From the NCBI GenBank assembly GCA_947479475.1, contig CANJZW010000005.1, forward strand, positions 1 through 64,000: 64,000 nt of DNA, read 5' to 3'. The position numbers were made by a program, and so were the translations under genes. The stretch is from Chthoniobacteraceae bacterium. Its GTDB lineage: Bacteria; Verrucomicrobiota; Verrucomicrobiia; Chthoniobacterales; Chthoniobacteraceae. The notes below the pieces were generated by a model. It searched no databases. It was not told where the DNA came from and saw only the letters and a list, made by a program, of their open reading frames with translations. Shown piece after piece: positions 1 through 64,000 of this stretch (positions are counted from its first letter, which is position 1; each line of letters opens with the position of its first letter).

Positions 1-642
1 AGCGTGCCTCGCGCCTGCCGCGATTTGGGTCCTTGTGGGATGGGGATGGGCGGCAAATGCAGCCCGTTCCGGTTCCGTGGGAAGTCCTGGCAGATTCGTT
101 TTTGGGACGGCGGGCTCGGGTTTGACAGGGGCGGGGACAGACACTGGCGGCGTGCCTGGCATGGGCGCGGGGGCCGGTTTGGGGACGACGGGCTCGGGTT
201 TGACGGGAGCGGGGACAGGCACTGGAGGCGTGCCCGGCATGGGCGCGGGGGCTGGTTTGGGGACAGCGGGAGCGGGTTTGGCGGGAGCGGGTTTGGCGGG
301 GGCGGGGACAGGCACTGGCGTGCCCGGCATGGGGGCGGGGGCTGGTTTGGGGACGACGGGCTCGGGTTCGGTGGGTACAGTGGGCGGCGACTTTTCCTTT
401 GATGGCTCTGGCTTTGTCTCCTTCAGATCTTCGCTGGTTGGCGGCGGCGGTCCTTTTCTTACCTCTTTTTTGGCGGACATTAATTCCCACTTTCCTCCCG
501 ATGAATCAAATTGGGGGAGTTCGGGATTGATTCGCTTGGCCGATGACTCAGGAGCACTGCTCAGCGTCAGAAGAAAAGAGGCAACGAACAACACAGGCCT
601 TCTCAAAAAGGCATGAAATGGGGAGGAGGAGGGGGAGGCCAT
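1..642 (-). CDS. Secreted proline-rich repeat protein, 5' part (truncated by window edge)
   Basis: Reading the minus strand from an ATG at 642 gives 214 uninterrupted codons running off the window, so the C-terminus is missing. The start is a signal-peptide-like segment: basic residues (LRRP) followed by the hydrophobic run VLFVASFLLTLSSA. A charged linker rich in K, E and P follows to about residue 90. After that come tandem Pro/Ala/Val/Lys repeats of the type PKPAPAPMPGTPPVPVPAP. The plus-strand frames of the same DNA give Gly-rich low-complexity peptides and are judged shadows, because the minus frame has a clear export signal and a TonB- or cell-wall-spacer-like composition. No catalytic domain is visible in the part present. 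Such segments usually span periplasm or cell wall, but the function here is unknown. Confidence 0.7.
   Translation of the reverse strand, partial: MASPSSSPFHAFLRRPVLFVASFLLTLSSAPESSAKRINPELPQFDSSGGKWELMSAKKEVRKGPPPPTSEDLKETKPEPSKEKSPPTVPTEPEPVVPKPAPAPMPGTPVPVPAPAKPAPAKPAPAVPKPAPAPMPGTPPVPVPAPVKPEPVVPKPAPAPMPGTPPVSVPAPVKPEPAVPKTNLPGLPTEPERAAFAAHPHPTRTQIAAGARHA
106..372. repeat. Tandem 78-bp repeats coding for Pro-rich units
   Basis: Unit 1 begins at 106, unit 2 at 184 and unit 3 at 262, with a partial unit 4 from 352. Units 1 and 2 are each 78 bp and nearly identical. Unit 3 is 90 bp because a short GCGGGAGCGGGTTTG-like block is duplicated inside it. All lengths are multiples of three, so the minus-strand reading frame is kept. 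Copy number could vary between strains. Confidence 0.85.
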
Positions 643-1072
643 TTTCAACAGGGGTATTGCGGCTGGCCCGCAGTATTCAACGGTTGTGAGATTAAGGGAA
701 CCGCTTAGAAAGATCCAAGCAGCTAAGCATCAAAACTAGCAAACATAGCGAAAATCAAAACACGTCTTTTCTTAAAAATTATTTTCCAATCTTTTTGGGT
801 TCAATGCTCAACGGTGAACGGGCTGAATAGGTTGCGTCTCTCCCCATGGAATGGATTTTAGAGGCAGCGCATCGATCCGAGGCCCGCCGCTCATTAGGTC
901 GCGTCTGAGTTTCTGCCAAGATGCTGTTTGCCGGGTTTCCGGAGCCTCCTTTCCGATCAGCCCCGCTTTTTTCACTAGGTTTCTTTTTATAATGCGGCCC
1001 ATTGCGCGTACCTGCTATTGGAAGGGTTGACCGGAAGGCCTCCAAAGTCGCCGGGGAGCAAATTTTAAATCC
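643..1072. other. Intergenic region between divergent genes, no convincing gene
   Basis: This 430-base gap separates the minus-strand Pro-rich gene from the plus-strand nucleotidyltransferase, so it should hold promoters for both. An open frame exists on the minus strand (779-1087), but its product has no recognisable domain, is compositionally random and would overlap the start of the nucleotidyltransferase. The stretch near 700-785 is AT-rich compared with its surroundings, as expected for a promoter. No clear -35/-10 pair could be assigned. Confidence 0.5.
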
Positions 1073-2161
1073 ATGATTCCGACACAATCCGTTCCGTCCG
1101 TCCCGCCCTTATATGCCGTCATTCTAGCCGGTGGGCATGGCGAAAGGTTTTGGCCTCTGAGCCGGCGCGCCAAGCCGAAGCACCATCTTGCTTTGTTTTC
1201 CGATCGCACGCTGCTTTCCGCAACGATCGACCGGTTGGATGGATTCATCGCTCCGGAGCGGATTATTGTGCTCACGGGTGTTGACCAAGCTGATGCTGTT
1301 CGAGCATTGCTTCCCGAACTCCCTGAAGAGAATTTCATCGTCGAGCCGCTAAGGCGCGACACCGCCGCCGCGATGGCGCTTGCCGCCGGTTCGATCGCCC
1401 GCCGCGATCCTGCGGCCACGGTCATCGTTCTTCCCGCGGATCATCACATTCCGAGTGCGCTGGATTTTCAGAACACGCTGCGTTCTGCGGTGCGAGCGGC
1501 CGAGGCCAACGCGGCTATCGTGACGGTGGCAATTGCGCCTGAATGGGCTTGTCCTGGATTTGGTTACCTAGAGTTGGGAGAGAGGTTTGAGCAGGACGGG
1601 AACGTCATCCGTCCAGTGGTGAGGTTCCACGAAAAGCCCTCCGCCCAGACGGCGGAAGCCTACCTTGAGCAGGGGAATTTTAGTTGGAACGCAGGGATGT
1701 TTGTATGGTCGGTGGCCGCTCTAAAGGAAGCGCTCCGCAGCACAGCGCCGGAGTTGTTTGCGTTTTGTATTGCGCTGCAGGAATGCGGGGATGCCCAGCT
1801 CTTCCTGAATGAAAACTTTGCCTCGGTGCCCAGGGTGTCCTTCGATTATGCAGTCATGGAAAAGCTGTCCGGCGCTCTCGCTGTCGAGGCGGCTTTTGCC
1901 TGGGATGACCTTGGGGGATGGGCTGCTGCCGGCAAGTACTTCCCATCAGACGTTCATGGAAATTCGGGTAACGCCCCGATCGTGAGCGTGGACGCCCGGA
2001 ACAATATCGTTTTTTCAACGGACCCTGGCCAGCACATTGCCCTGCTGGGTGTGGAGGGGTTGATCGTTGTGAATACCGGAGACGCCTTGCTCGTTTGTCC
2101 CCGCGACCAGGCCGAGCGCTTAAAAGAGTTGGTTTCAGGGCTTCCCTCGAAGCTTCAGTAG
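1073..2161 (+). CDS. manC: Mannose-1-phosphate guanylyltransferase
   Basis: This 362-residue nucleotidyltransferase should make GDP-mannose from mannose-1-phosphate and GTP for cell-surface polysaccharide or lipid-linked sugars. The N-terminus carries the family signature LAGGHGERFWPLSR (residues 18-31), followed by a KPKH segment. A FHEKPS motif near residue 185 and WNAGMFVW near 200 are typical of the GDP-mannose pyrophosphorylase branch. It has the length of the single-domain enzyme and lacks the C-terminal isomerase (cupin) domain of bifunctional ManC/AlgA. The ATG at 1073 lies just before the conserved sheet; a weak GGGAG sits too far upstream to be a normal ribosome site. Substrate assignment against other sugar nucleotides rests on motif similarity only. 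Confidence 0.85.
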   Translation: MIPTQSVPSVPPLYAVILAGGHGERFWPLSRRAKPKHHLALFSDRTLLSATIDRLDGFIAPERIIVLTGVDQADAVRALLPELPEENFIVEPLRRDTAAAMALAAGSIARRDPAATVIVLPADHHIPSALDFQNTLRSAVRAAEANAAIVTVAIAPEWACPGFGYLELGERFEQDGNVIRPVVRFHEKPSAQTAEAYLEQGNFSWNAGMFVWSVAALKEALRSTAPELFAFCIALQECGDAQLFLNENFASVPRVSFDYAVMEKLSGALAVEAAFAWDDLGGWAAAGKYFPSDVHGNSGNAPIVSVDARNNIVFSTDPGQHIALLGVEGLIVVNTGDALLVCPRDQAERLKELVSGLPSKLQ

Positions 2162-2389
2162 GGAGGAAACGGAAATACAAGTTGTTCAAGAGAGAAACGG
2201 TTGGCGTTTTGATAAACAAACGCTAACAAATGGTGAGGCGTCGGGTTACTAGATTATGACGTCGCCGACAGGGCTGATGTTTTTGCGGGCGTGTATCCGC
2301 GCGGCGCAGAAGCTTTCGCCCTTTTGGCTTTCACAAAAAGCAGGTCAGAAGTATCACCTTCAAATCACCCCTCCACAAAACAACTCCCT

Positions 2390-2773
2390 ATGAAGAAGTT
2401 CCTCACAACACTGTTTGCACTTTCCATCGCCCCGATCGCGATGTTCGCTGCTGAATTCCCCGACATCAGCATTGCTGAACTCAAAAAAGCCATCGCCGAC
2501 AAAAAGGCGGTCGTTATCGATGTGAATGGTTCTGAGTCTTTCAAGAACGGACACATTCCTTCTGCCGTCAATTTTGCCGACGTGCAGACCAATCTCGCTT
2601 CCGCCCTTCCCAAGGACAAGGACGCGTTGGTCGTCGCCTATTGCGGCGGGCCTTCGTGCAACGCCTACACGCGTGCGGCCAATGCAGCTTCGAAGCTGGG
2701 TTACACTAACGTCAAACACCTTTCCGCAGGGATTAGCGGATGGCTTCAGGCCAAGGAATTGACCGAGAAGTAA
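2390..2773 (+). CDS. Exported single-domain rhodanese
   Basis: The product has 127 residues. I chose the ATG at 2390 because it starts a clean Sec signal peptide (MKKFLTTLFALSIAPIAMFA); the longer frame from 2291 adds an unrelated stretch. The mature part is one rhodanese domain: VIDVNGSESFKNGHIPSAVN is the usual D-x-R/E...GHIPGA segment. The active-site loop is YCGGPSCNAYTRA, with the first Cys as the expected persulfide-carrying nucleophile. The CGGPxCN form is known in periplasmic rhodaneses. The likely role is sulfur handling or sulfurtransfer in the periplasm; the acceptor is unknown. A strong hairpin terminator follows 21 bases after the stop, so it is probably the last gene of its transcript. 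Confidence 0.85.
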   Translation: MKKFLTTLFALSIAPIAMFAAEFPDISIAELKKAIADKKAVVIDVNGSESFKNGHIPSAVNFADVQTNLASALPKDKDALVVAYCGGPSCNAYTRAANAASKLGYTNVKHLSAGISGWLQAKELTEK

Positions 2774-2793
2774 GCCCTCGCTTTCCTCGCTTT

Positions 2794-2830
2794 CGGGCTG
2801 CCCGGGTAATCTACCGGGGCAGCCCGTTTT
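2794..2830 (+). terminator. Rho-independent terminator after the rhodanese gene
   Basis: Arms of 14 bases (2794-2807 and 2813-2826) pair with one mismatch around a five-base loop. TTTT follows at 2827-2830. The structure ends only a few bases before the next open frame on the same strand. Confidence 0.8.
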
Positions 2831-2854
2831 CGTATGCCCCCGCGGCCTTCGCTC

Positions 2855-4084
2855 ATGAAGCGCTTCGTTTCTTTACTTTCTGGAATCGTTTTCCCTCTCC
2901 TTGGATTGGGTGAGATCCCTGTGCACCGGTTCCCTGAAGCGCCGCACCAGTATTGGACCCAACAACCTTCCGACGCATTTGGGCAATGGTTGGCCAAGAT
3001 GAGATCCGGCCCGGCGCCCGTTGGTGTGCAGGATGAAAAGACGCAACTGACCGGACTGCTGAAGTCCCTCGGCATTCCGGAGAGTTCACAACTGCTCGTC
3101 TATTCGGCGACAAGTTTCCAAAGCGGTCTGATTCTTCCGTCCAATCCACGCGCCATTTACTTTAACGAGGAGAGTTATGTGGGATTTGTTCCCCGCGGGC
3201 GGTTGGAGGTTTCTTCGATCGATCCGGTTTTGGGGCCTGTCTTTTATCTGGTGCGGCCCGGAGCCGATGGGCGCATGGATGCGACTCGTTCCGAACGCTG
3301 TATGAATTGCCATGCGGGGCGTGCCAGCTCTGGGGTTCCGGGTTTTGTAGCGGAATCTGTGATCGCGACTGCCTCCTCGGGGGCCAGTTTGGACGGGTTT
3401 CGGCGGGAGCTCACGGGCCACACAATTCCGCTGAGCGAGCGTTTTGGAGGATGGCATGTCACGGGCGCGCACGAAATGGGGGACCATCTTGGAAACCTCT
3501 TGGGGGCGGGGATTGACGGCGGGTACAACCGCATTCCGAACCCTCCTGGGAGCCGTTTTGACTGGGGTTATTATCCTGCAAAAACGAGCGACCTTTTCGC
3601 CCACTTGTTGCTGGAACACCAAATCGGATTTCATAACCTTGTCACCCTCGGGCTGTACCGCACCCGTGACGCACTTGCGGTCGGCGGCGGTTCTGTGCGT
3701 GGCGAGGACCGCCCCGTTTTGGACGAGATTGCGTGGCGTGTGGTGCGTTATCTCCTTTTTGCCAAGGAAGCCACGTTGCCGGAGGGCGGAGTGAAGCCGG
3801 ACGTGGCTTTGACACAGGCGTTTCTGTCCCGTCGCCGCGCGGGTCCTTCCGGGGGTTCGCTTCGAGATTTGGAGCTTGGGACACGGATGTTTAAGTACCG
3901 CTGCAGCTACATGATTTATACGCGCGGCTTTTCTTCGCTTCCTGCGGAGATGAAGCGCCGTGTGCTTCAGGGGCTTTCCCTGGCGCTTCGGGAGGAGGGG
4001 GCGCCGCCCGAATTCTCCTATCTACCGGCCGCTGAGAAACGGGCGATCCGTATGATTTTGAGAGAAACTGGGGTTCTTCCGTGA
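2855..4084 (+). CDS. Exported mono-heme c-type cytochrome-like protein, uncharacterised family
   Basis: Translation from 2855 gives 409 residues with a Sec signal (MKRFVSLLSGIVFPLLGLG). An upstream in-frame start at 2834 would add seven residues (MPPRPSL) and is possible. One heme-binding motif, CMNCH, lies near residues 149-153, shortly after an aromatic segment containing RAIYFNEESYVGFVPRG. The remainder has no motif I recognise. Proteins with this YFN..YVG..P block and one CxxCH occur as hypotheticals in Planctomycetes and Verrucomicrobia, so I infer a periplasmic electron-transfer or oxidoreductase role. It starts directly behind the rhodanese terminator and therefore probably has its own promoter inside the upstream gene or depends on readthrough. 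Confidence 0.6.
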   Translation: MKRFVSLLSGIVFPLLGLGEIPVHRFPEAPHQYWTQQPSDAFGQWLAKMRSGPAPVGVQDEKTQLTGLLKSLGIPESSQLLVYSATSFQSGLILPSNPRAIYFNEESYVGFVPRGRLEVSSIDPVLGPVFYLVRPGADGRMDATRSERCMNCHAGRASSGVPGFVAESVIATASSGASLDGFRRELTGHTIPLSERFGGWHVTGAHEMGDHLGNLLGAGIDGGYNRIPNPPGSRFDWGYYPAKTSDLFAHLLLEHQIGFHNLVTLGLYRTRDALAVGGGSVRGEDRPVLDEIAWRVVRYLLFAKEATLPEGGVKPDVALTQAFLSRRRAGPSGGSLRDLELGTRMFKYRCSYMIYTRGFSSLPAEMKRRVLQGLSLALREEGAPPEFSYLPAAEKRAIRMILRETGVLP

Positions 4085-4135
4085 TTGTGAGCGAGGTTAG
4101 TTTGACGCGGGCGCTGCATCGGGTTTGCTAAGGGA

Positions 4136-4867
4136 ATGGAATCCAGCCTCCCTGAAAACGAATCTTCCGCCGCCGCTTTACCTTGCCATCTTTCGCCAGT
4201 GGCGGCGCGCGTTCTTGGGTGTTTGCTCGAAAAGGAATTCGCAACTCCAGACCTTTACCCATTGAGTTTAAACGCTCTAACGAATGCGTGTAACCAGCGC
4301 AACAACCGTGAGCCTGGGATGGCGTTGAGTGACTCGGATGTCGTGGCTGCGGTTGATGAATTGCGCGCGCAGCGCCTCGCCGTCCTGTTTTCCGGAGCTG
4401 AGTCGCGGGTGCCCAAGTATAAGCACAAGCTGGAACAGGTTTTCAATGTGGAGCCTGCGGTGCGCGCCATTCTGTGCGAGTTGCTTGTGCGCGGCCCGCA
4501 AACCTCAGCCGCCTTGCGAGGCAATGCGCAGCGGCTTCACCGTATGCCAGAGGCTCCCGAGTTTGAATCTCTTATCGAGGCGCTTGTACGGCATCCGGCT
4601 GGAGAGCTTGTGCGCAAGCTGCCGCGCCAGCCGGGACAGAAGGAGGCGCGTTGGGCCCAACTTCTGACGGGAGAGCCCTCCGTGCAGGCAGAGCCGGAGG
4701 TGCCCTACCGTCCCGCGACACCCGCTCCGGTGCAGGACTTGGAGCGCCGTGTCGCTGAATTGGAGGGGATGGTGCAGTTGCTTCTCTCGGAGGTGGAGTC
4801 ACTGCGGAAGACGGTAGAAGGCGGCGCTACATCAGGTGCCGCGGAGACTCCCGAGGCGTTTGAATAA
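4136..4867 (+). CDS. YceH/UPF0502 (DUF480) family protein
   Basis: The 243-residue product matches the UPF0502 family. The N-terminal block VAARVLGCLLEKEFATPDLYPLSLNAL is cut by the diagnostic run of Asn and Arg in TNACNQRNNREPGM, followed by paired winged-helix-like segments containing RVPKYKHKLE and LLVRGPQTSAALRGNAQRL. The C-terminal 50 residues form a heptad-like segment (LERRVAELEGMVQLLLSEVESL), probably a short coiled coil for oligomerisation. The family is predicted to bind DNA or nucleotides by fold, but no reaction is established. It lies 51 bases after the heme protein on the same strand and may be cotranscribed with it. Confidence 0.85.
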   Translation: MESSLPENESSAAALPCHLSPVAARVLGCLLEKEFATPDLYPLSLNALTNACNQRNNREPGMALSDSDVVAAVDELRAQRLAVLFSGAESRVPKYKHKLEQVFNVEPAVRAILCELLVRGPQTSAALRGNAQRLHRMPEAPEFESLIEALVRHPAGELVRKLPRQPGQKEARWAQLLTGEPSVQAEPEVPYRPATPAPVQDLERRVAELEGMVQLLLSEVESLRKTVEGGATSGAAETPEAFE

Positions 4868-4871
4868 ACGG

Positions 4872-4890
4872 CGGCTCGTGCGGTGAGCCG
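4872..4890. terminator. Short inverted repeat between convergent genes
   Basis: CGGCTC (4872-4877) and GAGCCG (4885-4890) can form a small hairpin just after the yceH-like stop and facing the 3' end of the aquaporin gene. There is no T-run, so terminator activity is uncertain. Confidence 0.3.
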
Positions 4891-4940
4891 TCCCTCGCGT
4901 CTGTCCATGGGGCTTCCCTCCCACGGCTAGCAGGACACTG

Positions 4941-5609
4941 TTAGTTTTCGGTGTCTTTGCGACCCCTACCGCCCAGGGCGCGGTGCGCCAGCACACCGAG
5001 CGCTGCGCCCGCGCATTCCGCGGCTACAAAGCCAGGAACGCAACTGGGAGCGATGCCTGCGAAACTGTCGGAGAACATGCGGCCAAATGCAGCGGCCGGG
5101 TTTGCGAAGGAAGTCGAGGCAGTGAACCAATAGGCGGCGCCAATGTAGGCTGCGACGATTGAGGCTGCCCTACCGCTGGGGGCCCTGAGGATGACGAATA
5201 TCAGGCCAGCGGTGGCGACGGCTTCGGCAATCCACTGTCCCGTGCCCGACCTGAGTTTCGTAGACCACTGCAGAATCTCCATGTCGAACATCGCGTGGGA
5301 GAGCCAGGCGCCACACATTGCCCCGGTGAGTTGCGCGATCACATAGGGGACGAACAATTTCCAGGCGAGTTCGCCCCGGAAGGTCATCACGGCGGAAACC
5401 GCGGGATTAAAATGTGCGCCGCTCACAGGTCCTAAGGTAGTGATCAGCACGGAGAGACCCCAAACGGTGGCAAGCGTATTGGCCAGGAGGGCCACCGCAG
5501 TGTTTCCGTTGGAGAGTTTCTCCGCCATGATGCCAGAGGCGATCACTACGGTGAGTAACATCGCAGTGCCCATCCACTCACTCAGTATTTTGCGCAGAGA
5601 ATTTTGCAT
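4941..5609 (-). CDS. Aquaporin-family (MIP) channel
   Basis: The 222-residue product has six hydrophobic segments and the two half-helix motifs of the major intrinsic protein family: HFNPAVS in the first half and FANPAAA in the second. The second motif is followed by FGRMFSDSFAGIAP, which resembles the AqpS-like aquaporins often seen with arsenic genes more than AqpZ. No arsenic gene is nearby. I use the ATG at 5609; a TTG seven codons upstream is possible. It lies 33 bases downstream of the Tat-exported TIM-barrel gene on the same strand, so both are likely on one transcript. Water, glycerol or a small neutral solute are possible substrates, and the sequence alone does not decide. Confidence 0.85.
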   Translation of the reverse strand: MQNSLRKILSEWMGTAMLLTVVIASGIMAEKLSNGNTAVALLANTLATVWGLSVLITTLGPVSGAHFNPAVSAVMTFRGELAWKLFVPYVIAQLTGAMCGAWLSHAMFDMEILQWSTKLRSGTGQWIAEAVATAGLIFVILRAPSGRAASIVAAYIGAAYWFTASTSFANPAAAFGRMFSDSFAGIAPSCVPGFVAAECAGAALGVLAHRALGGRGRKDTEN

Positions 5610-5642
5610 TGGAGTCGACTGATTCCGCAAGCTGGCGGCCGT

Positions 5643-6755
5643 TTAAACGGTGGGTTTGGGGTCCCGTCTTCCGAGCCCAAGCACCTTGCGGCAGTATGTG
5701 ATGCTTCGTTCGACTTCGGATTTTTGAAAGGCTCTTTCAGCGTCCTTTTTGTCCATGCCCGTGGGGGCCTTGAAGGGCTCGATCGCATGGCCTTTTGCGG
5801 CCAACGCTTCAAACTTTGCGAGGACTTCGGGACGTTTGTCGTAGTGCTGCCAGAAGGCTTCGATTTTAAATGGGAACGGTTTGGCGAAGCCGGAAATGGT
5901 CTCAATTTGAAAGGGTACGTTGGGGCAGAGTACGCGCCAGCGGTCCATGTACGCATTCCAGTCAATCAGCCCGTCGCCGATGGCCGTCCACTGGATAGAG
6001 GCGCCTTCCGGCGTGCTCCAGATCATGTCATCGCGGAGGCTGGAGCAGATGGTGTAGGGGCCGAGACGCTCGAGCAGATCGGTGGGATCTTCGAGCGTCC
6101 ACGCTGCGTTTCCGGAATCAATATTGACCCCGACGAAGTCTGGGCCAGCCTCTTCAATAAGACGAACAAGCTCCCAAGAGTGCATATCGCCGGCGTGGTT
6201 TTCCACGGCGATTTTAATGCCCGCCTCCATCGCAAAGCCTCGGCAGGCCTTTAGTACTTTGACCGTGTCATTGATTCTGGCGTTGATTCCGCCCGGTGTT
6301 TTACGGTCGTCCATGCCCCCGAGAATGACTCGGAACACAGGGGATCCCAAAGCTTTGGAGACGCGGATCCCAGTCTTCAGATGTTCCTCCGCCGTCCCCC
6401 AGTTGGGTTTAAAACGTGCAGAGGTCGGACAAATGCTCCAGGAGCCGATGTAGAGGGCGAGGCGGGCGGCGTCCGCCTGAGCCTTGATGTCGCGCAGTGC
6501 GGCGTCTTCGAGCGAGGGCAGGCAGTCGATGTCCGAGAGAAAAAGGGTATCGAGTTGAAGGCTTTCGGCGTACTCAATGAGCTGAGGGGCTTTCCAGCCA
6601 AAGGCGCGCACGGCAAAATTGTCGATTCCGAGGGCGATGGGGCGCAAGGATGGCGAGGCGGCCGGTGGAGGCGCGGCGAATCCGGAGCGCGGCAGGAGTG
6701 AGGCGGCCACACCGGAGGTGAGGGTGGATAGGAAGTGGCGTCGTGAGATTGGCAT
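5643..6755 (-). CDS. Tat-exported sugar phosphate isomerase/epimerase-like TIM barrel
   Basis: The 370-residue product begins with a twin-arginine leader (SRRHFLSTLTSGVAASLL) and then a xylose-isomerase-like TIM barrel. Features consistent with the AP-endonuclease-2/sugar isomerase superfamily are an inner-strand block with IAVENHAGD, a VGVNIDSGN block giving the expected acidic metal ligands, and QIETISGF near the C-terminus, where the fourth ligand Glu normally lies. Metal ligands therefore appear intact. Such secreted barrels are common in Verrucomicrobia and usually belong to carbohydrate breakdown, but the substrate cannot be read from the sequence. It shares a strand and a short gap with the downstream aquaporin gene. 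Confidence 0.75.
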   Translation of the reverse strand: MPISRRHFLSTLTSGVAASLLPRSGFAAPPPAASPSLRPIALGIDNFAVRAFGWKAPQLIEYAESLQLDTLFLSDIDCLPSLEDAALRDIKAQADAARLALYIGSWSICPTSARFKPNWGTAEEHLKTGIRVSKALGSPVFRVILGGMDDRKTPGGINARINDTVKVLKACRGFAMEAGIKIAVENHAGDMHSWELVRLIEEAGPDFVGVNIDSGNAAWTLEDPTDLLERLGPYTICSSLRDDMIWSTPEGASIQWTAIGDGLIDWNAYMDRWRVLCPNVPFQIETISGFAKPFPFKIEAFWQHYDKRPEVLAKFEALAAKGHAIEPFKAPTGMDKKDAERAFQKSEVERSITYCRKVLGLGRRDPKPTV

Positions 6756-6900
6756 ACGGGGGAGTGGGGACAGAGAGGTCTCACCTAGAGTCTCACGGCT
6801 GCGGCAATCATGGAAACCCTGAAATGTAATGCTTGACCCCCTTTAACCAGAGGAAGGAGCGTAGGTCGGTGCACCTTGAATGGGCGCGTTTTCCGGCCGA

Positions 6901-8397
6901 TCAGTGCGCGGTTGCCGCCAAGGGGGCGGGTGAAGATTGCAGGGCTGCCAGGACGGGTTTTGGGTTCACACCGAAGACGAAAATTCCAGTCACCAGCAAC
7001 GCGATGACGAGCTTGGAGAGGCCCGAGACGTGGATGGGAGAGGTGTCTGTGGGCTCTGCCCAGTACATCGCCGCGACCACTCGCAGATAGAAGTAGAACC
7101 CTGCTCCAACAGTGACAGTGGCGAGTGCGAGGAGTGTCCATTGATGCGCGTTCACAGCCTGCGCGAACACGAGGAATTTACCGTAGAAGCCTGCGGTGAG
7201 GGGCACGCCGGCTAGGGAAGACATTGCCACAAGGAGACCAAAAGCGAGGAAGGGGGAGCGTCTGGAAAGGCCGTTGAAGTGATGGATTTCTTCGCCCTTG
7301 GTGTGCTGGGTGGCGATGGTGAGAATCAGGAAGCTCAACAGCGTCATCAGGAGATACGCGAACAAATAAAAGCCGACCGTTGATCCCACGCTGCCCAGGG
7401 CGGAGGGTGCAACGCCGATGCAAGCAATCGCCATGAGCAGGTAACCGGCGTGGCCAACGCTTGAATAGGCAAGAAGGCGCTTGAGGTTGTTTTGGGGCAG
7501 GGCGGCAAGGTTGCCGAAAATGAGTGTCGCCCCAGCAAGAACGGTGAGGACCAGAAGGATTTTGTTCGAGAGCGCGGCTACGCCGAGGAAAGGCTCAAGC
7601 ACGCGCAGCAACAGCAAGAATCCAGCGGCCTTGGAGCCTACGGAAAGAAAGGCGGTCACCGGGGTGGGGGCACCTTGGTAGACATCGGGAACCCAACTTT
7701 GGAAGGGAACGGCGGCGACTTTAAAGCCGAGGCCTACGAGGACGAGAACGAGCGCAAAAAGAATGGCGGTGTCGGAGTCTTGAAGCGCGGCGAGTTTGAC
7801 GGCGATTTTTGCGAAATGGGTTTCGCCTGTCAGGCCAAAAATCCAAGTGATGCCGTAGACGAAGAAGCCCGTGCTGAGCGCGCCTAGAATGAGGTATTTG
7901 ACGCCGGCCTCGAGGGAAGCGTGACTGCCTCGCATGTAGGCAACCATGACGTAGAAGGAGATCGTGACCAACTCAAGGGCGGCGAAGGCCATGACGAGAT
8001 CTACGGCGGAGGCGAGCAACATCAGCCCGGTACAGGTGAAGAGTGGCAGGATAAAAAACTCACCCGTGCCCGCACCAGTGCGAGAGGAGGGGATGTTCTT
8101 GGCGAGGACCGCTTCATATTCAAGGGCCATGACGAGGACGGCCATGGTGGTGAGGAGCGCGATGCGCTTGAAGACCATCGAAACCGGGTCGGCGCTGTAG
8201 AAATTCCAAAAGCTTCCTGGTTCAGGATTGGAGGGAGCGGATTCAACAAAAAAACTGAGGGCGAATACCCAGCCGAGGCAAAAGATCGCGATCTTGGCGA
8301 GCGATCGTTTGCTGGTGCTGTTGGAGAAGGATTCTGCGAGCAGGAGGATGAACCCGAGGGCGAGAACCAGAATTTCGAGGGTGATGGGCGCAAACAT
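6901..8397 (-). CDS. nuoN: NADH-quinone oxidoreductase subunit N
   Basis: About 498 residues and roughly 14 hydrophobic segments. It is an antiporter-like proton-pumping subunit of complex I in the cytoplasmic membrane. The Proton_antipo_M region is recognisable from AALELVTISFYVMVAYMRG and the later VLVGLGFKVAAVPFQSWVPD, where the conserved Lys and the WVPDVY segment of the pump sit. NNLKRLLAYSSVGHAGYLL is also typical of NuoN. I use the ATG at 8397, six bases after the nuoM stop; a TTG two codons earlier is also open. It is the last gene of the operon, with 145 bases to the next minus-strand gene. Confidence 0.95.
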   Translation of the reverse strand: MFAPITLEILVLALGFILLLAESFSNSTSKRSLAKIAIFCLGWVFALSFFVESAPSNPEPGSFWNFYSADPVSMVFKRIALLTTMAVLVMALEYEAVLAKNIPSSRTGAGTGEFFILPLFTCTGLMLLASAVDLVMAFAALELVTISFYVMVAYMRGSHASLEAGVKYLILGALSTGFFVYGITWIFGLTGETHFAKIAVKLAALQDSDTAILFALVLVLVGLGFKVAAVPFQSWVPDVYQGAPTPVTAFLSVGSKAAGFLLLLRVLEPFLGVAALSNKILLVLTVLAGATLIFGNLAALPQNNLKRLLAYSSVGHAGYLLMAIACIGVAPSALGSVGSTVGFYLFAYLLMTLLSFLILTIATQHTKGEEIHHFNGLSRRSPFLAFGLLVAMSSLAGVPLTAGFYGKFLVFAQAVNAHQWTLLALATVTVGAGFYFYLRVVAAMYWAEPTDTSPIHVSGLSKLVIALLVTGIFVFGVNPKPVLAALQSSPAPLAATAH

Positions 8398-8403
8398 GGT
8401 CAA

Positions 8404-9891
8404 CTAGCGGAGAGCCGCCTCCAGTGTGGGTTTGAGGAAGCCGAGGAAGTAGTGAGGAAAGAATCCTCCCAAGAGCAATGCGATGGGCAGCAGCGCGAAA
8501 GCATAACGCGCGCCGCCATGGAGATCGTTCCATTTGAGGGAGGACGCCGTTGCTTCGCCGAGGAAAACGGCTTTGTAGGCGCGCAGCATGTACACGGCGG
8601 AGATAACCACGCCCCAAAGTGCGAGGATCGTGGTGGTTTTGAGGAAGGGGGTCGCGCCTTCTTTGAAGCCGCCGAAAAACACGAGGACTTCGCTTGCGAA
8701 GTTGGAGAAACCGGGAAGGCCGATCGAAGCGAAGGCTGCCATCGCAAAGGCAATACTTAGGAAGGGGACGCTCTTTGCCGCACCGCCGAGACGCTCGAAG
8801 TTTAGGGAGCCTTCCCGCTCGCGTAGGACACCGGCGAGGGCGAATAAGGCCGCTACAGATAGGCCGTGGGAGAACATCAGCAGGCAGGCGCCGTTCAGCC
8901 CGATGATGTTCATGGAGGCGATTCCCAAAAACACGTAACCCATGTGCATGACGCTCGAATAGCCGATTACGTAGTCCAGTTTACGCTGCGCAATGGTCAC
9001 GAGCCCCACGTAGAGGATGTTGCCAAGGAGTGCGGCGAGCAAAAGATCTTGTGCTGTCCAAGTGCCGAACACCGGCTGGTGGAAGGCCTGCGGGAGGAAT
9101 GGCACTACCAAGCGGAGCATTCCATAGAGGCCGAATTTTTTGAGAACGCCCGAGTGCAGCATTGCCACGGGAGAGGGGGCGCAGGCATATGCGGGAGCCG
9201 CCCAAGAGTGGAATGGGAAAAGGGAAACGAGAATTCCAAACCCAGTGGTTAACAAGAGCCAGGGGCGCAATTGTGCTGCCGCAGGAATGACGTGGGAGGC
9301 GGCGAGTTCCTGCAGTTTTTGAAGGTCGAAGGTGCGACTGGCCGCCGGAATGGCGAGGAAAAGATCCACCAAACCTGTGAGAAGAACGATGCTGCCGAGC
9401 CCAAGGTAGATCGTGATTTTCCACGCCACGGCCTGGCGTTCTCCGCTTCCCCAGAAGCCGATCAGAAGGAAGGTGGGGATGAGGGCCAGTTCATGAAAGG
9501 CGTAGAAGAAAAACAGATCTTTGGCTAGAAACGCTCCAGTAGCACCGGCGCTGATGAGCAGGACGGAACCGTCGAAGAGCCCCGCGCGTTTGTCTCCCTC
9601 CAGCTTAGGGGAGAACCAGACGGCGGCTACGGTCACGAGCGCCGTTAGGAGGAGCATGAGAAGGCTCAAGCCGTCCACGCCCACCGCGTAGCGCAGATCG
9701 AGACCGGGGAAAAGGGGTTCCGTTGCGAAGACGAATTGGTAACCCGCTTTGGTTTTATCGTAGCCAAACCAGAGCAGAAAAGTGACAGCCAATTGGAGTA
9801 GCGCCGCTGTTTTTGACCAGGAGCGGCTCCCGTTGCCCAAAAAGAGGGCGGCCGCGGTGACGATGGGAATGAGGAGAAGAAGAGTAAGCAC
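8404..9891 (-). CDS. nuoM: NADH-quinone oxidoreductase subunit M
   Basis: The 495-residue polytopic membrane protein starts at a GTG. It is the second antiporter-like subunit of complex I. Recognition is by FYAFHELALIPTFLLIGFWG with its conserved Glu, PFHSWAAPAYACAPSPVAML (the usual form has LPDAH; here AAPAYA is a variant) and GYSSVMHMGYVFLGI. The altered WAAPAYAC segment, where Asp-Ala-His is usual in NuoM, is an oddity worth noting. It sits between nuoL (15 bases upstream) and nuoN (six bases downstream). Confidence 0.95.
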   Translation of the reverse strand: MLTLLLLIPIVTAAALFLGNGSRSWSKTAALLQLAVTFLLWFGYDKTKAGYQFVFATEPLFPGLDLRYAVGVDGLSLLMLLLTALVTVAAVWFSPKLEGDKRAGLFDGSVLLISAGATGAFLAKDLFFFYAFHELALIPTFLLIGFWGSGERQAVAWKITIYLGLGSIVLLTGLVDLFLAIPAASRTFDLQKLQELAASHVIPAAAQLRPWLLLTTGFGILVSLFPFHSWAAPAYACAPSPVAMLHSGVLKKFGLYGMLRLVVPFLPQAFHQPVFGTWTAQDLLLAALLGNILYVGLVTIAQRKLDYVIGYSSVMHMGYVFLGIASMNIIGLNGACLLMFSHGLSVAALFALAGVLREREGSLNFERLGGAAKSVPFLSIAFAMAAFASIGLPGFSNFASEVLVFFGGFKEGATPFLKTTTILALWGVVISAVYMLRAYKAVFLGEATASSLKWNDLHGGARYAFALLPIALLLGGFFPHYFLGFLKPTLEAALR

Positions 9892-9906
9892 GGTGTCGGT
9901 TCTCCG

Positions 9907-11715
9907 TTATTTGATGAGCAGATAAAACAGCGCCACAACACCCGCTCCAAAGAGGAAAGCGTAGCCCTGCAGGTTGCCGATTTGTAGGAGACGCAGGGTG
10001 TAGCCAACGCCCCAAGTCAGTCCGCTTAGGCCGCGGACAAGAACACCGTCCAAGATGAAGTGGTCAAACCAGCCGCTGAAGGAGGCCAGCAGATCTTGAG
10101 TGCCTGCGATCAACGCGGCGTACATTTCGTCGATGTAAAAACGGTTTCCAAAAAGAGGAATGCGCACCGGGTCCTTCACGCGTCCGGCGTAAAGCGCCCA
10201 AGCGGCTCCAGTGCCCAGTAGGAAGACGCCGACTGCGAGCATCGGCACCAGATTGACGTGTTCGGCTGCGTGGACGGAATGGAAAAGCTCTGCGCCAAAA
10301 ATGGATCCTGCGAAGAACTCGTACCCAGCGATTACGGAAAGGACCGCCAAAATAAGGAGCGGCACAGTCATAGCCGCGGGGCAATCGTGACCGTGTTTTG
10401 CGGCAGGGGTGCGAGCTTCGCCGAGGAATGCGACAACGACCAGACGCGTCATGTAAAACGCGGTGAGGAGCGAGGTGAATAGGGCGGCGCCGAAGACCAG
10501 CATGTTTTTGTGCCAGGCTGCGAGGAGGATGGCGTCTTTGGAAAAAAAGCCGGCGAGGTAGGGTGCGCCAGTCAGGGCGAGAGTTCCGATGGCAAAGGTG
10601 AGGAAAGTCTTCGGCATCGTTTTGCGAAGGCCGCCCATTTTCCAGATGTCCTGTTCGTGGTGGAGCGCATGAATGACCGCGCCGGAGCCGAGGAAGAGGA
10701 GCGCCTTGAAGAAGGCATGTGTAAAGAGATGGAACATTGAAGCCCCCCAGGCTCCGACGCCCACGCCCGCGACCATGAGGCCGAGTTGGGAGAGGGTGGA
10801 GTAGGCGAGAATTCGTTTGATATCGTCCTGCTGGGTGGCCATCAGCGCGGCCAAGACCGCCGTTGTAGCGCCTATGCCAGCGATGACGGCGAGTGCGACA
10901 GGAGAGGGTTCAAGGATGAAGAAAATCCGGGCCAGCATGTAGACGCCGGCGGCCACCATCGTGGCGGCATGGATGAGGGCTGAGACCGGAGTCGGGCCTT
11001 CCATGGCGTCTGGCAACCAGACGTGGAGAGGGACTTGAGCGGATTTGCCTACGGCTCCGCAGAACAAACACAGGCCTGCGAGCGTGAGAAGGCTTGGATC
11101 GGCGGTGAGTTTTCCAAGGTTCTGCTGGATTCCCCCGAAGTCGACGGAGCCTGTGGCGGCCCAGACAAGGAGGATGCCGCTCATCAAACCGAAGTCGCCA
11201 ATGCGGTTTGTGAGGAAGGCTTTATTGGCGGCCTTCGCGGCGGATTCCTTGGTGAACCAGTGGCCGATGAGCAGGAAACTGCTGACGCCCACGAGTTCCC
11301 AGAAAATGAACATCATGGCGAGATTGTCCGCCAGAACGATGCCCAGCATGGAAAACATGAAGAGGGAAAGGGCGCCGAAGAAGCGTGATTTTCCGGCATC
11401 CTCCGCCATGTAGACGGTGGAGTAGACGTGAACAAGCGCTCCGATTCCGGCGACCACGAGGAGCATCACCCGCGTGAGGGCGTCGACTTTGAGGCCAATG
11501 GTGAGGTGGAGGGCGGGGCCTAAATCAACCCAGGTTGCGGCGGTTTGAACGACGGTTCCCGCCTTCACAAGCAGGAGTGTCGAAACGAACGCAGCGAAGA
11601 CTGCGGCGAGGGAAAGCGCGACGCTCAGCGGTTTGGAGCGATGGGCGAAGAGAAGGATCAGCACTGCGCTCGCCAGAGGGCTGAGCAGGATGATCCAGGG
11701 CAAGTTGGTTTCCAT
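9907..11715 (-). CDS. nuoL: NADH-quinone oxidoreductase subunit L
   Basis: At 602 residues this is the longest antiporter-like subunit, which in complex I carries the long lateral helix. Signature blocks are FIFWELVGVSSFLLIGHWF, KSAQVPLHVWLPDAMEGPTPVSALIHAATMVAAGVYML (position about 230-270) and DDIKRILAYSTLSQLGLM. The conserved lysines and the Glu of the proton path are present in these blocks. The length agrees with other bacterial NuoL proteins. The start ATG at 11715 follows the nuoK stop by 15 bases, so translation is probably coupled within the operon. Confidence 0.96.
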   Translation of the reverse strand: METNLPWIILLSPLASAVLILLFAHRSKPLSVALSLAAVFAAFVSTLLLVKAGTVVQTAATWVDLGPALHLTIGLKVDALTRVMLLVVAGIGALVHVYSTVYMAEDAGKSRFFGALSLFMFSMLGIVLADNLAMMFIFWELVGVSSFLLIGHWFTKESAAKAANKAFLTNRIGDFGLMSGILLVWAATGSVDFGGIQQNLGKLTADPSLLTLAGLCLFCGAVGKSAQVPLHVWLPDAMEGPTPVSALIHAATMVAAGVYMLARIFFILEPSPVALAVIAGIGATTAVLAALMATQQDDIKRILAYSTLSQLGLMVAGVGVGAWGASMFHLFTHAFFKALLFLGSGAVIHALHHEQDIWKMGGLRKTMPKTFLTFAIGTLALTGAPYLAGFFSKDAILLAAWHKNMLVFGAALFTSLLTAFYMTRLVVVAFLGEARTPAAKHGHDCPAAMTVPLLILAVLSVIAGYEFFAGSIFGAELFHSVHAAEHVNLVPMLAVGVFLLGTGAAWALYAGRVKDPVRIPLFGNRFYIDEMYAALIAGTQDLLASFSGWFDHFILDGVLVRGLSGLTWGVGYTLRLLQIGNLQGYAFLFGAGVVALFYLLIK

Positions 11716-11730
11716 GAACGGGCGGGCGGG

Positions 11731-12057
11731 TTAAAATTTCAAGGACTGAATGTCCTCAACATGCGTGGTTTGCCGTGCCCGGTAGAGGGCCACGATGATG
11801 GCCAATCCCACGGCCACTTCGGCGGCGGCCACGGTGATGATGAAAAACACCAGAACCTGCGCGTTGTAGTTTGGGAGGCCGTCGGTTCCGACGTGGAAAC
11901 GAGAGAAGGCCACAAGCGAGAGGTTGGCAGCGTTGAGCATGAGCTCAAGGCACATGAAAATCGTGATGATGTTGCGGCGCAACATGACCCCGGCAAAGCC
12001 CAGCGAAAAAAGCAGGCCGCTTGCGAGCAGATAGTGGTTTAGAGTCAGCGGATTCAC
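11731..12057 (-). CDS. nuoK: NADH-quinone oxidoreductase subunit K
   Basis: The 108-residue protein has three hydrophobic helices and is the MrpC-like subunit of complex I. It shows [22 protein letters not shown], then [18 protein letters not shown] with the conserved membrane Glu of the proton path, then [18 protein letters not shown] with the second Glu. The start is a GTG at 12057. It lies 12 bases after the nuoJ stop and 15 before nuoL. Confidence 0.96.
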
Positions 12058-12069
12058 AGGCAGCGCGGG

Positions 12070-12573
12070 TTACTTCAGTTGACGGCGGGAAAGGACGATG
12101 ACGCCGATGGAGGCGACGAGGACCAAGACGCCTACCGTTTGAAAAGGGAGGTTAAACCGGGTGAAGAGTGTGATGCCGACTAGGCGTACGTCATCGAGTT
12201 TCGCCACGCCAAGGGCGGGGAAGGGTTGGGCGCCCGCGGGAAAAACGGAAAGCACTTTGAGAAGGCCCGCCACAAAAAGGGCGGAAACTGCAGCGCCGCC
12301 GACAAGCGCAAATTCATTAAAGCTGCGCCGCTTCTCCGCCTTGAGGTCCAGAAGCATGATGATGAACAGAAAGAGCACCATCACAGCGCCCGCATAGACC
12401 AGGATCTGGATGACCCCTATGAAAAAGGCATCAAGGCCGACGAAGAGAGAGGCCAGACAGAGAAAGGAGGCGACCAGACTCAGTGCGCTTGCAACGGGAT
12501 CTCGGTTCAGAATGACCGAAACACCAAAGGCGAGCATTAGAGCCGTAAACAACCAGAATAAGATCGGGGACAT
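12070..12573 (-). CDS. nuoJ: NADH-quinone oxidoreductase subunit J
   Basis: A 167-residue membrane protein with five hydrophobic segments. The region AFFIGVIQILVYAGAVMVLFLFIIMLLD is the diagnostic third helix of NuoJ, which carries the pi-bulge and the conserved Tyr-Ala-Gly. It lies between nuoI and nuoK with short gaps (18 and 12 bases). It forms part of the membrane arm and links quinone reduction to proton movement. Confidence 0.95.
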   Translation of the reverse strand: MSPILFWLFTALMLAFGVSVILNRDPVASALSLVASFLCLASLFVGLDAFFIGVIQILVYAGAVMVLFLFIIMLLDLKAEKRRSFNEFALVGGAAVSALFVAGLLKVLSVFPAGAQPFPALGVAKLDDVRLVGITLFTRFNLPFQTVGVLVLVASIGVIVLSRRQLK

Positions 12574-12591
12574 GCAGAGGAGGGGAGCAGG

Positions 12592-13122
12592 TTATTTGTC
12601 GGGGTTCCACTTGTGGACGAGGCCTGGCATGGTGCCGCCGAGTTCGTAAAGCTTGTCCTTATGGTGGACCATGTCGGCGCGGCTTTCGCCGGTGACTGCG
12701 TAATCTTTTCGAAGATAAATGGCCTGCTCCGGGCAGACTTCTTCACAGAGGCCACAATAGATGCAACGGCTCATGTCGATATCGAAGGCTTCGGGTGCTT
12801 TTTCGACCTTCGCGAACTGGCTGTCCGAGGGAAGAGAGCCTGGGGTGATTTTGATCGCCCTCGGCGGGCAGATAAATTCGCATAACTGGCACGAAACGCA
12901 GCGTTCGCGCCCGTGTTCATCGGTGACGAGGGTGGGGGCGCCTCGGTAGTACTCGGGCAAATGGGCATCCCATTTTTCCTCGGGATACTGCATGACGACG
13001 TGGGTCTCGCCCTTAAGCATCTTTTTGAGATGGTTGAAGGTGATGGCGAGGCCAGCAACGATGTTGGGGAGATAGAGTTTCTCCCAGAATGTGAGGTTCG
13101 GCCGACGGACTGTATATGCCAT
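12592..13122 (-). CDS. nuoI: NADH-quinone oxidoreductase subunit I
   Basis: The 176-residue ferredoxin-like subunit carries clusters N6a and N6b. Two complete 4Fe-4S motifs are visible: CVSCQLCEFICP and CIYCGLCEEVCP, about 40 residues apart. The N-terminal part contains the amphipathic segment that docks to the membrane arm (GLAITFNHLKKMLKGE). It passes electrons from NuoG toward the quinone-proximal subunit NuoB, which is not encoded in this window. Length and motif spacing are normal. Confidence 0.96.
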   Translation of the reverse strand: MAYTVRRPNLTFWEKLYLPNIVAGLAITFNHLKKMLKGETHVVMQYPEEKWDAHLPEYYRGAPTLVTDEHGRERCVSCQLCEFICPPRAIKITPGSLPSDSQFAKVEKAPEAFDIDMSRCIYCGLCEEVCPEQAIYLRKDYAVTGESRADMVHHKDKLYELGGTMPGLVHKWNPDK

Positions 13123-13144
13123 GGTCGTGGGAAAGTTTGGGAAG

Positions 13145-14290
13145 CTATTTCACCCACGCGAGGATCGCGGCGGTGATGAAAATATTAACGAGGGCGATTT
13201 CAAACAGGTAGAGCCAGCCCAGTTTCATGAGTTGGTCGAACCGGAAACGTGGCAGGGTCCAGCGCACCCAGATGAAGAAAATAAGGATGCCGACTACCTT
13301 GGCGAAGAAGGCGGTGATGTGCAGGAAGCCGAGTGCGATTCCGGCCGGAGTGGTGGAGGATTCCAGCGTGTTGATCGGCAGGAACGGGACGTGCCACCCA
13401 CCCAGAAAGAGCACCACAATGATGGAAGAGCCCGCGATCATGGCGGCGTACTCGCCTAGGAAGAAGAGTGCGAACTTCATCGCCGAATACTCCGTGTGGT
13501 AGCCAGCGACCAGTTCGGTTTCGGACTCTGGCAAATCGAAGGGAAGCCGGTTGGTTTCCGCGAACATGGAGATGGTGAAGATGATAAAAGAAACGAAAAC
13601 GGGGATCCAGAGGAAGAGCTCCCTCAACGTCAATTTGCCGTCGGTAAAGGGCAGCAGCAGCCAGCCGTTGTCGATCTGGTATTGGATCGCCTCGGAGAGG
13701 TTGAGGTTTCCAATAATCATCAGCACGGGCACTGCGCTCAGGCCGAGCGAGAGTTCGTAGCTGATCATCTGCGAGGAGGCGCGGATGCTTCCAAGGAAGG
13801 GATACTTCGAGTTAGAGGACCAGCCCGCGAGAACGATCCCGTAGACACCCACTGAAGCGACGGCGAACACGTATAAAATGCCCACGTTTACATCTGCCAC
13901 GACCATTTTCTGGCCGAATAGGAAGTTGCCGAAAGGCAGCACGGCGAGTGTCGAGAGTGCGGGCACCATTGCGAGGACGGGCGCCAGCCAGAAGTAGAAT
14001 TTGTTGACGTGCGCGGGCGTAAATTCCTCTTTGAGAAGGAACTTCATGGCATCTGCCACGGGCTGGCCAAGGCCGCCGAGAAAGAGCTGCAAGTCTTTCT
14101 CAAAGCCGAAAAGCGAGATGGGAAACCCCGTTCGGTTGGGGCCGAGTCGGTCTTGAATCAACGCGCTCACGCGGCGCTCCGCGTAGACGGTGTAGGAGAC
14201 GATCGGAAGGACCACCCCGAAGATGAGGAAGAGGGTCTTTGCGAGGGAGGCCGCGATCAGCATCCAGGGAATGTCGTTGAGGAAATCCAT
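13145..14290 (-). CDS. nuoH: NADH-quinone oxidoreductase subunit H
   Basis: The 381-residue product is the quinone-chamber membrane subunit. Recognised blocks are YAERRVSALIQDRLGPNR near residue 36, LKEEFTPAHVNKFYFWLAP, and FAETNRLPFDLPESETELVAGYHTEYS near residue 245, which is the most conserved part of NuoH and contains the acidic residues of the proton-entry path. The C-terminal block (WVRWTLPRFRFDQLMKLGW) is also standard. It is translated just after nuoG (11-base gap). Confidence 0.96.
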   Translation of the reverse strand: MDFLNDIPWMLIAASLAKTLFLIFGVVLPIVSYTVYAERRVSALIQDRLGPNRTGFPISLFGFEKDLQLFLGGLGQPVADAMKFLLKEEFTPAHVNKFYFWLAPVLAMVPALSTLAVLPFGNFLFGQKMVVADVNVGILYVFAVASVGVYGIVLAGWSSNSKYPFLGSIRASSQMISYELSLGLSAVPVLMIIGNLNLSEAIQYQIDNGWLLLPFTDGKLTLRELFLWIPVFVSFIIFTISMFAETNRLPFDLPESETELVAGYHTEYSAMKFALFFLGEYAAMIAGSSIIVVLFLGGWHVPFLPINTLESSTTPAGIALGFLHITAFFAKVVGILIFFIWVRWTLPRFRFDQLMKLGWLYLFEIALVNIFITAAILAWVK

Positions 14291-14300
14291 GGCTCGTTTT

Positions 14301-15953
14301 CTAGGCGGTTGCGAGGGGCTTTGCGGCTTCGGGCTTGGTCAGGAGCTGTAGGCCGAGGTCTCCGATTTTACCAAGGTTGAGTCCCTCGAAGGCGGGAACG
14401 TCTTGGGACATGGAGCGGAAGACGTCTTCGATCGAATGCAGTGCGTGGCTTTGACCGGCTGCGCTCAGGAGGTCGCCCAGGATTTCCCAGTCATCCCGGC
14501 ATTGGCCGGCAGGTTCCAACGCCTTGTTCAGGCGCTGAAGGCGGCCATTGATGTTGATTATCGAGCCCCGTTTTTCGGCAAAAGCGGCGCCTGGCAGAAC
14601 CACGTGCGCGGCCGCCGTCGTCGCGTTGGGAAGGATGGAGGTGGCGACTAGCGTCTTGAGTTTTGCGAGGTCGTCGTGGGTGAACCCGCATTCGAGAAGG
14701 TCTTCACCCAGGCTGAGGATCCCCGTGATTGTGCCGTTGCGGACCCCGGTTAGAATGTCCTTCAAGTGGGCGCCGGGCGTTTCCGTTGTTGTTCCGAGGA
14801 GACGCGCTCCGGCGGTGTTTGGATTGCGGTCTGCGGGGATCAGGATGCCGTCGGGTTCTCCAACGCGCGGCAGAATGTCGTGCAGGGTGATGTTCAGCGC
14901 GGAGGCGAGACGTTTGGCGAGGTAGAGTTCCTCGTTGGTGAGTCGGGCTGAAACAACCATCGCGAGCTTGCCTGCAGTCTTGAGTTGGGAGTGAGCCGCC
15001 GCGATGGCCTCGGGCCAGGTGGTCTGTTGGGAGCCCACCGATGGGTGCAGGAGGCGGGTGCCGTCCTGGAGGTACTTGAAATTGAGGCGGTGCGAGTCCG
15101 GAATCCAGTTGCCGTTGACGTCGTTATTTTCGCGGGGCGTAATCCTGTAGATGTGGCCTTCGCGGCTGCCGATGAGGATGTTGCAGCCTAGGCCGTCGTT
15201 GACGTCGATGGACTTGGTTTCCTTTAAAAACCAGACCCGCATTTTGAAGCGGAAGTCTGTGGAGGTCAGCGCGCCGACCGGACAGATGTCGACGGTGTTG
15301 AGCGAATAATTGCTCTCCAACGTCTTCTCCGGATGGCAGGCGATTGTGGAAAATCCGCCGCGGTCCACGAAGCCGAGGACGTCGTCGTGGGCCACTTCCT
15401 TCATGAAACGGATGCAGCGCGAGCAGAGCACGCAGCGTTCCGCATCAAGCGTGACGCGAGGCCCGAGTTCGACGTTTTTGGGTTTCTTGACCTTGCGTTC
15501 GAGAAACCGCGATTCCGCGTTGCCGTATTCTACGGAGAACTCTTGCAGTCGGCATTCTCCGGCCTGGTCGCAGATGGGGCAATCCAGCGGATGGTTGATG
15601 AGCAGAAACTCCATCACGCCTTGCCGGCATTCCTTTACCATGGGGGAATCGGTGCGGACGCCCATGCCTTCGGCGACATCCTGCGCGCAGGAGATCTGGG
15701 GGCGGGGAATCCAGCCGATTTCAGGTTTGCCGTCGGGGCCGAGCACCGGCTTGCGGTCCGGTGTCATTTTCGGCATGCCCATTTCAATGAGGCACATGCG
15801 GCAGTTGCCCGGGACGGAAAGCTTTGGGTGGTAGCAGTACCGGGGGATGAATTTGCCCGCCTGCTGGCAGGCGTCAATCACCTTGGTCCCCTTGGGGAAC
15901 TGCAGCCATACGCCGTCGATCTGGACGTTAAGGAGCTGAACTTCAGTGCTCAT
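14301..15953 (-). CDS. nuoG: NADH-quinone oxidoreductase subunit G (short form)
   Basis: At 550 residues this is shorter than the roughly 800-900-residue NuoG of many bacteria. All N-terminal iron-sulfur ligands are present: a 2Fe-2S set (C40, C51, C54, C89), the His-Cys set for N5 (H121, C125, C128, C134) and the N4 set (C174, C177, C180, C224). The rest is a reduced molybdopterin-oxidoreductase-like domain that lost any cofactor role; VVLPGAAFAEKRGSIININGRLQ is its conserved tail block. The additional cluster N7 ligands seen in some NuoG proteins were not recognised. It receives electrons from NuoEF and hands them to NuoI. Confidence 0.94.
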   Translation of the reverse strand: MSTEVQLLNVQIDGVWLQFPKGTKVIDACQQAGKFIPRYCYHPKLSVPGNCRMCLIEMGMPKMTPDRKPVLGPDGKPEIGWIPRPQISCAQDVAEGMGVRTDSPMVKECRQGVMEFLLINHPLDCPICDQAGECRLQEFSVEYGNAESRFLERKVKKPKNVELGPRVTLDAERCVLCSRCIRFMKEVAHDDVLGFVDRGGFSTIACHPEKTLESNYSLNTVDICPVGALTSTDFRFKMRVWFLKETKSIDVNDGLGCNILIGSREGHIYRITPRENNDVNGNWIPDSHRLNFKYLQDGTRLLHPSVGSQQTTWPEAIAAAHSQLKTAGKLAMVVSARLTNEELYLAKRLASALNITLHDILPRVGEPDGILIPADRNPNTAGARLLGTTTETPGAHLKDILTGVRNGTITGILSLGEDLLECGFTHDDLAKLKTLVATSILPNATTAAAHVVLPGAAFAEKRGSIININGRLQRLNKALEPAGQCRDDWEILGDLLSAAGQSHALHSIEDVFRSMSQDVPAFEGLNLGKIGDLGLQLLTKPEAAKPLATA

Positions 15954-15980
15954 GGTGCGGCTGGGTGCGAAAAAAGAGGG

Positions 15981-18008
15981 TTAGCGGGTTGCGGCCGGGG
16001 CCATGATTTCATGTCCGTTTCCACGCGGGGCTGGCACGGCTTGGATAGAATCGTGTGCAACCAGTTCGTCCCGGGTGTATTCCGGAGGCATGGGGGGCGG
16101 GAGCGCCTTGGTGGATTTTGCGGCGAACTCCTCTTTGAACTTTGCGAGGAAGCTCTGCGTGGGCCAGGAACAGGCCTCGCCAAAGGCGCAGATCGTTTTG
16201 CCGGCGATATTGTCCGCCACGTTTTTGAGCGTGGCGGGATCTTCGGCAACGCCTCCACCGGCGACGATGCGGTCGGTGATTTTCTTCATCCACTGCGCGC
16301 CCTCGCGGCAGGGGGTGCATTGGCCGCAGGATTCGTGGGCGTAAAACTCGTTGATGTTGTTGAGGATCTCAACCATGTTGCGGCTGTCGTCCATCACGAT
16401 CACCCCGCCGGAGCCGGCCATTGAGCCTGCAGCGGCGAGGGAGTCGAAGTCCATGGGCAGGTCTTCCAAGGCCACTTCCTTGTCCTTGATTTTAAATGTT
16501 TCGCCGGCTCGAAGAACCTTTGCAGAGCTGCCCCCGGGAATGACTCCTTTGAAGGTGCGCCCGGGTTTCATGCCTCCGCAAATGTCGTTGATGAGTTCGC
16601 CCAGCGTGACAGTGCCGACGGCAACTTCATAGTAGCCTGGTCTTTGGACATCGCCAGAGACGCACAAGATTCGCGTGCCCGTGTTGTTGGGACGACCGAT
16701 CTTCGCGTATTCTTCGCCGCCCATGTGCACGATGTGTTTCACATGGCAGAGCGTTTCGACGTTATTGACGATCGTCGGGCACTGGTAGAGACCGAGGACG
16801 GCAGGAAAATAGGGCGGCTTGATGCGGGGATAGGGCCGTTTGCCTTCCAGCGATTCGATGAGCCCCGTTTCTTCCCCACAAATGTAAGCACCTGCGCCGC
16901 GGTGGATGTAGAGCTCGAGATCAAACCCGGAGCCGAGGATGTTCTTGCCAAGGAAACCCTTGGCGCGGGCTTCTGCGAGGGCTTTCTCCAGAATCACCGC
17001 CCCTTCTGGGAATTCTCCGCGGATGTAGAGGTAGGCAAGGCTCGCTCCAACGGTGAAGCAGGAGATGATCATCCCCTCAATAAGTTGGTGCGGATCCTGA
17101 TGGATGATGTAGCGGTCCTTGAACGTGCCCGGTTCGGATTCGTCCGCGTTGCAAACGAGATAGGTCGGTTTTGGGCCGCCGCGTTTGATGAAGCTCCACT
17201 TCGCGCCGCAAGGAAAACCGGCTCCGCCGCGGCCGCGCAGACCGCTTTTTTTCACTTCGTCGAGGAGCGCCTCTGGTGCGGTCTGGAGGGCCTTTTTGAG
17301 GTCGTCGTAGCCGCCCTCGGACAAGTACGTTTCGATGTCGTTGCCGCGGCCGGCCTTGTCGATGTTTTTAAAGATGAGACGGTGCTCGCGAGGATGAGGG
17401 GGCGTGGAGCGAGTTCGGGTTGCCTGGGAGGCAGAAGTTTTCCACAGGGCGGCGGCATCCTGGATCTTGATGTTCTCTACGAACATATCGTCCACCATGG
17501 CCACGGGCGCCGAACCGCAGGAGGCAAGGCACTCCACGAATTCAATCGAATATTGTCCGTCGGGACTCACGGCTACGGGGTTGCCGTGGCCCGGGTTGTG
17601 GACGGCATGGCCTGTCAATTTGGCGGGAGAATGCTCATGCCCTTGGTCGCCGTGGGCGTGGCCTTGCATGTGTGCATTCCAGGTCGCGATGTCGATCCCA
17701 GCGGACTTCGCGAGGGCATCACGCAGTTGGTAGCTGCCCGCCATCTGGCAGGAGAGCGTGCGGCACACGCGAATGTGGGTCTTGCCCGCGGGTTCCCGCC
17801 GGAACATGGGGTAGAAGGTGACCAGTTCGAGCACGTTGATGGGCTGCAGCTCGAGTTTGGCTGCGATCCAAGAGACGGCCGCGTCGGAGACAAAGCCGTA
17901 GTGTTCCTGCCAGAGATGGAGCAGGGGCAGAGAGGCGCTGCGTTTGGAGACGGGGTAATGCGAAATAGCCTCGTCAATCTTGGCCAGGAGGTCGGCGGGA
18001 AGGGTCAT
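15981..18008 (-). CDS. nuoEF: NuoE-NuoF fusion, NADH dehydrogenase module of complex I, with His-rich insert
   Basis: One uninterrupted 675-residue frame holds both subunits. Residues 1-180 are NuoE (thioredoxin-like 2Fe-2S), with ligands C82 and C87 (CRTLSC) and C160 and C164 (CLASC). Residues about 210-625 are NuoF: FMN/NADH-binding GRGGAGFPCGAKW at 259-271, and the 4Fe-4S ligands C561, C564, C567 and C607. Between the two Cys pairs of NuoE lies an extra segment (about 107-145) with eight histidines, such as HMQGHAHGDQGHEH. In typical NuoE this loop is short. The linker after NuoE (about 185-210) is Ser/Thr/Arg/Pro-rich. The start ATG overlaps the upstream lipoprotein stop as ATGA. Confidence 0.93.
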   Translation of the reverse strand: MTLPADLLAKIDEAISHYPVSKRSASLPLLHLWQEHYGFVSDAAVSWIAAKLELQPINVLELVTFYPMFRREPAGKTHIRVCRTLSCQMAGSYQLRDALAKSAGIDIATWNAHMQGHAHGDQGHEHSPAKLTGHAVHNPGHGNPVAVSPDGQYSIEFVECLASCGSAPVAMVDDMFVENIKIQDAAALWKTSASQATRTRSTPPHPREHRLIFKNIDKAGRGNDIETYLSEGGYDDLKKALQTAPEALLDEVKKSGLRGRGGAGFPCGAKWSFIKRGGPKPTYLVCNADESEPGTFKDRYIIHQDPHQLIEGMIISCFTVGASLAYLYIRGEFPEGAVILEKALAEARAKGFLGKNILGSGFDLELYIHRGAGAYICGEETGLIESLEGKRPYPRIKPPYFPAVLGLYQCPTIVNNVETLCHVKHIVHMGGEEYAKIGRPNNTGTRILCVSGDVQRPGYYEVAVGTVTLGELINDICGGMKPGRTFKGVIPGGSSAKVLRAGETFKIKDKEVALEDLPMDFDSLAAAGSMAGSGGVIVMDDSRNMVEILNNINEFYAHESCGQCTPCREGAQWMKKITDRIVAGGGVAEDPATLKNVADNIAGKTICAFGEACSWPTQSFLAKFKEEFAAKSTKALPPPMPPEYTRDELVAHDSIQAVPAPRGNGHEIMAPAATR

Positions 18009-18358
18009 GGTTTTTTCGGTTCCGTCTCGGGCGGCGTGTTCCAGCCGGGCACTCGGTTGATCAATTTGTTGTCGAAGAAATGAAGTTCCAAAGTTTTGCC
18101 GTCTTGTTCGTAATAATAACGGGTGACTGGGACTTCCTTCTTTTGCGTTTCAAGTTCAAGGGTTGCGTTTTCAACCCGGTCAGGCTGGCCGAGGATGGAT
18201 TCCACCTCCTTGGGGGAGAGGCTTTTCTTTCCTGTTTTTTCCAGCTTATCAAACCGAGTGTTTACCGCATTGATGTTTTCCTGAGAAATCTCCGGCTTGC
18301 ACGCAGCCGTGCCAAAAAAAGCAATCGCTCCTAGAAGCAACAGAGGTGTCCAACTCAT
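18005..18358 (-). CDS. BamE/OmlA-like lipoprotein inside the complex I operon
   Basis: From the ATG at 18358 the product has 117 residues, beginning MSWTPLLLLGAIAFFGTAAC, a lipoprotein signal with Cys20 as the expected lipid-modified residue. A GTG at 18430 would add 24 residues but spoil the signal. The mature part has ESILGQPDRV, later a YYYEQDGKTLELHFF block and a short NKLI end, a pattern like the SmpA/OmlA (BamE) fold of small outer-membrane lipoproteins. No complex I subunit has this structure. It lies between nuoD and nuoEF and shares four bases with the nuoEF start. The role is unknown; assembly or anchoring is conjecture. Confidence 0.75.
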   Translation of the reverse strand: MSWTPLLLLGAIAFFGTAACKPEISQENINAVNTRFDKLEKTGKKSLSPKEVESILGQPDRVENATLELETQKKEVPVTRYYYEQDGKTLELHFFDNKLINRVPGWNTPPETEPKKP

Positions 18359-18413
18359 TGAAAGTGTTTGAAGCCTAGAAATTGTTGAAAGATTAAGGTT
18401 CAGCGGCCCGTTT

Positions 18414-19682
18414 TTAACGATCGCTTTCACCCATCACAAAATCCAGTGATCCCAAAATGGCAACGACGTCGCTCATGAGGTGGCCGGGAAGGATCTTTGG
18501 CAGAATGCTCAAATTCACAAAAGAGGGGGCGCGGATTTTGAGCCGGTGTGGGACACCACCACCCTTTGAATTGATGTAAAATCCAAGCTCGCCCTTCGGG
18601 TTTTCGGCACCGAAGTACACCTCGCCGACTGGCGCCTTGAGCCCCTCAGTGTGAAGGATAAAGTGGTGGATCAATTCCTCCATTTTCGTCATCACGCTCG
18701 TTTTGGGAGGAGGAAGGTTCTTGGGGTCGGAGACCGTGATGGGGCCGGAAGGAAGCGTTTCGAGAACCTGGCGCAGAATTTTCACGGACTGACGCATTTC
18801 CTCCACCCGGCACAAGTAACGGTCGTAGCAATCCCCTGCGGAGCCAATGGGCACGTCAAAATCGTACTTTTCGTAGCCGAGGTACGGGTGTTTCTTGCGC
18901 AGATCGTGATCCACGCCCGAACCGCGCAGGTTCGGCCCGGTCAGGCCGTAAGAAATGGCGTCTTCCTTGGTAATGACCCCCACGTCTTTGGTTCGGTCGA
19001 CAAAAATGCGGTTTCTGGAAAGAAGCGCGTCCACTTCGTCGAGGGAGGGGATAAACTCGTCCAGGAACTTGTTCACCATCGGGAAGAAGGGCGCCTGGAG
19101 GTCGCGCGTCATCCCGCCGATGCGAGTGTAGCTCGTGGTGAAACGGGCCCCGGAGATGACTTCGCACAGGTTGTAAATTTTTTCGCGTTCCGTGAACGTG
19201 TACAAGAAAACGGTCATCGCGCCGGTATCCATGGCGAAGGCGCCGAGTCCGAGCAAATGAGAGGAGATGCGCGCCAACTCGCAGCAGATGACGCGGATAG
19301 CCTGCCCGCGAGGGGGCAGTTCCCAGCCCATGAGTTTTTCCACGGCCATGGCGTAAGCCACGTTGTTGGCGAGAGGGGCTAGGTAATCCAGTCGGTCCGT
19401 GTAGGGGACGAACTGATTATAAGTCATGTTTTCAGCAATTTTCTCATCACCCCGATGGAGGTAACCTACATCGGGAGTTGCCTTGGTGATGAACTCTCCG
19501 TCCATTTCCAAAACCAACCGGAGAACGCCATGCGTTGCCGGGTGGGATGGGCCCATGTTCAGGATGAGTTTTTCTCCAAGCAAATCGGTCGCCCCCGAGT
19601 TTCCAGCGGCGAGGTGCTGGAGAGCGGTTTGAGTTTTGGCGAGGGTGTCCGGCTGCTCGAAGGGCTGGGTAGTAACGGCCAT
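18414..19682 (-). CDS. nuoD: NADH-quinone oxidoreductase subunit D
   Basis: I start at the ATG at 19682, giving 422 residues; the frame is open upstream to 19811 but that part has no NuoD similarity. The 49-kDa-type quinone-site subunit is identified by LNMGPSHPATHGVLRLVLEM, HRGDEKIAENMTYNQFVPYTDRLDYL and CELARISSHLLGLGAFAMDTGA. The end is LGSLDFVMGESDR, close to the usual LGSIDFVLGEVDR. No NuoC domain is fused at its N-terminus. It is the first gene of the operon in this window. Upstream the divergent phosphoesterase gene begins, so nuoA, nuoB and nuoC must be elsewhere. Confidence 0.95.
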   Translation of the reverse strand: MAVTTQPFEQPDTLAKTQTALQHLAAGNSGATDLLGEKLILNMGPSHPATHGVLRLVLEMDGEFITKATPDVGYLHRGDEKIAENMTYNQFVPYTDRLDYLAPLANNVAYAMAVEKLMGWELPPRGQAIRVICCELARISSHLLGLGAFAMDTGAMTVFLYTFTEREKIYNLCEVISGARFTTSYTRIGGMTRDLQAPFFPMVNKFLDEFIPSLDEVDALLSRNRIFVDRTKDVGVITKEDAISYGLTGPNLRGSGVDHDLRKKHPYLGYEKYDFDVPIGSAGDCYDRYLCRVEEMRQSVKILRQVLETLPSGPITVSDPKNLPPPKTSVMTKMEELIHHFILHTEGLKAPVGEVYFGAENPKGELGFYINSKGGGVPHRLKIRAPSFVNLSILPKILPGHLMSDVVAILGSLDFVMGESDR

Positions 19683-19889
19683 AGTATGGGCTGCGAAGCT
19701 GAAGACGGTAGGTGGGTGGGGAAGAAGCCAGCAAGCCGAATTTGTGAAATATTTCACAATCTCGGCGCTTTCCCACGGGGCTTTGACTGCCGGCGCCGAC
19801 CCCTTGGCCATTTGGATGGGGGGCGGCAGGCTTTTTCTTTAAATTTACGGCTTTTGGCGGCGTTCGATTCAACCAACACTATATTTGAC
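19683..19889. promoter_or_regulatory. Divergent promoter region for nuoD operon and metallophosphoesterase
   Basis: This 207-base gap lies between two divergently read starts and must hold the promoter of the complex I operon on the minus strand and of the phosphoesterase on the plus strand. A GAAATATTTCACAA segment near 19746-19760 contains the short palindrome TGTGAAATATTTCACA, a perfect 16-base inverted repeat, which is a possible regulator site. No experimentally known box was matched. Confidence 0.5.
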
Positions 19890-20717
19890 ATGCTTTCTCG
19901 AAGGATTTTTTTAACTTCCTCCATGGCCGCCCTTCTTTCTGCTGGCGGCGTCAAGGCTTTGGCCGAACCCCTGGATTTCAGGTTGGAGGTCGTAAAGGTT
20001 CCCGTCTGCGGTTTGCCCGAAGCTCTGGAGGGGTTTCGGATTGTTTCCCTGAGCGATTTTCACCTGCTGCCATTCACCCAGCTCGATTTTTTGAAGAAAG
20101 CCGTCGATTTCGCCAGCGCGTTGAAGCCGGACCTGGTGGTTTTGCTGGGGGATTTCGTGGATGCAACCGTCGAATCCATTCACGATCTCGCTCCTGTGCT
20201 GGAGACGCTGCGCTCGCGCTTTGGCGTGATGGCGGTTTTGGGGAACCACGACTATATCCAAGGCTCCGGTATCGTTGCCCGGACCCTTTTGCGCCACGGC
20301 GTGGAAGTTTTAATGAACAGTGGCATTCTTTTGCCCGTTGGGAATGCCAGTCTTTACATCGCCGGAACCGAATCCATTTCCAGCCGGTTTCATTTGCCCT
20401 GGGCCCTTGAGGGAAACCATTTCGGCGCGCCAACGCTTTTGCTGGCCCACGAGCCGGACGTTGCCGATTGTGTCGCGGCCGACGGGAGGGTGGCGCTTCA
20501 GTTGTCGGGGCACAGCCACGGGGGGCAGGTGCGTTTCGGAGGACTTGAGCGGTTGCTGCTTCCCAAGGGGGGGCGGAAATATCCGTACGGCTCATACCAG
20601 GTTGGAAATTTGTTTTTACATACGAGCCGTGGACTGGGGACGACGGGTCTGCCTGTGCGGCTTGGAAGTCCGCCCGAGGTGACCCAGGTGATCCTAACCC
20701 GGGCCGCGGAGGCCTAG
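19890..20717 (+). CDS. Exported metallophosphoesterase (YaeI-like)
   Basis: The product has 275 residues from the ATG at 19890, chosen because it starts a twin-arginine-like signal (MLSRRIFLTSSMAALLSAGG); the open frame extends far upstream without homology. All calcineurin-type metal-site motifs are present: SDFHL, LLGDFVD, LGNHDY, LAHEPD and SGHSHGGQ. The order and the short C-terminal GTTGLPVR block fit the YaeI/YkuE phosphodiesterase group. It likely acts outside the cytoplasm on a phosphodiester such as a lipid-linked sugar nucleotide. Its promoter is shared divergently with nuoD. Confidence 0.85.
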   Translation: MLSRRIFLTSSMAALLSAGGVKALAEPLDFRLEVVKVPVCGLPEALEGFRIVSLSDFHLLPFTQLDFLKKAVDFASALKPDLVVLLGDFVDATVESIHDLAPVLETLRSRFGVMAVLGNHDYIQGSGIVARTLLRHGVEVLMNSGILLPVGNASLYIAGTESISSRFHLPWALEGNHFGAPTLLLAHEPDVADCVAADGRVALQLSGHSHGGQVRFGGLERLLLPKGGRKYPYGSYQVGNLFLHTSRGLGTTGLPVRLGSPPEVTQVILTRAAEA

Positions 20718-20807
20718 GCCTGGGCGTTGTTTGTGGAACCCTTTCGGGGAAAAGCTTCCCGCTCGCGCGTGACATAGCGTGCCCAGCCATGCATCATTTC
20801 GCCCCCT

Positions 20808-21881
20808 ATGCAGAAGTCTGATGGCATGAACTACGCACCGGTGGGAAAACCCGCGCCGGTGGTCCAACCCGGAGAATTTACTTTCGCCGCCGTGGCCCTT
20901 GATCACGGTCATATCAACGGCCAGTGCCGTGGGCTTACAGAGGCGGGCGGTGAATTGCGGTACGTCTATGATCCGGATCCCGCGAAAGTGGAGCGATTTT
21001 GCGCCACCTTTCCGGGGGTGGAACCTTTGCGCAGCGTGGACGAGGTGCTCTCCAAGCCGGAAATCAAGCTTGTGGCTTCGGCGGCGATTCCCTGCGACCG
21101 CGGTCCTCTCGGGCTGCGCGTGATGGACGCAGGCAAGGACTATTTTACCGACAAAGCGCCCTTCACGGCGCAGGCGCAGCTCGATGCCGCCAGGCTCAAA
21201 GTAGTCGAAACCGGGCGCAAATACGCGGTCTATTATGCGGAACGCATCCACACGGAGTGCGGGGTGCGGGCAGGGCAGTTGATCGCCGAAGGGGCGATCG
21301 GCAGGGTCGTGCAAGTTTTGGGCCTGGGTCCGCACCGCTCCAATCCCGCATCCCGGCCGGAGTGGTTCTGGGATCCCGTTCGTAACGGCGGGATTTTGTG
21401 CGACATCGGCTCCCACCAGTTTGAGCAGTTTCTGACGTTTGCCGGCGCCAAGAATGCGACTCTGGTGCGTTCGGCCGTGGCGAACTACCACCACAAGGAC
21501 CATCCGGATTTTCAGGACTGGGGGGAGGCTTCTCTCGTTGGCGACAACGGGGCGACCAACTATGTACGCCTCGACTGGCTCAACCCGCAGGGTTTGCGCA
21601 CGTGGGGGGACGGGCGGACCTTCATTTTGGGAACCAAGGGATACATGGAGCTGCGCAAGTATCTAAACGTTGCAGCGGAAATGGAGGGGGACCACTTGTT
21701 TCTGGTCGATGACAGAGGCGAGCACCACTTGAAATGCCACGGCGAGGTTGGGTTTCCCTTCTTCGGCCAGCTTATCCTGGACTGCCTTAACCGGACTGAA
21801 AACGCCATGACCCAAGAGCATGCCTTCAAGGCTGCGGAGCTCTGTCTCGCCGCACAGGCCGCCGCCGTTAAAATAGAGTAG
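20808..21881 (+). CDS. Gfo/Idh/MocA-family oxidoreductase
   Basis: The 357-residue product has an N-terminal Rossmann fold (residues about 20-140) with a modified dinucleotide loop (ALDHGHINGQCRGL). The family KAPF variant of the EKP motif (DKAPFTAQAQLDAARL) is near residue 115. The C-terminal alpha/beta domain contains GGILCDIGSHQFEQFLTF, equivalent to the conserved G-G-x-x-x-D-x-G-x-H block with the catalytic-site His. No signal peptide is visible, so it is probably cytoplasmic. The substrate is likely a sugar or polyol derivative. A second in-frame ATG lies at 20826. Confidence 0.85.
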   Translation: MQKSDGMNYAPVGKPAPVVQPGEFTFAAVALDHGHINGQCRGLTEAGGELRYVYDPDPAKVERFCATFPGVEPLRSVDEVLSKPEIKLVASAAIPCDRGPLGLRVMDAGKDYFTDKAPFTAQAQLDAARLKVVETGRKYAVYYAERIHTECGVRAGQLIAEGAIGRVVQVLGLGPHRSNPASRPEWFWDPVRNGGILCDIGSHQFEQFLTFAGAKNATLVRSAVANYHHKDHPDFQDWGEASLVGDNGATNYVRLDWLNPQGLRTWGDGRTFILGTKGYMELRKYLNVAAEMEGDHLFLVDDRGEHHLKCHGEVGFPFFGQLILDCLNRTENAMTQEHAFKAAELCLAAQAAAVKIE

Positions 21882-21932
21882 CGTCGGCCTTTGTTCTTTC
21901 CCGCAATGGCCCCAGCTTCTTCCTGATCCCCT

Positions 21933-22463
21933 ATGGAACCCGTTTCATCCGAGCCCGCAGCTCTTTGGGCGCCTTGGCGCGCTGAATATTTCGCCTCACC
22001 CCGCAACCCTGATTTCCTCCGTGAGGCGGGCCAGACCACGGACGACCGTGGTCACCTTGTGTTGCTGCGGCGCAGGCACTGCTTTTTGATGCTCAACCGG
22101 TATCCCTACACCGTGGGCCACCTCATGGCTGTTCCTTATCAAAAGGTAGCCGGCATGGAGGCCCTGAGTCAGGGCGAGCAGTTGGATCTCTGGGAGCTTG
22201 CGATTATCGCCCAGAAGGTGCTTCGAAAGACGGTGGGTGCCCAGGGTTTTAATGTCGGACTCAACCTTGGGACCTGCGCCGGGGCTGGGTTTGCCGACCA
22301 CCTTCACCTCCACATTGTGCCGAGGCGAGAAGGGGACCATAATTTCATGCCTGTGCTAGGCGGGCCGATGGTGCTCTCCGAATCCCTTGAGGCCGTGTAT
22401 GAACGGCTGCTTGTCGCTCTTGCGGAGTGCGGGGCCGCGACTCCCGCTGCGGCAGTGGGGTAG
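21933..22463 (+). CDS. HIT-family hydrolase or phosphorylase
   Basis: The 176-residue protein contains the histidine triad HLHLHIVPRR near residue 125, preceded by NVGLNLGTCAGAGFADH. The N-terminal segment LWAPWRAEYF is characteristic of the HIT branch that includes bacterial AP4A phosphorylase-like enzymes. LMLNRYPYTVGHLMAVPY is the conserved core strand. It is expected to cleave a nucleoside phosphate linkage such as diadenosine polyphosphate. It lies 51 bases after the oxidoreductase on the same strand. Confidence 0.9.
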   Translation: MEPVSSEPAALWAPWRAEYFASPRNPDFLREAGQTTDDRGHLVLLRRRHCFLMLNRYPYTVGHLMAVPYQKVAGMEALSQGEQLDLWELAIIAQKVLRKTVGAQGFNVGLNLGTCAGAGFADHLHLHIVPRREGDHNFMPVLGGPMVLSESLEAVYERLLVALAECGAATPAAAVG

Positions 22464-22716
22464 GGTGCCCTCCTCCCAAAAATAGTTTTACCGATCAAAA
22501 TAAGGCCCCCCCAGAAGCGCCCCCCGCTCGCGCCGAGGGGCCGTTCTGGGCCCGAGAATTGAGGCGCAGATGGTCTCCTCATGGCGGCGGGAGTCTGCCT
22601 TGAGAAGTATTGATTGCAATTCTAGTGGGAGGCCTCTCGCTGAATGTAGCTAAGAAAGAGGCCGTGGGATGTTCATTATGGGGCAGTCCCTACGGGTTCC
22701 CCCCTTTTTTTAGATC

Positions 22717-23721
22717 ATGAAAAAGCACATCCTCTTCCTCTCTTGCACTCTGGCTCTTGCGCCATTTGGCAAATCCTCCCCAGTAGTTTATCAGGGCACG
22801 GATGGCCCGGGGAAGGGTAAGAAAATCGTATTTATCGCGAGTGACCATGAATACAAGTCGGAGGAAATGCTCCCAGCCTTGGCGCGGATTTTGGCAAAAC
22901 ATCATGGCTTTCATTGTTCCGTGCTTTTTGGGGTTGATTCTGCCACTGGCGAAATCAAACCGGGCCAGTCTAATATTCCGGGCACTGAAATTCTCAAAGA
23001 TGCCGATCTGATGGTCATCTTCACCCGGTTTCAAAATCTGCCAGCCGAACAAATGGATCCGATTGTGGCATACCTCAATCGGGGAGGCCCCGTCGTCGGG
23101 TTTCGCACGGCGACACACGGTTTTAAAATTCCAACAGACAGTCCCTACGCTAAATACGACTTTAATTATAAGGGAACTGATTATGTGGGCGGATTTGGGC
23201 GTCAAATCCTAGGTGAGACGTGGGTTGGGCACTATGGGCCAAATCACAAATCGAGCACACGTCTGGATCTTGTTCCCGAAAAAATGGCGCATCCTGTGCT
23301 GCGCGGAGTGAGCAACGCGTGGGCGGAACTGGGCGGCTACAACGCCTACCCAATGGAGGGGAGTGAAATTCTCGCCATGGCCCAGCCGCTGAACGGAATG
23401 ACGCCGGATTCCCCGGTGGACGAGGCCAAAAAGCCGATGGCTGGCGCTTGGGTACGGACTTACAAAAGTGAATCTGGTAAAGAAGGGCGTGTATTTGCCT
23501 CCACCTACGGTGGTTCTGGAGATTTACTCAACGACGGGTTCCGGCGTATGGCGGTCAATGGCTGCTTTTGGGCTGTGGGTTTGGAGGGGGCTATCACTCC
23601 AAATCTCAACTCGGCCATCGTGGGCCCATACCGGCCGACATGGATGGGAGCGACAAAACGGAATGCCCACGTCAAGCCTGAGGCGCTCGAGGGGTGGGAT
23701 TCGCCCATCCTGCCGGAGTAG
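22717..23721 (+). CDS. Exported ThuA-like protein
   Basis: The 334-residue product has a Sec signal (MKKHILFLSCTLALAPFG) and a ThuA/trehalose-utilisation-like class I amidotransferase-type fold. Visible blocks are KIVFIASDHEYKSEEMLPAL, DLMVIFTRFQNLPAEQ and GGPVVGFRTATHGF, which corresponds to the ThuA segment where the amidotransferase nucleophile would be (here Thr-His, no Cys). HKSSTRLDLVPEKMAHPVLRG is typical of secreted Planctomycetes and Verrucomicrobia members. A sugar-related periplasmic role is likely but the reaction is unknown. It ends about 700 bases before the sialic acid genes and is transcribed toward them. Confidence 0.8.
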   Translation: MKKHILFLSCTLALAPFGKSSPVVYQGTDGPGKGKKIVFIASDHEYKSEEMLPALARILAKHHGFHCSVLFGVDSATGEIKPGQSNIPGTEILKDADLMVIFTRFQNLPAEQMDPIVAYLNRGGPVVGFRTATHGFKIPTDSPYAKYDFNYKGTDYVGGFGRQILGETWVGHYGPNHKSSTRLDLVPEKMAHPVLRGVSNAWAELGGYNAYPMEGSEILAMAQPLNGMTPDSPVDEAKKPMAGAWVRTYKSESGKEGRVFASTYGGSGDLLNDGFRRMAVNGCFWAVGLEGAITPNLNSAIVGPYRPTWMGATKRNAHVKPEALEGWDSPILPE

Positions 23722-24438
23722 ACTTCGGCGCTCCTCTTTCCCCGATTCCGTCGATGGCAAGCTCAAGGAGTTACGCAACCAATACGGGGTAAAGGACAAT
23801 GCTCTTTTTTCTTAAACGCTAACAGGCTTGAACGAAACGGCTGAAGTCTCCCATAAATGGAGTCTCAGACATCCTGACCTTTGCCTGAACAGCGCCGGTA
23901 AACCCGGGAAACGCAATGAGCGCAGTTGGTTTCCTGCCTCAGCTTGAGCAACGTCAGGGATGCCGCAAATACAACTCCCCATTTTCCCTGCCGGCTCCTC
24001 TTTCATTCCTCAGAGAGCCTTAATGCTTTCACGGGCCTGGCGTTGCTGCTCTTTTAATCCCAGCGAACGCGTGCGTTTATCCGAGCGTTGGAGAAAGTTT
24101 TGCAGATGAAGTTCGACGAACAAATCCTCAATGCCGCTCGCCCTCAAAATGCGGCCTACCCTTTCCAAGCGGCTTTGTTGTTCGTTGTAGTTTTTGCATC
24201 CGCGAATCACAGGCAGAGCTGGACGAAGCTCGGTTTGGAGGGTGAACAATTTTATTTTTTTAACGATCAAGCGTTACATTATAGTCGCTTATGAGATCAC
24301 AGACAGCCTTAGGTCGCGGGAATTGAGGTGATCTGCTTCGAATCTCAATCAGCTCTATGCGTCTCTCTAGCCCGGTGAAAAAAACGAGAAATTGAGATCA
24401 GGAAGATTCCTTGTCCAACGGGATTATTCAGGCAGAGG
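23722..24438. other. Gene-poor stretch between convergent genes
   Basis: This 717-base stretch separates the ThuA-like gene (plus) from nanA (minus). It contains one possible small minus-strand frame (24010-24270). Around 23735-23815 the plus strand gives VDGKLKELRNQYGVKDNALFS before a stop, which could be a leftover C-terminus but has no start. I see no terminator with a clear T-run and no RNA gene. Confidence 0.5.
24010..24270 (-). CDS. Small unrecognised protein, possible transposase N-terminal fragment
   Basis: A TTG-started frame of 86 residues has natural-looking composition: residues about 33-60 give RLERVGRILRASGIEDLFVE and the tail is rich in K, R, Q and E (SDKRTRSLGLKEQQRQARES). 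The pattern of an LxRVxxILRxSGIExxFV helix resembles the N-terminus of some transposases, but I cannot name a family. The frame ends without a catalytic domain. It may be the stub of a decayed element or a non-coding coincidence. Confidence 0.35.
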   Translation of the reverse strand: MIVKKIKLFTLQTELRPALPVIRGCKNYNEQQSRLERVGRILRASGIEDLFVELHLQNFLQRSDKRTRSLGLKEQQRQARESIKAL

Positions 24439-25368
24439 TCAGGAAATCTGCGGCGCGACGGAGCAGAAGTCAAAAAAACCGATCTTTTCCAATTCTACCC
24501 GTAGCTCGTTTTCCTTCGCTTCCGTCAGGCTTCTGAGCGGAAGACGGACCGGACCGCAGTCCAGACCGATAAGTCGCATGATCGACTTTCCGGCTGCCAA
24601 GCCGCCGAAACGCAAAAAAACCGAGATCATCGCGTTGGCACGAGCCTGTTCCGCCTGCGCTGTGGGCAGATCTCCCTCGGCAAAAGCCTTCAAGATTCGG
24701 AGATAGACTGGGGCTGCGAAATTATAAGTGCTGCCGATCGCCCCTTTGGCTCCAAGAGCGAGGCCGGAAATCAATATCTCATCGCGGCCGAATACGATGT
24801 CAAAACGCCCGTCTTCCAGGCGCGTGCTTTCCGCGAAATCCATGAGGTTTTCAAATGTGAATTTAATGCCCGCTAGATTTGGTATTTTCTTTTGCGCTGC
24901 ACGCAGAAAATCCGCGGTGGGAAGCGTCACTCCGGTCATGGACGGAATCTGGTAGTAATAGTAGGGCAGGGCGGGTGCGGCGGCGGCAACCCCGGCACAG
25001 AAGTCAACAAGGTCCTCTGTATTCGCAGGTTTGAAAAAGAAGGGTGCGAAGTTACTCACCCCGAAGGCTCCTATTTTTTGGGCATGCGCAGCAAGCGTCT
25101 GACATTCGGCCAAAGAAGTGTGTCCCGCGTGGACGATGACGCGCAGTTCTGGTCCTGCCACTTTGCACCAGCGGGTTGCCACCGCCATGCGCTCCGCAGT
25201 TGTTAACGAAACGCCTTCTCCAGTGGTTCCGCATACGAACGCGCCCGAGACGCCGCTGGCAATGAGCGAACAAGCCTGAGCTTCAATGGCTTTTAGGTTA
25301 AGGGAAGCGTCCGCGTTTAAGGCGACGTAGGGGGCGGCAATGAGGCCGGTGAGTTTTGGTGCATTCAT
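24439..25368 (-). CDS. nanA: N-acetylneuraminate lyase-like (DapA/NAL superfamily)
   Basis: The 309-residue TIM barrel has the expected parts of N-acetylneuraminate lyase: GTTGEG at 47-52, the run YYYYQIPSMTGV at 136-147 carrying the catalytic Tyr and the IPSMTGV loop, and the Schiff-base Lys at residue 169 in GIKFT. The Y-x-IPxxTGV form is that of NanA, not of dihydrodipicolinate synthase. It would split N-acetylneuraminate into pyruvate and N-acetylmannosamine in the cytoplasm. It is the third gene of the set after a sialidase and a mutarotase, which supports the substrate. A 220-base gap separates it from the mutarotase gene. Confidence 0.85.
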   Translation of the reverse strand: MNAPKLTGLIAAPYVALNADASLNLKAIEAQACSLIASGVSGAFVCGTTGEGVSLTTAERMAVATRWCKVAGPELRVIVHAGHTSLAECQTLAAHAQKIGAFGVSNFAPFFFKPANTEDLVDFCAGVAAAAPALPYYYYQIPSMTGVTLPTADFLRAAQKKIPNLAGIKFTFENLMDFAESTRLEDGRFDIVFGRDEILISGLALGAKGAIGSTYNFAAPVYLRILKAFAEGDLPTAQAEQARANAMISVFLRFGGLAAGKSIMRLIGLDCGPVRLPLRSLTEAKENELRVELEKIGFFDFCSVAPQIS

Positions 25369-25588
25369 GACGATTGGGTGTTTGGATTCTGTGAGATGGG
25401 GAGTCTGCTGATTGTTTCGTGGGTAGCGTATTGTTTGACTAGGGAGCGGGTTGTGTTTTTTGGGCTCTCTGGGCGGGTGCGTGGGTTTAGCCCGGACGTA
25501 AATCAGGAAGCCGCTAGAGGTGCAGTCTATGAAGTTGAAGATACCGACTGCTAACTAGGCTGCGGGGGGCGGTGGGGCGGGGGGTCAC

Positions 25589-26677
25589 TTATTTCGTATT
25601 CTGCTCCATGGTCCAGATCTCGGGGGTCCTGACGCGAGGCCGCACTTCTCCGCTGGGAATGACGGTGCCGTTCTTCCAGAGGACAGTCGGCGCGGTCGCT
25701 CTGGAAAAGGGCAGGGGACCGGCGCTTCGCCAAAAATCGTTGGCGGTGTCGTAGGCAAGGATGTCCATCGGAAAACCGGGATGTTTCTGGATCGGCGAAA
25801 AGTCCACGTGCGTGCCGTCATCTCCGCTGAGAACAAGAAGTTCTGATTCTCCAAAGGCTGGAGCCGGTGAGGGAGCCGCCACGGCCGCCCTGGGAAGGTC
25901 TGCAATCCTGCGCCACCCCTTATTGGGCGTGAAGCAATAGGCGTCGCGGAGAAAGTCGCGAATAACGCTCCCGTCTTTACCCTCAGAAAGATTACAGCCG
26001 CTGAAGAGATAGAAGGAGCCGTGCCGCACCGCCGCCACCGCAAGCATCCGCGGGGGGCCGGGCCACGGCTCAAGTTCACGCCAGCTCGGATTCGTTTCCC
26101 CGAGGTCCATTGCCCATAATTGATGCAAGGCACCTGTCGATTTTGGGGTTTCAAGTCCGCCGGCGACATAGATCGTTTGGCCAATGGAGGCTCCACAGGC
26201 GTTGGCACAGGTTCTGGGCAGGGAGGGGAGTTCGGTGTAATGAACTTGGCCGTTTTTCCATTGGAGCCGGAAGACTTCGGCAAAGTGGCGAGTGGAATCA
26301 CTTCCTCCGATGCAGATTAAGCCGTCTTGGATGGTGACGGATACCCCGTAGCCCAAGGGTCGTGGCAGTTTGAATCCGGCACGCCAAGTCCCCGTCGTTT
26401 TTTCCAAAACAAACCCGCTGTCGTACCACTTTTTTTGGAGTGGGTCGGCCCAGCGCGCTCCAATGATATTGGCGCCGCCTGCGACAAGAAGTGCTTCGCC
26501 GCTGACTCCGGCAAATGTGCCGGCGAACCCTTCCTTGTCGGGAATGGGCGGTAATTGGCTCCATTGAAGAGGGTGGGTCCTCGGGGGGGATTGCTGTGGC
26601 AAAGAGACTTGGGCGAAACACGGGAGGGCTGGCGAGAGACTCCAGGCTAGGCAAGCGCTTAAAAATACGGGGAACAT
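25589..26677 (-). CDS. nanM: Exported Kelch-type N-acetylneuraminate mutarotase-like protein
   Basis: The 362-residue product has a Sec signal (MFPVFLSACLAWSLSPALPCFA) and a beta-propeller of Kelch type. Repeats show VAGGANIIGARW, CIGGSDSTRH, VAGGLETPKS and LVLSGDDGTHVDF, each ending in paired Gly followed by an aromatic. The pattern fits the cyclically permuted mutarotase family related to NanM, which interconverts alpha and beta sialic acid outside the cytoplasm. It starts 13 bases after the sialidase stop, so the two are co-translated. The neighbours make sialic acid the likely substrate. Confidence 0.85.
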   Translation of the reverse strand: MFPVFLSACLAWSLSPALPCFAQVSLPQQSPPRTHPLQWSQLPPIPDKEGFAGTFAGVSGEALLVAGGANIIGARWADPLQKKWYDSGFVLEKTTGTWRAGFKLPRPLGYGVSVTIQDGLICIGGSDSTRHFAEVFRLQWKNGQVHYTELPSLPRTCANACGASIGQTIYVAGGLETPKSTGALHQLWAMDLGETNPSWRELEPWPGPPRMLAVAAVRHGSFYLFSGCNLSEGKDGSVIRDFLRDAYCFTPNKGWRRIADLPRAAVAAPSPAPAFGESELLVLSGDDGTHVDFSPIQKHPGFPMDILAYDTANDFWRSAGPLPFSRATAPTVLWKNGTVIPSGEVRPRVRTPEIWTMEQNTK

Positions 26678-26690
26678 GGGGTGCAGAAAA

Positions 26691-27929
26691 TCAACGTGGG
26701 GAATTTTCCGGTCTTTTAGAGGGCGTGGGCTGTGCGCGAGAGTTCATCCATAGGGAACTCAAGCGGGCGATGGTAAGCGACTGCTTGCGTTCGTAGAAAC
26801 AGAGGGTCGTCCCATCTGGCAGAATCGCTAGGTCCGAGTAAGCGCTGGCGGATTCCTCCACGGTTTTTGGAAGGCCCCATGTCTGGCCGTCGTCTTCGCT
26901 AATTTGGATGCTCAGGTTTTTTCTTCCGGCTTGTGCACCCGGGATTTCCTGGCCGTTTGCGTCGTATTTGAGGTTGTGCGGGTGGCAGAAAAGAAGGCGT
27001 CCGCGTGGTTCACTGGAGGGAACGCGGATTAGGCTTCCCATGCATTTGGGATCGAGCAGCGCGAAATCGAATTGAGGCGCCGACCAATGGGTCGCGCCAT
27101 CGGGGCTAATGGTGATTAGGCGGCGGTTGGCTGCGGAGTTTGTGCGGGCGTTTAACATCACGCGGCCGTCTGCGAGTTCAACAAGAGCGGCTTCGTTGGG
27201 GTTTTTCCACTCCGCCGTAGATGGCAGGGCGATTTCTCCTGCGTGCCAGGTCCGCCCATGGTCGTCGCTGTAAATCGTTCCGCTCATCGACGGCGAATGA
27301 TCGCCCGTCTTTCCGTAGGCCAGCCAGATGGGAACGGCGAGACGACCGTTTTTGAGCTGGAGCCCGTGGCCGGGGCCTGTGGCGAGAACCTTCCAAGCAC
27401 ACTTCCCTCTGAAGGCTTCAAAGGCCTGCGTGATCTCGATCGGAGTGGAGAAGGTTAACCCATCGTCGTCGCTTTTCATATAAAAGCAGCGCGCGTAATT
27501 GATGCAGTACAAAAAATGGATCGCGTTGGTTTCGCGATCCACAATCGCCACCGGGTTATTGACGGTTTGCTCCTTCTCGCCGCCATTGAGTTTATGCGGG
27601 TTTCCCGGCAAACGTTCCCCAAAGTGGGCAATCTGGCGGCTGGCCTCCCAGGTGTTTCCTCCATCGGTACTCCGGCGGAGGTGAACTTCGATTTCCCCCC
27701 AATCGCTGCGGGCATCGCTGCGCGCCTCGCAGTACACCAGCACGGATCCTTTTTGGGTGACCACCATGCCTGGAATTCGATACAGGCCGAAGCCGTTTTC
27801 ACCCGCCGTAAAGAGATCGGTTTTTGGGATGGCGAAATCCTGCGCACCCGCCGTGGAAAGCGTGGCGAATAAGGACGCAGCGCCGAGGAATGCGGCGCAC
27901 AAACGGGCGAACGGGTGGGGGAAATACAT
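26691..27929 (-). CDS. nanH: Secreted exo-alpha-sialidase
   Basis: The 412-residue product has a Sec signal ending near STAGAQ and a six-bladed sialidase fold. The RIP motif (YRIPG near residue 52) supplies the first arginine of the triad. Asp-box repeats are visible as STDGGNTW, SDDHGRTW and SEDDGQTW. A late YSDLAILPDGTTLCFYE block holds the catalytic Tyr/Glu region. It should release terminal sialic acids from glycans outside the cell. It is the first gene of the three-gene set and its start faces a divergent regulator across 69 bases. Confidence 0.9.
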   Translation of the reverse strand: MYFPHPFARLCAAFLGAASLFATLSTAGAQDFAIPKTDLFTAGENGFGLYRIPGMVVTQKGSVLVYCEARSDARSDWGEIEVHLRRSTDGGNTWEASRQIAHFGERLPGNPHKLNGGEKEQTVNNPVAIVDRETNAIHFLYCINYARCFYMKSDDDGLTFSTPIEITQAFEAFRGKCAWKVLATGPGHGLQLKNGRLAVPIWLAYGKTGDHSPSMSGTIYSDDHGRTWHAGEIALPSTAEWKNPNEAALVELADGRVMLNARTNSAANRRLITISPDGATHWSAPQFDFALLDPKCMGSLIRVPSSEPRGRLLFCHPHNLKYDANGQEIPGAQAGRKNLSIQISEDDGQTWGLPKTVEESASAYSDLAILPDGTTLCFYERKQSLTIARLSSLWMNSRAQPTPSKRPENSPR

Positions 27930-27998
27930 TCTGTAATCCTCGAGTGAGGGGGCCTTGAACTCTAGACCAACAAGCTGGTAAAATTAGTTTACCGCCCG
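27930..27998. promoter_or_regulatory. Divergent nan promoter region
   Basis: The 69 bases between the sialidase start (minus) and the regulator start (plus) contain a single strong palindrome, annotated separately. Both promoters must lie here or overlap the 5' ends of the genes. Neither start has a Shine-Dalgarno sequence. Confidence 0.6.
27977..27993. promoter_or_regulatory. Probable operator, perfect 17-bp palindrome
   Basis: GGTAAA and TTTACC flank the five-base spacer ATTAG. It ends five bases before the regulator start codon and lies 47 bases upstream of the sialidase start. An inverted repeat with an odd centre is the usual shape of GntR-family operators. The position suggests control of the nan genes together with autoregulation. 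Confidence 0.65.
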
Positions 27999-29075
27999 AT
28001 GTCCCACTTTCCCGCCATTCCGCATCGTCCCTCGTTGATTGAACACGCCGCAAAGATACTTCGCGACGCCCTGACGTTGGGCACCTGGGCAGGATATCTT
28101 CCCGGTGAACGAGCGCTGAGCGTGCAGCTTCACGTGAGCCGACCAACCCTTCGCGCGGCCCTTGTGATTCTCGACCGGGAGGGTTGGTTCAGGTCGGAAC
28201 TCGGAAAACGACGCGCAATTATAATGCCCCATTGCAAACCCAGGCCAAGCCCGACAAGGACAATTGCGTTGCTAAGTCCCCTGCCATTGACGGATCTGGT
28301 CTCGTTTGCGCAGGTCTGGACGGACAGTCTTCGAGAGTTCTTATCGAAAGCAGGGTATGAATTGCAAATTTACCTGGGACGCCGATGGTGGCACTCGCTG
28401 AGTCCGGAGCGGGAGCTGGCAGCCCTTACTGAGCAGAATCCCGCCGCCGTGTGGGTGTTATTCAGCGGAACGGAACGCATTCAGCGGTGGTTTGAGGAGA
28501 GTTCAATTCCCTGTGTGACATCGGGTTCAGCACATGCTGGAATTCAGCTTCCGTCTGTGGATTTGAATCATCGAGCCACGTGCAGGCATGCCGCCGGTCA
28601 ATTTCTTTCCGCCGGTCATCAGCGTGTTGCTTTGATGCGGCAGGGGCCGAGGAATGCTGGAGATTTTGAAAGCGAGCAGGGTTTTTTGGAGGCGTTTTGT
28701 GCGAAGGCCGGAACGCATGCATGGGTTGTGGAGCACGACGGCACTCCTTCTGGAATCCAAAGAAAGTTAGACTCGGCGCTGAGGGGGTCCCCGCGGCCGA
28801 GCGGCTTTTTCGTCACCCACGCCATGCCTGCCCTCCTGGTTGCCAGTGAACTAATACGCCGGGGAATCAACCTCCCCGGAGATGCTTCAATCATCTGTCG
28901 AGACACGGATTTGTTCCTCGAATACTTTTCCCCCAGCATCGCGCGTTACCGGGTGGATCCGCTCGTCCATGCGATGCGCCTAGGGCGTCTGGTGTTGCAA
29001 CGTGCAAGCGGTAGCTCCTCAAAAAATCGGCTGGTGCGGCTGGTGCCGCAGTTCCACCCCGGGGAGTCGATGTAA
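27999..29075 (+). CDS. GntR/LacI-hybrid transcription regulator of the nan genes
   Basis: The 358-residue product has an N-terminal GntR winged helix (residues about 10-75): AAKILRDALTLGTWAGYLPGERALSVQLHVSRPTLRAALVIL is split between the dimer-facing helix and the recognition helix. The rest (about 85-350) is a LacI-type periplasmic-binding-like sensor domain, with QRVALMRQGPRNAGDFESEQGF and DASIICRDTDLFLEYF as typical blocks. This architecture is that of AraR-like regulators. Divergent orientation and the shared palindrome make it the probable repressor of the sialidase operon. The ligand may be sialic acid or N-acetylmannosamine; the sequence does not tell. Confidence 0.8.
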   Translation: MSHFPAIPHRPSLIEHAAKILRDALTLGTWAGYLPGERALSVQLHVSRPTLRAALVILDREGWFRSELGKRRAIIMPHCKPRPSPTRTIALLSPLPLTDLVSFAQVWTDSLREFLSKAGYELQIYLGRRWWHSLSPERELAALTEQNPAAVWVLFSGTERIQRWFEESSIPCVTSGSAHAGIQLPSVDLNHRATCRHAAGQFLSAGHQRVALMRQGPRNAGDFESEQGFLEAFCAKAGTHAWVVEHDGTPSGIQRKLDSALRGSPRPSGFFVTHAMPALLVASELIRRGINLPGDASIICRDTDLFLEYFSPSIARYRVDPLVHAMRLGRLVLQRASGSSSKNRLVRLVPQFHPGESM

Positions 29076-29235
29076 AACCTTCCCCGTTGGTTTTCACTCC
29101 GGCGATCGTTAAGAGTTTGCGGTTGGATGCCAATCACGGAGAGCAGGTAGTTGTCCGTCTCTGCGCGCGGAATGTGGTGTCTGGTGTCTGTCCCGGGTCT
29201 AAAAGCCCCTTCCTGCGGGGATATTCATGCTTTGG

Positions 29236-30699
29236 CTACGCGCCTAGAATGGCCTTCACGACATGGGCTTCCTCAACCCCGGTGAGGCGGACATTCAGGC
29301 CGCGAAACTTGTGCGTCATCTGCTCGTGGTCGATGCCCAGACAATGCAGGATCGTGGCGTGCAGGTCGCGAATGTGGACCGGGTTCTCGACGATGTTGTA
29401 GCAAAAATCGTCTGTCGCGCCGTACTCGATTCCCCCCTTGATGCCGCCGCCTGCGAGCCAAACCGTGAAGCTGCGCCCGTGATGATCCCGCCCCATGCCG
29501 GGATCGCCGAGTTTGCCCTGACTGAAGACCGTGCGCCCGAATTCAGTGGCGAAAACGACTAGCGTATCATCGAGAAGCCCCCGGTGTTTGAGATCTTGAA
29601 TCAAGGCGGCAGTGGGTTGATCGATGTCTCTGCACTGGTTGGGGAGCTGTTTTGCGATGGCGATGTGTTGATCCCAACCCCGGTGAAAAAGTTGGACGAA
29701 GCGCACATCGCGCTCCAGTAAACGCCGGGCCAAAAGACAATTCGCCGCGTAGCTGCCCGGCTTGTGGACTTCCGGGCCGTAGGCTTCCAGGGTTTGAACG
29801 GATTCGCCGCTGATGTCGGAGAGATCGGGAACTGAGGTTTGCATACGGTACGCCATTTCATAGGCCTTGATGCGGGTGATCGTTTCGGGATCTCCAAGCT
29901 CTTCCGCGCGCAACTGATTCAGCTTCGCGAGATCATCCAGCGCAGCCCTGCGCTGCGCGGGTTCGACGCCGGGCGGGTTTTGCAAATAGAGGACCGGGTT
30001 TTTGCCCGGGCGCAGCCCCACTCCTTGGTGGGAGGAGGGCAAGAACCCACTGCCCCAAAGCCGCGAGAAAATAGGTTGCCCAGGGTTTTTGCCAGTGCCT
30101 TGGGAGACCATTGCAATAAATGCGGGAAGGTTTTCGTTTACCGTTCCGAGCCCGTAGCTGACCCAGGCTCCCATGCTGGCATAGCCGGGAAGCTGATTGC
30201 CGGTGTTCATGAAGGTGATCCCAGGATCGTGGTTGATCGCCTCGGTGTGGAGACTTTTGACGATGCAGATGTCGTCCGCGAGAGTTTGGATGTGGGGCAG
30301 AAGGTCGCTGATCCAGGTGCCATGTTTGCCGCAACGCTTGCCGCTTTTCAACGGAGGCACCACGGGATAGGCGCTTTGGCCGCTGGTCATTCCAGTCAGG
30401 CGTTGTGTCCCTTTGATGCTGGGAGGTAGTTCCTTGCCAGCGTGCTCGTGGAGCATCGGTTTGTCATCAAACAGATCCACGTGGGAAAGACCGCCGCTTT
30501 GGAACAGGCAGAGCACTCTTTTGGCTTTGGGCGCAAAACGTTTGAAGCCCTCCGGAATCGGACTGGGAGAGGTTTCTGCGGCCCCGATGAGCCCGGGGTT
30601 GAGGAGGCCGCCCAGTGCGATACTTCCGATGCCGCCGGAGATCCCCTCCAGAAAACGGCGGCGGCTCAAATCGAGGAAACGTTCTTCAATAGGATTCAT
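29236..30699 (-). CDS. DUF1501 protein, Tat-exported
   Basis: The 487-residue product starts with a twin-arginine leader (LSRRRFLEGISGGIGSIALGG), then the DUF1501 domain, a sulfatase-like alkaline-phosphatase-superfamily fold without a proven reaction. Typical blocks are LCLFQSGGLSHVDLFDDKP, VFATEFGRTVFSQGK and GRDHHGRSFTVWLAGGGIKGG. The last, with the DHH-like metal site, lies near residue 400. It forms a pair with the DUF1549/DUF1553 cytochrome gene just upstream on the same strand (12-base gap). Such pairs are abundant in Planctomycetes and Verrucomicrobia, and their substrate is unknown. Confidence 0.9.
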   Translation of the reverse strand: MNPIEERFLDLSRRRFLEGISGGIGSIALGGLLNPGLIGAAETSPSPIPEGFKRFAPKAKRVLCLFQSGGLSHVDLFDDKPMLHEHAGKELPPSIKGTQRLTGMTSGQSAYPVVPPLKSGKRCGKHGTWISDLLPHIQTLADDICIVKSLHTEAINHDPGITFMNTGNQLPGYASMGAWVSYGLGTVNENLPAFIAMVSQGTGKNPGQPIFSRLWGSGFLPSSHQGVGLRPGKNPVLYLQNPPGVEPAQRRAALDDLAKLNQLRAEELGDPETITRIKAYEMAYRMQTSVPDLSDISGESVQTLEAYGPEVHKPGSYAANCLLARRLLERDVRFVQLFHRGWDQHIAIAKQLPNQCRDIDQPTAALIQDLKHRGLLDDTLVVFATEFGRTVFSQGKLGDPGMGRDHHGRSFTVWLAGGGIKGGIEYGATDDFCYNIVENPVHIRDLHATILHCLGIDHEQMTHKFRGLNVRLTGVEEAHVVKAILGA

Positions 30700-30711
30700 A
30701 CGGATAGAGAG

Positions 30712-33700
30712 TTAGTTTCGGGTCACAGCTTCGCTCAGGTTCAGGATCAGCGAGGCGACCTGCATCCAGGCCGCGTGTTCAATGGGTGGGAGCTTAAGAT
30801 CACGGTCGGATTCACCCACGCTTAAGGTTATTTTCGCCTGATCCGGTTTCGCGGCGTATCCGGCCCGTTCGCGAGCAAGGGCGCCCGTGAGGATGCGGAC
30901 TTCCTCGGGCTTCGGTTGGCGTGAGGTGACCGCCGAAAATGCCCAGCGGAGTTTGGACAGGTCGTCCCCGGTCTGTTGCAACGCCCGCTGAGCCAGGGCC
31001 CGGGCCGCCTCCACAAACTGCGGGTCATTGAGTGTGACGAGCGCCTGCAACGGAGTGGTGGTGTTGCCCCTTGAGACGGTGCAAACCTCTCGGTTCGGCG
31101 CGTCAAAAGCCGTCATGTTTGGTGGGGCGGCTGTCCGTTTCCAATACGTGTACAGACTGCGCCGGTATAACTTTTCCCCATGGTCCTGCACGAATGTCTG
31201 AGCGGTCGCGGGCGAGCTTCCATAGTGGCTGACCTCTCTCCAAAGGTCCCCGGGACTATAGGGGTTTACGCTCGGTCCGCCGATGTGTTCCTCCAGCAGG
31301 CCGCTGGACTTTAGGGCGGCATCCCGTACGAGCTCCGCGGGCAGGCGGAAACGCGGGCCGCGGGCCAGGAGCCGGTTTTGGGGATCGCGTTCGAGCAATT
31401 CCCGGGACGTTACGGAACTCTGCCGGTACGTGTCGCTGAGAACCATTAGTTTAAGGAGATGTTTAACGTCCCACCCGCTTTCCGTAAATTCTGCCGCCAG
31501 CCAATCGAGGAGTTCCGGATGACTGGGCCATTCCCCTTGTGCGCCGAAATCGGCGGGTGTGGCGACGATTCCGATTCCGAAGAGCATCTTCCAAAACCGG
31601 TTGACCGCGACTCGCGCCGTAAGCGGGTTTTCCTTCATGCTAATCCACTGTGCGAGGCCGAGACGATTTGCGGGAGCGCCCGCAGGCATTGGTGGGAGCG
31701 CGCGCGGGGTTCCCTCGGAAACTTTCAGCGTCGGTTTGGAGTAGTCTCCTCGCTCCAAAATGAAAGTTTCCCGAGGTTTCTCGGCCACATTCATCACCAT
31801 GGCTGGAAAAGCCTGCGTCAACGACGCCAGCCGTTCTTCGAGGTTTGCGAGGTCGATCCGAGTCCGGTTTAATTCCTGCGCGTGTGCGGCGCCGTATTTC
31901 CATAACTCGTCCTTCTCTCCGGCGGTGCGTTGTTCGCCGGGCAGCTTTAAAATGCGGAGCACTTCAGGGGGAAGATCGCTGTCATCATCATCACCAGTGA
32001 TAACCCTCAATTCGATGTGCTCGGGTGTGAGCTTCTGGCCATGTCCAAAGACCAGCTGCGTGGTCAGGAAAGGCGTCTTGGCGGTGTCGATGGGTTCGTT
32101 AAACGTCGCGGTGAGGCGCACCGGACCGTCGCTGGCAAGGTCCGGGGACCAACCACTTTCATTACGCGGATCTAGGCATCCGGACGGGGGATACTTCACG
32201 TCCCAACTGTTTGCGGTCGTTTTGGCGATGGGCTCCAATTTGTGGAGGTTGATTTGATCGCTCGCTATGGGACCGGCCGTGGCAGAAAGAGACGTGAGCA
32301 TGAAGCTGCCTTTCATTTTAAGAGGAACGGCCGATGTGGCCTCTTTTTGCTTCGCCGCGCGCTTGTCTTCCGGACCGTATCCCCAGCCCCCGCCGGGGAG
32401 CGTCGCCACGGGATGCACGATGACTCGCAATCCGGTGATGGGTTTCTTCAACTTTGGAAGCTGCATTGAAATGTCGAATGCGCCCATCTCGAAGGCCTGT
32501 TTGAGCCGCACGCTACTTCCTTCGATTTCGAAGCCGCCTCCGCGATTTGGGAAAGATATTTTCAGGACCTCGACGGGATGCGTTTCCAAGTGGAGCCCCC
32601 GTTTGGCGAGGATCGCTTGCTGTCGGGTTTCCCAAACGGAGAGGATCGCGTGATCCGGGCGTGAGAGAATCGCTTGCAGGGTTGTGATCCGAGTCTGCAG
32701 CGCAGGCAACTCCTCGGTTTTGAGAGGCGTCTTGGCCTCGATAAAAGGCCCCGGATTGATTCCGGAATTCCCATCCAATCCCCGATCGCCTAAAGAATTG
32801 AAGAAGGCGAACATTTGAAAGTACTCCTTCTGGGTGATCGGATCGAACTTGTGGTCGTGGCACTGCGCGCACCCGAGGGTCAGTCCTAACACCGCTTCTC
32901 CAAGCGTTTTGACGCGGTCCGCATTGTAATTGGTGAGGTTTTCCTCCGGGATGGTCCCGCCTTCATGGGTCACCATGTTGTTGCGCTGAAAGCCCGTCGC
33001 GACCAAATCAGCGTTGGTTCGGTCGGGCAACAAGTCCCCTGCGATCTGTTCCAGCAAAAATCGATCGTATGGTTTGTTCTCGTTGAAAGCCTGAATCACC
33101 CAGTCTCTCCAAAGCCACATCTGGCGGCCGCCATCGATGGAGAAGCCGTTTGTATCCGCATAACGGGCTGCATCGAGCCATTCCAGGGCCATGCGTTCAC
33201 CGAAATGCGCGGACTTCAAAAGCCTGTCCACCAGCGCCTCATAGGCCTGTGGGGTGGAATCCTTCGCGAACTTTGAAACCTCTGCAGAATCCGGTGGCAA
33301 TCCAGTTAAATCCAAGGAGAGGCGACGTATCAGAGTGGCTTTGTCTGCCGCGGGTGATAGAGCAAGCCCCTCTTCGGAAAGCCGTTTGCGGATCAGGGAG
33401 TCTATCGCCTTCGCGGGCTCCAGGGGCGCGCGCTTTGGGGACATAAATGCCCAGTGCCCCTCGTATTTCGCGCCCTCTTGGATCCACTGTTTGATTTTCT
33501 GTTTGTCACCGACCGTGAGTTTTAAATGCGATTTTGGCGGGGGCATCAATTCCTCAGCGTCCTCGCTGATGATCCGCTTCCAGGCTTCACTGCTGTTTAA
33601 ATCTCCCGGCTTCAGCGCAACGACGCCTTCGCGTTCCGAATAGGCTTGCCCGGCAAGGTCCAAGCGCAGCTTGGCTTTGCGTGCTTTTTCATCGAACCCG

Positions 33701-33816
33701 TGACAAGAGAAACAGTGTTCTGAAAGAATGGGCCGGATGTCCCGATTGTATTCCATGGGGGCTGCTTGCGCGATTGCGGTCGCGCCAAGGGAGATCCAGA
33801 TGGGGAAAAGTTTCAT
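30712..33816 (-). CDS. PSCyt1-DUF1549-DUF1553 cytochrome protein
   Basis: From the ATG at 33816 the product has 1034 residues, with a Sec signal (MKLFPIWISLGATAIAQA). An N-terminal PSCyt1 heme motif CFSCHG lies near residue 36. DUF1549 follows at about 135-335, with [15 protein letters not shown] and a second heme motif CAQCHDHKFDP. A middle beta-rich region with no name spans about 370-640. DUF1553 occupies about 700-1000, with NRLGLAQWISMKENPLTARVAVNRFWK split across its first helix and a conserved NDPQFVEAARALAQR tail. A start at 33879 would place 21 extra residues before the signal. It likely carries two hemes outside the cytoplasm. The partner is the downstream DUF1501 protein. Confidence 0.9.
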   Translation of the reverse strand: MKLFPIWISLGATAIAQAAPMEYNRDIRPILSEHCFSCHGFDEKARKAKLRLDLAGQAYSEREGVVALKPGDLNSSEAWKRIISEDAEELMPPPKSHLKLTVGDKQKIKQWIQEGAKYEGHWAFMSPKRAPLEPAKAIDSLIRKRLSEEGLALSPAADKATLIRRLSLDLTGLPPDSAEVSKFAKDSTPQAYEALVDRLLKSAHFGERMALEWLDAARYADTNGFSIDGGRQMWLWRDWVIQAFNENKPYDRFLLEQIAGDLLPDRTNADLVATGFQRNNMVTHEGGTIPEENLTNYNADRVKTLGEAVLGLTLGCAQCHDHKFDPITQKEYFQMFAFFNSLGDRGLDGNSGINPGPFIEAKTPLKTEELPALQTRITTLQAILSRPDHAILSVWETRQQAILAKRGLHLETHPVEVLKISFPNRGGGFEIEGSSVRLKQAFEMGAFDISMQLPKLKKPITGLRVIVHPVATLPGGGWGYGPEDKRAAKQKEATSAVPLKMKGSFMLTSLSATAGPIASDQINLHKLEPIAKTTANSWDVKYPPSGCLDPRNESGWSPDLASDGPVRLTATFNEPIDTAKTPFLTTQLVFGHGQKLTPEHIELRVITGDDDDSDLPPEVLRILKLPGEQRTAGEKDELWKYGAAHAQELNRTRIDLANLEERLASLTQAFPAMVMNVAEKPRETFILERGDYSKPTLKVSEGTPRALPPMPAGAPANRLGLAQWISMKENPLTARVAVNRFWKMLFGIGIVATPADFGAQGEWPSHPELLDWLAAEFTESGWDVKHLLKLMVLSDTYRQSSVTSRELLERDPQNRLLARGPRFRLPAELVRDAALKSSGLLEEHIGGPSVNPYSPGDLWREVSHYGSSPATAQTFVQDHGEKLYRRSLYTYWKRTAAPPNMTAFDAPNREVCTVSRGNTTTPLQALVTLNDPQFVEAARALAQRALQQTGDDLSKLRWAFSAVTSRQPKPEEVRILTGALARERAGYAAKPDQAKITLSVGESDRDLKLPPIEHAAWMQVASLILNLSEAVTRN

Positions 33817-34169
33817 GGCGTATTTTGGAGTAAACAAGAGGGATTGGGTGAGAGTATTAAGGCAACGAAAGAATGGCAACGCACCTTCCGTGAAGGCGCA
33901 CGCAGTGCTCCCCGATGGATACTTTTTGTGAACATCCGCAATGCCGCTCCGTTCATGCCCGTATCCCCTCGAGACTCAGGGTAGCTTTATGGCGTCTACT
34001 TGAACGGCGGCGACAACTCTTCCTGAGTCGGTATCAGTCGCGAGCTCTGGATCAACAACAGAGCTGGACTCGCTGTGATTCCAGACGCCAGCCTGTCAAA
34101 GGTTGAGTGCACAAAGTGGGTGTCATTCCATAAAGCCACGGTCACTGCGACTACCCCAAGAATGCGGTG
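33817..34169. other. Intergenic region with two inverted repeats
   Basis: No gene is supported in these 353 bases. GACTCAGG (33973-33980) can pair with CCTGAGTC (34022-34029), and just after it AGCTCTG (34043-34049) pairs with CAGAGCT (34059-34065) around nine bases. Both arms are perfect. Neither hairpin has a T-run, so simple terminators are not indicated. Confidence 0.5.
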
Positions 34170-34982
34170 TCAAAAACCCTTGCCAACTTTGTTGCGCTCG
34201 GGGCTGCAGCCTAGAATCCATCCTTCGATTTGGGCGGTCTTTTTAACGGCGGCGGGGAGTTCGATGTTGAAACACTGGGAGAGCCAGTTTTGGCTGTCTT
34301 GCTGTTGCATCCAAGCGACCGAGGCAAAGGCGTCCTGTTGGTGTGAATTCAGCGTGCCCTTTGGAAAAAGACGGCTCCAGAGAGAGGGGTAAATCTCGGT
34401 GATGACCGACCGGCCCGCAGGGGGCAACCAGCCGTCAAAGGGCCAGAAATGGACCTTATTTTGCAGCTGCCTGCGGAGATAAAGCAGCCAGGGAATTCCG
34501 GCGTGGGTGGATTTAGCGACACTCCCCTGCACATCAAAATGGAATACGGACTTTGCCGAGCGACACTGGAGTTCTGTCAGTCGCCTCCATCGGGAATTCC
34601 CGCTCCGCTCCGCGCCTGCGCCGCACATTCCCTTCCGGACAAAATCGACGTAGGTGTGGGGTTCGTCTGTGGGCCAGTGTTTTTGAAAGTCCTCCAAAAA
34701 CAAAGGCCAGTCCAAGGGGAGGTTGTGTTCTTGAAAATAACGCAGTGGGAATGAAAAACCGTGGTCCATGCCGACCAGAGTGGGCGGACCGCTTTCCAAC
34801 TCTTGTGCCAGCCAGAGCGCCAACCCCCGACGAGTCCAATATTTCTTGGGGCTGGGGGGCGGATGGATTTCAACGGGATCAACCGAGGGAGAGGCTTCAA
34901 AAACACGCAAGCCGCTCAGACTGGCTTCCGCCGTTTGAGCTCCGGAGTAGTCGATGCCGAGGTAACGATCAAAGAGTGGCAC
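34170..34982 (-). CDS. DUF429-like hypothetical protein
   Basis: The 270-residue product opens with FDRYLGIDYSGAQTAE, an Asp-containing strand as in RNase H-like folds. Near residue 70 comes LVGMDHGFSFPLRYF, and late in the chain VITEIYPSLWSRLFPKG then SHQQDAFASVAWM, the E-x-Y-P and D-A-x-A-x-A pattern seen in DUF429 proteins. The family has predicted nuclease-like geometry but no known reaction. There is no signal peptide. It stands alone on the minus strand between two cytochrome/DUF loci. Confidence 0.6.
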   Translation of the reverse strand: MPLFDRYLGIDYSGAQTAEASLSGLRVFEASPSVDPVEIHPPPSPKKYWTRRGLALWLAQELESGPPTLVGMDHGFSFPLRYFQEHNLPLDWPLFLEDFQKHWPTDEPHTYVDFVRKGMCGAGAERSGNSRWRRLTELQCRSAKSVFHFDVQGSVAKSTHAGIPWLLYLRRQLQNKVHFWPFDGWLPPAGRSVITEIYPSLWSRLFPKGTLNSHQQDAFASVAWMQQQDSQNWLSQCFNIELPAAVKKTAQIEGWILGCSPERNKVGKGF

Positions 34983-35228
34983 TGGGAAGGGGGGGATTTG
35001 GGAAAAGACTTATGAAGCAGATTCCGAGCGACGTTTGGCGCGTCTCTTTAAGATTCAAATCCCAAGGTCTGAGAAGATAAGGCCAAAGGGCTGTTGTTCG
35101 CGGCGTGAAAAGTGAACGGAAGCAAAGCCTATCTTATTTCTCATTAACCAAAAAACAATGACTTTAGGATCGGACAGAGCTTGAGGAAATCTCGAAGATA
35201 AAGTCTGCTGACATTTGCTTTTGTCCGT

Positions 35229-37949
35229 ATGATCCACCCCTGTTTTCGTATTTTAAAAATCGCCTCGTTCCTGGCTGCTGGCGCCCTGATTGCGTTGCCC
35301 AGCCGCGCTCAGGAGCCCGCCGCCGTAATTCCAGCCAAGCATCAAGCCTTGCTGAAGGAACACTGCATCTCCTGTCATGGCGCCGAAAAACAAAAGGGAA
35401 AATTTCGTGTCGATGAGCTTCCCTTTACGATCGCGGACAACCTCAATGCCGAGCGCTGGCAGAAGGTGCTCAATGCGCTGAATTCTGGCGAAATGCCCCC
35501 GGAAGAGGAGAAGCAGTTACCGGGCGGGGCTAAGGCAGATTTTCTCGACGATCTCTCAAAGGTCATGGTCGAGGCCCGAAGGAACCTAGGCGACACAAAA
35601 GGCGTCATTGCGATGCGGCGGCTCAACCAGCGCGAGTATGGCAACACGCTTCGGGACTTGTTGGGTGTGACGATGGACGTCAGAGAATTGCCGAACGACA
35701 AAAACTCCTCCGGATTCGACACGGCAGGCAGCAGTCTTTTCATGTCTGGCGACCAGTTCGAACAATACTTGGAACTGGGACGGGAGTCCGTGAATGAGGC
35801 TTTCGAGCGGAACGATCGTGGAGCACTGGTCAAAAAGGAACGCTTTGAAGCGGAAAAAGGACTGCTAGAGCGGGTCAGTAAATCATTGAAAAAGCGCATC
35901 GAATCCCGTGTCGCTTACAACAAATGGACGCGGGCGGTGGATAAGGCGGCAGCGCTCCCCGAAAATAAGACAGCAACGGCCGATCTGCGTAAGGCGGGGC
36001 AGGGGAAGTCCGCGCACCTTTTTTATCATTCATGGGCGGAGATCAGCGGTGCCCCTTCCCCCGTGGATTATGGATTTATCGATGCGCAGGATGCCAGCTT
36101 TGCGGCTTCGGACGGCACATGGAACCGCAATGTACCGTACCAGTCTTGGTTTCTATCCCAGGCCGAGAACCAGACGGGCGCCTGGCTTACTGTGGGTGAC
36201 AATCAGGTAAACTCATACTTCAACTTTAATGTCCACGGTTGGCCAGCAGGGGATTATGTCGTGCGCGTGCGTGCGGCGGCTTCGGAGAAAGTATTGCCGG
36301 AACGCAGGTTCATTGAGTTTGGAATGGGCGGGGGTAATCCATTTAGTCACGAGAGCACTCGAATGGTGGCGGGTACGCTTGCCGAGCCACAGATTATCGA
36401 GTTTCCAGTCACGTTGACGGCTAAGGGGCAGCGGACGTTTTTCGTGAGGGAACGCGGCACTCATGACGATGACAATCAGCCAAACCTCAAACAAAACGTT
36501 GGCATTCAGGAGAACGGGGTGGGTCTTGACTTCGCGATATGGATCGACTGGGCGGAAGTTGAACGTCTGCCGGCGAAACTCCCCGCGCCGGGGATGCGGG
36601 CGCTTGCTGCGGTGGTGGGTGATGTGCGGAGCAACATCCCGCCCGGGGAACTGCACAAGGCTTTGGAAGACTTTTGTTTGGAGGCGTTTCGTGGGCAGAA
36701 GGCTTCGCCCGGCTTTCTGAAGCGCCTTGTGGAAGTCTATGCCGATCGCCGAGGCCACGGTGAAAATCATCGCGTGGCACTGACTGAAACGCTTGCGCTA
36801 GTGCTTTCCTCACCTCGCTTCCTCTATCTGGTTGAACCGTCCGGGGCTGTGGCAAACGACGGTGGTTCTGTAAGCGATCCAAGGACGGCATCCAAGAGGC
36901 AGAGTGGTGGCGCTTGCAATCTTAGCGCTCTCGAACTGGCTTCGCGGCTTTCGTATTTCCTCTGGAGCGCGCCCCCCGACGAGGCTCTGCGCGAACTTGG
37001 GGCGAGCGGTGCCCTGTTGAAACCGGAAATTCTATCGGCCCAAACAACTCGTTTGCTTGATGATCCGCGATCCACAGGCTTTCTGCGTCCTTTCCTTCAT
37101 CAATGGCTGCGGATGGACCGACTCGATTTCTTCCGGTTCAACAACGTCCTGTATCCAGATTTCGATATGAGTACGAAAGAGGCCGCAAGAATGGAGGTCT
37201 ATGAAACCTTCGCCTATGTTTTGCGGGAAAACCGGAGTCTGCGGGAACTCCTGAAGTCAGACTATGCGGTGGTGAACGGACTTCTGGCTCAGTATTACAA
37301 GCTCGTTGGAGTGAGTGGCGATCAGTTTCAGGTTGTGAAGTTGGCGGTGGATTCTCCCCGGGGAGGGTTGCTCGGCATGGCGGCGATCCATGGCATGGGC
37401 AGCAATGGCGAGCACTCCAGCCCCATTGAGCGCGGCGCCTGGGTCCTGCGTAAGCTGCTCAACGATCCTCCTCCGCCTGCGCCTGCAAATGTGCCGCAGT
37501 TGAGCCGCCTCGAGGGCAAGCTTTTGACCACCCGCGAGCGACTGCTTGCACATCAGGAGCAACCGCAGTGCGCCAGTTGCCACCGCAAGATTGATCCAAT
37601 CGGTTTCGGTCTGGAAAACTTTGACGCAGTCGGCCAATGGCGCGACGAAGACTCTTATGAGCGCTCCGGAGTGGGTCGGAAAAAGTGGCCGGTGGAACCT
37701 GCCGGGGCTTTTCACAAGGGCCCTGCATTTGGCAGTTATTTTGAGTTGCGGGATCTCATTCATGCCAGGGCGGATGGTTTTTCGCGGGGGTTTAGCCTCG
37801 CGCTCATGCAATACGCACTCGGACGTTCCATTGCTTTTCGGGATGAGACACTTGTCGGCAAGATGTTATCCGAGGCAAAATCCCAAGACTTTGCCTTGCG
37901 CTCCTTTATTCACACCCTTGTTCTGAGTGAAGAGTTCCGTTCTAAATAG
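35229..37949 (+). CDS. PSCyt1-DUF1587-DUF1592-DUF1588-DUF1585 cytochrome protein
   Basis: The 906-residue product has a Sec signal (residues 1-27) and a PSCyt1 heme motif, CISCHG, near residue 46. The DUF1587 block [19 protein letters not shown] is near 135. A beta-rich, possibly carbohydrate-binding segment follows (about 280-440, with [20 protein letters not shown]). Next are a DUF1595 part ([18 protein letters not shown]), DUF1592 ([18 protein letters not shown]), DUF1588 with a second heme motif ([19 protein letters not shown]) and a C-terminal DUF1585. This module order is the standard one for planctomycete-type proteins. It is likely an exported diheme protein. The DUF1552 gene follows after 24 bases. 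Confidence 0.9.
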
Positions 37950-37973
37950 CCAACGCCTGTCCAATTCAACCCC

Positions 37974-39254
37974 ATGATCAAACGCCGCCATTTTCTTCGT
38001 TCCAGCGCGGCCACGCTGGCGCTGCCTTTTCTTGAGTCCGTTGGCTTCCGCAAATTTGCGACGGCGGCGGCGCCCGCCACCCCTGCCAAGCGCATGATCT
38101 TCATCGCTATGGGCTATGGAGTGACCCAGGAGACTTGGTTCCCTGACCGCCAGCAAACCGGCCGCGGTTTCGTACTGCCTCCCGGGTTGGCGCCGCTGGC
38201 GCGTCACAAAGAGGATGTCACCATTGTGCAGGGTCTTTCCAACCGATATTCCGAGGATGCACACGCCGGGAGCACCTTCTGGCTCAGCGGGGCGAATCCC
38301 CATGAAGGCGGAGCGGTGTTCCACAATGGAATCTCTGCCGACCAGGTAGCTGCTGCGGCGTTTGGCAAGGAAACCCGGTTTGCATCTCTGCAGCTCAATG
38401 GGAGCGACAAGGATCTTTCGGGTCCCGGACACGGCCAGGGTTTGTCGCTGGCCTGGGACAACCGGGGCAAACCCATTGGTGGACAGAACTCGCCGCTCGC
38501 TGCATTCAACCGGCTTTTCTCCGCTGAAAATATTTCAGTCGAGAATTTGCGGCTCCGTTTGGCGCAAAAACGCAGCCTGTTGGATACCGTTTTGGAAGAG
38601 GCCAGAGACTTGCAGGGCCGCCTCGCAAAAAACGATCTAGACAAGCTTGATGAATATTTCCAAGGCATCCGCGAGATTGAAGTGCGGCTTTCAAAGGATG
38701 AACAATGGCAGTCCGTACCCAAGCCAAAGTCACCACTGCAGGCGCCTCCGGAGGGACCGTTAGGCCGCGAGGAAATCCGTCTCATGTACGACCTCATGGC
38801 GGCCGCTCTGCAAACCGACAGCACCCGTGTCATCACCTACCGGCTTCCCATCGCGAACTTGCTCACAAGCCTTGGGGTCAAGGTGGCGGCCCACGACATG
38901 AGTCACTACAATCCTGGAGAACGCATGGAAGCTTCGCAGAGGCGCGATGTCGCCAACAGCGAACTGCTTGCTGGATTACTCGATAAACTGAAGGGTGTGC
39001 CTGAAGCCAACGGGAGTCGTTTGTTTGACCACACCACCGTCGTTTTTGGCAGCAACATCAGCAACGTCCACAATCTTACCAACTGCCCCACCCTCATCAC
39101 CGGCGGCGGCGCCTCCGTCAAACTCGGGCATCATATCGTCGTTTCCAAGGACACGCCCCTCTGCAATGTCTGGCTCACTTTGCTTCGAGGCTCCGGCCTC
39201 GAACTCGAGCGCCATGGCGACAGCTCCGGTGTCGTCAAAGAATTGATCGCGTGA
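37974..39254 (+). CDS. DUF1552 protein, Tat-exported
   Basis: The 426-residue product begins with a twin-arginine leader (IKRRHFLRSSAATLALPFLE). DUF1552 follows, seen in RMIFIAMGYGVTQETWFPD, a YFQGIREIEVRLSKDE helix and LTNCPTLITGGGASVKLGHH near the end. Like DUF1501 it belongs to the sulfatase-like fold class by the pattern of C-terminal Gly/His blocks, but no reaction is known. DUF1552 genes are regularly next to DUF1592 cytochromes, as here, so the two products probably act together outside the cytoplasm. Confidence 0.9.
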   Translation: MIKRRHFLRSSAATLALPFLESVGFRKFATAAAPATPAKRMIFIAMGYGVTQETWFPDRQQTGRGFVLPPGLAPLARHKEDVTIVQGLSNRYSEDAHAGSTFWLSGANPHEGGAVFHNGISADQVAAAAFGKETRFASLQLNGSDKDLSGPGHGQGLSLAWDNRGKPIGGQNSPLAAFNRLFSAENISVENLRLRLAQKRSLLDTVLEEARDLQGRLAKNDLDKLDEYFQGIREIEVRLSKDEQWQSVPKPKSPLQAPPEGPLGREEIRLMYDLMAAALQTDSTRVITYRLPIANLLTSLGVKVAAHDMSHYNPGERMEASQRRDVANSELLAGLLDKLKGVPEANGSRLFDHTTVVFGSNISNVHNLTNCPTLITGGGASVKLGHHIVVSKDTPLCNVWLTLLRGSGLELERHGDSSGVVKELIA

Positions 39255-39427
39255 GATCCCAGGGGTTCTCTCCATTTAGATCAAAATTGATCGTCTCCAG
39301 TTAAATTGCGTCCGGATAGTGCCCTTACTGGGTTGTCAGCCAATCCACGGGTCGGGATCTGAGCACAAGTGCAGCCGCATGGACAGCCGGGAGGCCGATG
39401 CGAGAAGCCGCTGGCTCAGCCCGCGCC

Positions 39428-40507
39428 TTATTTTCGGAGCAGCGGGTAGACCACCACTCCCGCCTCTAGAACCAGAATCACGATGACCACCAATTCCAAG
39501 AGCAGTAACCAGCGGTTGAACTGGTCGTGTTTGAGTACTTGATACAAGTCATCCAGTGTTTTGAGTTTGTCGTCCACCACGCGTTGCCAGTCCGAGAGGT
39601 GGAAACGTGCGGAGACGGCGTCATAGACACGCGCCAGATGCCAGTCTCCCAGAAACTTGCCGGCGTGCGTGAGCTCGTCTGAAAGGCGCGAGAGGTCAAC
39701 GCGCAGTTCGCCCAGGCGGCGCATCAAGTGCCGGTTGTAGTGTCCCCGGCGTCCGAGGTCCGCGTAAGCGCGCTCCATGGCGGTATCCAGAAGCCGGTCG
39801 TAAGCCTCCATTTCGCAGAGCTGCAGGTTGGCGAGCTCCAGCACGTGGATCACCTCCATCGCGGGGCCGCGTTTGTCGAGCAACAGCGCGGCATCCCAGT
39901 CCACTACGAGCAGGTCGTCTTTGTAATAACCGAGGCGTTTGGAGAGAATTTCGGCGACCTTTTCTTCCGCGAGCCGGGTTGGATCGAGTTCCTGGGTGAG
40001 TAGCGCTGCCACTTCCCGGCGGTTCTCGGCCATCCACGCGGCGGCCTCAAAACCGTCTGGCGGCTCCAGGCGAAAAACAGTGTAAGCTTCGGCGTCCTCG
40101 GTGATCGGCGTGGGTTGGATGAGATGGTCCTTGAGGTCCGCTACCACCATTTGGACTAAATGCCGCATGGCGGAGACGGCCGCCAACGGGGGCGGCTCGT
40201 GCCAGGCGACGAGGTCCTCGAGGCGCTCCACCTGCACGGGCGCGGTGAATGCAAGCGAGAGGCCTCCGACGGGCAGGATTTTGAGGGTGCGTTCCAAGTT
40301 GGCGCTGCCTCCGCCGGGCAGGACGCTTTCCACTGAGGGGAGGTGGACGATTTGAGGGCGGTGGAAAAACGACTGGCGCGGCACCCTGTGGTCCGAAGCC
40401 TGCAGCCACGGTTCCACCCGCCTTCCGAGAACCGATTGGAGGGGTTCGCGCCGCATATCGTGAGCGATATCAAACGCATAGAGCCAGGTGACGTGCCCTT
40501 TGAACAT
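39428..40507 (-). CDS. RMD1/DUF155-like protein with C-terminal membrane anchor
   Basis: The 359-residue protein is mostly soluble. Its C-terminal half shows the DUF155 pattern: LLVVDWDAALLLDKRG, a LELANLQLCEMEAYDRLLD helix, and FHLSDWQRVVDDKLKTLDDLY before a final hydrophobic helix (WLLLLELVVIVILVLEAGVV). DUF155 members (RMD1/RMND1 in eukaryotes) are tail-anchored, but the bacterial function is unknown. It lies 18 bases downstream of the DUF255 gene on the same strand, so both are probably cotranscribed. The assignment rests on this tail pattern. Confidence 0.65.
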   Translation of the reverse strand: MFKGHVTWLYAFDIAHDMRREPLQSVLGRRVEPWLQASDHRVPRQSFFHRPQIVHLPSVESVLPGGGSANLERTLKILPVGGLSLAFTAPVQVERLEDLVAWHEPPPLAAVSAMRHLVQMVVADLKDHLIQPTPITEDAEAYTVFRLEPPDGFEAAAWMAENRREVAALLTQELDPTRLAEEKVAEILSKRLGYYKDDLLVVDWDAALLLDKRGPAMEVIHVLELANLQLCEMEAYDRLLDTAMERAYADLGRRGHYNRHLMRRLGELRVDLSRLSDELTHAGKFLGDWHLARVYDAVSARFHLSDWQRVVDDKLKTLDDLYQVLKHDQFNRWLLLLELVVIVILVLEAGVVVYPLLRK

Positions 40508-40525
40508 TGAAGGAAAGGGTGGGGG

Positions 40526-42745
40526 CTACTTTTCCAAAAGTTTGGCCAACGCCTCCGGATCGGAGACGGGCGCCTGACACGTAAAGTTCTTGCAGACGTA
40601 GGCGCTGGCCTTCCCGTTAAGGGCCGGCATTTGAGCGGCAAGGACAAGCCGTTCCCCCAGCCCGACGGCCGCACCCGCACTTCCCGCATGCAGCAGGATT
40701 GCCTGAGGCAGGTATTTGCGGCGTACGATGGAGAGCAATGCCTGAGTGTCAGGAGACTGCAGGTCGCCGGCGATGACGATTTGGGTCCACGGAGTTTGAA
40801 GGCCTCCGAGACTGTGCAGCATCTGGGGAAGCGCCGCAGGAGCGCGCTCGAGGACGTTCCCAAAAGCCGCCGCCGTCTGTTGGGCCCGGGCCGCGAGTTC
40901 CTCCTGTCCGGTGAATTCGCTCAGGCGTTTGAGGTTGCGGACGCTTACCGAGCTGGCGGCGGGCTCGGCGCCGTCGTGGTCTTCTTTGATGCGAAGAAGC
41001 AGGGAAGGGTCGCCTTCAGCGCTGCTGAAGTAGCCGCCGTGTTCCTTGTCCCAGAAAAGGCGGTCCTGAGTGGTCTGCAATTCGAGGGCCCATTGGAGCC
41101 ACGCGGGGTCGAAGTCCGCCTCGTACAGATCCAGTAGTCCCTGGATCAGGCAGGCGTAGTCTTCAGCAAAGCCGGGGACGGCGCCGGCCTCGATGCGGTA
41201 GGCGCGCCGCAGCCTTCCCTCCTTCCAAAGGCTGCTTTTGAGAAACAAAGCCGCATGACGCGCCGTTTTTAAATAACGTTCCTCGCCCAGAAACGAGCCT
41301 CCCCGTGCGAATGCGGAGATCATCAGGCCGTTCCATGCGGTTAAGATTTTATCGTCCCTGTGGGGATGCGGCCGTTCGGCTCGGTGCGAAAGGAGTTTGG
41401 CCCGGCACTGGTTCAGGAGCGTTTCGGTGGCGGTTTCATCGAGGCCCGAAAGTTGGGCGGCCTCGGTTGCTGAGAGCTTTCGGATGAGCGTATTTTTGCC
41501 TTTCAACTCCCCGTGGGGATCGCTGCCGCGCGGCGAATTTCCCTCCTCCAGAACGCCGTAAACAGCGTTGAAAAGGGAGGCGTCTCCGGCGAGGAGAGCG
41601 TTGATTTCGGGTTTGGTCCATACAAAAAAAGCGCCTTCACCATGCTCGGGTTTGCCGTGTGCGAAGAGGGAGTCGGCGTCTTCTGCGGAGTGGAACCCGC
41701 CGGAGGGGTCTGTCATTTCACGGGCCACGTAGTCCAGTGTGGAGCGGACGGTGTTTGCGCAGAGGGTGTTTCCGGTGAGTTGCGCCGCTTCCAGGTAGGC
41801 GCACACAAGCTGGGCCTGGTCGTACAGCATCTTTTCGTAATGCGGTACGTGCCAGAGGCGGTCCACGGAGTAGCGGTGGAAGCCGCCGCCCAGTTGGTCG
41901 TGGACGCCGCCTAGGGCCATGCGCTGGAGGGTGTGCAACACCATGCCGGCGGCGACCTTTCCATCGCCTGAATCCGCTCCGGCGCTGTGGGCGTATTGGA
42001 GGAGGAAAAACAGGGCGGAGGGGCGCGGGAACTTGGGCGCGATGCTGAACCCACCCGCCTGGTCGTCGTATTGTTTGAGGAGGGTCTGGAAGCCCGCCTC
42101 GAGGGGGGCGGAGGAAAGGGGGCCGGAGCCTGGAGTGGGGCGGGTGCTTTCCGAAAGCGAGGCGAGGGAGGTGGCGGCGGTTTCCACGATTCGCTCTCGG
42201 TCCTTGGCCCAGGCCTCGGCGATGCGCGAGAGTAGGGCGGGGAAGCCCGGGCGGTTGAAGCGGTCGGCGGGCGGAAAGTAGGTGCCGCCGTAGAAGGGGT
42301 GGAGGTCGGGGGTGAGCCAGACGCTCATGGGCCAACCGCCGGAGCCGGTGGTGGCCTGGACAAAACTCATGTACAGACGGTCCACATCCGGCCGTTCTTC
42401 GCGGTCGACCTTGATGCAGACGAAATTTTGGTTCAGGAGGGCCGCTGTTGCTTCGTTTTCGAAGGATTCGTGCGCCATCACATGACACCAGTGGCAGGTC
42501 GAATAACCGATCGATAGAAAGATGGGTTTGTTCTCCTTCTTCGCTTTTTCAAAGGCAGCCACCCCCCAAGGCATCCATTTTACGGGGTTTTTGGCGTGCT
42601 GAAGCAAATAAGGTGATTTTTCTAGTGCTAGAAGGTTGCCGTTCAGTTGAGGTTTCACGATAGGTTCAGCGCAATGAGATATGGAATGTCCCGCAGAGAG
42701 GAAAACCACGGTATTCATGAATAATAACCACGTAGCAGCACGCAT
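40526..42745 (-). CDS. Exported DUF255/YyaL thioredoxin-domain protein
   Basis: The 739-residue product has a Sec-like signal ([20 protein letters not shown]) and an N-terminal thioredoxin-like domain with the active site CHWCHVM. It includes [18 protein letters not shown] and [13 protein letters not shown], the fingerprint of the YyaL/SPATA20 family. The remainder (about 220-700) is an alpha/alpha toroid like GlcNAc epimerase or cellobiohydrolase-type folds. The reaction is not established. A start at 42718 (MNTVV) is possible; I prefer 42745 because the longer N-terminus gives a better signal. The start codon overlaps that of the divergent amidase gene at a CATG. Confidence 0.9.
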
Positions 42746-43475
42746 GGATGAAAATGCTACGCGCTCCCTGCCGCCAGTACACCTGCATTCGCCTCAAAAT
42801 CGGGTGAAAAAACGCACGCACCCCCTCGTGCTTTGGAGCCTTCTGGCCGCCGTCGCCTTCCTGCTGGGCGCCTGTGCCGAGATCGACACTCATCGCGGGG
42901 TGCGCAACACCAGCCGCACATTTAATACCGTCGTCCTCGATGCCGGACACGGGGCTCACGATTCGGGGGCGCGCACCCGTAAGGGCACGCTTGAAAAAGA
43001 CCTCGCCCTCGACGTCGCCTTGCGCGTCGCTCCCAAGCTCCGGGCCGCGGGCTTCAACACCATCCTTACGCGCAAGCGTGATGTATTCGTCACCTTGGAC
43101 GACCGGGTTCGTATTTCCGACCGCTACGAAAACGCGGTCTTTGTGAGCGTTCATTTTAACGATGCAGGGCGCAAACAGGTCTCTGGCGTGGAGAGCTACT
43201 ATTTTTCTCCGGAGTCCAAGCGAATGGCGGAGCGGATGGTGCGCGTGTTGTCCGCCACCACGGGTGCGGAGAACCGGAACGCGCGCATTGCCCGGTTTCG
43301 CGTGCTGCGAACCGCCCAGAACCCGGCGGTCTTGATGGAGTGCGGTTACATCACGACGACGCGCGAGGCCGCCCTCATTGTGCAGCCCGCCTATCGGGAA
43401 AAAATTGCGGAGGGTTTGGCCCGAGGCATTATTGAGCAGCGCGGCGGCCCTCTTTTGAGTGAATCCAAACTTTAG
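42744..43475 (+). CDS. N-acetylmuramoyl-L-alanine amidase, lipoprotein
   Basis: From the ATG at 42744 the product has 243 residues, with a lipoprotein signal ending [12 protein letters not shown]. Alternative ATGs lie at 42717 and 42681. The catalytic domain is Amidase_3: [14 protein letters not shown] carries the first zinc His, LEKD the Glu ligand, SVHFND the second His and LMECGYI the catalytic Glu. It cuts the amide between MurNAc and the stem peptide, as in AmiC-type cell-separation amidases, and is probably anchored to a membrane. The radical SAM gene follows 12 bases after its stop. Confidence 0.9.
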
Positions 43476-43487
43476 CGGGCTCCTCCC

Positions 43488-45098
43488 ATGCCCGACTCCA
43501 CCGCAGATTTTATGGCTGACCCGAGCGCTGGGCCTGTGGCAGGCGCCGGATCTGATACGCTAAATGAGACGGGGACGGTGACGGACATCCTGCTCGCCAC
43601 CATCAATGCGCGGTACATTCACGCGGCGGTGGGGTTGCGTTATCTGCTGGCCAACCTGGGTGAAATGCGGTCGCGGGCGAGGATTTTGGAGTTTGAAATC
43701 AAGCAGCGCCCCCTGGAGATCGCATCCGAACTGCTCGCGCTTCAACCCAAGATCATCGGCCTCGGCGTTTACATTTGGAACACCGCCCTTACGGCGGAGG
43801 TGGTTGCGATCATCAAGCGGGTCAGCCCCGGAACGGTGGTCATTCTTGGCGGGCCCGAAGTCAGCCACGAACTTGACGGTCAGCCGCTTTGCGAGTGGGC
43901 CGACCACATCATCACCGGCGAGGCGGACCTCAAGTTTGCAGAAGTCTGCCGGGGCATCCTGAACGGGGATCGCGTCTGGCCGAAAGTGATCGTCGCCGAA
44001 TTGCCCTCGATGGAGCAGGTGCAATTGCCCTACGAGCTCTACACAAGCGAGGATCTCGCCCACCGCGTGCTCTACGTGGAGGCCTCGCGCGGCTGCCCAT
44101 TCACCTGCGAGTTTTGTTTGTCGTCGCTGGATGTGCCGGTGCGCGCCTTCGACCTCAACCGCTTTCTCTCCGCACTGGAGGATTTGCTTTCCCGGGGCGC
44201 CCGCGTCTTCAAGTTTGTAGACCGCACCTTCAACCTGAACATCAATACCAGCCGCGCCATTCTCCAGTTTTTTCTGGATCGCTGGCAGGACGGAATGTTT
44301 GTCCATTTCGAGATGGTGCCAGACCGGATGCCGGAGGCGTTGCTGGAACTGCTGGGGCGTTTCCCAAAAGGGGCGGTGCAATTGGAAGTCGGCATCCAGA
44401 CCTTTGACGAGGCGACGGCCAAAAATATCAGCCGCAGGCAGAACTACGCTAAACTGGAGAGCAACCTCCTCCACCTGCGCGCGCACACGGGCGTACACGT
44501 TCATGCGGACCTCATTGTGGGCCTGCCAGGGGAAAGTTTGGAGAGCTTTGGGAAGGGGTTTGACCGCCTTGTGGCCATGGCTCCCCAGGAGATTCAGGTG
44601 GGCATCCTCAAGCGACTGCGCGGTACTCCCATCGTGCGCCACGACCGGGAGTGGGAGATGGTTTACAGTCCTCACCCGCCTTACGAGATCCTGCAGAACA
44701 AACAGCTCAGTTTTGAAACCCTCCAGAGGCTCCGGCGGTTCGCGCGCTTTTGGGATCTGTTTTCAAACAGCGGCCGTTTTACCGAGACCCTTCCCCTTCT
44801 CTGGCAGGGGAGCGGCTCTCCGTTCGAAAGTTTTCTGGCCTTCAGCGACTGGCTTGGAGCCCGCCTCGGTCGCAATCATTCCATTGCACTCGTGTCTTTG
44901 GCGGAGCATTTGCACCACTATTTAAGTGTGGACCTCGGACTCGTCCACGTGGCCGACACCCTCCGGGCCGACTGGTTTCGAGGAGGGATCAAGCGGGAAC
45001 GGTTGCCGTTTTTGGAGGAAGCCGCCCTCGAATTGCCGAAGGCGGGCGGCGTCCATCAGCGGGTGGCCAAGCGCCAGCAGCGGCATCTTGGAGGTTAG
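43488..45098 (+). CDS. B12-binding domain radical SAM protein
   Basis: The 536-residue product has an N-terminal cobalamin-binding-like domain (about 30-170): ILLATINARYIHAAVGLRYL, then IIGLGVYIWNT and VILGGPEVSHE. The radical SAM core begins near residue 195 with SRGCPFTCEFC (CxxxCxxC), and later blocks QLEVGIQTFDEATAKNISR and HADLIVGLPGE are typical. The C-terminal DUF4080-like part is also present. Substrate is unknown; members of this group often methylate unactivated carbons. It probably shares a transcript with the amidase gene. Confidence 0.88.
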   Translation: MPDSTADFMADPSAGPVAGAGSDTLNETGTVTDILLATINARYIHAAVGLRYLLANLGEMRSRARILEFEIKQRPLEIASELLALQPKIIGLGVYIWNTALTAEVVAIIKRVSPGTVVILGGPEVSHELDGQPLCEWADHIITGEADLKFAEVCRGILNGDRVWPKVIVAELPSMEQVQLPYELYTSEDLAHRVLYVEASRGCPFTCEFCLSSLDVPVRAFDLNRFLSALEDLLSRGARVFKFVDRTFNLNINTSRAILQFFLDRWQDGMFVHFEMVPDRMPEALLELLGRFPKGAVQLEVGIQTFDEATAKNISRRQNYAKLESNLLHLRAHTGVHVHADLIVGLPGESLESFGKGFDRLVAMAPQEIQVGILKRLRGTPIVRHDREWEMVYSPHPPYEILQNKQLSFETLQRLRRFARFWDLFSNSGRFTETLPLLWQGSGSPFESFLAFSDWLGARLGRNHSIALVSLAEHLHHYLSVDLGLVHVADTLRADWFRGGIKRERLPFLEEAALELPKAGGVHQRVAKRQQRHLGG

Positions 45099-45912
45099 TG
45101 GGTAGACGGGTAAAGTGTCGGAGCACCTCCGGGCGTCAACGGCGCGAATGACGCCATCGCAGGGAAGCGCCCTGGGTGAAAGAGGGCGTTGATTAAGGCC
45201 TTCGAGCGCGCTGCCAGGGCGACGATGCATCCACTCCGCTCGGCACGGCCTCAGCCGATGGGGTGCTTATTGACCAAATCGAGACCGAGCAAGTCATGGA
45301 ATTCGGTCCTGAATTGGTCGCGCTAGAAGCCTGGGAGAAACTCGGCCTGACTCCCATACTTGCGGATCTCTATTCAACGTCAGCTCCATCGCTACTGCGA
45401 AGTTGATCGTTGCCAACCGCTTAATCGAGCCTTTGAGCGAGTGGGCACTCATCGATTGGTCGCACCGAACGGCGTTGCCCGAGATGCTCGGCCTTCGGAT
45501 TACTAAAACCGCCAAGGATCGACTCTACCGCACCAGTGACGAGCTGCTCGCCCACCGCATCGTCATTGAAGAAAAACTGCGTAATCGGGAGGCGGATTTG
45601 TTCTCACTGAGCCGCTAGGTGATCCTCTATGATGTCACTAATTTGCACTTTGATGCGGGGACCGCAACCATTCCGGGAGGAGCAAAAAGTAGATGCAAGC
45701 CTGTGAGATCTTAATGCAGATTAATAAGCATGCGAGGGAGTCTTGGGTGCCTGCGAATCCAGCCAGGTGGTCCCCCGATTGCCTTCCGGCTGCGCGATAC
45801 GGCACCAGTCTTCCGAGGGCGAGTCGCCGAGGCGTTCACCAGACAGTGGGGGGGGCTGCGCCCTATGCATTTGGAGGGTGCTGTTTTAGTAGGGTTGTGC
45901 CAGAATTCGTGA
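45099..45912. other. Gene-poor stretch holding a decayed transposase
   Basis: Of these 814 bases only 45228-45660 carry recognisable coding remnants (annotated separately). The flanks (45099-45227 and 45661-45912) hold no supported gene and no inverted terminal repeats were identified. Confidence 0.6.
45228..45660 (+). pseudogene. IS1634-type (IS4 superfamily) transposase remnant
   Basis: Reading frame 2 gives TEQVMEFGPELVALEAWEKL and on to LTPILADLYSTSAPSLLRS before a stop near 45401. Frame 1 resumes at once with IVANRLIEPLSEWALIDW and YRTSDELLAHRIVIEEKL, then an in-frame TAG at 45616 and VILYDVTNLHFDAG, the first DDE-Asp strand of this family. Thus a frameshift (near 45400) and a nonsense codon are both present. 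The N-terminal part and the rest of the catalytic domain are missing. It marks an old insertion. Confidence 0.75.
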
Positions 45913-46344
45913 ATGAAGACCGAAGCGTGGATTTTGGCTGCAGCAACCTTGAGCGCTGTCCTCGGGACGTTGGCGGGCGGTGGATGTGCGGGCACGACGA
46001 ACCGGCCGGCGGACTCCTTTTTTGCAACGAAGGTCAAGCCGACCTTGGAATACTACTGCCTAGAGTGCCACAATTCAAAATCCGCCTCCAAATTTAACCA
46101 GTTCAATCTGGAGACAGGCAAATTGGCGATGACTACGGGCTTACACAAACCCGTGATCCGGCCGGGGAAACCAGACGAGAGCCTGTTTTTTACGGTATTG
46201 CGGTTGGGCCATGCGGAGGCGCTGGCCATGCCTCCGGCCCCAGACAAGGTCTCGGAGGAGCAGCTTGCCGATATACGCCGTTGGATTCACTCGGGTGCGG
46301 CCTGGCCAGAGGGGCCTGAGGGGCACCTTAAAATGCCTCATTAA
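45913..46344 (+). CDS. Small exported PSCyt1-like cytochrome lipoprotein
   Basis: The 143-residue product begins with a signal ending in LGTLAGGGC, probably a lipoprotein site. One heme motif, CLECH, lies near residue 50 (YYCLECHNSKSASKF), followed by a GKPDESLFFTVLRLGH segment and an AMPPAPDKVSEEQLADIRRW tail, the standard PSCyt1 (planctomycete cytochrome) layout. No catalytic partner domain is present. It precedes the WD40/DUF1549 giant on the same strand by 204 bases and may be its electron partner. Confidence 0.8.
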   Translation: MKTEAWILAAATLSAVLGTLAGGGCAGTTNRPADSFFATKVKPTLEYYCLECHNSKSASKFNQFNLETGKLAMTTGLHKPVIRPGKPDESLFFTVLRLGHAEALAMPPAPDKVSEEQLADIRRWIHSGAAWPEGPEGHLKMPH

Positions 46345-46441
46345 CTGGCTTGGGTGGGGTAAGGAGGGTGGGAGGAAGCGCGCGAGTTTTTTTGCCGCCA
46401 GCGAACCCGACTGTGGAAAAAGGGGGGGCGCCCACTCCACG

Positions 46442-46525
46442 CTCTAAGTTTTCCGGGGGAGCTTGGGCTAATTTGACTAGGTACTCTAAGTTTTCAGAGT
46501 GTGTTGGGTTATTTGAATAGATATC
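46442..46525. repeat. Two imperfect 42-bp direct repeats before the giant cytochrome gene
   Basis: Copy 1 starts at 46442 and copy 2 at 46484. Each begins CTCTAAGTTTTC and contains a TTGGG(C/T)TAATTTGA-like block (GTTGGGTTATTTGAATAG in copy 2). The period is 42 bases, close to four helical turns. The repeat ends 24 bases before the start of the 1704-residue protein. Confidence 0.7.
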
Positions 46526-46548
46526 CGCGTGCAGTTTTCCCCTGATAT

Positions 46549-49500
46549 ATGATCTCCCTTTCCTTGAGTGCTCGTTTTGCAGCAGTAGCCGTTCTTTTGC
46601 CGGCTTTTGGCGTCCAGGCTTTTGTGGCCTCCAAAGCGCCCGGAGGCCCTGTGAGTTACTATCAGGATGTGCGGCCGATTTTTCAGGCCAACTGTCAGGG
46701 ATGTCATCAACCGGCCAAAAACAAGGGCGGGTATGTGATGACAAACTTCCAAAAGCTGCTGGCCGGTGGCGATAAGGATGGCGTTGCTGTGGTGCCAGGC
46801 AATGTGGAAAAGGGAGCGCTGCTGGCGCAAATCACGCCTCAAAACGGTTCGGCGGAGATGCCCAAGAATAAGCCTCCGCTTGCGGAGCATGAAATCGCAT
46901 TGGTCCGGCGCTGGATTGCGGAGGGGGCCAAGGACGATACACCCGCGGACGCGAAAAAGCATTTTGACGCCGACCATCCGCCTCAGTACGCGCGGTTACC
47001 GGTGGTCAGTTCAATCGATTACTCGCCAGACGGCGAGGTGCTGGCGGTGGCGGGTTTTCACGAGGTTTTGCTTCAAAAGACGAATGGCGAGGGGATTAAG
47101 GGGAGGCTGATCGGCCTCTCGGAGCGGATTCAGTCGGTGCGATTCTCTCCGGACGGCAAATGGCTGGCGGCCGCTGGCGGGGATCCCGCGCGCTTGGGCG
47201 AGGTGCAGATTTGGGAGGTTGCCACCGGGAAGCTCAAGGTGTCCGCGCCCATCGGGTGGGACACACTTTACGGGTTGAGCTGGTCGCCCGACAGCAAACT
47301 TGTGGCCTTCGGGTGCGCGGACAACACGGTGCGCGCGATTGAGGCAGGCACTGGGAAACAGGTTTTCCAGATGGGTTCCCACAACGACTGGGTGCTGGAC
47401 ACAGCCTTTTCGGATAAAGGCGACCACGTCGTCTCCGTGGGACGTGACATGACGGCCAAACTCAGCGAAGTGGCTGGCGAACGTTTTGTTGACAACATTA
47501 CCTCCATCACCCCGGGGGCGCTCCGCGGTGGGATGAACGCGGTAGACCGGCATCCCGGTTCGGAGGCGGTCGTTATGGGCGGTTCGGACGGGGCTCCGCA
47601 GATGTTCCGCATCTTTCGCACGAGCGCGCGCAAGATCGGCGATAATGCGAACCTTCTCAAAAAGTATCCGGAGATGACGGGGCGCATTTTTGCGACGCGT
47701 TTTTCCAAGACGGGCGACAAGTTTGTGGCGGGCAGTGCCTTGGATGGGAAGGGCGAGGTGGCCGTTTTTGTGTCGGAAGCCGCGCTTGTGCCGCCCAAGG
47801 ATATTGAGGCGATTCGTGGCAAACCCGTCGGTCAGCAGACCGACGCGGAAAAACAGCGGGTTAAGGAGTTTGAAACTCAGCCGGGAAAACGCGTCTTTCA
47901 AGCGCGCATCGATACGTCTTCGGTTTACACGGTGGCTTTCCGTCCCGATGGCGGGGCTGTTGCCGCGGCGGGCGGGGACGGGAAAATTCGGATTTACGAC
48001 GCGAATGACGGCAAATTGCTCACCCAATTCGACGCGGCTCCGGTCAGTGCTCCGGCAGTCGCTGGCTCCAAGGCGGCAAAGAGTGGTGGCTTCCGGCTGA
48101 AGCCCACGGAGGATGCCGGGGTTGAAGTTCTGCCTGAGGGGCGTCAGATCACGGGCATCGAAGTGCAGCCCGCGAAGGTCGAGATCCGCAGGCGCAACGA
48201 CTACGTGCAGCTTCTGGTGTTCGCCAAGTATGAGGGTGGAGAAACCGCGGACATCACGCGTTCGGCAAAGCTTGAGGTGGCGGCACCTCTGGCCGAACTG
48301 ACGGTCCGTGGTCAGTTGCATCCGCGCGCCGACGGTTCCACCGAGCTGCGCGTTTCGTTCGGGGGCAAGAGCGTGAGTGTTCCTGTGGTCATTTCGGGGG
48401 CAGGGGGCGCTTTTGAAACCGACTTCATCCGGGACGTGAACCCGGTCATGACCAAGCTCGGGTGCAATCAGGGAACCTGTCACGGATCCAAGGACGGAAA
48501 AGCGGGGTTCAAACTTTCCCTGCGTGGGTACGATCCGGAGTACGACCTGCGCGCGCTTACCGACGACATGGCTTCGCGGCGCGTGACGGTGGCCTCGCCC
48601 GAGGACAGCCTGATGTTGCTCAAAACCCTCGCCGAAGTCCCGCACGAGGGCGGGCGCCGCGCGCATGCAGACGAGAAGTACTACCAGATTTTGCGCGATT
48701 GGGTGGCGGGCGGAGCCAAGCTGGACCTGGCCGCCGCCAGGGTTTCGAAGATCGAACTCTCGCCGTTGAATCCGGTGGTGCAAAAGATCGGAAGCCGCCA
48801 GCAGGTGCGCGTGCTCGCTCATTTTGCCAACGGAACCTCCCGGGACGTCACCAACGAAGCGTTCGTCGAGAGTGGCAACACCGACGTCGCCAGCGTGGAT
48901 GGCACCGGGCTTGTGACCACCCTGCGTCGCGGGGAGTCGCCCATGCTGGCCCGTTACGAGGGCAACTACGCCGCCACGACGGTGACCGTGATGGGCGACC
49001 GTTCCGGCTTTGAGTGGAAGGAACCGCCCGCGTGGACGCCGGTGGATTCGCTCGTCGCGGCCAAATGGAAGCGGATGCAAATCGAACCCTCAGGCCTCTG
49101 CTCCGATGGCGAGTTCCTGCGCCGCGTGACGCTGGATTTGACCGGGTTGCCACCATCTCCCGAGAAGCTTCGTGCTTTCCTTGCGGACACTCGCGAGCAG
49201 CGGGTCAAACGCGACGAGGTGATTGAAGGACTGATTGGGAGCGTCGATTTCATCGAACACTGGACCAACAAGTGGGCTGATTTGTTGCAAGTGAACGCCA
49301 AGTTTTTAGGCAAAGAAGGTGCCGAAGGGTTTCGCGCCTGGATTCGGACCCAGGTTGAAAAAAACACGCCCTACGATCAGTTTGTGCGCGAGGTGCTCAC
49401 GGCCGCCGGCTCTAACAAAGACAATCCCGCGGCGAGTTACTGGAAGATCCTGCGCCAGCCCGTGGAGGCAATGGAGAACACAACCCATCTCTTCCTCGCC

Positions 49501-51663
49501 ACACGTTTCAACTGCAATAAGTGCCACGACCACCCCTTTGAACGCTGGACACAGGATCAGTATTATCAAACAGCCGCGTTTTTCGCCCAGGTGAGCCTCG
49601 CTGAGGATCCCGCCAGCGGCGGCCGCAAATTGGGCGGCACGGCGGTGGAAGGCGCCAAGCCGTTGTACGAAATCGTGAAGGAAAATCCTACCGGCGAAGT
49701 CAAACACGACCGCACCGGCAAGGTGACCGCCCCGCAGTTCCCGTATGCAGCGACGTCTGAGTTGCCCGGCAAGCCCTCGCGCCGTGACCAGCTCGCGCAA
49801 TGGATGACCGCCGCTGACAACCGGTATTTCGCCTCCAGCTATGTCAATCGTGTCTGGGGTTATTTGCTCGGACGCGGGATCATCGAACCGCTGGATGACA
49901 TTCGTGCCGGCAATCCTCCGACGAACCCGGAACTGCTGGATCACCTGACCAGGGAATTCGTCAAGGCGGGTTTCGACACGCGCGCGGTGTTTCGGATGGT
50001 GTGTAAATCCCGCGCCTATCAGTTGTCGATTTCTACAAACCAGTGGAATGCGGATGACTCGGTGAATTACTCACACGCTCTGGCGCGGCGGTTGTCTGCG
50101 GAGACTTTGTTTGACTCGGTCTTTGCGGTGACTGGGGCAACTTCTGCGCTGCCTGGCATCGCCGTGGGACAGAGGGCGGCGTTGATGGTTGATTCCAGCA
50201 GCGAAGGGGCCGCGGGTTTTCTGGCGACGCTGGGCAAACCGGCGCGTGAAAGCGCCTGTGAGTGCGAGCGCAGCAGCGAGTTGAAGTTGGGCTCGGTCAT
50301 GGCGCTGCTCAGTGGCAGCACGGTGTCCAATGCCATCCAGGACCCCAAAAACGCTCTGGCGAAACTCGTCGCGGCAGAGAAGGACGATGCCAAATTGGCG
50401 AACGAACTTTTCATGCGCGTGCTTTCGCGCGAGGCAACCGAGAAGGAGATCGCGGCGACGCGCAAAATCATGGCGACCGTGGATTCGGACAACACGGAAG
50501 TGAACGCCCTCTGGCAGGCCAAAGAAAAGGAGCAGGCGCCCCTCAACGTGCGCAAGGAAAAGGAGCGGGAGGCGGCGATTGCCAAGGCGAAGGTGGAGCT
50601 TCAAGCGTACGAGGCGACCACCAAGTTTTACCGCGAAGAACGCGAGGCGGTGCGCAAGGAGCGCGAGGCCCGCGCGGTGCGATCCCTCAAGGCGTTTGAT
50701 GCGGCGCAGGAACAGCGTGTGGAGGCGTGGCTTTCATCGCTCACCCCGGCGCTAAAGGAAGTGCTGTGGACGCCTCTGGTTGCCAGCAGCGCCACCGGTG
50801 CGGGAGCTCTGAAGCTCACCGTGGAAAAAGACGGAACCGTTCTTTCCTCGGGGGCAAACACTCGCGCCGACTACAGCCTGACTTTCACTGCGGATTTGCA
50901 GGGAGCCACGGGCCTTGTTCTGGAGGTGCTTCCAGATGCTTCCCTGCCTCTTTTTGGACCGGGACGGGGTAAGGACGGGAACTTCGTTCTGAATGAAATT
51001 TCTTTCGTTCACGCGCTTCCGGCTAAGCCCGCGGAATTGAAAACTGAAAAGTTCTCGGGTGCGTGGGCCTCCTATTCCCAGGACAAGTTTCCTGTGGCCG
51101 CCGCAATCGATGGCAAAGAGGACGACGCTCAAAACGGATGGGCTGTTGGCGGAGGAACGGCGCGCCGGCAGGTGGCGGTATTCCAATTCGGCGAACCGAT
51201 CAAAGAAGCTGGCGGGCGCAAGATCACCTTAAAGCTGATGCAGAAGTTGCGTGAGAATGACCAGATCGGGCGCTTTCGGGTCTACCTCACGAAGGCGGCG
51301 AATCCCCTGACGGAGGGTTTGCCTGAGGCTGTTGTGGCGGCATCGGGTCGTCCGGCGGCCGAGCGCACACCTGCGGACAAGGCGCTGTTGACAGCTTACG
51401 TGCGGACGGCAGATGGCGAATACTGGAGACAGAACAAGGAGTTGGCCGAGGCGAAGGTGGCGCTGGCGCCCGATCCCAAACACTCAGAGCTGAAAACGAC
51501 GCTGGCGACAGCCTCGGACCCCATCAAGCTGGATACGCTTCTGGTGCAGTTGCGCGTCGATGCCGAGGCGAGCAAAAAGCAGGTCGGCAACAAGCGGCTC
51601 ACAGTCGTGCAGGATCTGGCTTGGGCACTGATCAATAATCCAGCCTTTCTTTTTAACCGATAA
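46549..51663 (+). CDS. Multi-domain PSCyt1-WD40-DUF1549-DUF1553 protein
   Basis: This 1704-residue protein starts with a Sec signal (about 1-25) and a PSCyt1 motif, CQGCH (C49, C52, H53). WD40-like blades span about 145-500: [46 protein letters not shown] and [19 protein letters not shown] Big_2-like region follows, then the C-x4-C-H motif [10 protein letters not shown] near residue 638. DUF1549 is at about 835-1000 ([19 protein letters not shown]) with the CNKCHDHPF heme site near 988, then DUF1553 at about 1070-1330. A Lys/Glu-rich helix (about 1335-1400) and an unnamed tail with FQFGEPI end it. It is followed after 44 bases by a DUF1501 gene. Confidence 0.9.
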
Positions 51664-51707
51664 GTTGTTTTTGTTTAATTACTAACCCCCCAAAGAACCA
51701 AACCGTT

Positions 51708-53177
51708 ATGATCCATCTACCAGGCGGAAATTGCAGCGACCTTTGCAATTCAGAATTGAAAATGAACCGGCGCGACCTCCTTCGTTTGGGAGGCAGCGGC
51801 ATTCTAGGGATGTCCCTCGGGACGATGTTGAACCTCCAGGCGAAGGCTGCGGAAGCCGGCGGAAAGGGAGGTCCCGGCTGGGGCAAGGCCAAGAGTGTCG
51901 TTCTCATTTATCTACAGGGCGGGCCCAGCCACATTGATTTGTGGGATCCGAAGGAAAGCGCGCCCGACAATATCCGTTCCGTTTTCGGCTCCATCCCGAC
52001 CAAGATCCCGGGCATCAACTACACTGAGATGTTGCCCAGATTGGCGAAGCTCAACGACAAGTTCACGCAGATCCGGTCCATGAGTTACACGCCGAATGGT
52101 TTGTTCAACCATACTGCGGCGATCTACCAGATCATGACTGGGTACACGACCGACAAGGTCAGCCCGTCCGGCCAGCTCGAGCCGCCCGACCCCAAGGACT
52201 ATCCAAATTTCGGCTCCAACATCGTCCGGCTCAAGCCTTCCAGCGAACCTATGCTGCCCTTCGTGATGTTGCCGCGTCCTCTGCAGGAAAGTAACGTCGT
52301 GGGCAAGGGCGGGAACGCAGGCTTTCTAGGTAAAGCATTTGACCCCTATACGTTGTATCCTCCGGGGGACGATCTCGACATGAACAAACTCGAGCGTCTG
52401 ACCGTGGACGATCTCAAACTGCCCCCAGAAGTCTTCGCCCTTCGTTTGCAGCGCCGCGCTGAACTGCGCACGGTCATCGAAGCTGCAATGCCGGACGTGG
52501 AAAAAGCGGTTGAACGCTACAACCTCGACGACTACTACCAACGCGCCCTCAATCTGATCGTCTCCGGACGCGCTCGCAAAGCCTTTGATCTCTCGCTGGA
52601 ATCCGACCGAGTGCGCGACGATTACGGGCGCAATACCTTTGGCCAGAGCTGTCTGCTTGCGCGTCGTTTGGTGGAGGCCGGGACGCGTGTGGTGGAAGTC
52701 ATCTGGCCAAAGGTTGCCAACTCCGACAACCATTCGTGGGATCACCACACCGGTCTCACCGACCGGATGAAGGGCAAATCCGCACCGATGCTCGACCAGG
52801 GCATTTCTGCCTTCATTGACGATATGGATTCCCGCGGTCTTCTGGATGAAACGCTGGTGGTGGCCATCGGTGAATTCGGACGCTCTCCGATTAAAGGCGT
52901 CAGCACCTCGGGCAATTCCAACAGTGCGGATGGGCGCGACCACTGGCCCTACTGTTATTCGGCGATGATTGCAGGTGCCGGCATCAAGCGTGGTTACGTT
53001 CACGGGCAGAGCGACAAGACTGGCAGCAGCCCCTCAGAGGATCCTGTTCATCCGATGGAACTGCTGGCCACCATGTACCACGCCTGCGGCATCGATCCTG
53101 AAACCATCGTTCATAACCATCTCAACCAGCCGCGCGAACTGGTGAAGGCCAAGCCGGTCACCAAGCTGTTTGCTTAA
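51708..53177 (+). CDS. DUF1501 protein paired with the WD40/DUF1549 giant
   Basis: The 489-residue product is kept from 51708 because the N-terminal [13 protein letters not shown] stretch before [19 protein letters not shown] is the form seen in many DUF1501 proteins. The RR motif suggests Tat export. Core blocks are [51 protein letters not shown] and [18 protein letters not shown], whose D-H-W is the metal-site segment. The tail [19 protein letters not shown] is also typical. The fold is sulfatase-like but the reaction is unknown. It is the last gene of this locus; the LysR gene ends 46 bases further on, facing it. Confidence 0.9.
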
Positions 53178-53223
53178 ATCTCCGGTGCCGTCCTGCCAGT
53201 CCTGTGCGGGTCCCATCCCCGTG

Positions 53224-54096
53224 CTACGGCTGGACGTTGAGGAGGAGCTCTCGAAAAACGGCGGCTCCCGGCGTGGGGCTCTGCCCAAGGCGGCTGAGGA
53301 TGGCGACATGCCTCTCGATCGGAGCGCCGCAGAGAGCGAGTGCGACACAGCTCGGAGTGGGCTGCCGTGTGGCGAGTTGCGGCAGCAGCGCGACTCCCAG
53401 GCCCGCCGCCACGAGGGAGCGAATCGTCTCCAACTCGCTGCTCTCACACGCTATGCGGGGTTCAAATCCCGCAGCTCTGCACGCGGCCAGTGCGGTGTCA
53501 CGCGCCCGCCCCTTGTAGAGGACGAACGGTTCCGAGCGCAGCTCCCCAAGATACAGGCGCGCGACTTTTGCGGCGGGATTGCTGCGTTTTGCGAGGAGCA
53601 CAAAAGATTCCACCAGAATGATTTGTTCTTCAAATTTTCCTGGAGGAGCGGGCAGTTGGACGAGGCCGAACTCCACCCGCCCGTTTTCCACCCATTGCGC
53701 CACCGTCTCCGAGGTTCCTTCGTACAGGGCCAGTTCCACGAGAGGGTGCCGCTTACGAAACGAGGCGATCGCCCGGGGCAAAAGGCACGCGCTCGCTGAA
53801 GGGATCGAGCCGATACTCAAGCGACCGCCCCGCAGCCCCACGAGTTCCTGCACCGCCGCCTTCGCCGCCTGGGCCTGTTCGAGGAGACCCTCGGCGTGGA
53901 TCCGGAGGGTTTCACCAGCCGCTGTCAGGATGCTCTCGCGCCGTCCCCGGTAGAAAAGCGGGGTGCCAAACTCGGATTCAAGTTTGCGAATCTGTTCGCT
54001 GAGAGCGGTTTGTGCGAGACTAAGCTTTGCCGCGGCCCGTGTGAAGTTGCGCTGCCTGGCGGTTTCCAGGAAGTATTCGAGTTGGTAAAGTTCCAT
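53224..54096 (-). CDS. LysR-family transcription regulator
   Basis: The 290-residue product starts with the LysR winged helix, MELYQLEYFLETARQRNFTR followed by AAAKLSLAQTALSEQIRKLE, and the wing GTPLFYRGRR. A LysR substrate-binding domain follows (about 90-285): GGRLSIGSIPSASACLLPRA and VALLPQLATRQP are typical. It is read divergently from the OYE-type gene with 72 bases between starts, so it most likely controls that pair. The effector is not predictable. Confidence 0.9.
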   Translation of the reverse strand: MELYQLEYFLETARQRNFTRAAAKLSLAQTALSEQIRKLESEFGTPLFYRGRRESILTAAGETLRIHAEGLLEQAQAAKAAVQELVGLRGGRLSIGSIPSASACLLPRAIASFRKRHPLVELALYEGTSETVAQWVENGRVEFGLVQLPAPPGKFEEQIILVESFVLLAKRSNPAAKVARLYLGELRSEPFVLYKGRARDTALAACRAAGFEPRIACESSELETIRSLVAAGLGVALLPQLATRQPTPSCVALALCGAPIERHVAILSRLGQSPTPGAAVFRELLLNVQP

Positions 54097-54168
54097 CGTT
54101 TTTTCCGATGGTAATAAGCGAAAACAAATGTTTTACCAAGCGTTAGCCGCCGGATGAAATGATAAACA
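54097..54168. promoter_or_regulatory. Divergent LysR/OYE promoter region with palindrome
   Basis: AAAAC-AAAT-GTTTT (54121-54134) is a perfect small palindrome. An outer pair GGTAA (54110-54114) and TTACC (54133-54137) surrounds it asymmetrically. LysR sites are usually T-N11-A palindromes upstream of the controlled gene, and this fits in position. Assignment is by position and symmetry only. Confidence 0.45.
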
Positions 54169-55653
54169 ATGAACCCACCCGATTCCCGTCCGTTTGTGCG
54201 TCTTGGTGCGCTGAAAAGTTTGGAGGATTTCCAAGCTGCGTGTGCGGCGCTGGAAATTGATTTGCCCGCCGAGGTTGCGGGCGGGAAGAATTCCCCATTG
54301 AGCCAGCCCGCCGAGGTGCTGATAAACGGGAAACGGCCTGGGAACCGGATTGTGATTCACCCGATGGAGGGTTGGGACGGCACGACCACCGGGGGCGTGA
54401 GTGCTGAAATGAGGCGGCGCTGGCGGCGGTTTGGGGAAAGCGGGGCGAAGATGATCTGTGGTGCGGAGGCGATGGCTGTTCGTGCCGATGGACGGGCCAA
54501 TCCCAACCAGCTCATTTTGGTGGAGGAGAACCGGGAAGGGATTGCGGAGCTTGTGGGGATCTTGAAGGAAGCGCACAAAGATTTGTATGGGACGGTGGAG
54601 GACTTGCTGATTGGGTTCCAGCTCACACACTCCGGCCGTTTCTGCCGGCCCGTGGACAAGGCGCGCTGGGAATCGCGTGTGGCTTTTCGGCACCCGATTT
54701 TGGACAAGAAGTTCCACGTTCTTAGCGATGAACAGGTGCTGACGGACGCGGAGGTGGGTGTCTTGATCGGGGATTATGTGCGCGCTGCGCGGTTGGCATG
54801 GGAGGTGGGAGCGGACTTCGTCGACATCAAACATTGCCACGGTTACCTGCTTCATGAATTTCTTGGGGCACACACGAGGCCGGGCAAATACGGCGGCAGG
54901 TTTGAAAATCGAACACGGATTCTGCGCGAAATCATCGAAGGAATTCGGGCGGATGGGAATCCTGTGGATATTGGGGTGCGGCTCAGTCTCTTTGACAAGG
55001 TGCCCTACCGACCGGACCCTACGCGGGCCAAGGCTGGCAAACTGGGGCCCGGGATACCCGAGGATTTTTCCGAGTGTCTTCCGTATCGGTACGGGTTTGG
55101 AGTGAATCAGGCAGATCCTTCCCAAATTGATTTGAGCGAGACGTTTGAGTTCGTGAAGCTTTGCGGTGAGCTTGGGGTGAAGGTCTTGAACACGACGGCG
55201 GGTTCGCCCTATTACACCCCCAACCTTCAGCGCCCGGCGACGTTTCCACCAAGCGACGGCTATCAGCCTGCGTACGATCCTCTCATCGATGTGGAGCGCC
55301 AGATTCAGGCGGTGCGGCAGGTGAAGGCCATCTCGCCCAAAGGCCTCTATGTGATTGGGTCCGGTTATACCTACCTCCAGGAGTTTCTGGCGCCGGTGGC
55401 GAGCGCGGTTCTCCGTTTGGGCTGGGCAGATGGGATAGGCTTGGGGCGTGCGGTCCTTTCGTATCCTACAATGCTAACCGATGCCGCTAACGGCCAGGCG
55501 GCGCAAAAGAAGTTTATCTGCCGCACCTTCAGCGAGTGTACGACGGCACCTAGGAATGGTCTTATCAGCGGCTGTTATCCCTTGGACAAATTCTATACCG
55601 AGCGGCCGGAATTTGCTCAGTTGAAGGAGATTAAAAAGAAGGCGGGTGTTTAG
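54169..55653 (+). CDS. Old Yellow Enzyme-type NADH:flavin oxidoreductase
   Basis: The 494-residue TIM barrel binds FMN by pattern: IVIHPMEGWDGTTTGGVSAE near the N-terminus, FQLTHSGRFCRPV (substrate-side His and FMN contacts), VDIKHCHGYLLHEFLGAHTR with the H-C-H/G pattern, RTRILREIIEGIR and IGLGRAVLSYP. The C-terminus has CRTFSECTTAPRN and ISGCYPLD, a Cys cluster like a degenerate form of the 4Fe-4S site in 2,4-dienoyl-CoA reductase-type OYEs. No second flavin domain follows. It probably reduces an activated alkene or removes a methyl group. It is paired with the DapA-like gene 22 bases on. Confidence 0.8.
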   Translation: MNPPDSRPFVRLGALKSLEDFQAACAALEIDLPAEVAGGKNSPLSQPAEVLINGKRPGNRIVIHPMEGWDGTTTGGVSAEMRRRWRRFGESGAKMICGAEAMAVRADGRANPNQLILVEENREGIAELVGILKEAHKDLYGTVEDLLIGFQLTHSGRFCRPVDKARWESRVAFRHPILDKKFHVLSDEQVLTDAEVGVLIGDYVRAARLAWEVGADFVDIKHCHGYLLHEFLGAHTRPGKYGGRFENRTRILREIIEGIRADGNPVDIGVRLSLFDKVPYRPDPTRAKAGKLGPGIPEDFSECLPYRYGFGVNQADPSQIDLSETFEFVKLCGELGVKVLNTTAGSPYYTPNLQRPATFPPSDGYQPAYDPLIDVERQIQAVRQVKAISPKGLYVIGSGYTYLQEFLAPVASAVLRLGWADGIGLGRAVLSYPTMLTDAANGQAAQKKFICRTFSECTTAPRNGLISGCYPLDKFYTERPEFAQLKEIKKKAGV

Positions 55654-55675
55654 GTTTGAGCAAAGGTTCCATTTT

Positions 55676-56794
55676 ATGAAGACATTGATTTCAGATCCCA
55701 AGGAGCTATCTCCCGAGACGCCCTGGCTGGACACCCTCTGGGCCTGGACCGGCGAAGAGGAACTCGTGGACCACAGGACCAAGGCGCGTTTGTGTGCGGC
55801 GGCTCTGCTGCCTTTTTGCAACGGCCAGCCGGACTGGGAGGGGTTCGCCGCGAGTATCCGCTGGATGCAGGCCACAGCGGACTTTTACGGGGTCGAGCTT
55901 GTTGTCGTGCTCAATGCGGACACCGGGTACATTTTCGATTTGGACGACGCGATGTACGCCGAGGTATTGCGCCGGTTTCGTGCGGATTTTCCGCTGGTGA
56001 AATTCATCGCGGGTGTCACGGCGCGTGGCGCGCAGGACGACACGGCGTTCAAGGCCGAGCGATACCGACCGCTTCTGGACATCGTCCAGGAGCACGACAA
56101 CTGCGAGGTGATGCTTATGACGTCTCGCTGGCTAAACGCCCTCGGTCCGGCGCCCCGGAGGGACGCCTATTACGAGATCGCCGAGTGGCTGATCCGGCCG
56201 GGCATCGTCCACGCGCTTGAGCCGGCTTTTGTGCCTTGGGCAACCCCATATGAGCCTTGGTTGCTGTGGCAACTGGCGCTGCATCCGAAGTTTGTCGGTG
56301 GAAAAGTCAGCACCCTGGACGAACCGCATTTTCTCTATTGGGCGGCGATGTGCCGCGATCTCGCTCTGGATTTTGCCCCCCACAGCGGTGATGACTTCGG
56401 CATCGCTACCGCCATTCGGCTTGGACTTCCTTTGCTCATCGGAGCGGCGGTGAGCGGGGCGCCGCTAATCTGCGCAGCCAAGGATATGTGGCTGACCGAC
56501 GATGCGCCTGCCAAAAAGTTCAAGACGGGTACGGGGCGTTTTGACACGCGGGTTTACAAAGTTTTTGAGGCCTTCCAGTCCTTGGAGGACCAGGTGTTCC
56601 GGCTGGATTCGAATATGAGCGCCGCCGCCTACAAGCACAGCACGGCCCACGTGCTTCATCTGCTCGGGATCCTGGCCTCGCCCGAGGCGCACCCCGCGTG
56701 CAAGGACCTGCGCGGCACCGATGAACCCGAGCGGATGGAAGACGCCTTGCGGCGCCCCCGGAGAGTGGCGCATCGGTTGGGCATTTCTTTTTAG
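55676..56794 (+). CDS. Divergent DapA/NAL-like TIM-barrel protein
   Basis: From the ATG at 55676 the product has 372 residues; the upstream extension to 55646 gives ten residues without meaning. It aligns by eye with dihydrodipicolinate synthase-like barrels: VELVVVLNADTGYIFDLDD (in place of the GTTGE loop), FIAGVTARG, and FVGGKVSTLDE carrying the Lys expected for a Schiff base. The usual YNxPxxT tyrosine motif is not recognisable, so activity may differ. It is probably cotranscribed with the OYE-type gene under LysR control. A catabolic role is inferred from the pair. Confidence 0.65.
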   Translation: MKTLISDPKELSPETPWLDTLWAWTGEEELVDHRTKARLCAAALLPFCNGQPDWEGFAASIRWMQATADFYGVELVVVLNADTGYIFDLDDAMYAEVLRRFRADFPLVKFIAGVTARGAQDDTAFKAERYRPLLDIVQEHDNCEVMLMTSRWLNALGPAPRRDAYYEIAEWLIRPGIVHALEPAFVPWATPYEPWLLWQLALHPKFVGGKVSTLDEPHFLYWAAMCRDLALDFAPHSGDDFGIATAIRLGLPLLIGAAVSGAPLICAAKDMWLTDDAPAKKFKTGTGRFDTRVYKVFEAFQSLEDQVFRLDSNMSAAAYKHSTAHVLHLLGILASPEAHPACKDLRGTDEPERMEDALRRPRRVAHRLGISF

Positions 56795-56810
56795 TGGCTC
56801 ACTCCGTGCA

Positions 56811-56846
56811 AAAAGAAACGCGCCCTCCGGGAGGGAGGGCGCGCTT
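56811..56846. terminator. Bidirectional terminator between convergent genes
   Basis: CGCGCCCTCC (56819-56828) and GGAGGGCGCG (56834-56843) form a perfect ten-base stem with a five-base loop. On the minus strand the stem is followed by TTTCTTTTT, so it ends the NIPSNAP transcript well. On the plus strand the following bases are less T-rich, yet the same stem can end the DapA-like transcript. Confidence 0.85.
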
Positions 56847-56870
56847 CAAAACTGTTCGAAAGCTCGTTTT

Positions 56871-57674
56871 TTAGCGGATCGGTGAAAAGTCTGTGGCCTT
56901 CATGTAGACGGACTTTACTCCCTCCGGTTGGGGGATGGTGAGGGAGCCGTTTGCCTCGCTCTTGGCCTTGGCTGCGATCCATGCAGGGTCGGCGCGGAAG
57001 CTCTCAAATGCCTTGAGGCCGGCTTCTTTGCTGGGATGGGCCAGGATGTAGATCAATTTATTGGCGGCGCCCGCTTCCGGGTCGGTGGGGGTCCAGTAGG
57101 CGACGTGCGACATTCCGTGGCGGGAAAAAAGGCCGACGGTGTGGTCGCGGAAACGGCTGTTGAGGGCGTCGAGTTTGCCCTCGGCCGTGGTGTAGGTGCG
57201 AAGCTCAAATACTCTTTCCGTGGAACCCGTGGCGGGTTTGATCGCAGCGGAGTAATCGGTGGCCTTCATGAAGATCACCTCGGGTTTTTTGGCCAGGATT
57301 TTTCCAGCGGCTTCGCTGGCTTTGGCGGCGGCCTGCCAGTCCGGATCTTTGCGGAAAGCGTCCCAGGAGGAGGCGGCGGCTTCGCGGCTTTTATGAGCGA
57401 TGACGTAGATCAGAGTGGTGTCTGCACCTTCGGTTTTTTCGACGGGGACCCAGTAGCCAACGTTTTCGATGCCGTGTTTTTTGAATAGGCCGACGGTGTG
57501 GTCGCGGAAACGGGAGAGGAGGGCGGGCAGTTTGCCCTCGTTGGTGACGTAGATGCGCATTTCAAAAACGCGGGAATCTTCGACGGCGTGGGCGGGGACG
57601 CTGAAACACATGGCGGCGGCGAAAGTTGTGGCGAGCCAGCTGCGGCGGTTGATGTGAGGGGCGGAGATGTTCAT
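56871..57674 (-). CDS. Exported protein with two NIPSNAP domains
   Basis: The 267-residue product has a signal (INRRSWLATTFAAAMCFSVPAHA, also Tat-compatible by the RR). Two similar NIPSNAP domains follow, the first near 36-145 (VFEMRIYVTNEGKLPALLSRF, HTVGLFKKHGIENVGYW) and the second near 155-265 (VFELRTYTTAEGKLDALNSRF, HTVGLFSRHGMSHVAYW). Each ends in FMKATDYS or YMKATDFS. The family is a dimeric alpha/beta barrel with no agreed reaction. The internal duplication is plain to see. It stands alone between a terminator and a cyclophilin gene. Confidence 0.9.
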   Translation of the reverse strand: MNISAPHINRRSWLATTFAAAMCFSVPAHAVEDSRVFEMRIYVTNEGKLPALLSRFRDHTVGLFKKHGIENVGYWVPVEKTEGADTTLIYVIAHKSREAAASSWDAFRKDPDWQAAAKASEAAGKILAKKPEVIFMKATDYSAAIKPATGSTERVFELRTYTTAEGKLDALNSRFRDHTVGLFSRHGMSHVAYWTPTDPEAGAANKLIYILAHPSKEAGLKAFESFRADPAWIAAKAKSEANGSLTIPQPEGVKSVYMKATDFSPIR

Positions 57675-57761
57675 GGGGTGGGTGTTGTGTGGAGGGAGAG
57701 TAAGAAAGTGTGGCGGGGCGCCGTCGCCTGTTTGGAGACGCGCCCCGCAGCGGAGGGTGGG

Positions 57762-58259
57762 CTACTTGAGTTCCTTATCCCAGGCGGCGATGAGTTTTTT
57801 CTCTGACTCAAAAAGGTCGTCTGTGGAGTCGAGGATTTCGATGGAGTCGATGGTGTCGCCCTGCTTGACGGCGTTGACGATGTCCTGGCCCTTGGTCACC
57901 TCGCCGAAAACGGCGTGTTTGCCGTCCAGGTGGGGAGTGGGGACGTGGGTGATGAAAAACTGGCTTCCGTTGGTGTTGGGCCCTGAGTTGGCCATCGAAA
58001 ACATCCCGGGCTTGTCGTGCTTTAGGCTCTTGCGGATTTCGTCGGGAAAGCGGTAGCCGGGTCCGCCCATGCCTGAACCGGTGGGGTCGCCGCCCTGGAT
58101 CATGAAGTCTTTGATGACCCGGTGAAAGGTGACGCCATTGTAGAAACCGCGTTTAGCCAGATTCAGGAAATTGGCTGTGGTGATCGGAACCTCGGAAGCA
58201 AAGAGGGTGGCCTCGATAGCTCCGCGGGATGTGTTGAGAACGATACGGATATTTTCCAT
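57762..58259 (-). CDS. Cytoplasmic cyclophilin-type peptidyl-prolyl isomerase
   Basis: The 165-residue product starts at the ATG at 58259 ([13 protein letters not shown]); a TTG at 58277 is open but adds nothing. The cyclophilin core is complete: [28 protein letters not shown] split over the active-site strand with the catalytic Arg, [17 protein letters not shown], and [12 protein letters not shown] with the conserved His-Ala-Val-Phe-Gly. The C-terminus has a Lys/Glu-rich tail (about 150-165). No signal peptide, so it should act in the cytoplasm. Its start faces the exported cyclophilin across 79 bases. Confidence 0.92.
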
Positions 58260-58338
58260 CGATGGTATTGTAGACAAAAAAAATAGAAGAGGGGAATCAT
58301 TGCGTGAAACTAGTCACTTTGTAAAATCGCCTTCGCTT

Positions 58339-58980
58339 ATGACAAAACCGTTCTTCCTCACCTTTGCGGGCTGCCTAATGGGCGTCCTTCTTCCCGTTTC
58401 CGCCCAGACGCCTCCCGCGTCCCCCGCGTCGGACCCTGCCGCCGCTCCGGCCCAACCCACGCCGGCCCCGATGAAGGAAGTGGCCGTGATCAAGACGACC
58501 AAGGGTGAAATGACCCTTGAATTCTGGAGTGACGTGGCCCCCAAGACCGTTGAGAACTTCAAAAAACTCGCCAAGCAAGGCTTTTACAATGGCACGGCTT
58601 TCCACCGCATCATCAAGGGGTTCATGATCCAGGGAGGCGATCCAAACACCAAGGATCCTTCCAAGGAAGCCAGCTTTGGCACCGGGGACCCTGGCTACAA
58701 GATCAAGGCGGAGTTCAACCCTCGCAAACACGAGGCGGGCGTCATCTCGATGGCGCGCAGCATGGATCCGGACTCGGCCGGTTCGCAGTTCTTCCTCTGC
58801 TTGGACGCGGCCCCCAGTTTGGACAACCAGTACACAGCCTTCGGCAAACTGACCAAGGGAGACGACGTCCTTCAGAAGATCGGCGACACGCCTGTTTTGA
58901 GTAATGGCCGGGAGCGCAGCAAGCCGGCCGAGCGTGTGGGTGTTGAAAGTGTTTCGATCATCAGTGTGCCCGTCAAGTAA
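58339..58980 (+). CDS. Exported cyclophilin-type peptidyl-prolyl isomerase
   Basis: The product has 213 residues from the ATG at 58339, which begins a Sec signal (TKPFFLTFAGCLMGVLLPVSAQ); the open frame further upstream is without meaning. A Pro/Ala-rich linker follows (about 25-48), then the cyclophilin domain: FYNGTAFHRIIKGFMIQGGD, SMARSMDPDSAGSQFFLCL and YTAFGKLTKGDDVL. The domain has the active-site Arg. It likely assists folding outside the cytoplasm. A terminator-like hairpin follows at 59010-59059. Confidence 0.9.
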   Translation: MTKPFFLTFAGCLMGVLLPVSAQTPPASPASDPAAAPAQPTPAPMKEVAVIKTTKGEMTLEFWSDVAPKTVENFKKLAKQGFYNGTAFHRIIKGFMIQGGDPNTKDPSKEASFGTGDPGYKIKAEFNPRKHEAGVISMARSMDPDSAGSQFFLCLDAAPSLDNQYTAFGKLTKGDDVLQKIGDTPVLSNGRERSKPAERVGVESVSIISVPVK

Positions 58981-59009
58981 GGCAGGGCGCCGCACAGGTT
59001 TTCCGATCG

Positions 59010-59059
59010 AGCGGGGGGGAGGGAGGGTTCGTCTTGAATCTCGCTCTCCCCGCTTTTTT
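59010..59059 (+). terminator. Probable rho-independent terminator
   Basis: AGCGGGG (59010-59016) pairs with CCCCGCT (59048-59054), with further G/C-rich pairing possible inside, then a run of T to 59059. It lies 30 bases after the exported cyclophilin stop. Confidence 0.6.
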
Positions 59060-59111
59060 GGTTGGTTTGCGTAAGTTTTCCCCAGTGCGTTTCTAAAATG
59101 TCACATTTTTC

Positions 59112-59137
59112 CCCACGCTTGCGCACACTCGCGTGGG
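59112..59137 (+). other. Inverted repeat in the aguB leader
   Basis: CCCACGC (59112-59118) and GCGTGGG (59131-59137) pair perfectly around 12 bases. It ends 12 bases before the aguB start codon. It may be a leader hairpin or an operator; there is no T-run fitting a terminator. Confidence 0.5.
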
Positions 59138-59149
59138 CATAGTTTTTCC

Positions 59150-60049
59150 ATGTCCCAACCCAAATCCGTAAAAATCGGCCTCATCCAGACGCGCTGCGGC
59201 GCGGATGTGCAGGCGAATATCCAGAAGGCAGTCGAGCGCACGCGCCAGGCTGCAGCCCAGGGGGCGCAGATCATTTGTCTGCAGGAGTTGTTCACCTCTG
59301 TGTATTTCTGCCAGATCGAGGACCATAAATATTTCGCTCTGGCCGAGGAGATTCCGGGGCCGTCGACGGAGCTCTTCACCGCACTGGCCAAGGAACTGGG
59401 CGTCGTCATCATCGCCTCCCTTTTTGAAAAACGCGCCGCTGGCCTCTATCATAACACCGCCATCATCATCGATGCCGATGGACGCTATCTGGGCAAGTAC
59501 CGGAAAATGCACATCCCGGACGACCCGCTTTTTTACGAGAAGTTTTATTTCACCCCGGGCGACCTCGGCTTCAAGGCGTGGGACACCCGGTTTGGTCGGA
59601 TTGGAGTGTGTGTGTGCTGGGACCAATGGTACCCCGAAGCCGCCCGCCTGACCGCTTTGCATGGCGCTCAGATCCTTTTTTACCCCACCGCCATTGGCTG
59701 GCACCCCTCCGAAAAAGCCCAGTACGGCGAGCGTCAGCACAGCGCCTGGGAAACAGTCCAGCGTGGCCACGCGATAGCCAACGGTTGTTACGTGGCGGCA
59801 CCCAACCGCGTCGGGCACGAGGCGCCTGACGGTGGGGACGGCATCCAGTTCTGGGGGCAGAGTTTTGTGGCGGACGCCTCCGGGCAGATCCTCAAACGGG
59901 CTTCAGCCGAGGAGGAGGAAATCATGGTTGTGGAATTAGATCTGGAAGCACTGGACACACAGCGCACCCACTGGCCTTTCCTAAGGGACCGGCGGATCGA
60001 TGCTTACCAGGGACTCGAGCAGCGCTACTTGGGAGACCGCCATGTTTGA
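59150..60049 (+). CDS. aguB: N-carbamoylputrescine amidase
   Basis: The 299-residue nitrilase-superfamily enzyme turns N-carbamoylputrescine into putrescine, CO2 and ammonia. The catalytic triad is visible as E46 (CLQELFTS), K119 (YRKMHIPDD) and C156 (GVCVCWDQWYPE). The family-specific blocks FYFTPGD and HSAWETVQRGHAIANG are also present. The ATG at 59150 starts just before the first strand. Its 3' end overlaps aguA by eight bases, which suggests coupled translation. It acts in the cytoplasm, downstream of arginine decarboxylation to agmatine. Confidence 0.94.
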   Translation: MSQPKSVKIGLIQTRCGADVQANIQKAVERTRQAAAQGAQIICLQELFTSVYFCQIEDHKYFALAEEIPGPSTELFTALAKELGVVIIASLFEKRAAGLYHNTAIIIDADGRYLGKYRKMHIPDDPLFYEKFYFTPGDLGFKAWDTRFGRIGVCVCWDQWYPEAARLTALHGAQILFYPTAIGWHPSEKAQYGERQHSAWETVQRGHAIANGCYVAAPNRVGHEAPDGGDGIQFWGQSFVADASGQILKRASAEEEEIMVVELDLEALDTQRTHWPFLRDRRIDAYQGLEQRYLGDRHV

Positions 60050-61103
60050 AAAACGCAGCGCCAGCGCGCCCACCCCGGCCTCCCTCGGTTATCACATGCC
60101 CGCCGAATGGGAACCGCACGCTGCGACGTGGCTCTCCTGGCCCCGGCCCGATGGAATCTCCTTTCCTGAGGCTTACGACAAGGTGATGCCCGCCTTTGCG
60201 AAGATGGTCGACGCCCTTGCAGACTCAGAGCCCGTTTGCATCAACGTCTGGGATGCCGCCCACGAGGCGGACGTTCGGCGGCAATTGAACCGTCACGGCG
60301 CGCGGGATTCCCACGTCCGTTTTTACCGGCACCCCTCCTACGAGCCCTGGTGCCGCGACCATGGCCCAATTTTCCTCAAACGTTCGGGGACTCCCGAACC
60401 GGTAGTTGTCGACTGGGATTACAATGCGTGGGGTGGGAAGTATCCGCCGCACGACCTCGATGACGCGGTGCCTACGCAGATCGCAGAACTGCTTGGAGTT
60501 CCCGTTTACGCGCCGGGGATGATTTTGGAGGGCGGCTCCATAGAAGTAAACGGGGCGGGCACGCTGCTCACCACCCGCAACTGCCTGCTCAACCCCAACC
60601 GGAACCCGCATCTAAACCAGGCTGAGATTGAGCGGAAGATGCGGGATTATCTCGGGGTGAGCCACTTCCTATGGCTGGGTGACGGCATCGAGGGGGATGA
60701 TACGGACGGTCACATCGACGATTTGACCCGGTTTGTGAGCCGGACTGCGGTCGTCACCGTGGTCGAACCCAATCTTGAGGACCCCAACCATCTGCCCTTG
60801 AGCGAGAACCTGCACGCCCTCTCCGGCATGCGCGTGGAGGACGGTTCCCGTCTGGAGGTGCTCCATCTTCCCATGCCCGCGCGGATCGACAGAGAAGGGC
60901 TCCGCCTCCCTGCGAGTTATGCCAACTTCTACATCGCCAACACGGCCGTGCTGCTTCCCGTGTTTAACGATCTGATGGACGCAAAGGCTGTCGCTGTTTT
61001 GGAGCCTCTTTTTCCCGGGCGCAAGATCGTGCCCATCGACTGCACCGAGTTGATCTGGGGGTTGGGGGCCTTTCACTGCCTGACTCAGCAGCAGCCTGCC
61101 TGA
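60042..61103 (+). CDS. aguA: Agmatine deiminase
   Basis: The 353-residue product starts at the ATG at 60042, inside the end of aguB (eight-base overlap). It is a PPADI-family guanidino-modifying enzyme that hydrolyses agmatine to N-carbamoylputrescine and ammonia. Family blocks are MPAEWEPHAATWLSWP, WCRDHGPIF with the catalytic Asp, GDDTDGHIDDLTRF with the catalytic His, and FHCLTQQQPA with the nucleophilic Cys near the C-terminus. All catalytic residues look intact. With aguB it completes agmatine-to-putrescine conversion. No arginine decarboxylase gene lies in the window. Confidence 0.94.
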   Translation: MFEKRSASAPTPASLGYHMPAEWEPHAATWLSWPRPDGISFPEAYDKVMPAFAKMVDALADSEPVCINVWDAAHEADVRRQLNRHGARDSHVRFYRHPSYEPWCRDHGPIFLKRSGTPEPVVVDWDYNAWGGKYPPHDLDDAVPTQIAELLGVPVYAPGMILEGGSIEVNGAGTLLTTRNCLLNPNRNPHLNQAEIERKMRDYLGVSHFLWLGDGIEGDDTDGHIDDLTRFVSRTAVVTVVEPNLEDPNHLPLSENLHALSGMRVEDGSRLEVLHLPMPARIDREGLRLPASYANFYIANTAVLLPVFNDLMDAKAVAVLEPLFPGRKIVPIDCTELIWGLGAFHCLTQQQPA

Positions 61104-61122
61104 GTCGGGCCGGACTCCACCC

Positions 61123-61428
61123 ATGGCCTCGCTTTTTGAAAACATCGGTCGCCGGCCGCTTTGCAACTTGCTCCCTGAAAGGGCGTTCTGTATTCGTGGA
61201 TTTGTGCTTCCGATTTGCGCTCGCTGCACTGGCTTGCTTCTTGGGGCGCTTGCGGGTGGCGCGGTGCGGGGTGCGGGGGTGGTCGGCGGAGTGGCGCCAG
61301 TACTGAGGGCGGCGCTGGTCGCGCCCGTTTTGGCAGACTGGCTGGTTCAGTGGGTTCTGGGCCGCGAAAGCACAAACTTTAGGCGCCTAATTACAGGTTT
61401 TCTGTGTGGATTAGCTTTTTGCGTTTGA
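61123..61428 (+). CDS. Small DUF2085 membrane protein
   Basis: The 101-residue protein has hydrophobic segments at about 45-55 and 58-85 and the DUF2085 fingerprint: FCIRGFVLPICARCTGLLLG, followed later by GRESTNFRRLITGF. The paired Cys (C-x2-C in ICARC) could bind a metal. The role is unknown. It begins 19 bases after the aguA stop and precedes ilvH by 39 bases, so it may be cotranscribed with aguBA. The family is often annotated only as a small membrane protein. Confidence 0.75.
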   Translation: MASLFENIGRRPLCNLLPERAFCIRGFVLPICARCTGLLLGALAGGAVRGAGVVGGVAPVLRAALVAPVLADWLVQWVLGRESTNFRRLITGFLCGLAFCV

Positions 61429-61467
61429 CCAGATGGCTTAACTAACGCAACCTCCGCCCCCTTTCGC

Positions 61468-61947
61468 ATGCGTCATACCCTTTCGGTTCTGGTAGAAAAC
61501 AAGTTCGGAGTGCTCACCCGCATTGCCGGAATGTTCAGCGGTCGTGGCTTCAACATCGACACTCTCAATGTTGGCCCAACGCTGGACCCGGCAACGTCCC
61601 GGATGACGATCGTCGTCCGTGGCGACGACACTGTTTTAGAACAAGTCACAAAGCAACTTCGCAAACTCGTGGATGTCATCGAGTTGCAGGAATTTAGCGG
61701 GGACGAGAGCGTCGACCGCGAGCTCGTTCTGATGCGCGTCAACGTTCGGCCCGAAACCCGGGGTGAATTGATGCAAATCTGCGATATTTTCCGGGCGAAG
61801 ATCATCGACGTACAGCGCCACAATATTTCCATCGAAGTCACCGGTGACGACAGCAAGATCAGCAAGTTCATCTTCCTGATGGAGCCATTCGGCATCAGCG
61901 ACCTGACCCGCACCGGCAAGATCGCCCTTGCCCGTAGGGCAGATTAG
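61468..61947 (+). CDS. ilvH: Acetolactate synthase regulatory (small) subunit
   Basis: The 159-residue protein has the ACT domain at the N-terminus ([21 protein letters not shown], then [15 protein letters not shown]) that binds valine for feedback control. The second half is the ALS_ss_C domain ([20 protein letters not shown]). It controls the large catalytic subunit IlvB/IlvI, which is not encoded next to it. The gene is 41 bases upstream of ilvC, so both form a short branched-chain amino acid operon. Start at ATG 61468; no Shine-Dalgarno. Confidence 0.94.
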
Positions 61948-61988
61948 TCTGCGTTTCATTTCCAATCCACCTCCACCCAACTCATTCT

Positions 61989-63020
61989 ATGGCTGTAAAA
62001 ATCTACTCTGACAAGGACGCCGATCTCGGCATTTTCAAAGGCAAGACGGTCGCCGTTCTCGGTTTCGGCTCCCAGGGCCACGCCCACGCGCTCAACCTCA
62101 AGGAATCCGGAGTCCACGTCATCATTGGTCTCTATCCCACCAGCAAGTCCCGCAAGACCGCTCAGGATCGCGGCTTTGAAGTGGTCGACACCGCTGAGGC
62201 TGTGCGCCGTGCGGACGTGATCTTCGTTGCGATTCCCGACACCAAGCAACCTGCCGCATTCAAGAAGGACATTGAACCCAACCTCAAGAAGGGCAAGACG
62301 CTCCTCTTCAGCCACGGCTTCTCCGTGCACTACAAGACGATCGTTCCGCCAGAAAACGTGGACGTGATCCTCGTCGCGCCCAAGGGCCCGGGCCACATCG
62401 TCCGCCGCCAGTACACGGAAGGTAAAGGCGTTCCGACGCTCATCGCGGTGCACCAGAACCCCAGCAAGAAGGCGAAGAAGATCGCGCTCGCATGGGCCAA
62501 GGGCATCGGCGGCACCCGCGCGGGTGTGCTCGAAACCTCCTTCAAGGAAGAAACCGAAACCGATCTCTTCGGCGAGCAGGCTGTCCTTTGTGGCGGCACC
62601 TCCGCCCTGGTGATGGCAGGCTTCGAAACCCTGGTGGAAGCTGGGTATTCGCCTGAAATGGCCTATTTTGAGTGCCTTCACGAGTTGAAGCTCATCGTCG
62701 ACTTGATGAACGAAGCCGGGATCGCAGGAATGCGTTTCTCCATCTCCGAAACCGCCAAGTGGGGCGACGTGACGATCGGACCGAAGATCGTCGACGCAGG
62801 CACCAAGAAGCGCATGAAGGCCGTGCTCAAGGACATCCAGTCCGGCAAGTTCGCCAAGGGCTGGGTCAAGGAATACGAAGGCGGCTACAAACAGTACAAG
62901 GCACTGCTCGCCGCTGGGGAAAAACACCCCATCGAGAAGACCGGTGACAAGCTCCGCAGCCTGATGCCTTGGATCGCCAAGCGTAACCTCAAGGGGACGC
63001 AGGCTTCCTACTCTGCGTAA
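61989..63020 (+). CDS. ilvC: Ketol-acid reductoisomerase, class I
   Basis: The 343-residue enzyme converts acetolactate to dihydroxyvalerate with Mg2+ and NAD(P)H. The Rossmann part has [20 protein letters not shown] and the cofactor loop [13 protein letters not shown], whose Ser-Lys-Ser resembles NADPH-specific forms. The C-terminal knotted domain has [12 protein letters not shown] with Mg ligands, [14 protein letters not shown] and [11 protein letters not shown]. The length is that of class I. A clean terminator follows. A branched-chain amino acid biosynthesis role is certain. Confidence 0.96.
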
Positions 63021-63042
63021 ACGCTTAATCGCTTAACCATCA

Positions 63043-63083
63043 AAAAGGCTGCGGGTCCTCACGGGCTCGCAGCCTTTTGTTTT
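63043..63083 (+). terminator. Rho-independent terminator after ilvC
   Basis: AAAAGGCTGCG (63043-63053) pairs with CGCAGCCTTTT (63068-63078) over a 14-base loop, followed by GTTTT. It lies 22 bases after the ilvC stop. Confidence 0.85.
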
Positions 63084-63183
63084 GGTGCGCCCGCCAGGGT
63101 GCGCCGGTTTGCGCCCCGTGAGAATCCCGGTCCCACGGAGTAGGAACCCAGTTTTGGGAAACGTTCCCCTTGGACGGTTCCAG

Positions 63184-63224
63184 AAAAAGAGGGTGGTCGC
63201 TTTTGCAAGCGCCACCCTTTTTTT
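63184..63224. terminator. Bidirectional terminator beside the HMA-like gene
   Basis: AGGGTGG-CGCTT (63190-63202 with one bulged T) pairs with AAGCGCCACCCT (63207-63218). A run of seven T follows on the plus strand, and on the minus strand the stem is followed by CTTTTTC. It can end the HMA-like transcript from the minus side. Confidence 0.75.
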
Positions 63225-63279
63225 CAGAGTGCGTCCGCGTGCCGGTGCTGGCGGGCGGAGCGCGAAAGGCCGTTTCTGC

Positions 63280-63768
63280 TTACTTGATTTCGCCGCTGAA
63301 GCCGTTTTTGTTCAGAGCGGCAGCCAGGGCCTTGGTGTTAAAGTCGCCTTCCACCTTGAAGGAGGTCGCACCTTTGGTGGCGGTGTGACCGGTCACGCCC
63401 GACACGGAAGTGACCGCAGTTTCCACGGCGGTGACGCATTTTCCGCAGCAAAGGTGCACGCCGTTGACGGTGGCAGACTTCACCTTGGCGTCGGCCACGG
63501 CCGGTGCCACGGCGCCTTCGCCAAAGTATCCCCCGCTTACCAGGGACGCGACGGCGAGTTTGGCGGTCGCCTCGTCCTTGGCTGTGACGGTGACCTTGTT
63601 CTTTTCAACCAGAGCGGTGGCGCCGGAAACCTTATTGACGGCTTCGTTGATGCCGGTATCGCACTTTTTGCAACAGTTGTGCACGCCGTTGAGAACGACG
63701 GAGGAATCGCCAAAAGCAGCGAGGCTCAGGGCGAGAGAGAGGGCGGAGATAAGGGCTGGAGTTTTCAT
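63280..63768 (-). CDS. Exported protein with tandem HMA-like domains (HxCCxxC motifs)
   Basis: The 162-residue product has a Sec signal (MKTPALISALSLALSLAAFG) and two heavy-metal-associated-like domains. Domain 1 has GVHNCCKKCDTGINEAVNKV and domain 2 GVHLCCGKCVTAVETAVTSV. The motif His-x-Cys-Cys-x-x-Cys replaces the MxCxxC of ordinary HMA domains. Each domain ends in an LxSGGY or LNKNGF segment. An Ala/Val-rich linker lies between them. It could bind copper or another soft metal outside the cytoplasm; this is inferred from the Cys content. It is transcribed alone, away from the GH57 gene. Confidence 0.75.
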   Translation of the reverse strand: MKTPALISALSLALSLAAFGDSSVVLNGVHNCCKKCDTGINEAVNKVSGATALVEKNKVTVTAKDEATAKLAVASLVSGGYFGEGAVAPAVADAKVKSATVNGVHLCCGKCVTAVETAVTSVSGVTGHTATKGATSFKVEGDFNTKALAAALNKNGFSGEIK

Positions 63769-63959
63769 AGGTGTAGATTGATAACCCAGCTAGGCCTCAG
63801 TTGTTTGCTAAATAAAAGCATATGTTTGCCAGTTCCCGGGTAAGGGGATTTCTGGCGCGAATGTCCGAAAGGTTTAAATGCGCCTTGGAAGGCGTCTTTT
63901 TCCCCAATATTGCGCTCTTGAGGTTGCCGAGCGGCCCAGTTCATCGTACGGAGAAGGGT

Positions 63960-64000
63960 ATGGCGCACGCGGTTTTTCTCTGGCACATGCACCAACCCTA
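63960..64000 (+). CDS. Glycoside hydrolase family 57 protein, first 13 codons
   Basis: The window ends inside this gene. The peptide AHAVFLWHMHQP is the conserved first strand of GH57 amylase or branching-type enzymes (FLWHMHQPYY). GGAG (63950-63953) lies six bases before the ATG, one of the few normal Shine-Dalgarno sites in the window. Which GH57 subfamily cannot be told. Confidence 0.65.
   Translation, partial: MAHAVFLWHMHQP

Follow-up and report, generated by a model that had tools for sequence, protein, structure and literature searches.

The window, i.e. the whole stretch of 64,000 nucleotides analysed here, contains a presumed nan operon on the minus strand and, facing away from it, the gene of a transcriptional regulator. 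The regulator gene is separated from the sialidase gene that opens the operon by a divergent region of 69 bases (27,930–27,998). The features of this locus are listed below (G001, G008 and G007 are genomes of relatives).

24,439–25,368, minus strand: NanA-like N-acetylneuraminate lyase, a DHDPS-family protein (its top NCBIfam match, the N-acetylneuraminate lyase model, scores under the cut-off)
25,486–25,551, minus strand: possible relic of an MFS transporter (weak match to G001: 22 amino acids, 41%, E 0.12)
25,589–26,677, minus strand: NanM-like N-acetylneuraminate epimerase (kelch; Pfam, NCBIfam)
26,691–27,929, minus strand: sialidase with BNR repeats (Pfam), first gene of the presumed nan operon, in the same place in G001, G008 and G007
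27,955–27,984, plus strand: predicted regulator promoter, TTGAAC (27,955–27,960), 18 bases, TAAAAT (27,979–27,984) (consensus scan)
27,975–27,995, no strand: proposed full operator, CTGGTAA-AATTAGT-TTACCGC (comparison with relatives)
27,977–27,993, no strand: palindrome GGTAAA-ATTAG-TTTACC, proposed operator core (sequence, shuffles)
27,999–29,075, plus strand: regulator, 358 amino acids, with a GntR winged helix (residues 16–67) and a Peripla_BP_3 sensor (residues 200–357)

The sequence at 27,977–27,993, GGTAAAATTAGTTTACC, is a perfect 17-bp palindrome (GGTAAA-N5-TTTACC). The original prediction had described it as the only strong symmetric site of the divergent region, ending five bases before the regulator start, and the window sequence bears this out: the 69 bases contain a single perfect 6+6 inverted repeat with a spacer of 0–11, and five bases lie between its end and the ATG at 27,999. 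Taken alone, the palindrome is no more than chance. A perfect 6+6 palindrome was also present in 12.9% of 20,000 mononucleotide shuffles of the divergent region (1.4% for spacer 5 alone) and in 381 of 2,780 real 69-mers of the window (13.7%). A search of the window with the palindrome pattern at ≤2 mismatches gave no excess (1 place found vs 1.1 expected). In the draft assembly (5.07 Mb) the 17-mer has a single exact match, and its pattern at ≤2 mismatches matched 137 places vs 201 for the reversed control. We accepted the palindrome as real because it is conserved in relatives.

A regulator match at E ≤ 1e-100 was found in five of 12 genomes of the genus, the window's own genome included. Conservation upstream of nan loci in close relatives, on which the original prediction had staked its reading, was found in all five relatives compared, with the core intact in four. 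The intact sites upstream of the regulator gene are GCTGGTAAAAATTGTTTACCAGC in G001 (regulator 77% identical; neighbours sialidase, NanM, MFS transporter and NanA), ACTGGTAATAATTGTTTACCAC in G008 (74%; sialidase, NanM, an MFS fragment and NanA), TGGTAAGTTTTGTTTACCA in G007 (56%; sialidase, MFS and NanA) and ACTGGTAAAAACGGTTTACCAGT in G013, which belongs to another genus (49%; BNR protein, NanM, MFS and NanA). In G010 (50%; NanA and a sialate-esterase-like gene) only the left arm of the upstream sequence ACTGGTAATAAAAACAAACCAGT is intact, the right arm being degenerate. A nan-gene context is thus common to all six members of this nan clade, i.e. the window and the five relatives, whose regulators form one clade in an 84-row tree (SH-aLRT 97). 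G001, G008, G007 and G010 correspond to loci L106, L107, L108 and L109, respectively, of the wider survey described below and were counted once each; without L108, the remaining five members form a clade with support 96 in an 83-row tree.

The same comparison changed the limits of the site. The predicted GGTAAA-N5-TTTACC is present, but conservation in relatives identifies it as the core of a larger unit with the consensus CTGGTAA-N7-TTACCAG (TGGTMA-N7-TKACCA in its family-level form), which measures 21–23 bp with extended arms. The two outermost bases of the right arm of the window operator deviate from this consensus and have decayed. The distance between GT and AC is 11, and this GT-N11-AC arrangement is, at the sequence level, a palindromic NyGTNxACNy site of the GntR superfamily. 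Since the site is kept beside the regulator in relatives, these comparisons support its reading as an operator for that regulator, and it is very probable that the neighbouring regulator, a predicted repressor, docks at the short palindrome.

The left arm of the operator also contains the −10 hexamer of the predicted regulator promoter, for which the consensus scan of the window found one match vs 0.2 expected in shuffles. A TG at 27,976–27,977 makes it an extended −10. Throughout the nan clade, a TTGAAY-like −35 hexamer lies exactly 18 bases before the TAAWAW-like hexamer of the left arm, with scores against TTGACA at this fixed offset of 4, 4, 4, 4, 5 and 3 of 6 in the six members, whereas none of 47 sites from other clades scores 4 or more at the same offset. 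Transcription would start near 27,991, only 7–8 bases before the ATG, and no Shine-Dalgarno-like stretch is visible by eye between this predicted start and the ATG. With the left arm doubling as a −10 box, direct autorepression and a near-leaderless mRNA are predicted: the −10 box and the start both fall inside the operator, so that a bound dimer would cover them. On the minus strand, the operator lies 48–64 bases upstream of the sialidase ATG; the consensus scan found no sialidase promoter there, and none was convincing by eye in three relatives.

The −10 box alone accounts for the left arm and about 13% of shuffled regions hold a perfect 6+6 palindrome, as would be expected if the symmetry were accidental or if the site were simply a promoter with a −10 box resembling one half of a palindrome. 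We consider this very unlikely, because G001, G008, G007 and G013 retain the TTTACC of the right arm, for which the promoter has no need, and because the same spacing recurs at 49 of 79 relatives, most of them without a −35-like hexamer at that offset.

The regulator combines two families. Its winged helix (PF00392) scores 32.1 bits against a cut-off of 27, which places it in the GntR superfamily, and the combination PF00392 + PF13377 is the architecture of the AraR subfamily, with agreement between Pfam and an AlphaFold2 model (mean pLDDT 91.3, pTM 0.74) compared by Foldseek. No NCBIfam model scored above its cut-off on the regulator; the NanR model gave 18.9 bits against a cut-off of 260. 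The sensor of the model matches CelR, CcpA and SghR, i.e. general sugar-type LacI sensors, from which the effector is not readable. It therefore shares the sensor fold of LacI, CcpA, SghR and CelR, whereas its DNA-binding domain is a GntR winged helix; the helix-turn-helix headpiece by which the LacI family is defined had no Pfam match in the regulator at E 0.001. The winged helix aligns without gaps with that of FadR, and residues E37, R38, R48, T50 and R52, invariant across 54 relatives, correspond to FadR E34, R35, R45, T47 and R49, described as contacting DNA or supporting the contact (PMC4494728, available sections).

Among known systems, AraR of Bacillus subtilis has the same domain order and a related sensor (profile match to 3tb6, E 3.6e-14), and it has a single palindromic box at its own gene (PMC4218819, available sections). 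However, AraR boxes, At(T/A)tGTaCGTAcaa(A/T)T in the same sections, have the spacing GT-N4-AC, whereas the operator described here is GT-N11-AC with CTGGTAA/TGGTCA arms; the AraR effector is L-arabinose, whereas the gene context here is nan or other, not arabinose. Given the spacing of 11, we regard the regulator as AraR-like in build and do not file it as AraR. The winged helix is also related to that of Escherichia coli NanR (6on4, E 1.6e-10 with the profile), whose half-site GGTATA resembles GGTAAA, and the presumed control of sialidase and nan genes would be a further likeness. Nevertheless, NanR binds as three dimers to direct GGTATA repeats, and its Neu5Ac-sensing C-terminal domain is of a different kind (PMC8012715, available sections), whereas the divergent region has one inverted repeat and the regulator carries Peripla_BP_3 in place of a FadR-type C-terminal ligand domain. 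FadR and the regulator have the DNA-contacting residues E-R...(S/T)-R-x-T-x-R in common, and their sites the TGGT half-site. The TKGT/ACMA boxes of FadR sites have GT and AC 3 apart (PMC4494728, available sections), compared with 11 here, and the regulator has no FadR-type C-terminal domain. Widely spaced half-sites have a precedent in the GntR superfamily, since YtrA-subfamily sites are described in the same sections with conserved GT and AC well away from the centre of the palindrome; this placement is, by description, like that of our operator, whereas the C-terminal domain of YtrA is short and not a LacI-type sensor. As GT-N11-AC exceeds the AraR or FadR spacing by about 7–8 bp, the winged helices would stand much further apart on the DNA, which raises the question of how a LacI-type dimer carries them.

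To place the site in its wider family we collected 80 relatives' loci, all with Verrucomicrobiota-type titles except one 'uncultured bacterium' and one 'Kiritimatiellaeota', using an alignment of 10 closer members as query, as a 19-member alignment was too diverse. Of these loci, 79 had upstream sequence; L108, the contig of which begins inside the gene, was left out of the 79-locus counts, and L135, with a broken frame, was left out of trees and dereplicated counts. L108, L112, L149 and others, titled Akkermansia muciniphila or Opitutus sp. GAS368, match Chthoniobacteraceae-type genomes of the window's genus, and the titles of such metagenome records look unreliable.

TGGTMA-N7-TKACCA was present within 150 bases upstream, with at most one of its 12 fixed positions wrong, at 49 of the 79 loci, a count that is partly circular because the 12-position pattern had been drawn from genus- and family-level loci and from the palindromes listed for these 79 loci themselves. 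The controls are less affected by this circularity: in the same loci and at the same threshold the pattern was found downstream in 1/79, mid-gene in 0/79 and, when reversed, in 0/79; it was reached by 1.3% of 1,580 random windows; and when the spacer was varied from 0 to 14, 49 loci matched with spacer 7, four with spacer 2, one with spacer 12 and none with any other. Relaxing the threshold to two or three mismatches raised the count to 56 and 59 loci, and after dereplication at 70, 60 and 50% identity the site was kept in 25/49, 17/39 and 11/25 loci, respectively. The excess over the controls suggests that this is the self-operator of a subfamily combining a GntR winged helix with a LacI-type sensor. 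In 23 of the 79 relatives no site at ≤2 mismatches lay within 150 bases upstream. At least one paralogue of the window's own genome, on contig C12, has a perfect core further off, upstream of the MFS gene that precedes it, so some of these 23 misses may be operators at the head of an operon.

The commonest arm type in the family is GGTCA...TGACC, and that of the nan clade is GGTAA...TTACC, a type that arose in L146 and L165 as well. L110, from the cultured strain Chthoniobacter flavus Ellin428, carries a family-type site. The 7-base spacer is biased in the upstream sites of L106–L185: of 49 sites, 40 have T as the third spacer base and 32 have C as the seventh. The outcome is often a TTTACC preceding the right arm, which resembles an additional, overlapping half-site.

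An inverted repeat can always fold in RNA, so that the palindrome could in principle belong to a hairpin such as an attenuator or an mRNA leader element. This is the least probable of the readings we weighed and appears highly improbable. The variable position pairs C with T (CA) in 10 and A with G (AC) in 4 of the 59 site-bearing tree rows, combinations that would disrupt the stem, whereas the half-sites are retained. Moreover, the predicted regulator transcript begins inside the repeat, and there is no terminator-like site at it.

The original prediction had also proposed a genome-wide motif search for further targets. In the draft genome, which comprises 214 contigs and is 93% complete, this search revealed no scattered targets. 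At ≤3 mismatches CTGGTAA-N7-TTACCAG matched 99 places vs 153 for the reversed control, i.e. no excess; the broader TGGTMA-N7-TKACCA at ≤1 mismatch matched 29 vs 19 for the control. At ≤2 mismatches CTGGTAA-N7-TTACCAG was found in five places: the window site, two sites close to a paralogous regulator on contig C2, and two that fall within long reading frames. A scattered sialoregulon is thus not supported; as the other intergenic sites lie beside that one paralogue only, the system looks like a local switch.

The genome's same-family paralogues (contigs C2, C12 and C174) share the winged helix, and TGGTMA-N7-TKACCA-like sites occur on C2 and C12, so that the window site might belong to one of them, or to another regulator, with cross-talk. 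This seems improbable given that the site adjoins this very orthologue in five relatives, G001, G008 and G013 included, and that the A-type arm (GGTAA) is common within the nan clade whereas most of the family has GGTCA.

The paralogous loci have features of their own. On C2 (L070), where the two operator-like sites are at 7769–7789 and 8788–8808, the regulator has as neighbours an SDR gene, a DHDPS-like lyase, an MFS transporter and a gene with 74% identity to the sialate-esterase-like gene of G010; L070 is perhaps a second sialic-acid-type locus. On C174 (L073), a second BNR sialidase accompanies a same-family regulator. The locus further contains a small gene (MLHHSDLLQLKRWNTPTIYNGWEQIT...), which in many Verrucomicrobiaceae relatives is likewise the first of the divergent genes.

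Many related regulators away from nan genes are preceded by a site of the same class as the window operator, so that this class marks the regulator subfamily rather than sialic acid as such. In the 83-row tree, 26 rows are nan-linked, seven of them without the site, and 57 have no NanA, NanM or sialidase match in the examined flanks; sialidase labels were set by hand for L063 (Pfam BNR match), the own paralogue L073 and the window. A second clade of 16 rows from Verrucomicrobiaceae-type records (support 100) has the core without mismatch in 16/16 rows and a sialidase match in the examined flanks in 10/16. Two separate branches therefore link the regulator subfamily to sialidase genes.

Our preferred reading, which we consider probable, is that the palindrome is the core of an operator through which the regulator represses both itself and the nan genes until released by sialic acid or one of its products. 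A regulator dimer would put one winged helix on each CTGGTAA half-site. In the regulator's own promoter the left half-site would act as the extended −10 box (TGG-TAAAAT), an anatomy in which the bound dimer would directly block regulator transcription, and the same dimer would repress the divergent sialidase-NanM-NanA genes. Binding of sialic acid or a breakdown product (e.g. Neu5Ac, ManNAc) to the sensor would then free the operator, a step suggested by gene context. That sialic acid controls the regulator and the nan genes can be inferred on good grounds.

Alternatively, the regulator might bind the site and yet respond to an effector other than sialic acid, activate the nan genes, or act on itself only. 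The 57 of 83 tree rows without NanA, NanM or sialidase matches in the examined flanks speak for such a possibility, as do the ligands of the nearest solved sensor relatives (cellobiose, sucrose) and the failure to find a minus-strand promoter that the operator would clearly block. Nevertheless, all six nan-clade members adjoin nan genes, and 10 of the 16 rows of the second clade, with its perfect cores, have a sialidase match; we thus regard this alternative as unlikely, though the most plausible of those weighed against repression relieved by sialic acid.

At a broader scale, the Verrucomicrobiota may possess a GntR-LacI subfamily with GT-N11-AC operators, in the sialic-acid branch of which the arms changed from GGTCA to GGTAA and the half-site became an extended −10, making it a new lineage of sialic acid regulators beside the NanR types; we give this proposal an even chance. 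Among the papers that our literature search listed, none was on such a regulator or motif in Verrucomicrobiota. The GntR-LacI combination is noted in a comparative analysis of LacI-family regulons, and the searched portion of its text does not contain the string 'Verrucomicrobi' (PMC4052901). A C. thermocellum study with matching motif letters was rejected, as those letters belong to a TetR site, which is no relative. The site described here provides a defined, testable operator for a regulator subfamily in a phylum with little regulatory work, and the common spacing allows the targets of dozens of same-family regulators to be predicted.

A final observation concerns transport. In G001 an MFS transporter is encoded between NanM and NanA; the corresponding gap of the window (25,369–25,588) lacks it, bar the possible relic, and the G008 transporter has lost its middle, residues 1–53 being followed by 355–383. 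These sequences suggest decay of the sialate transporter in the window's genus; a 51% homologue is encoded on contig C12 of the window's own genome.
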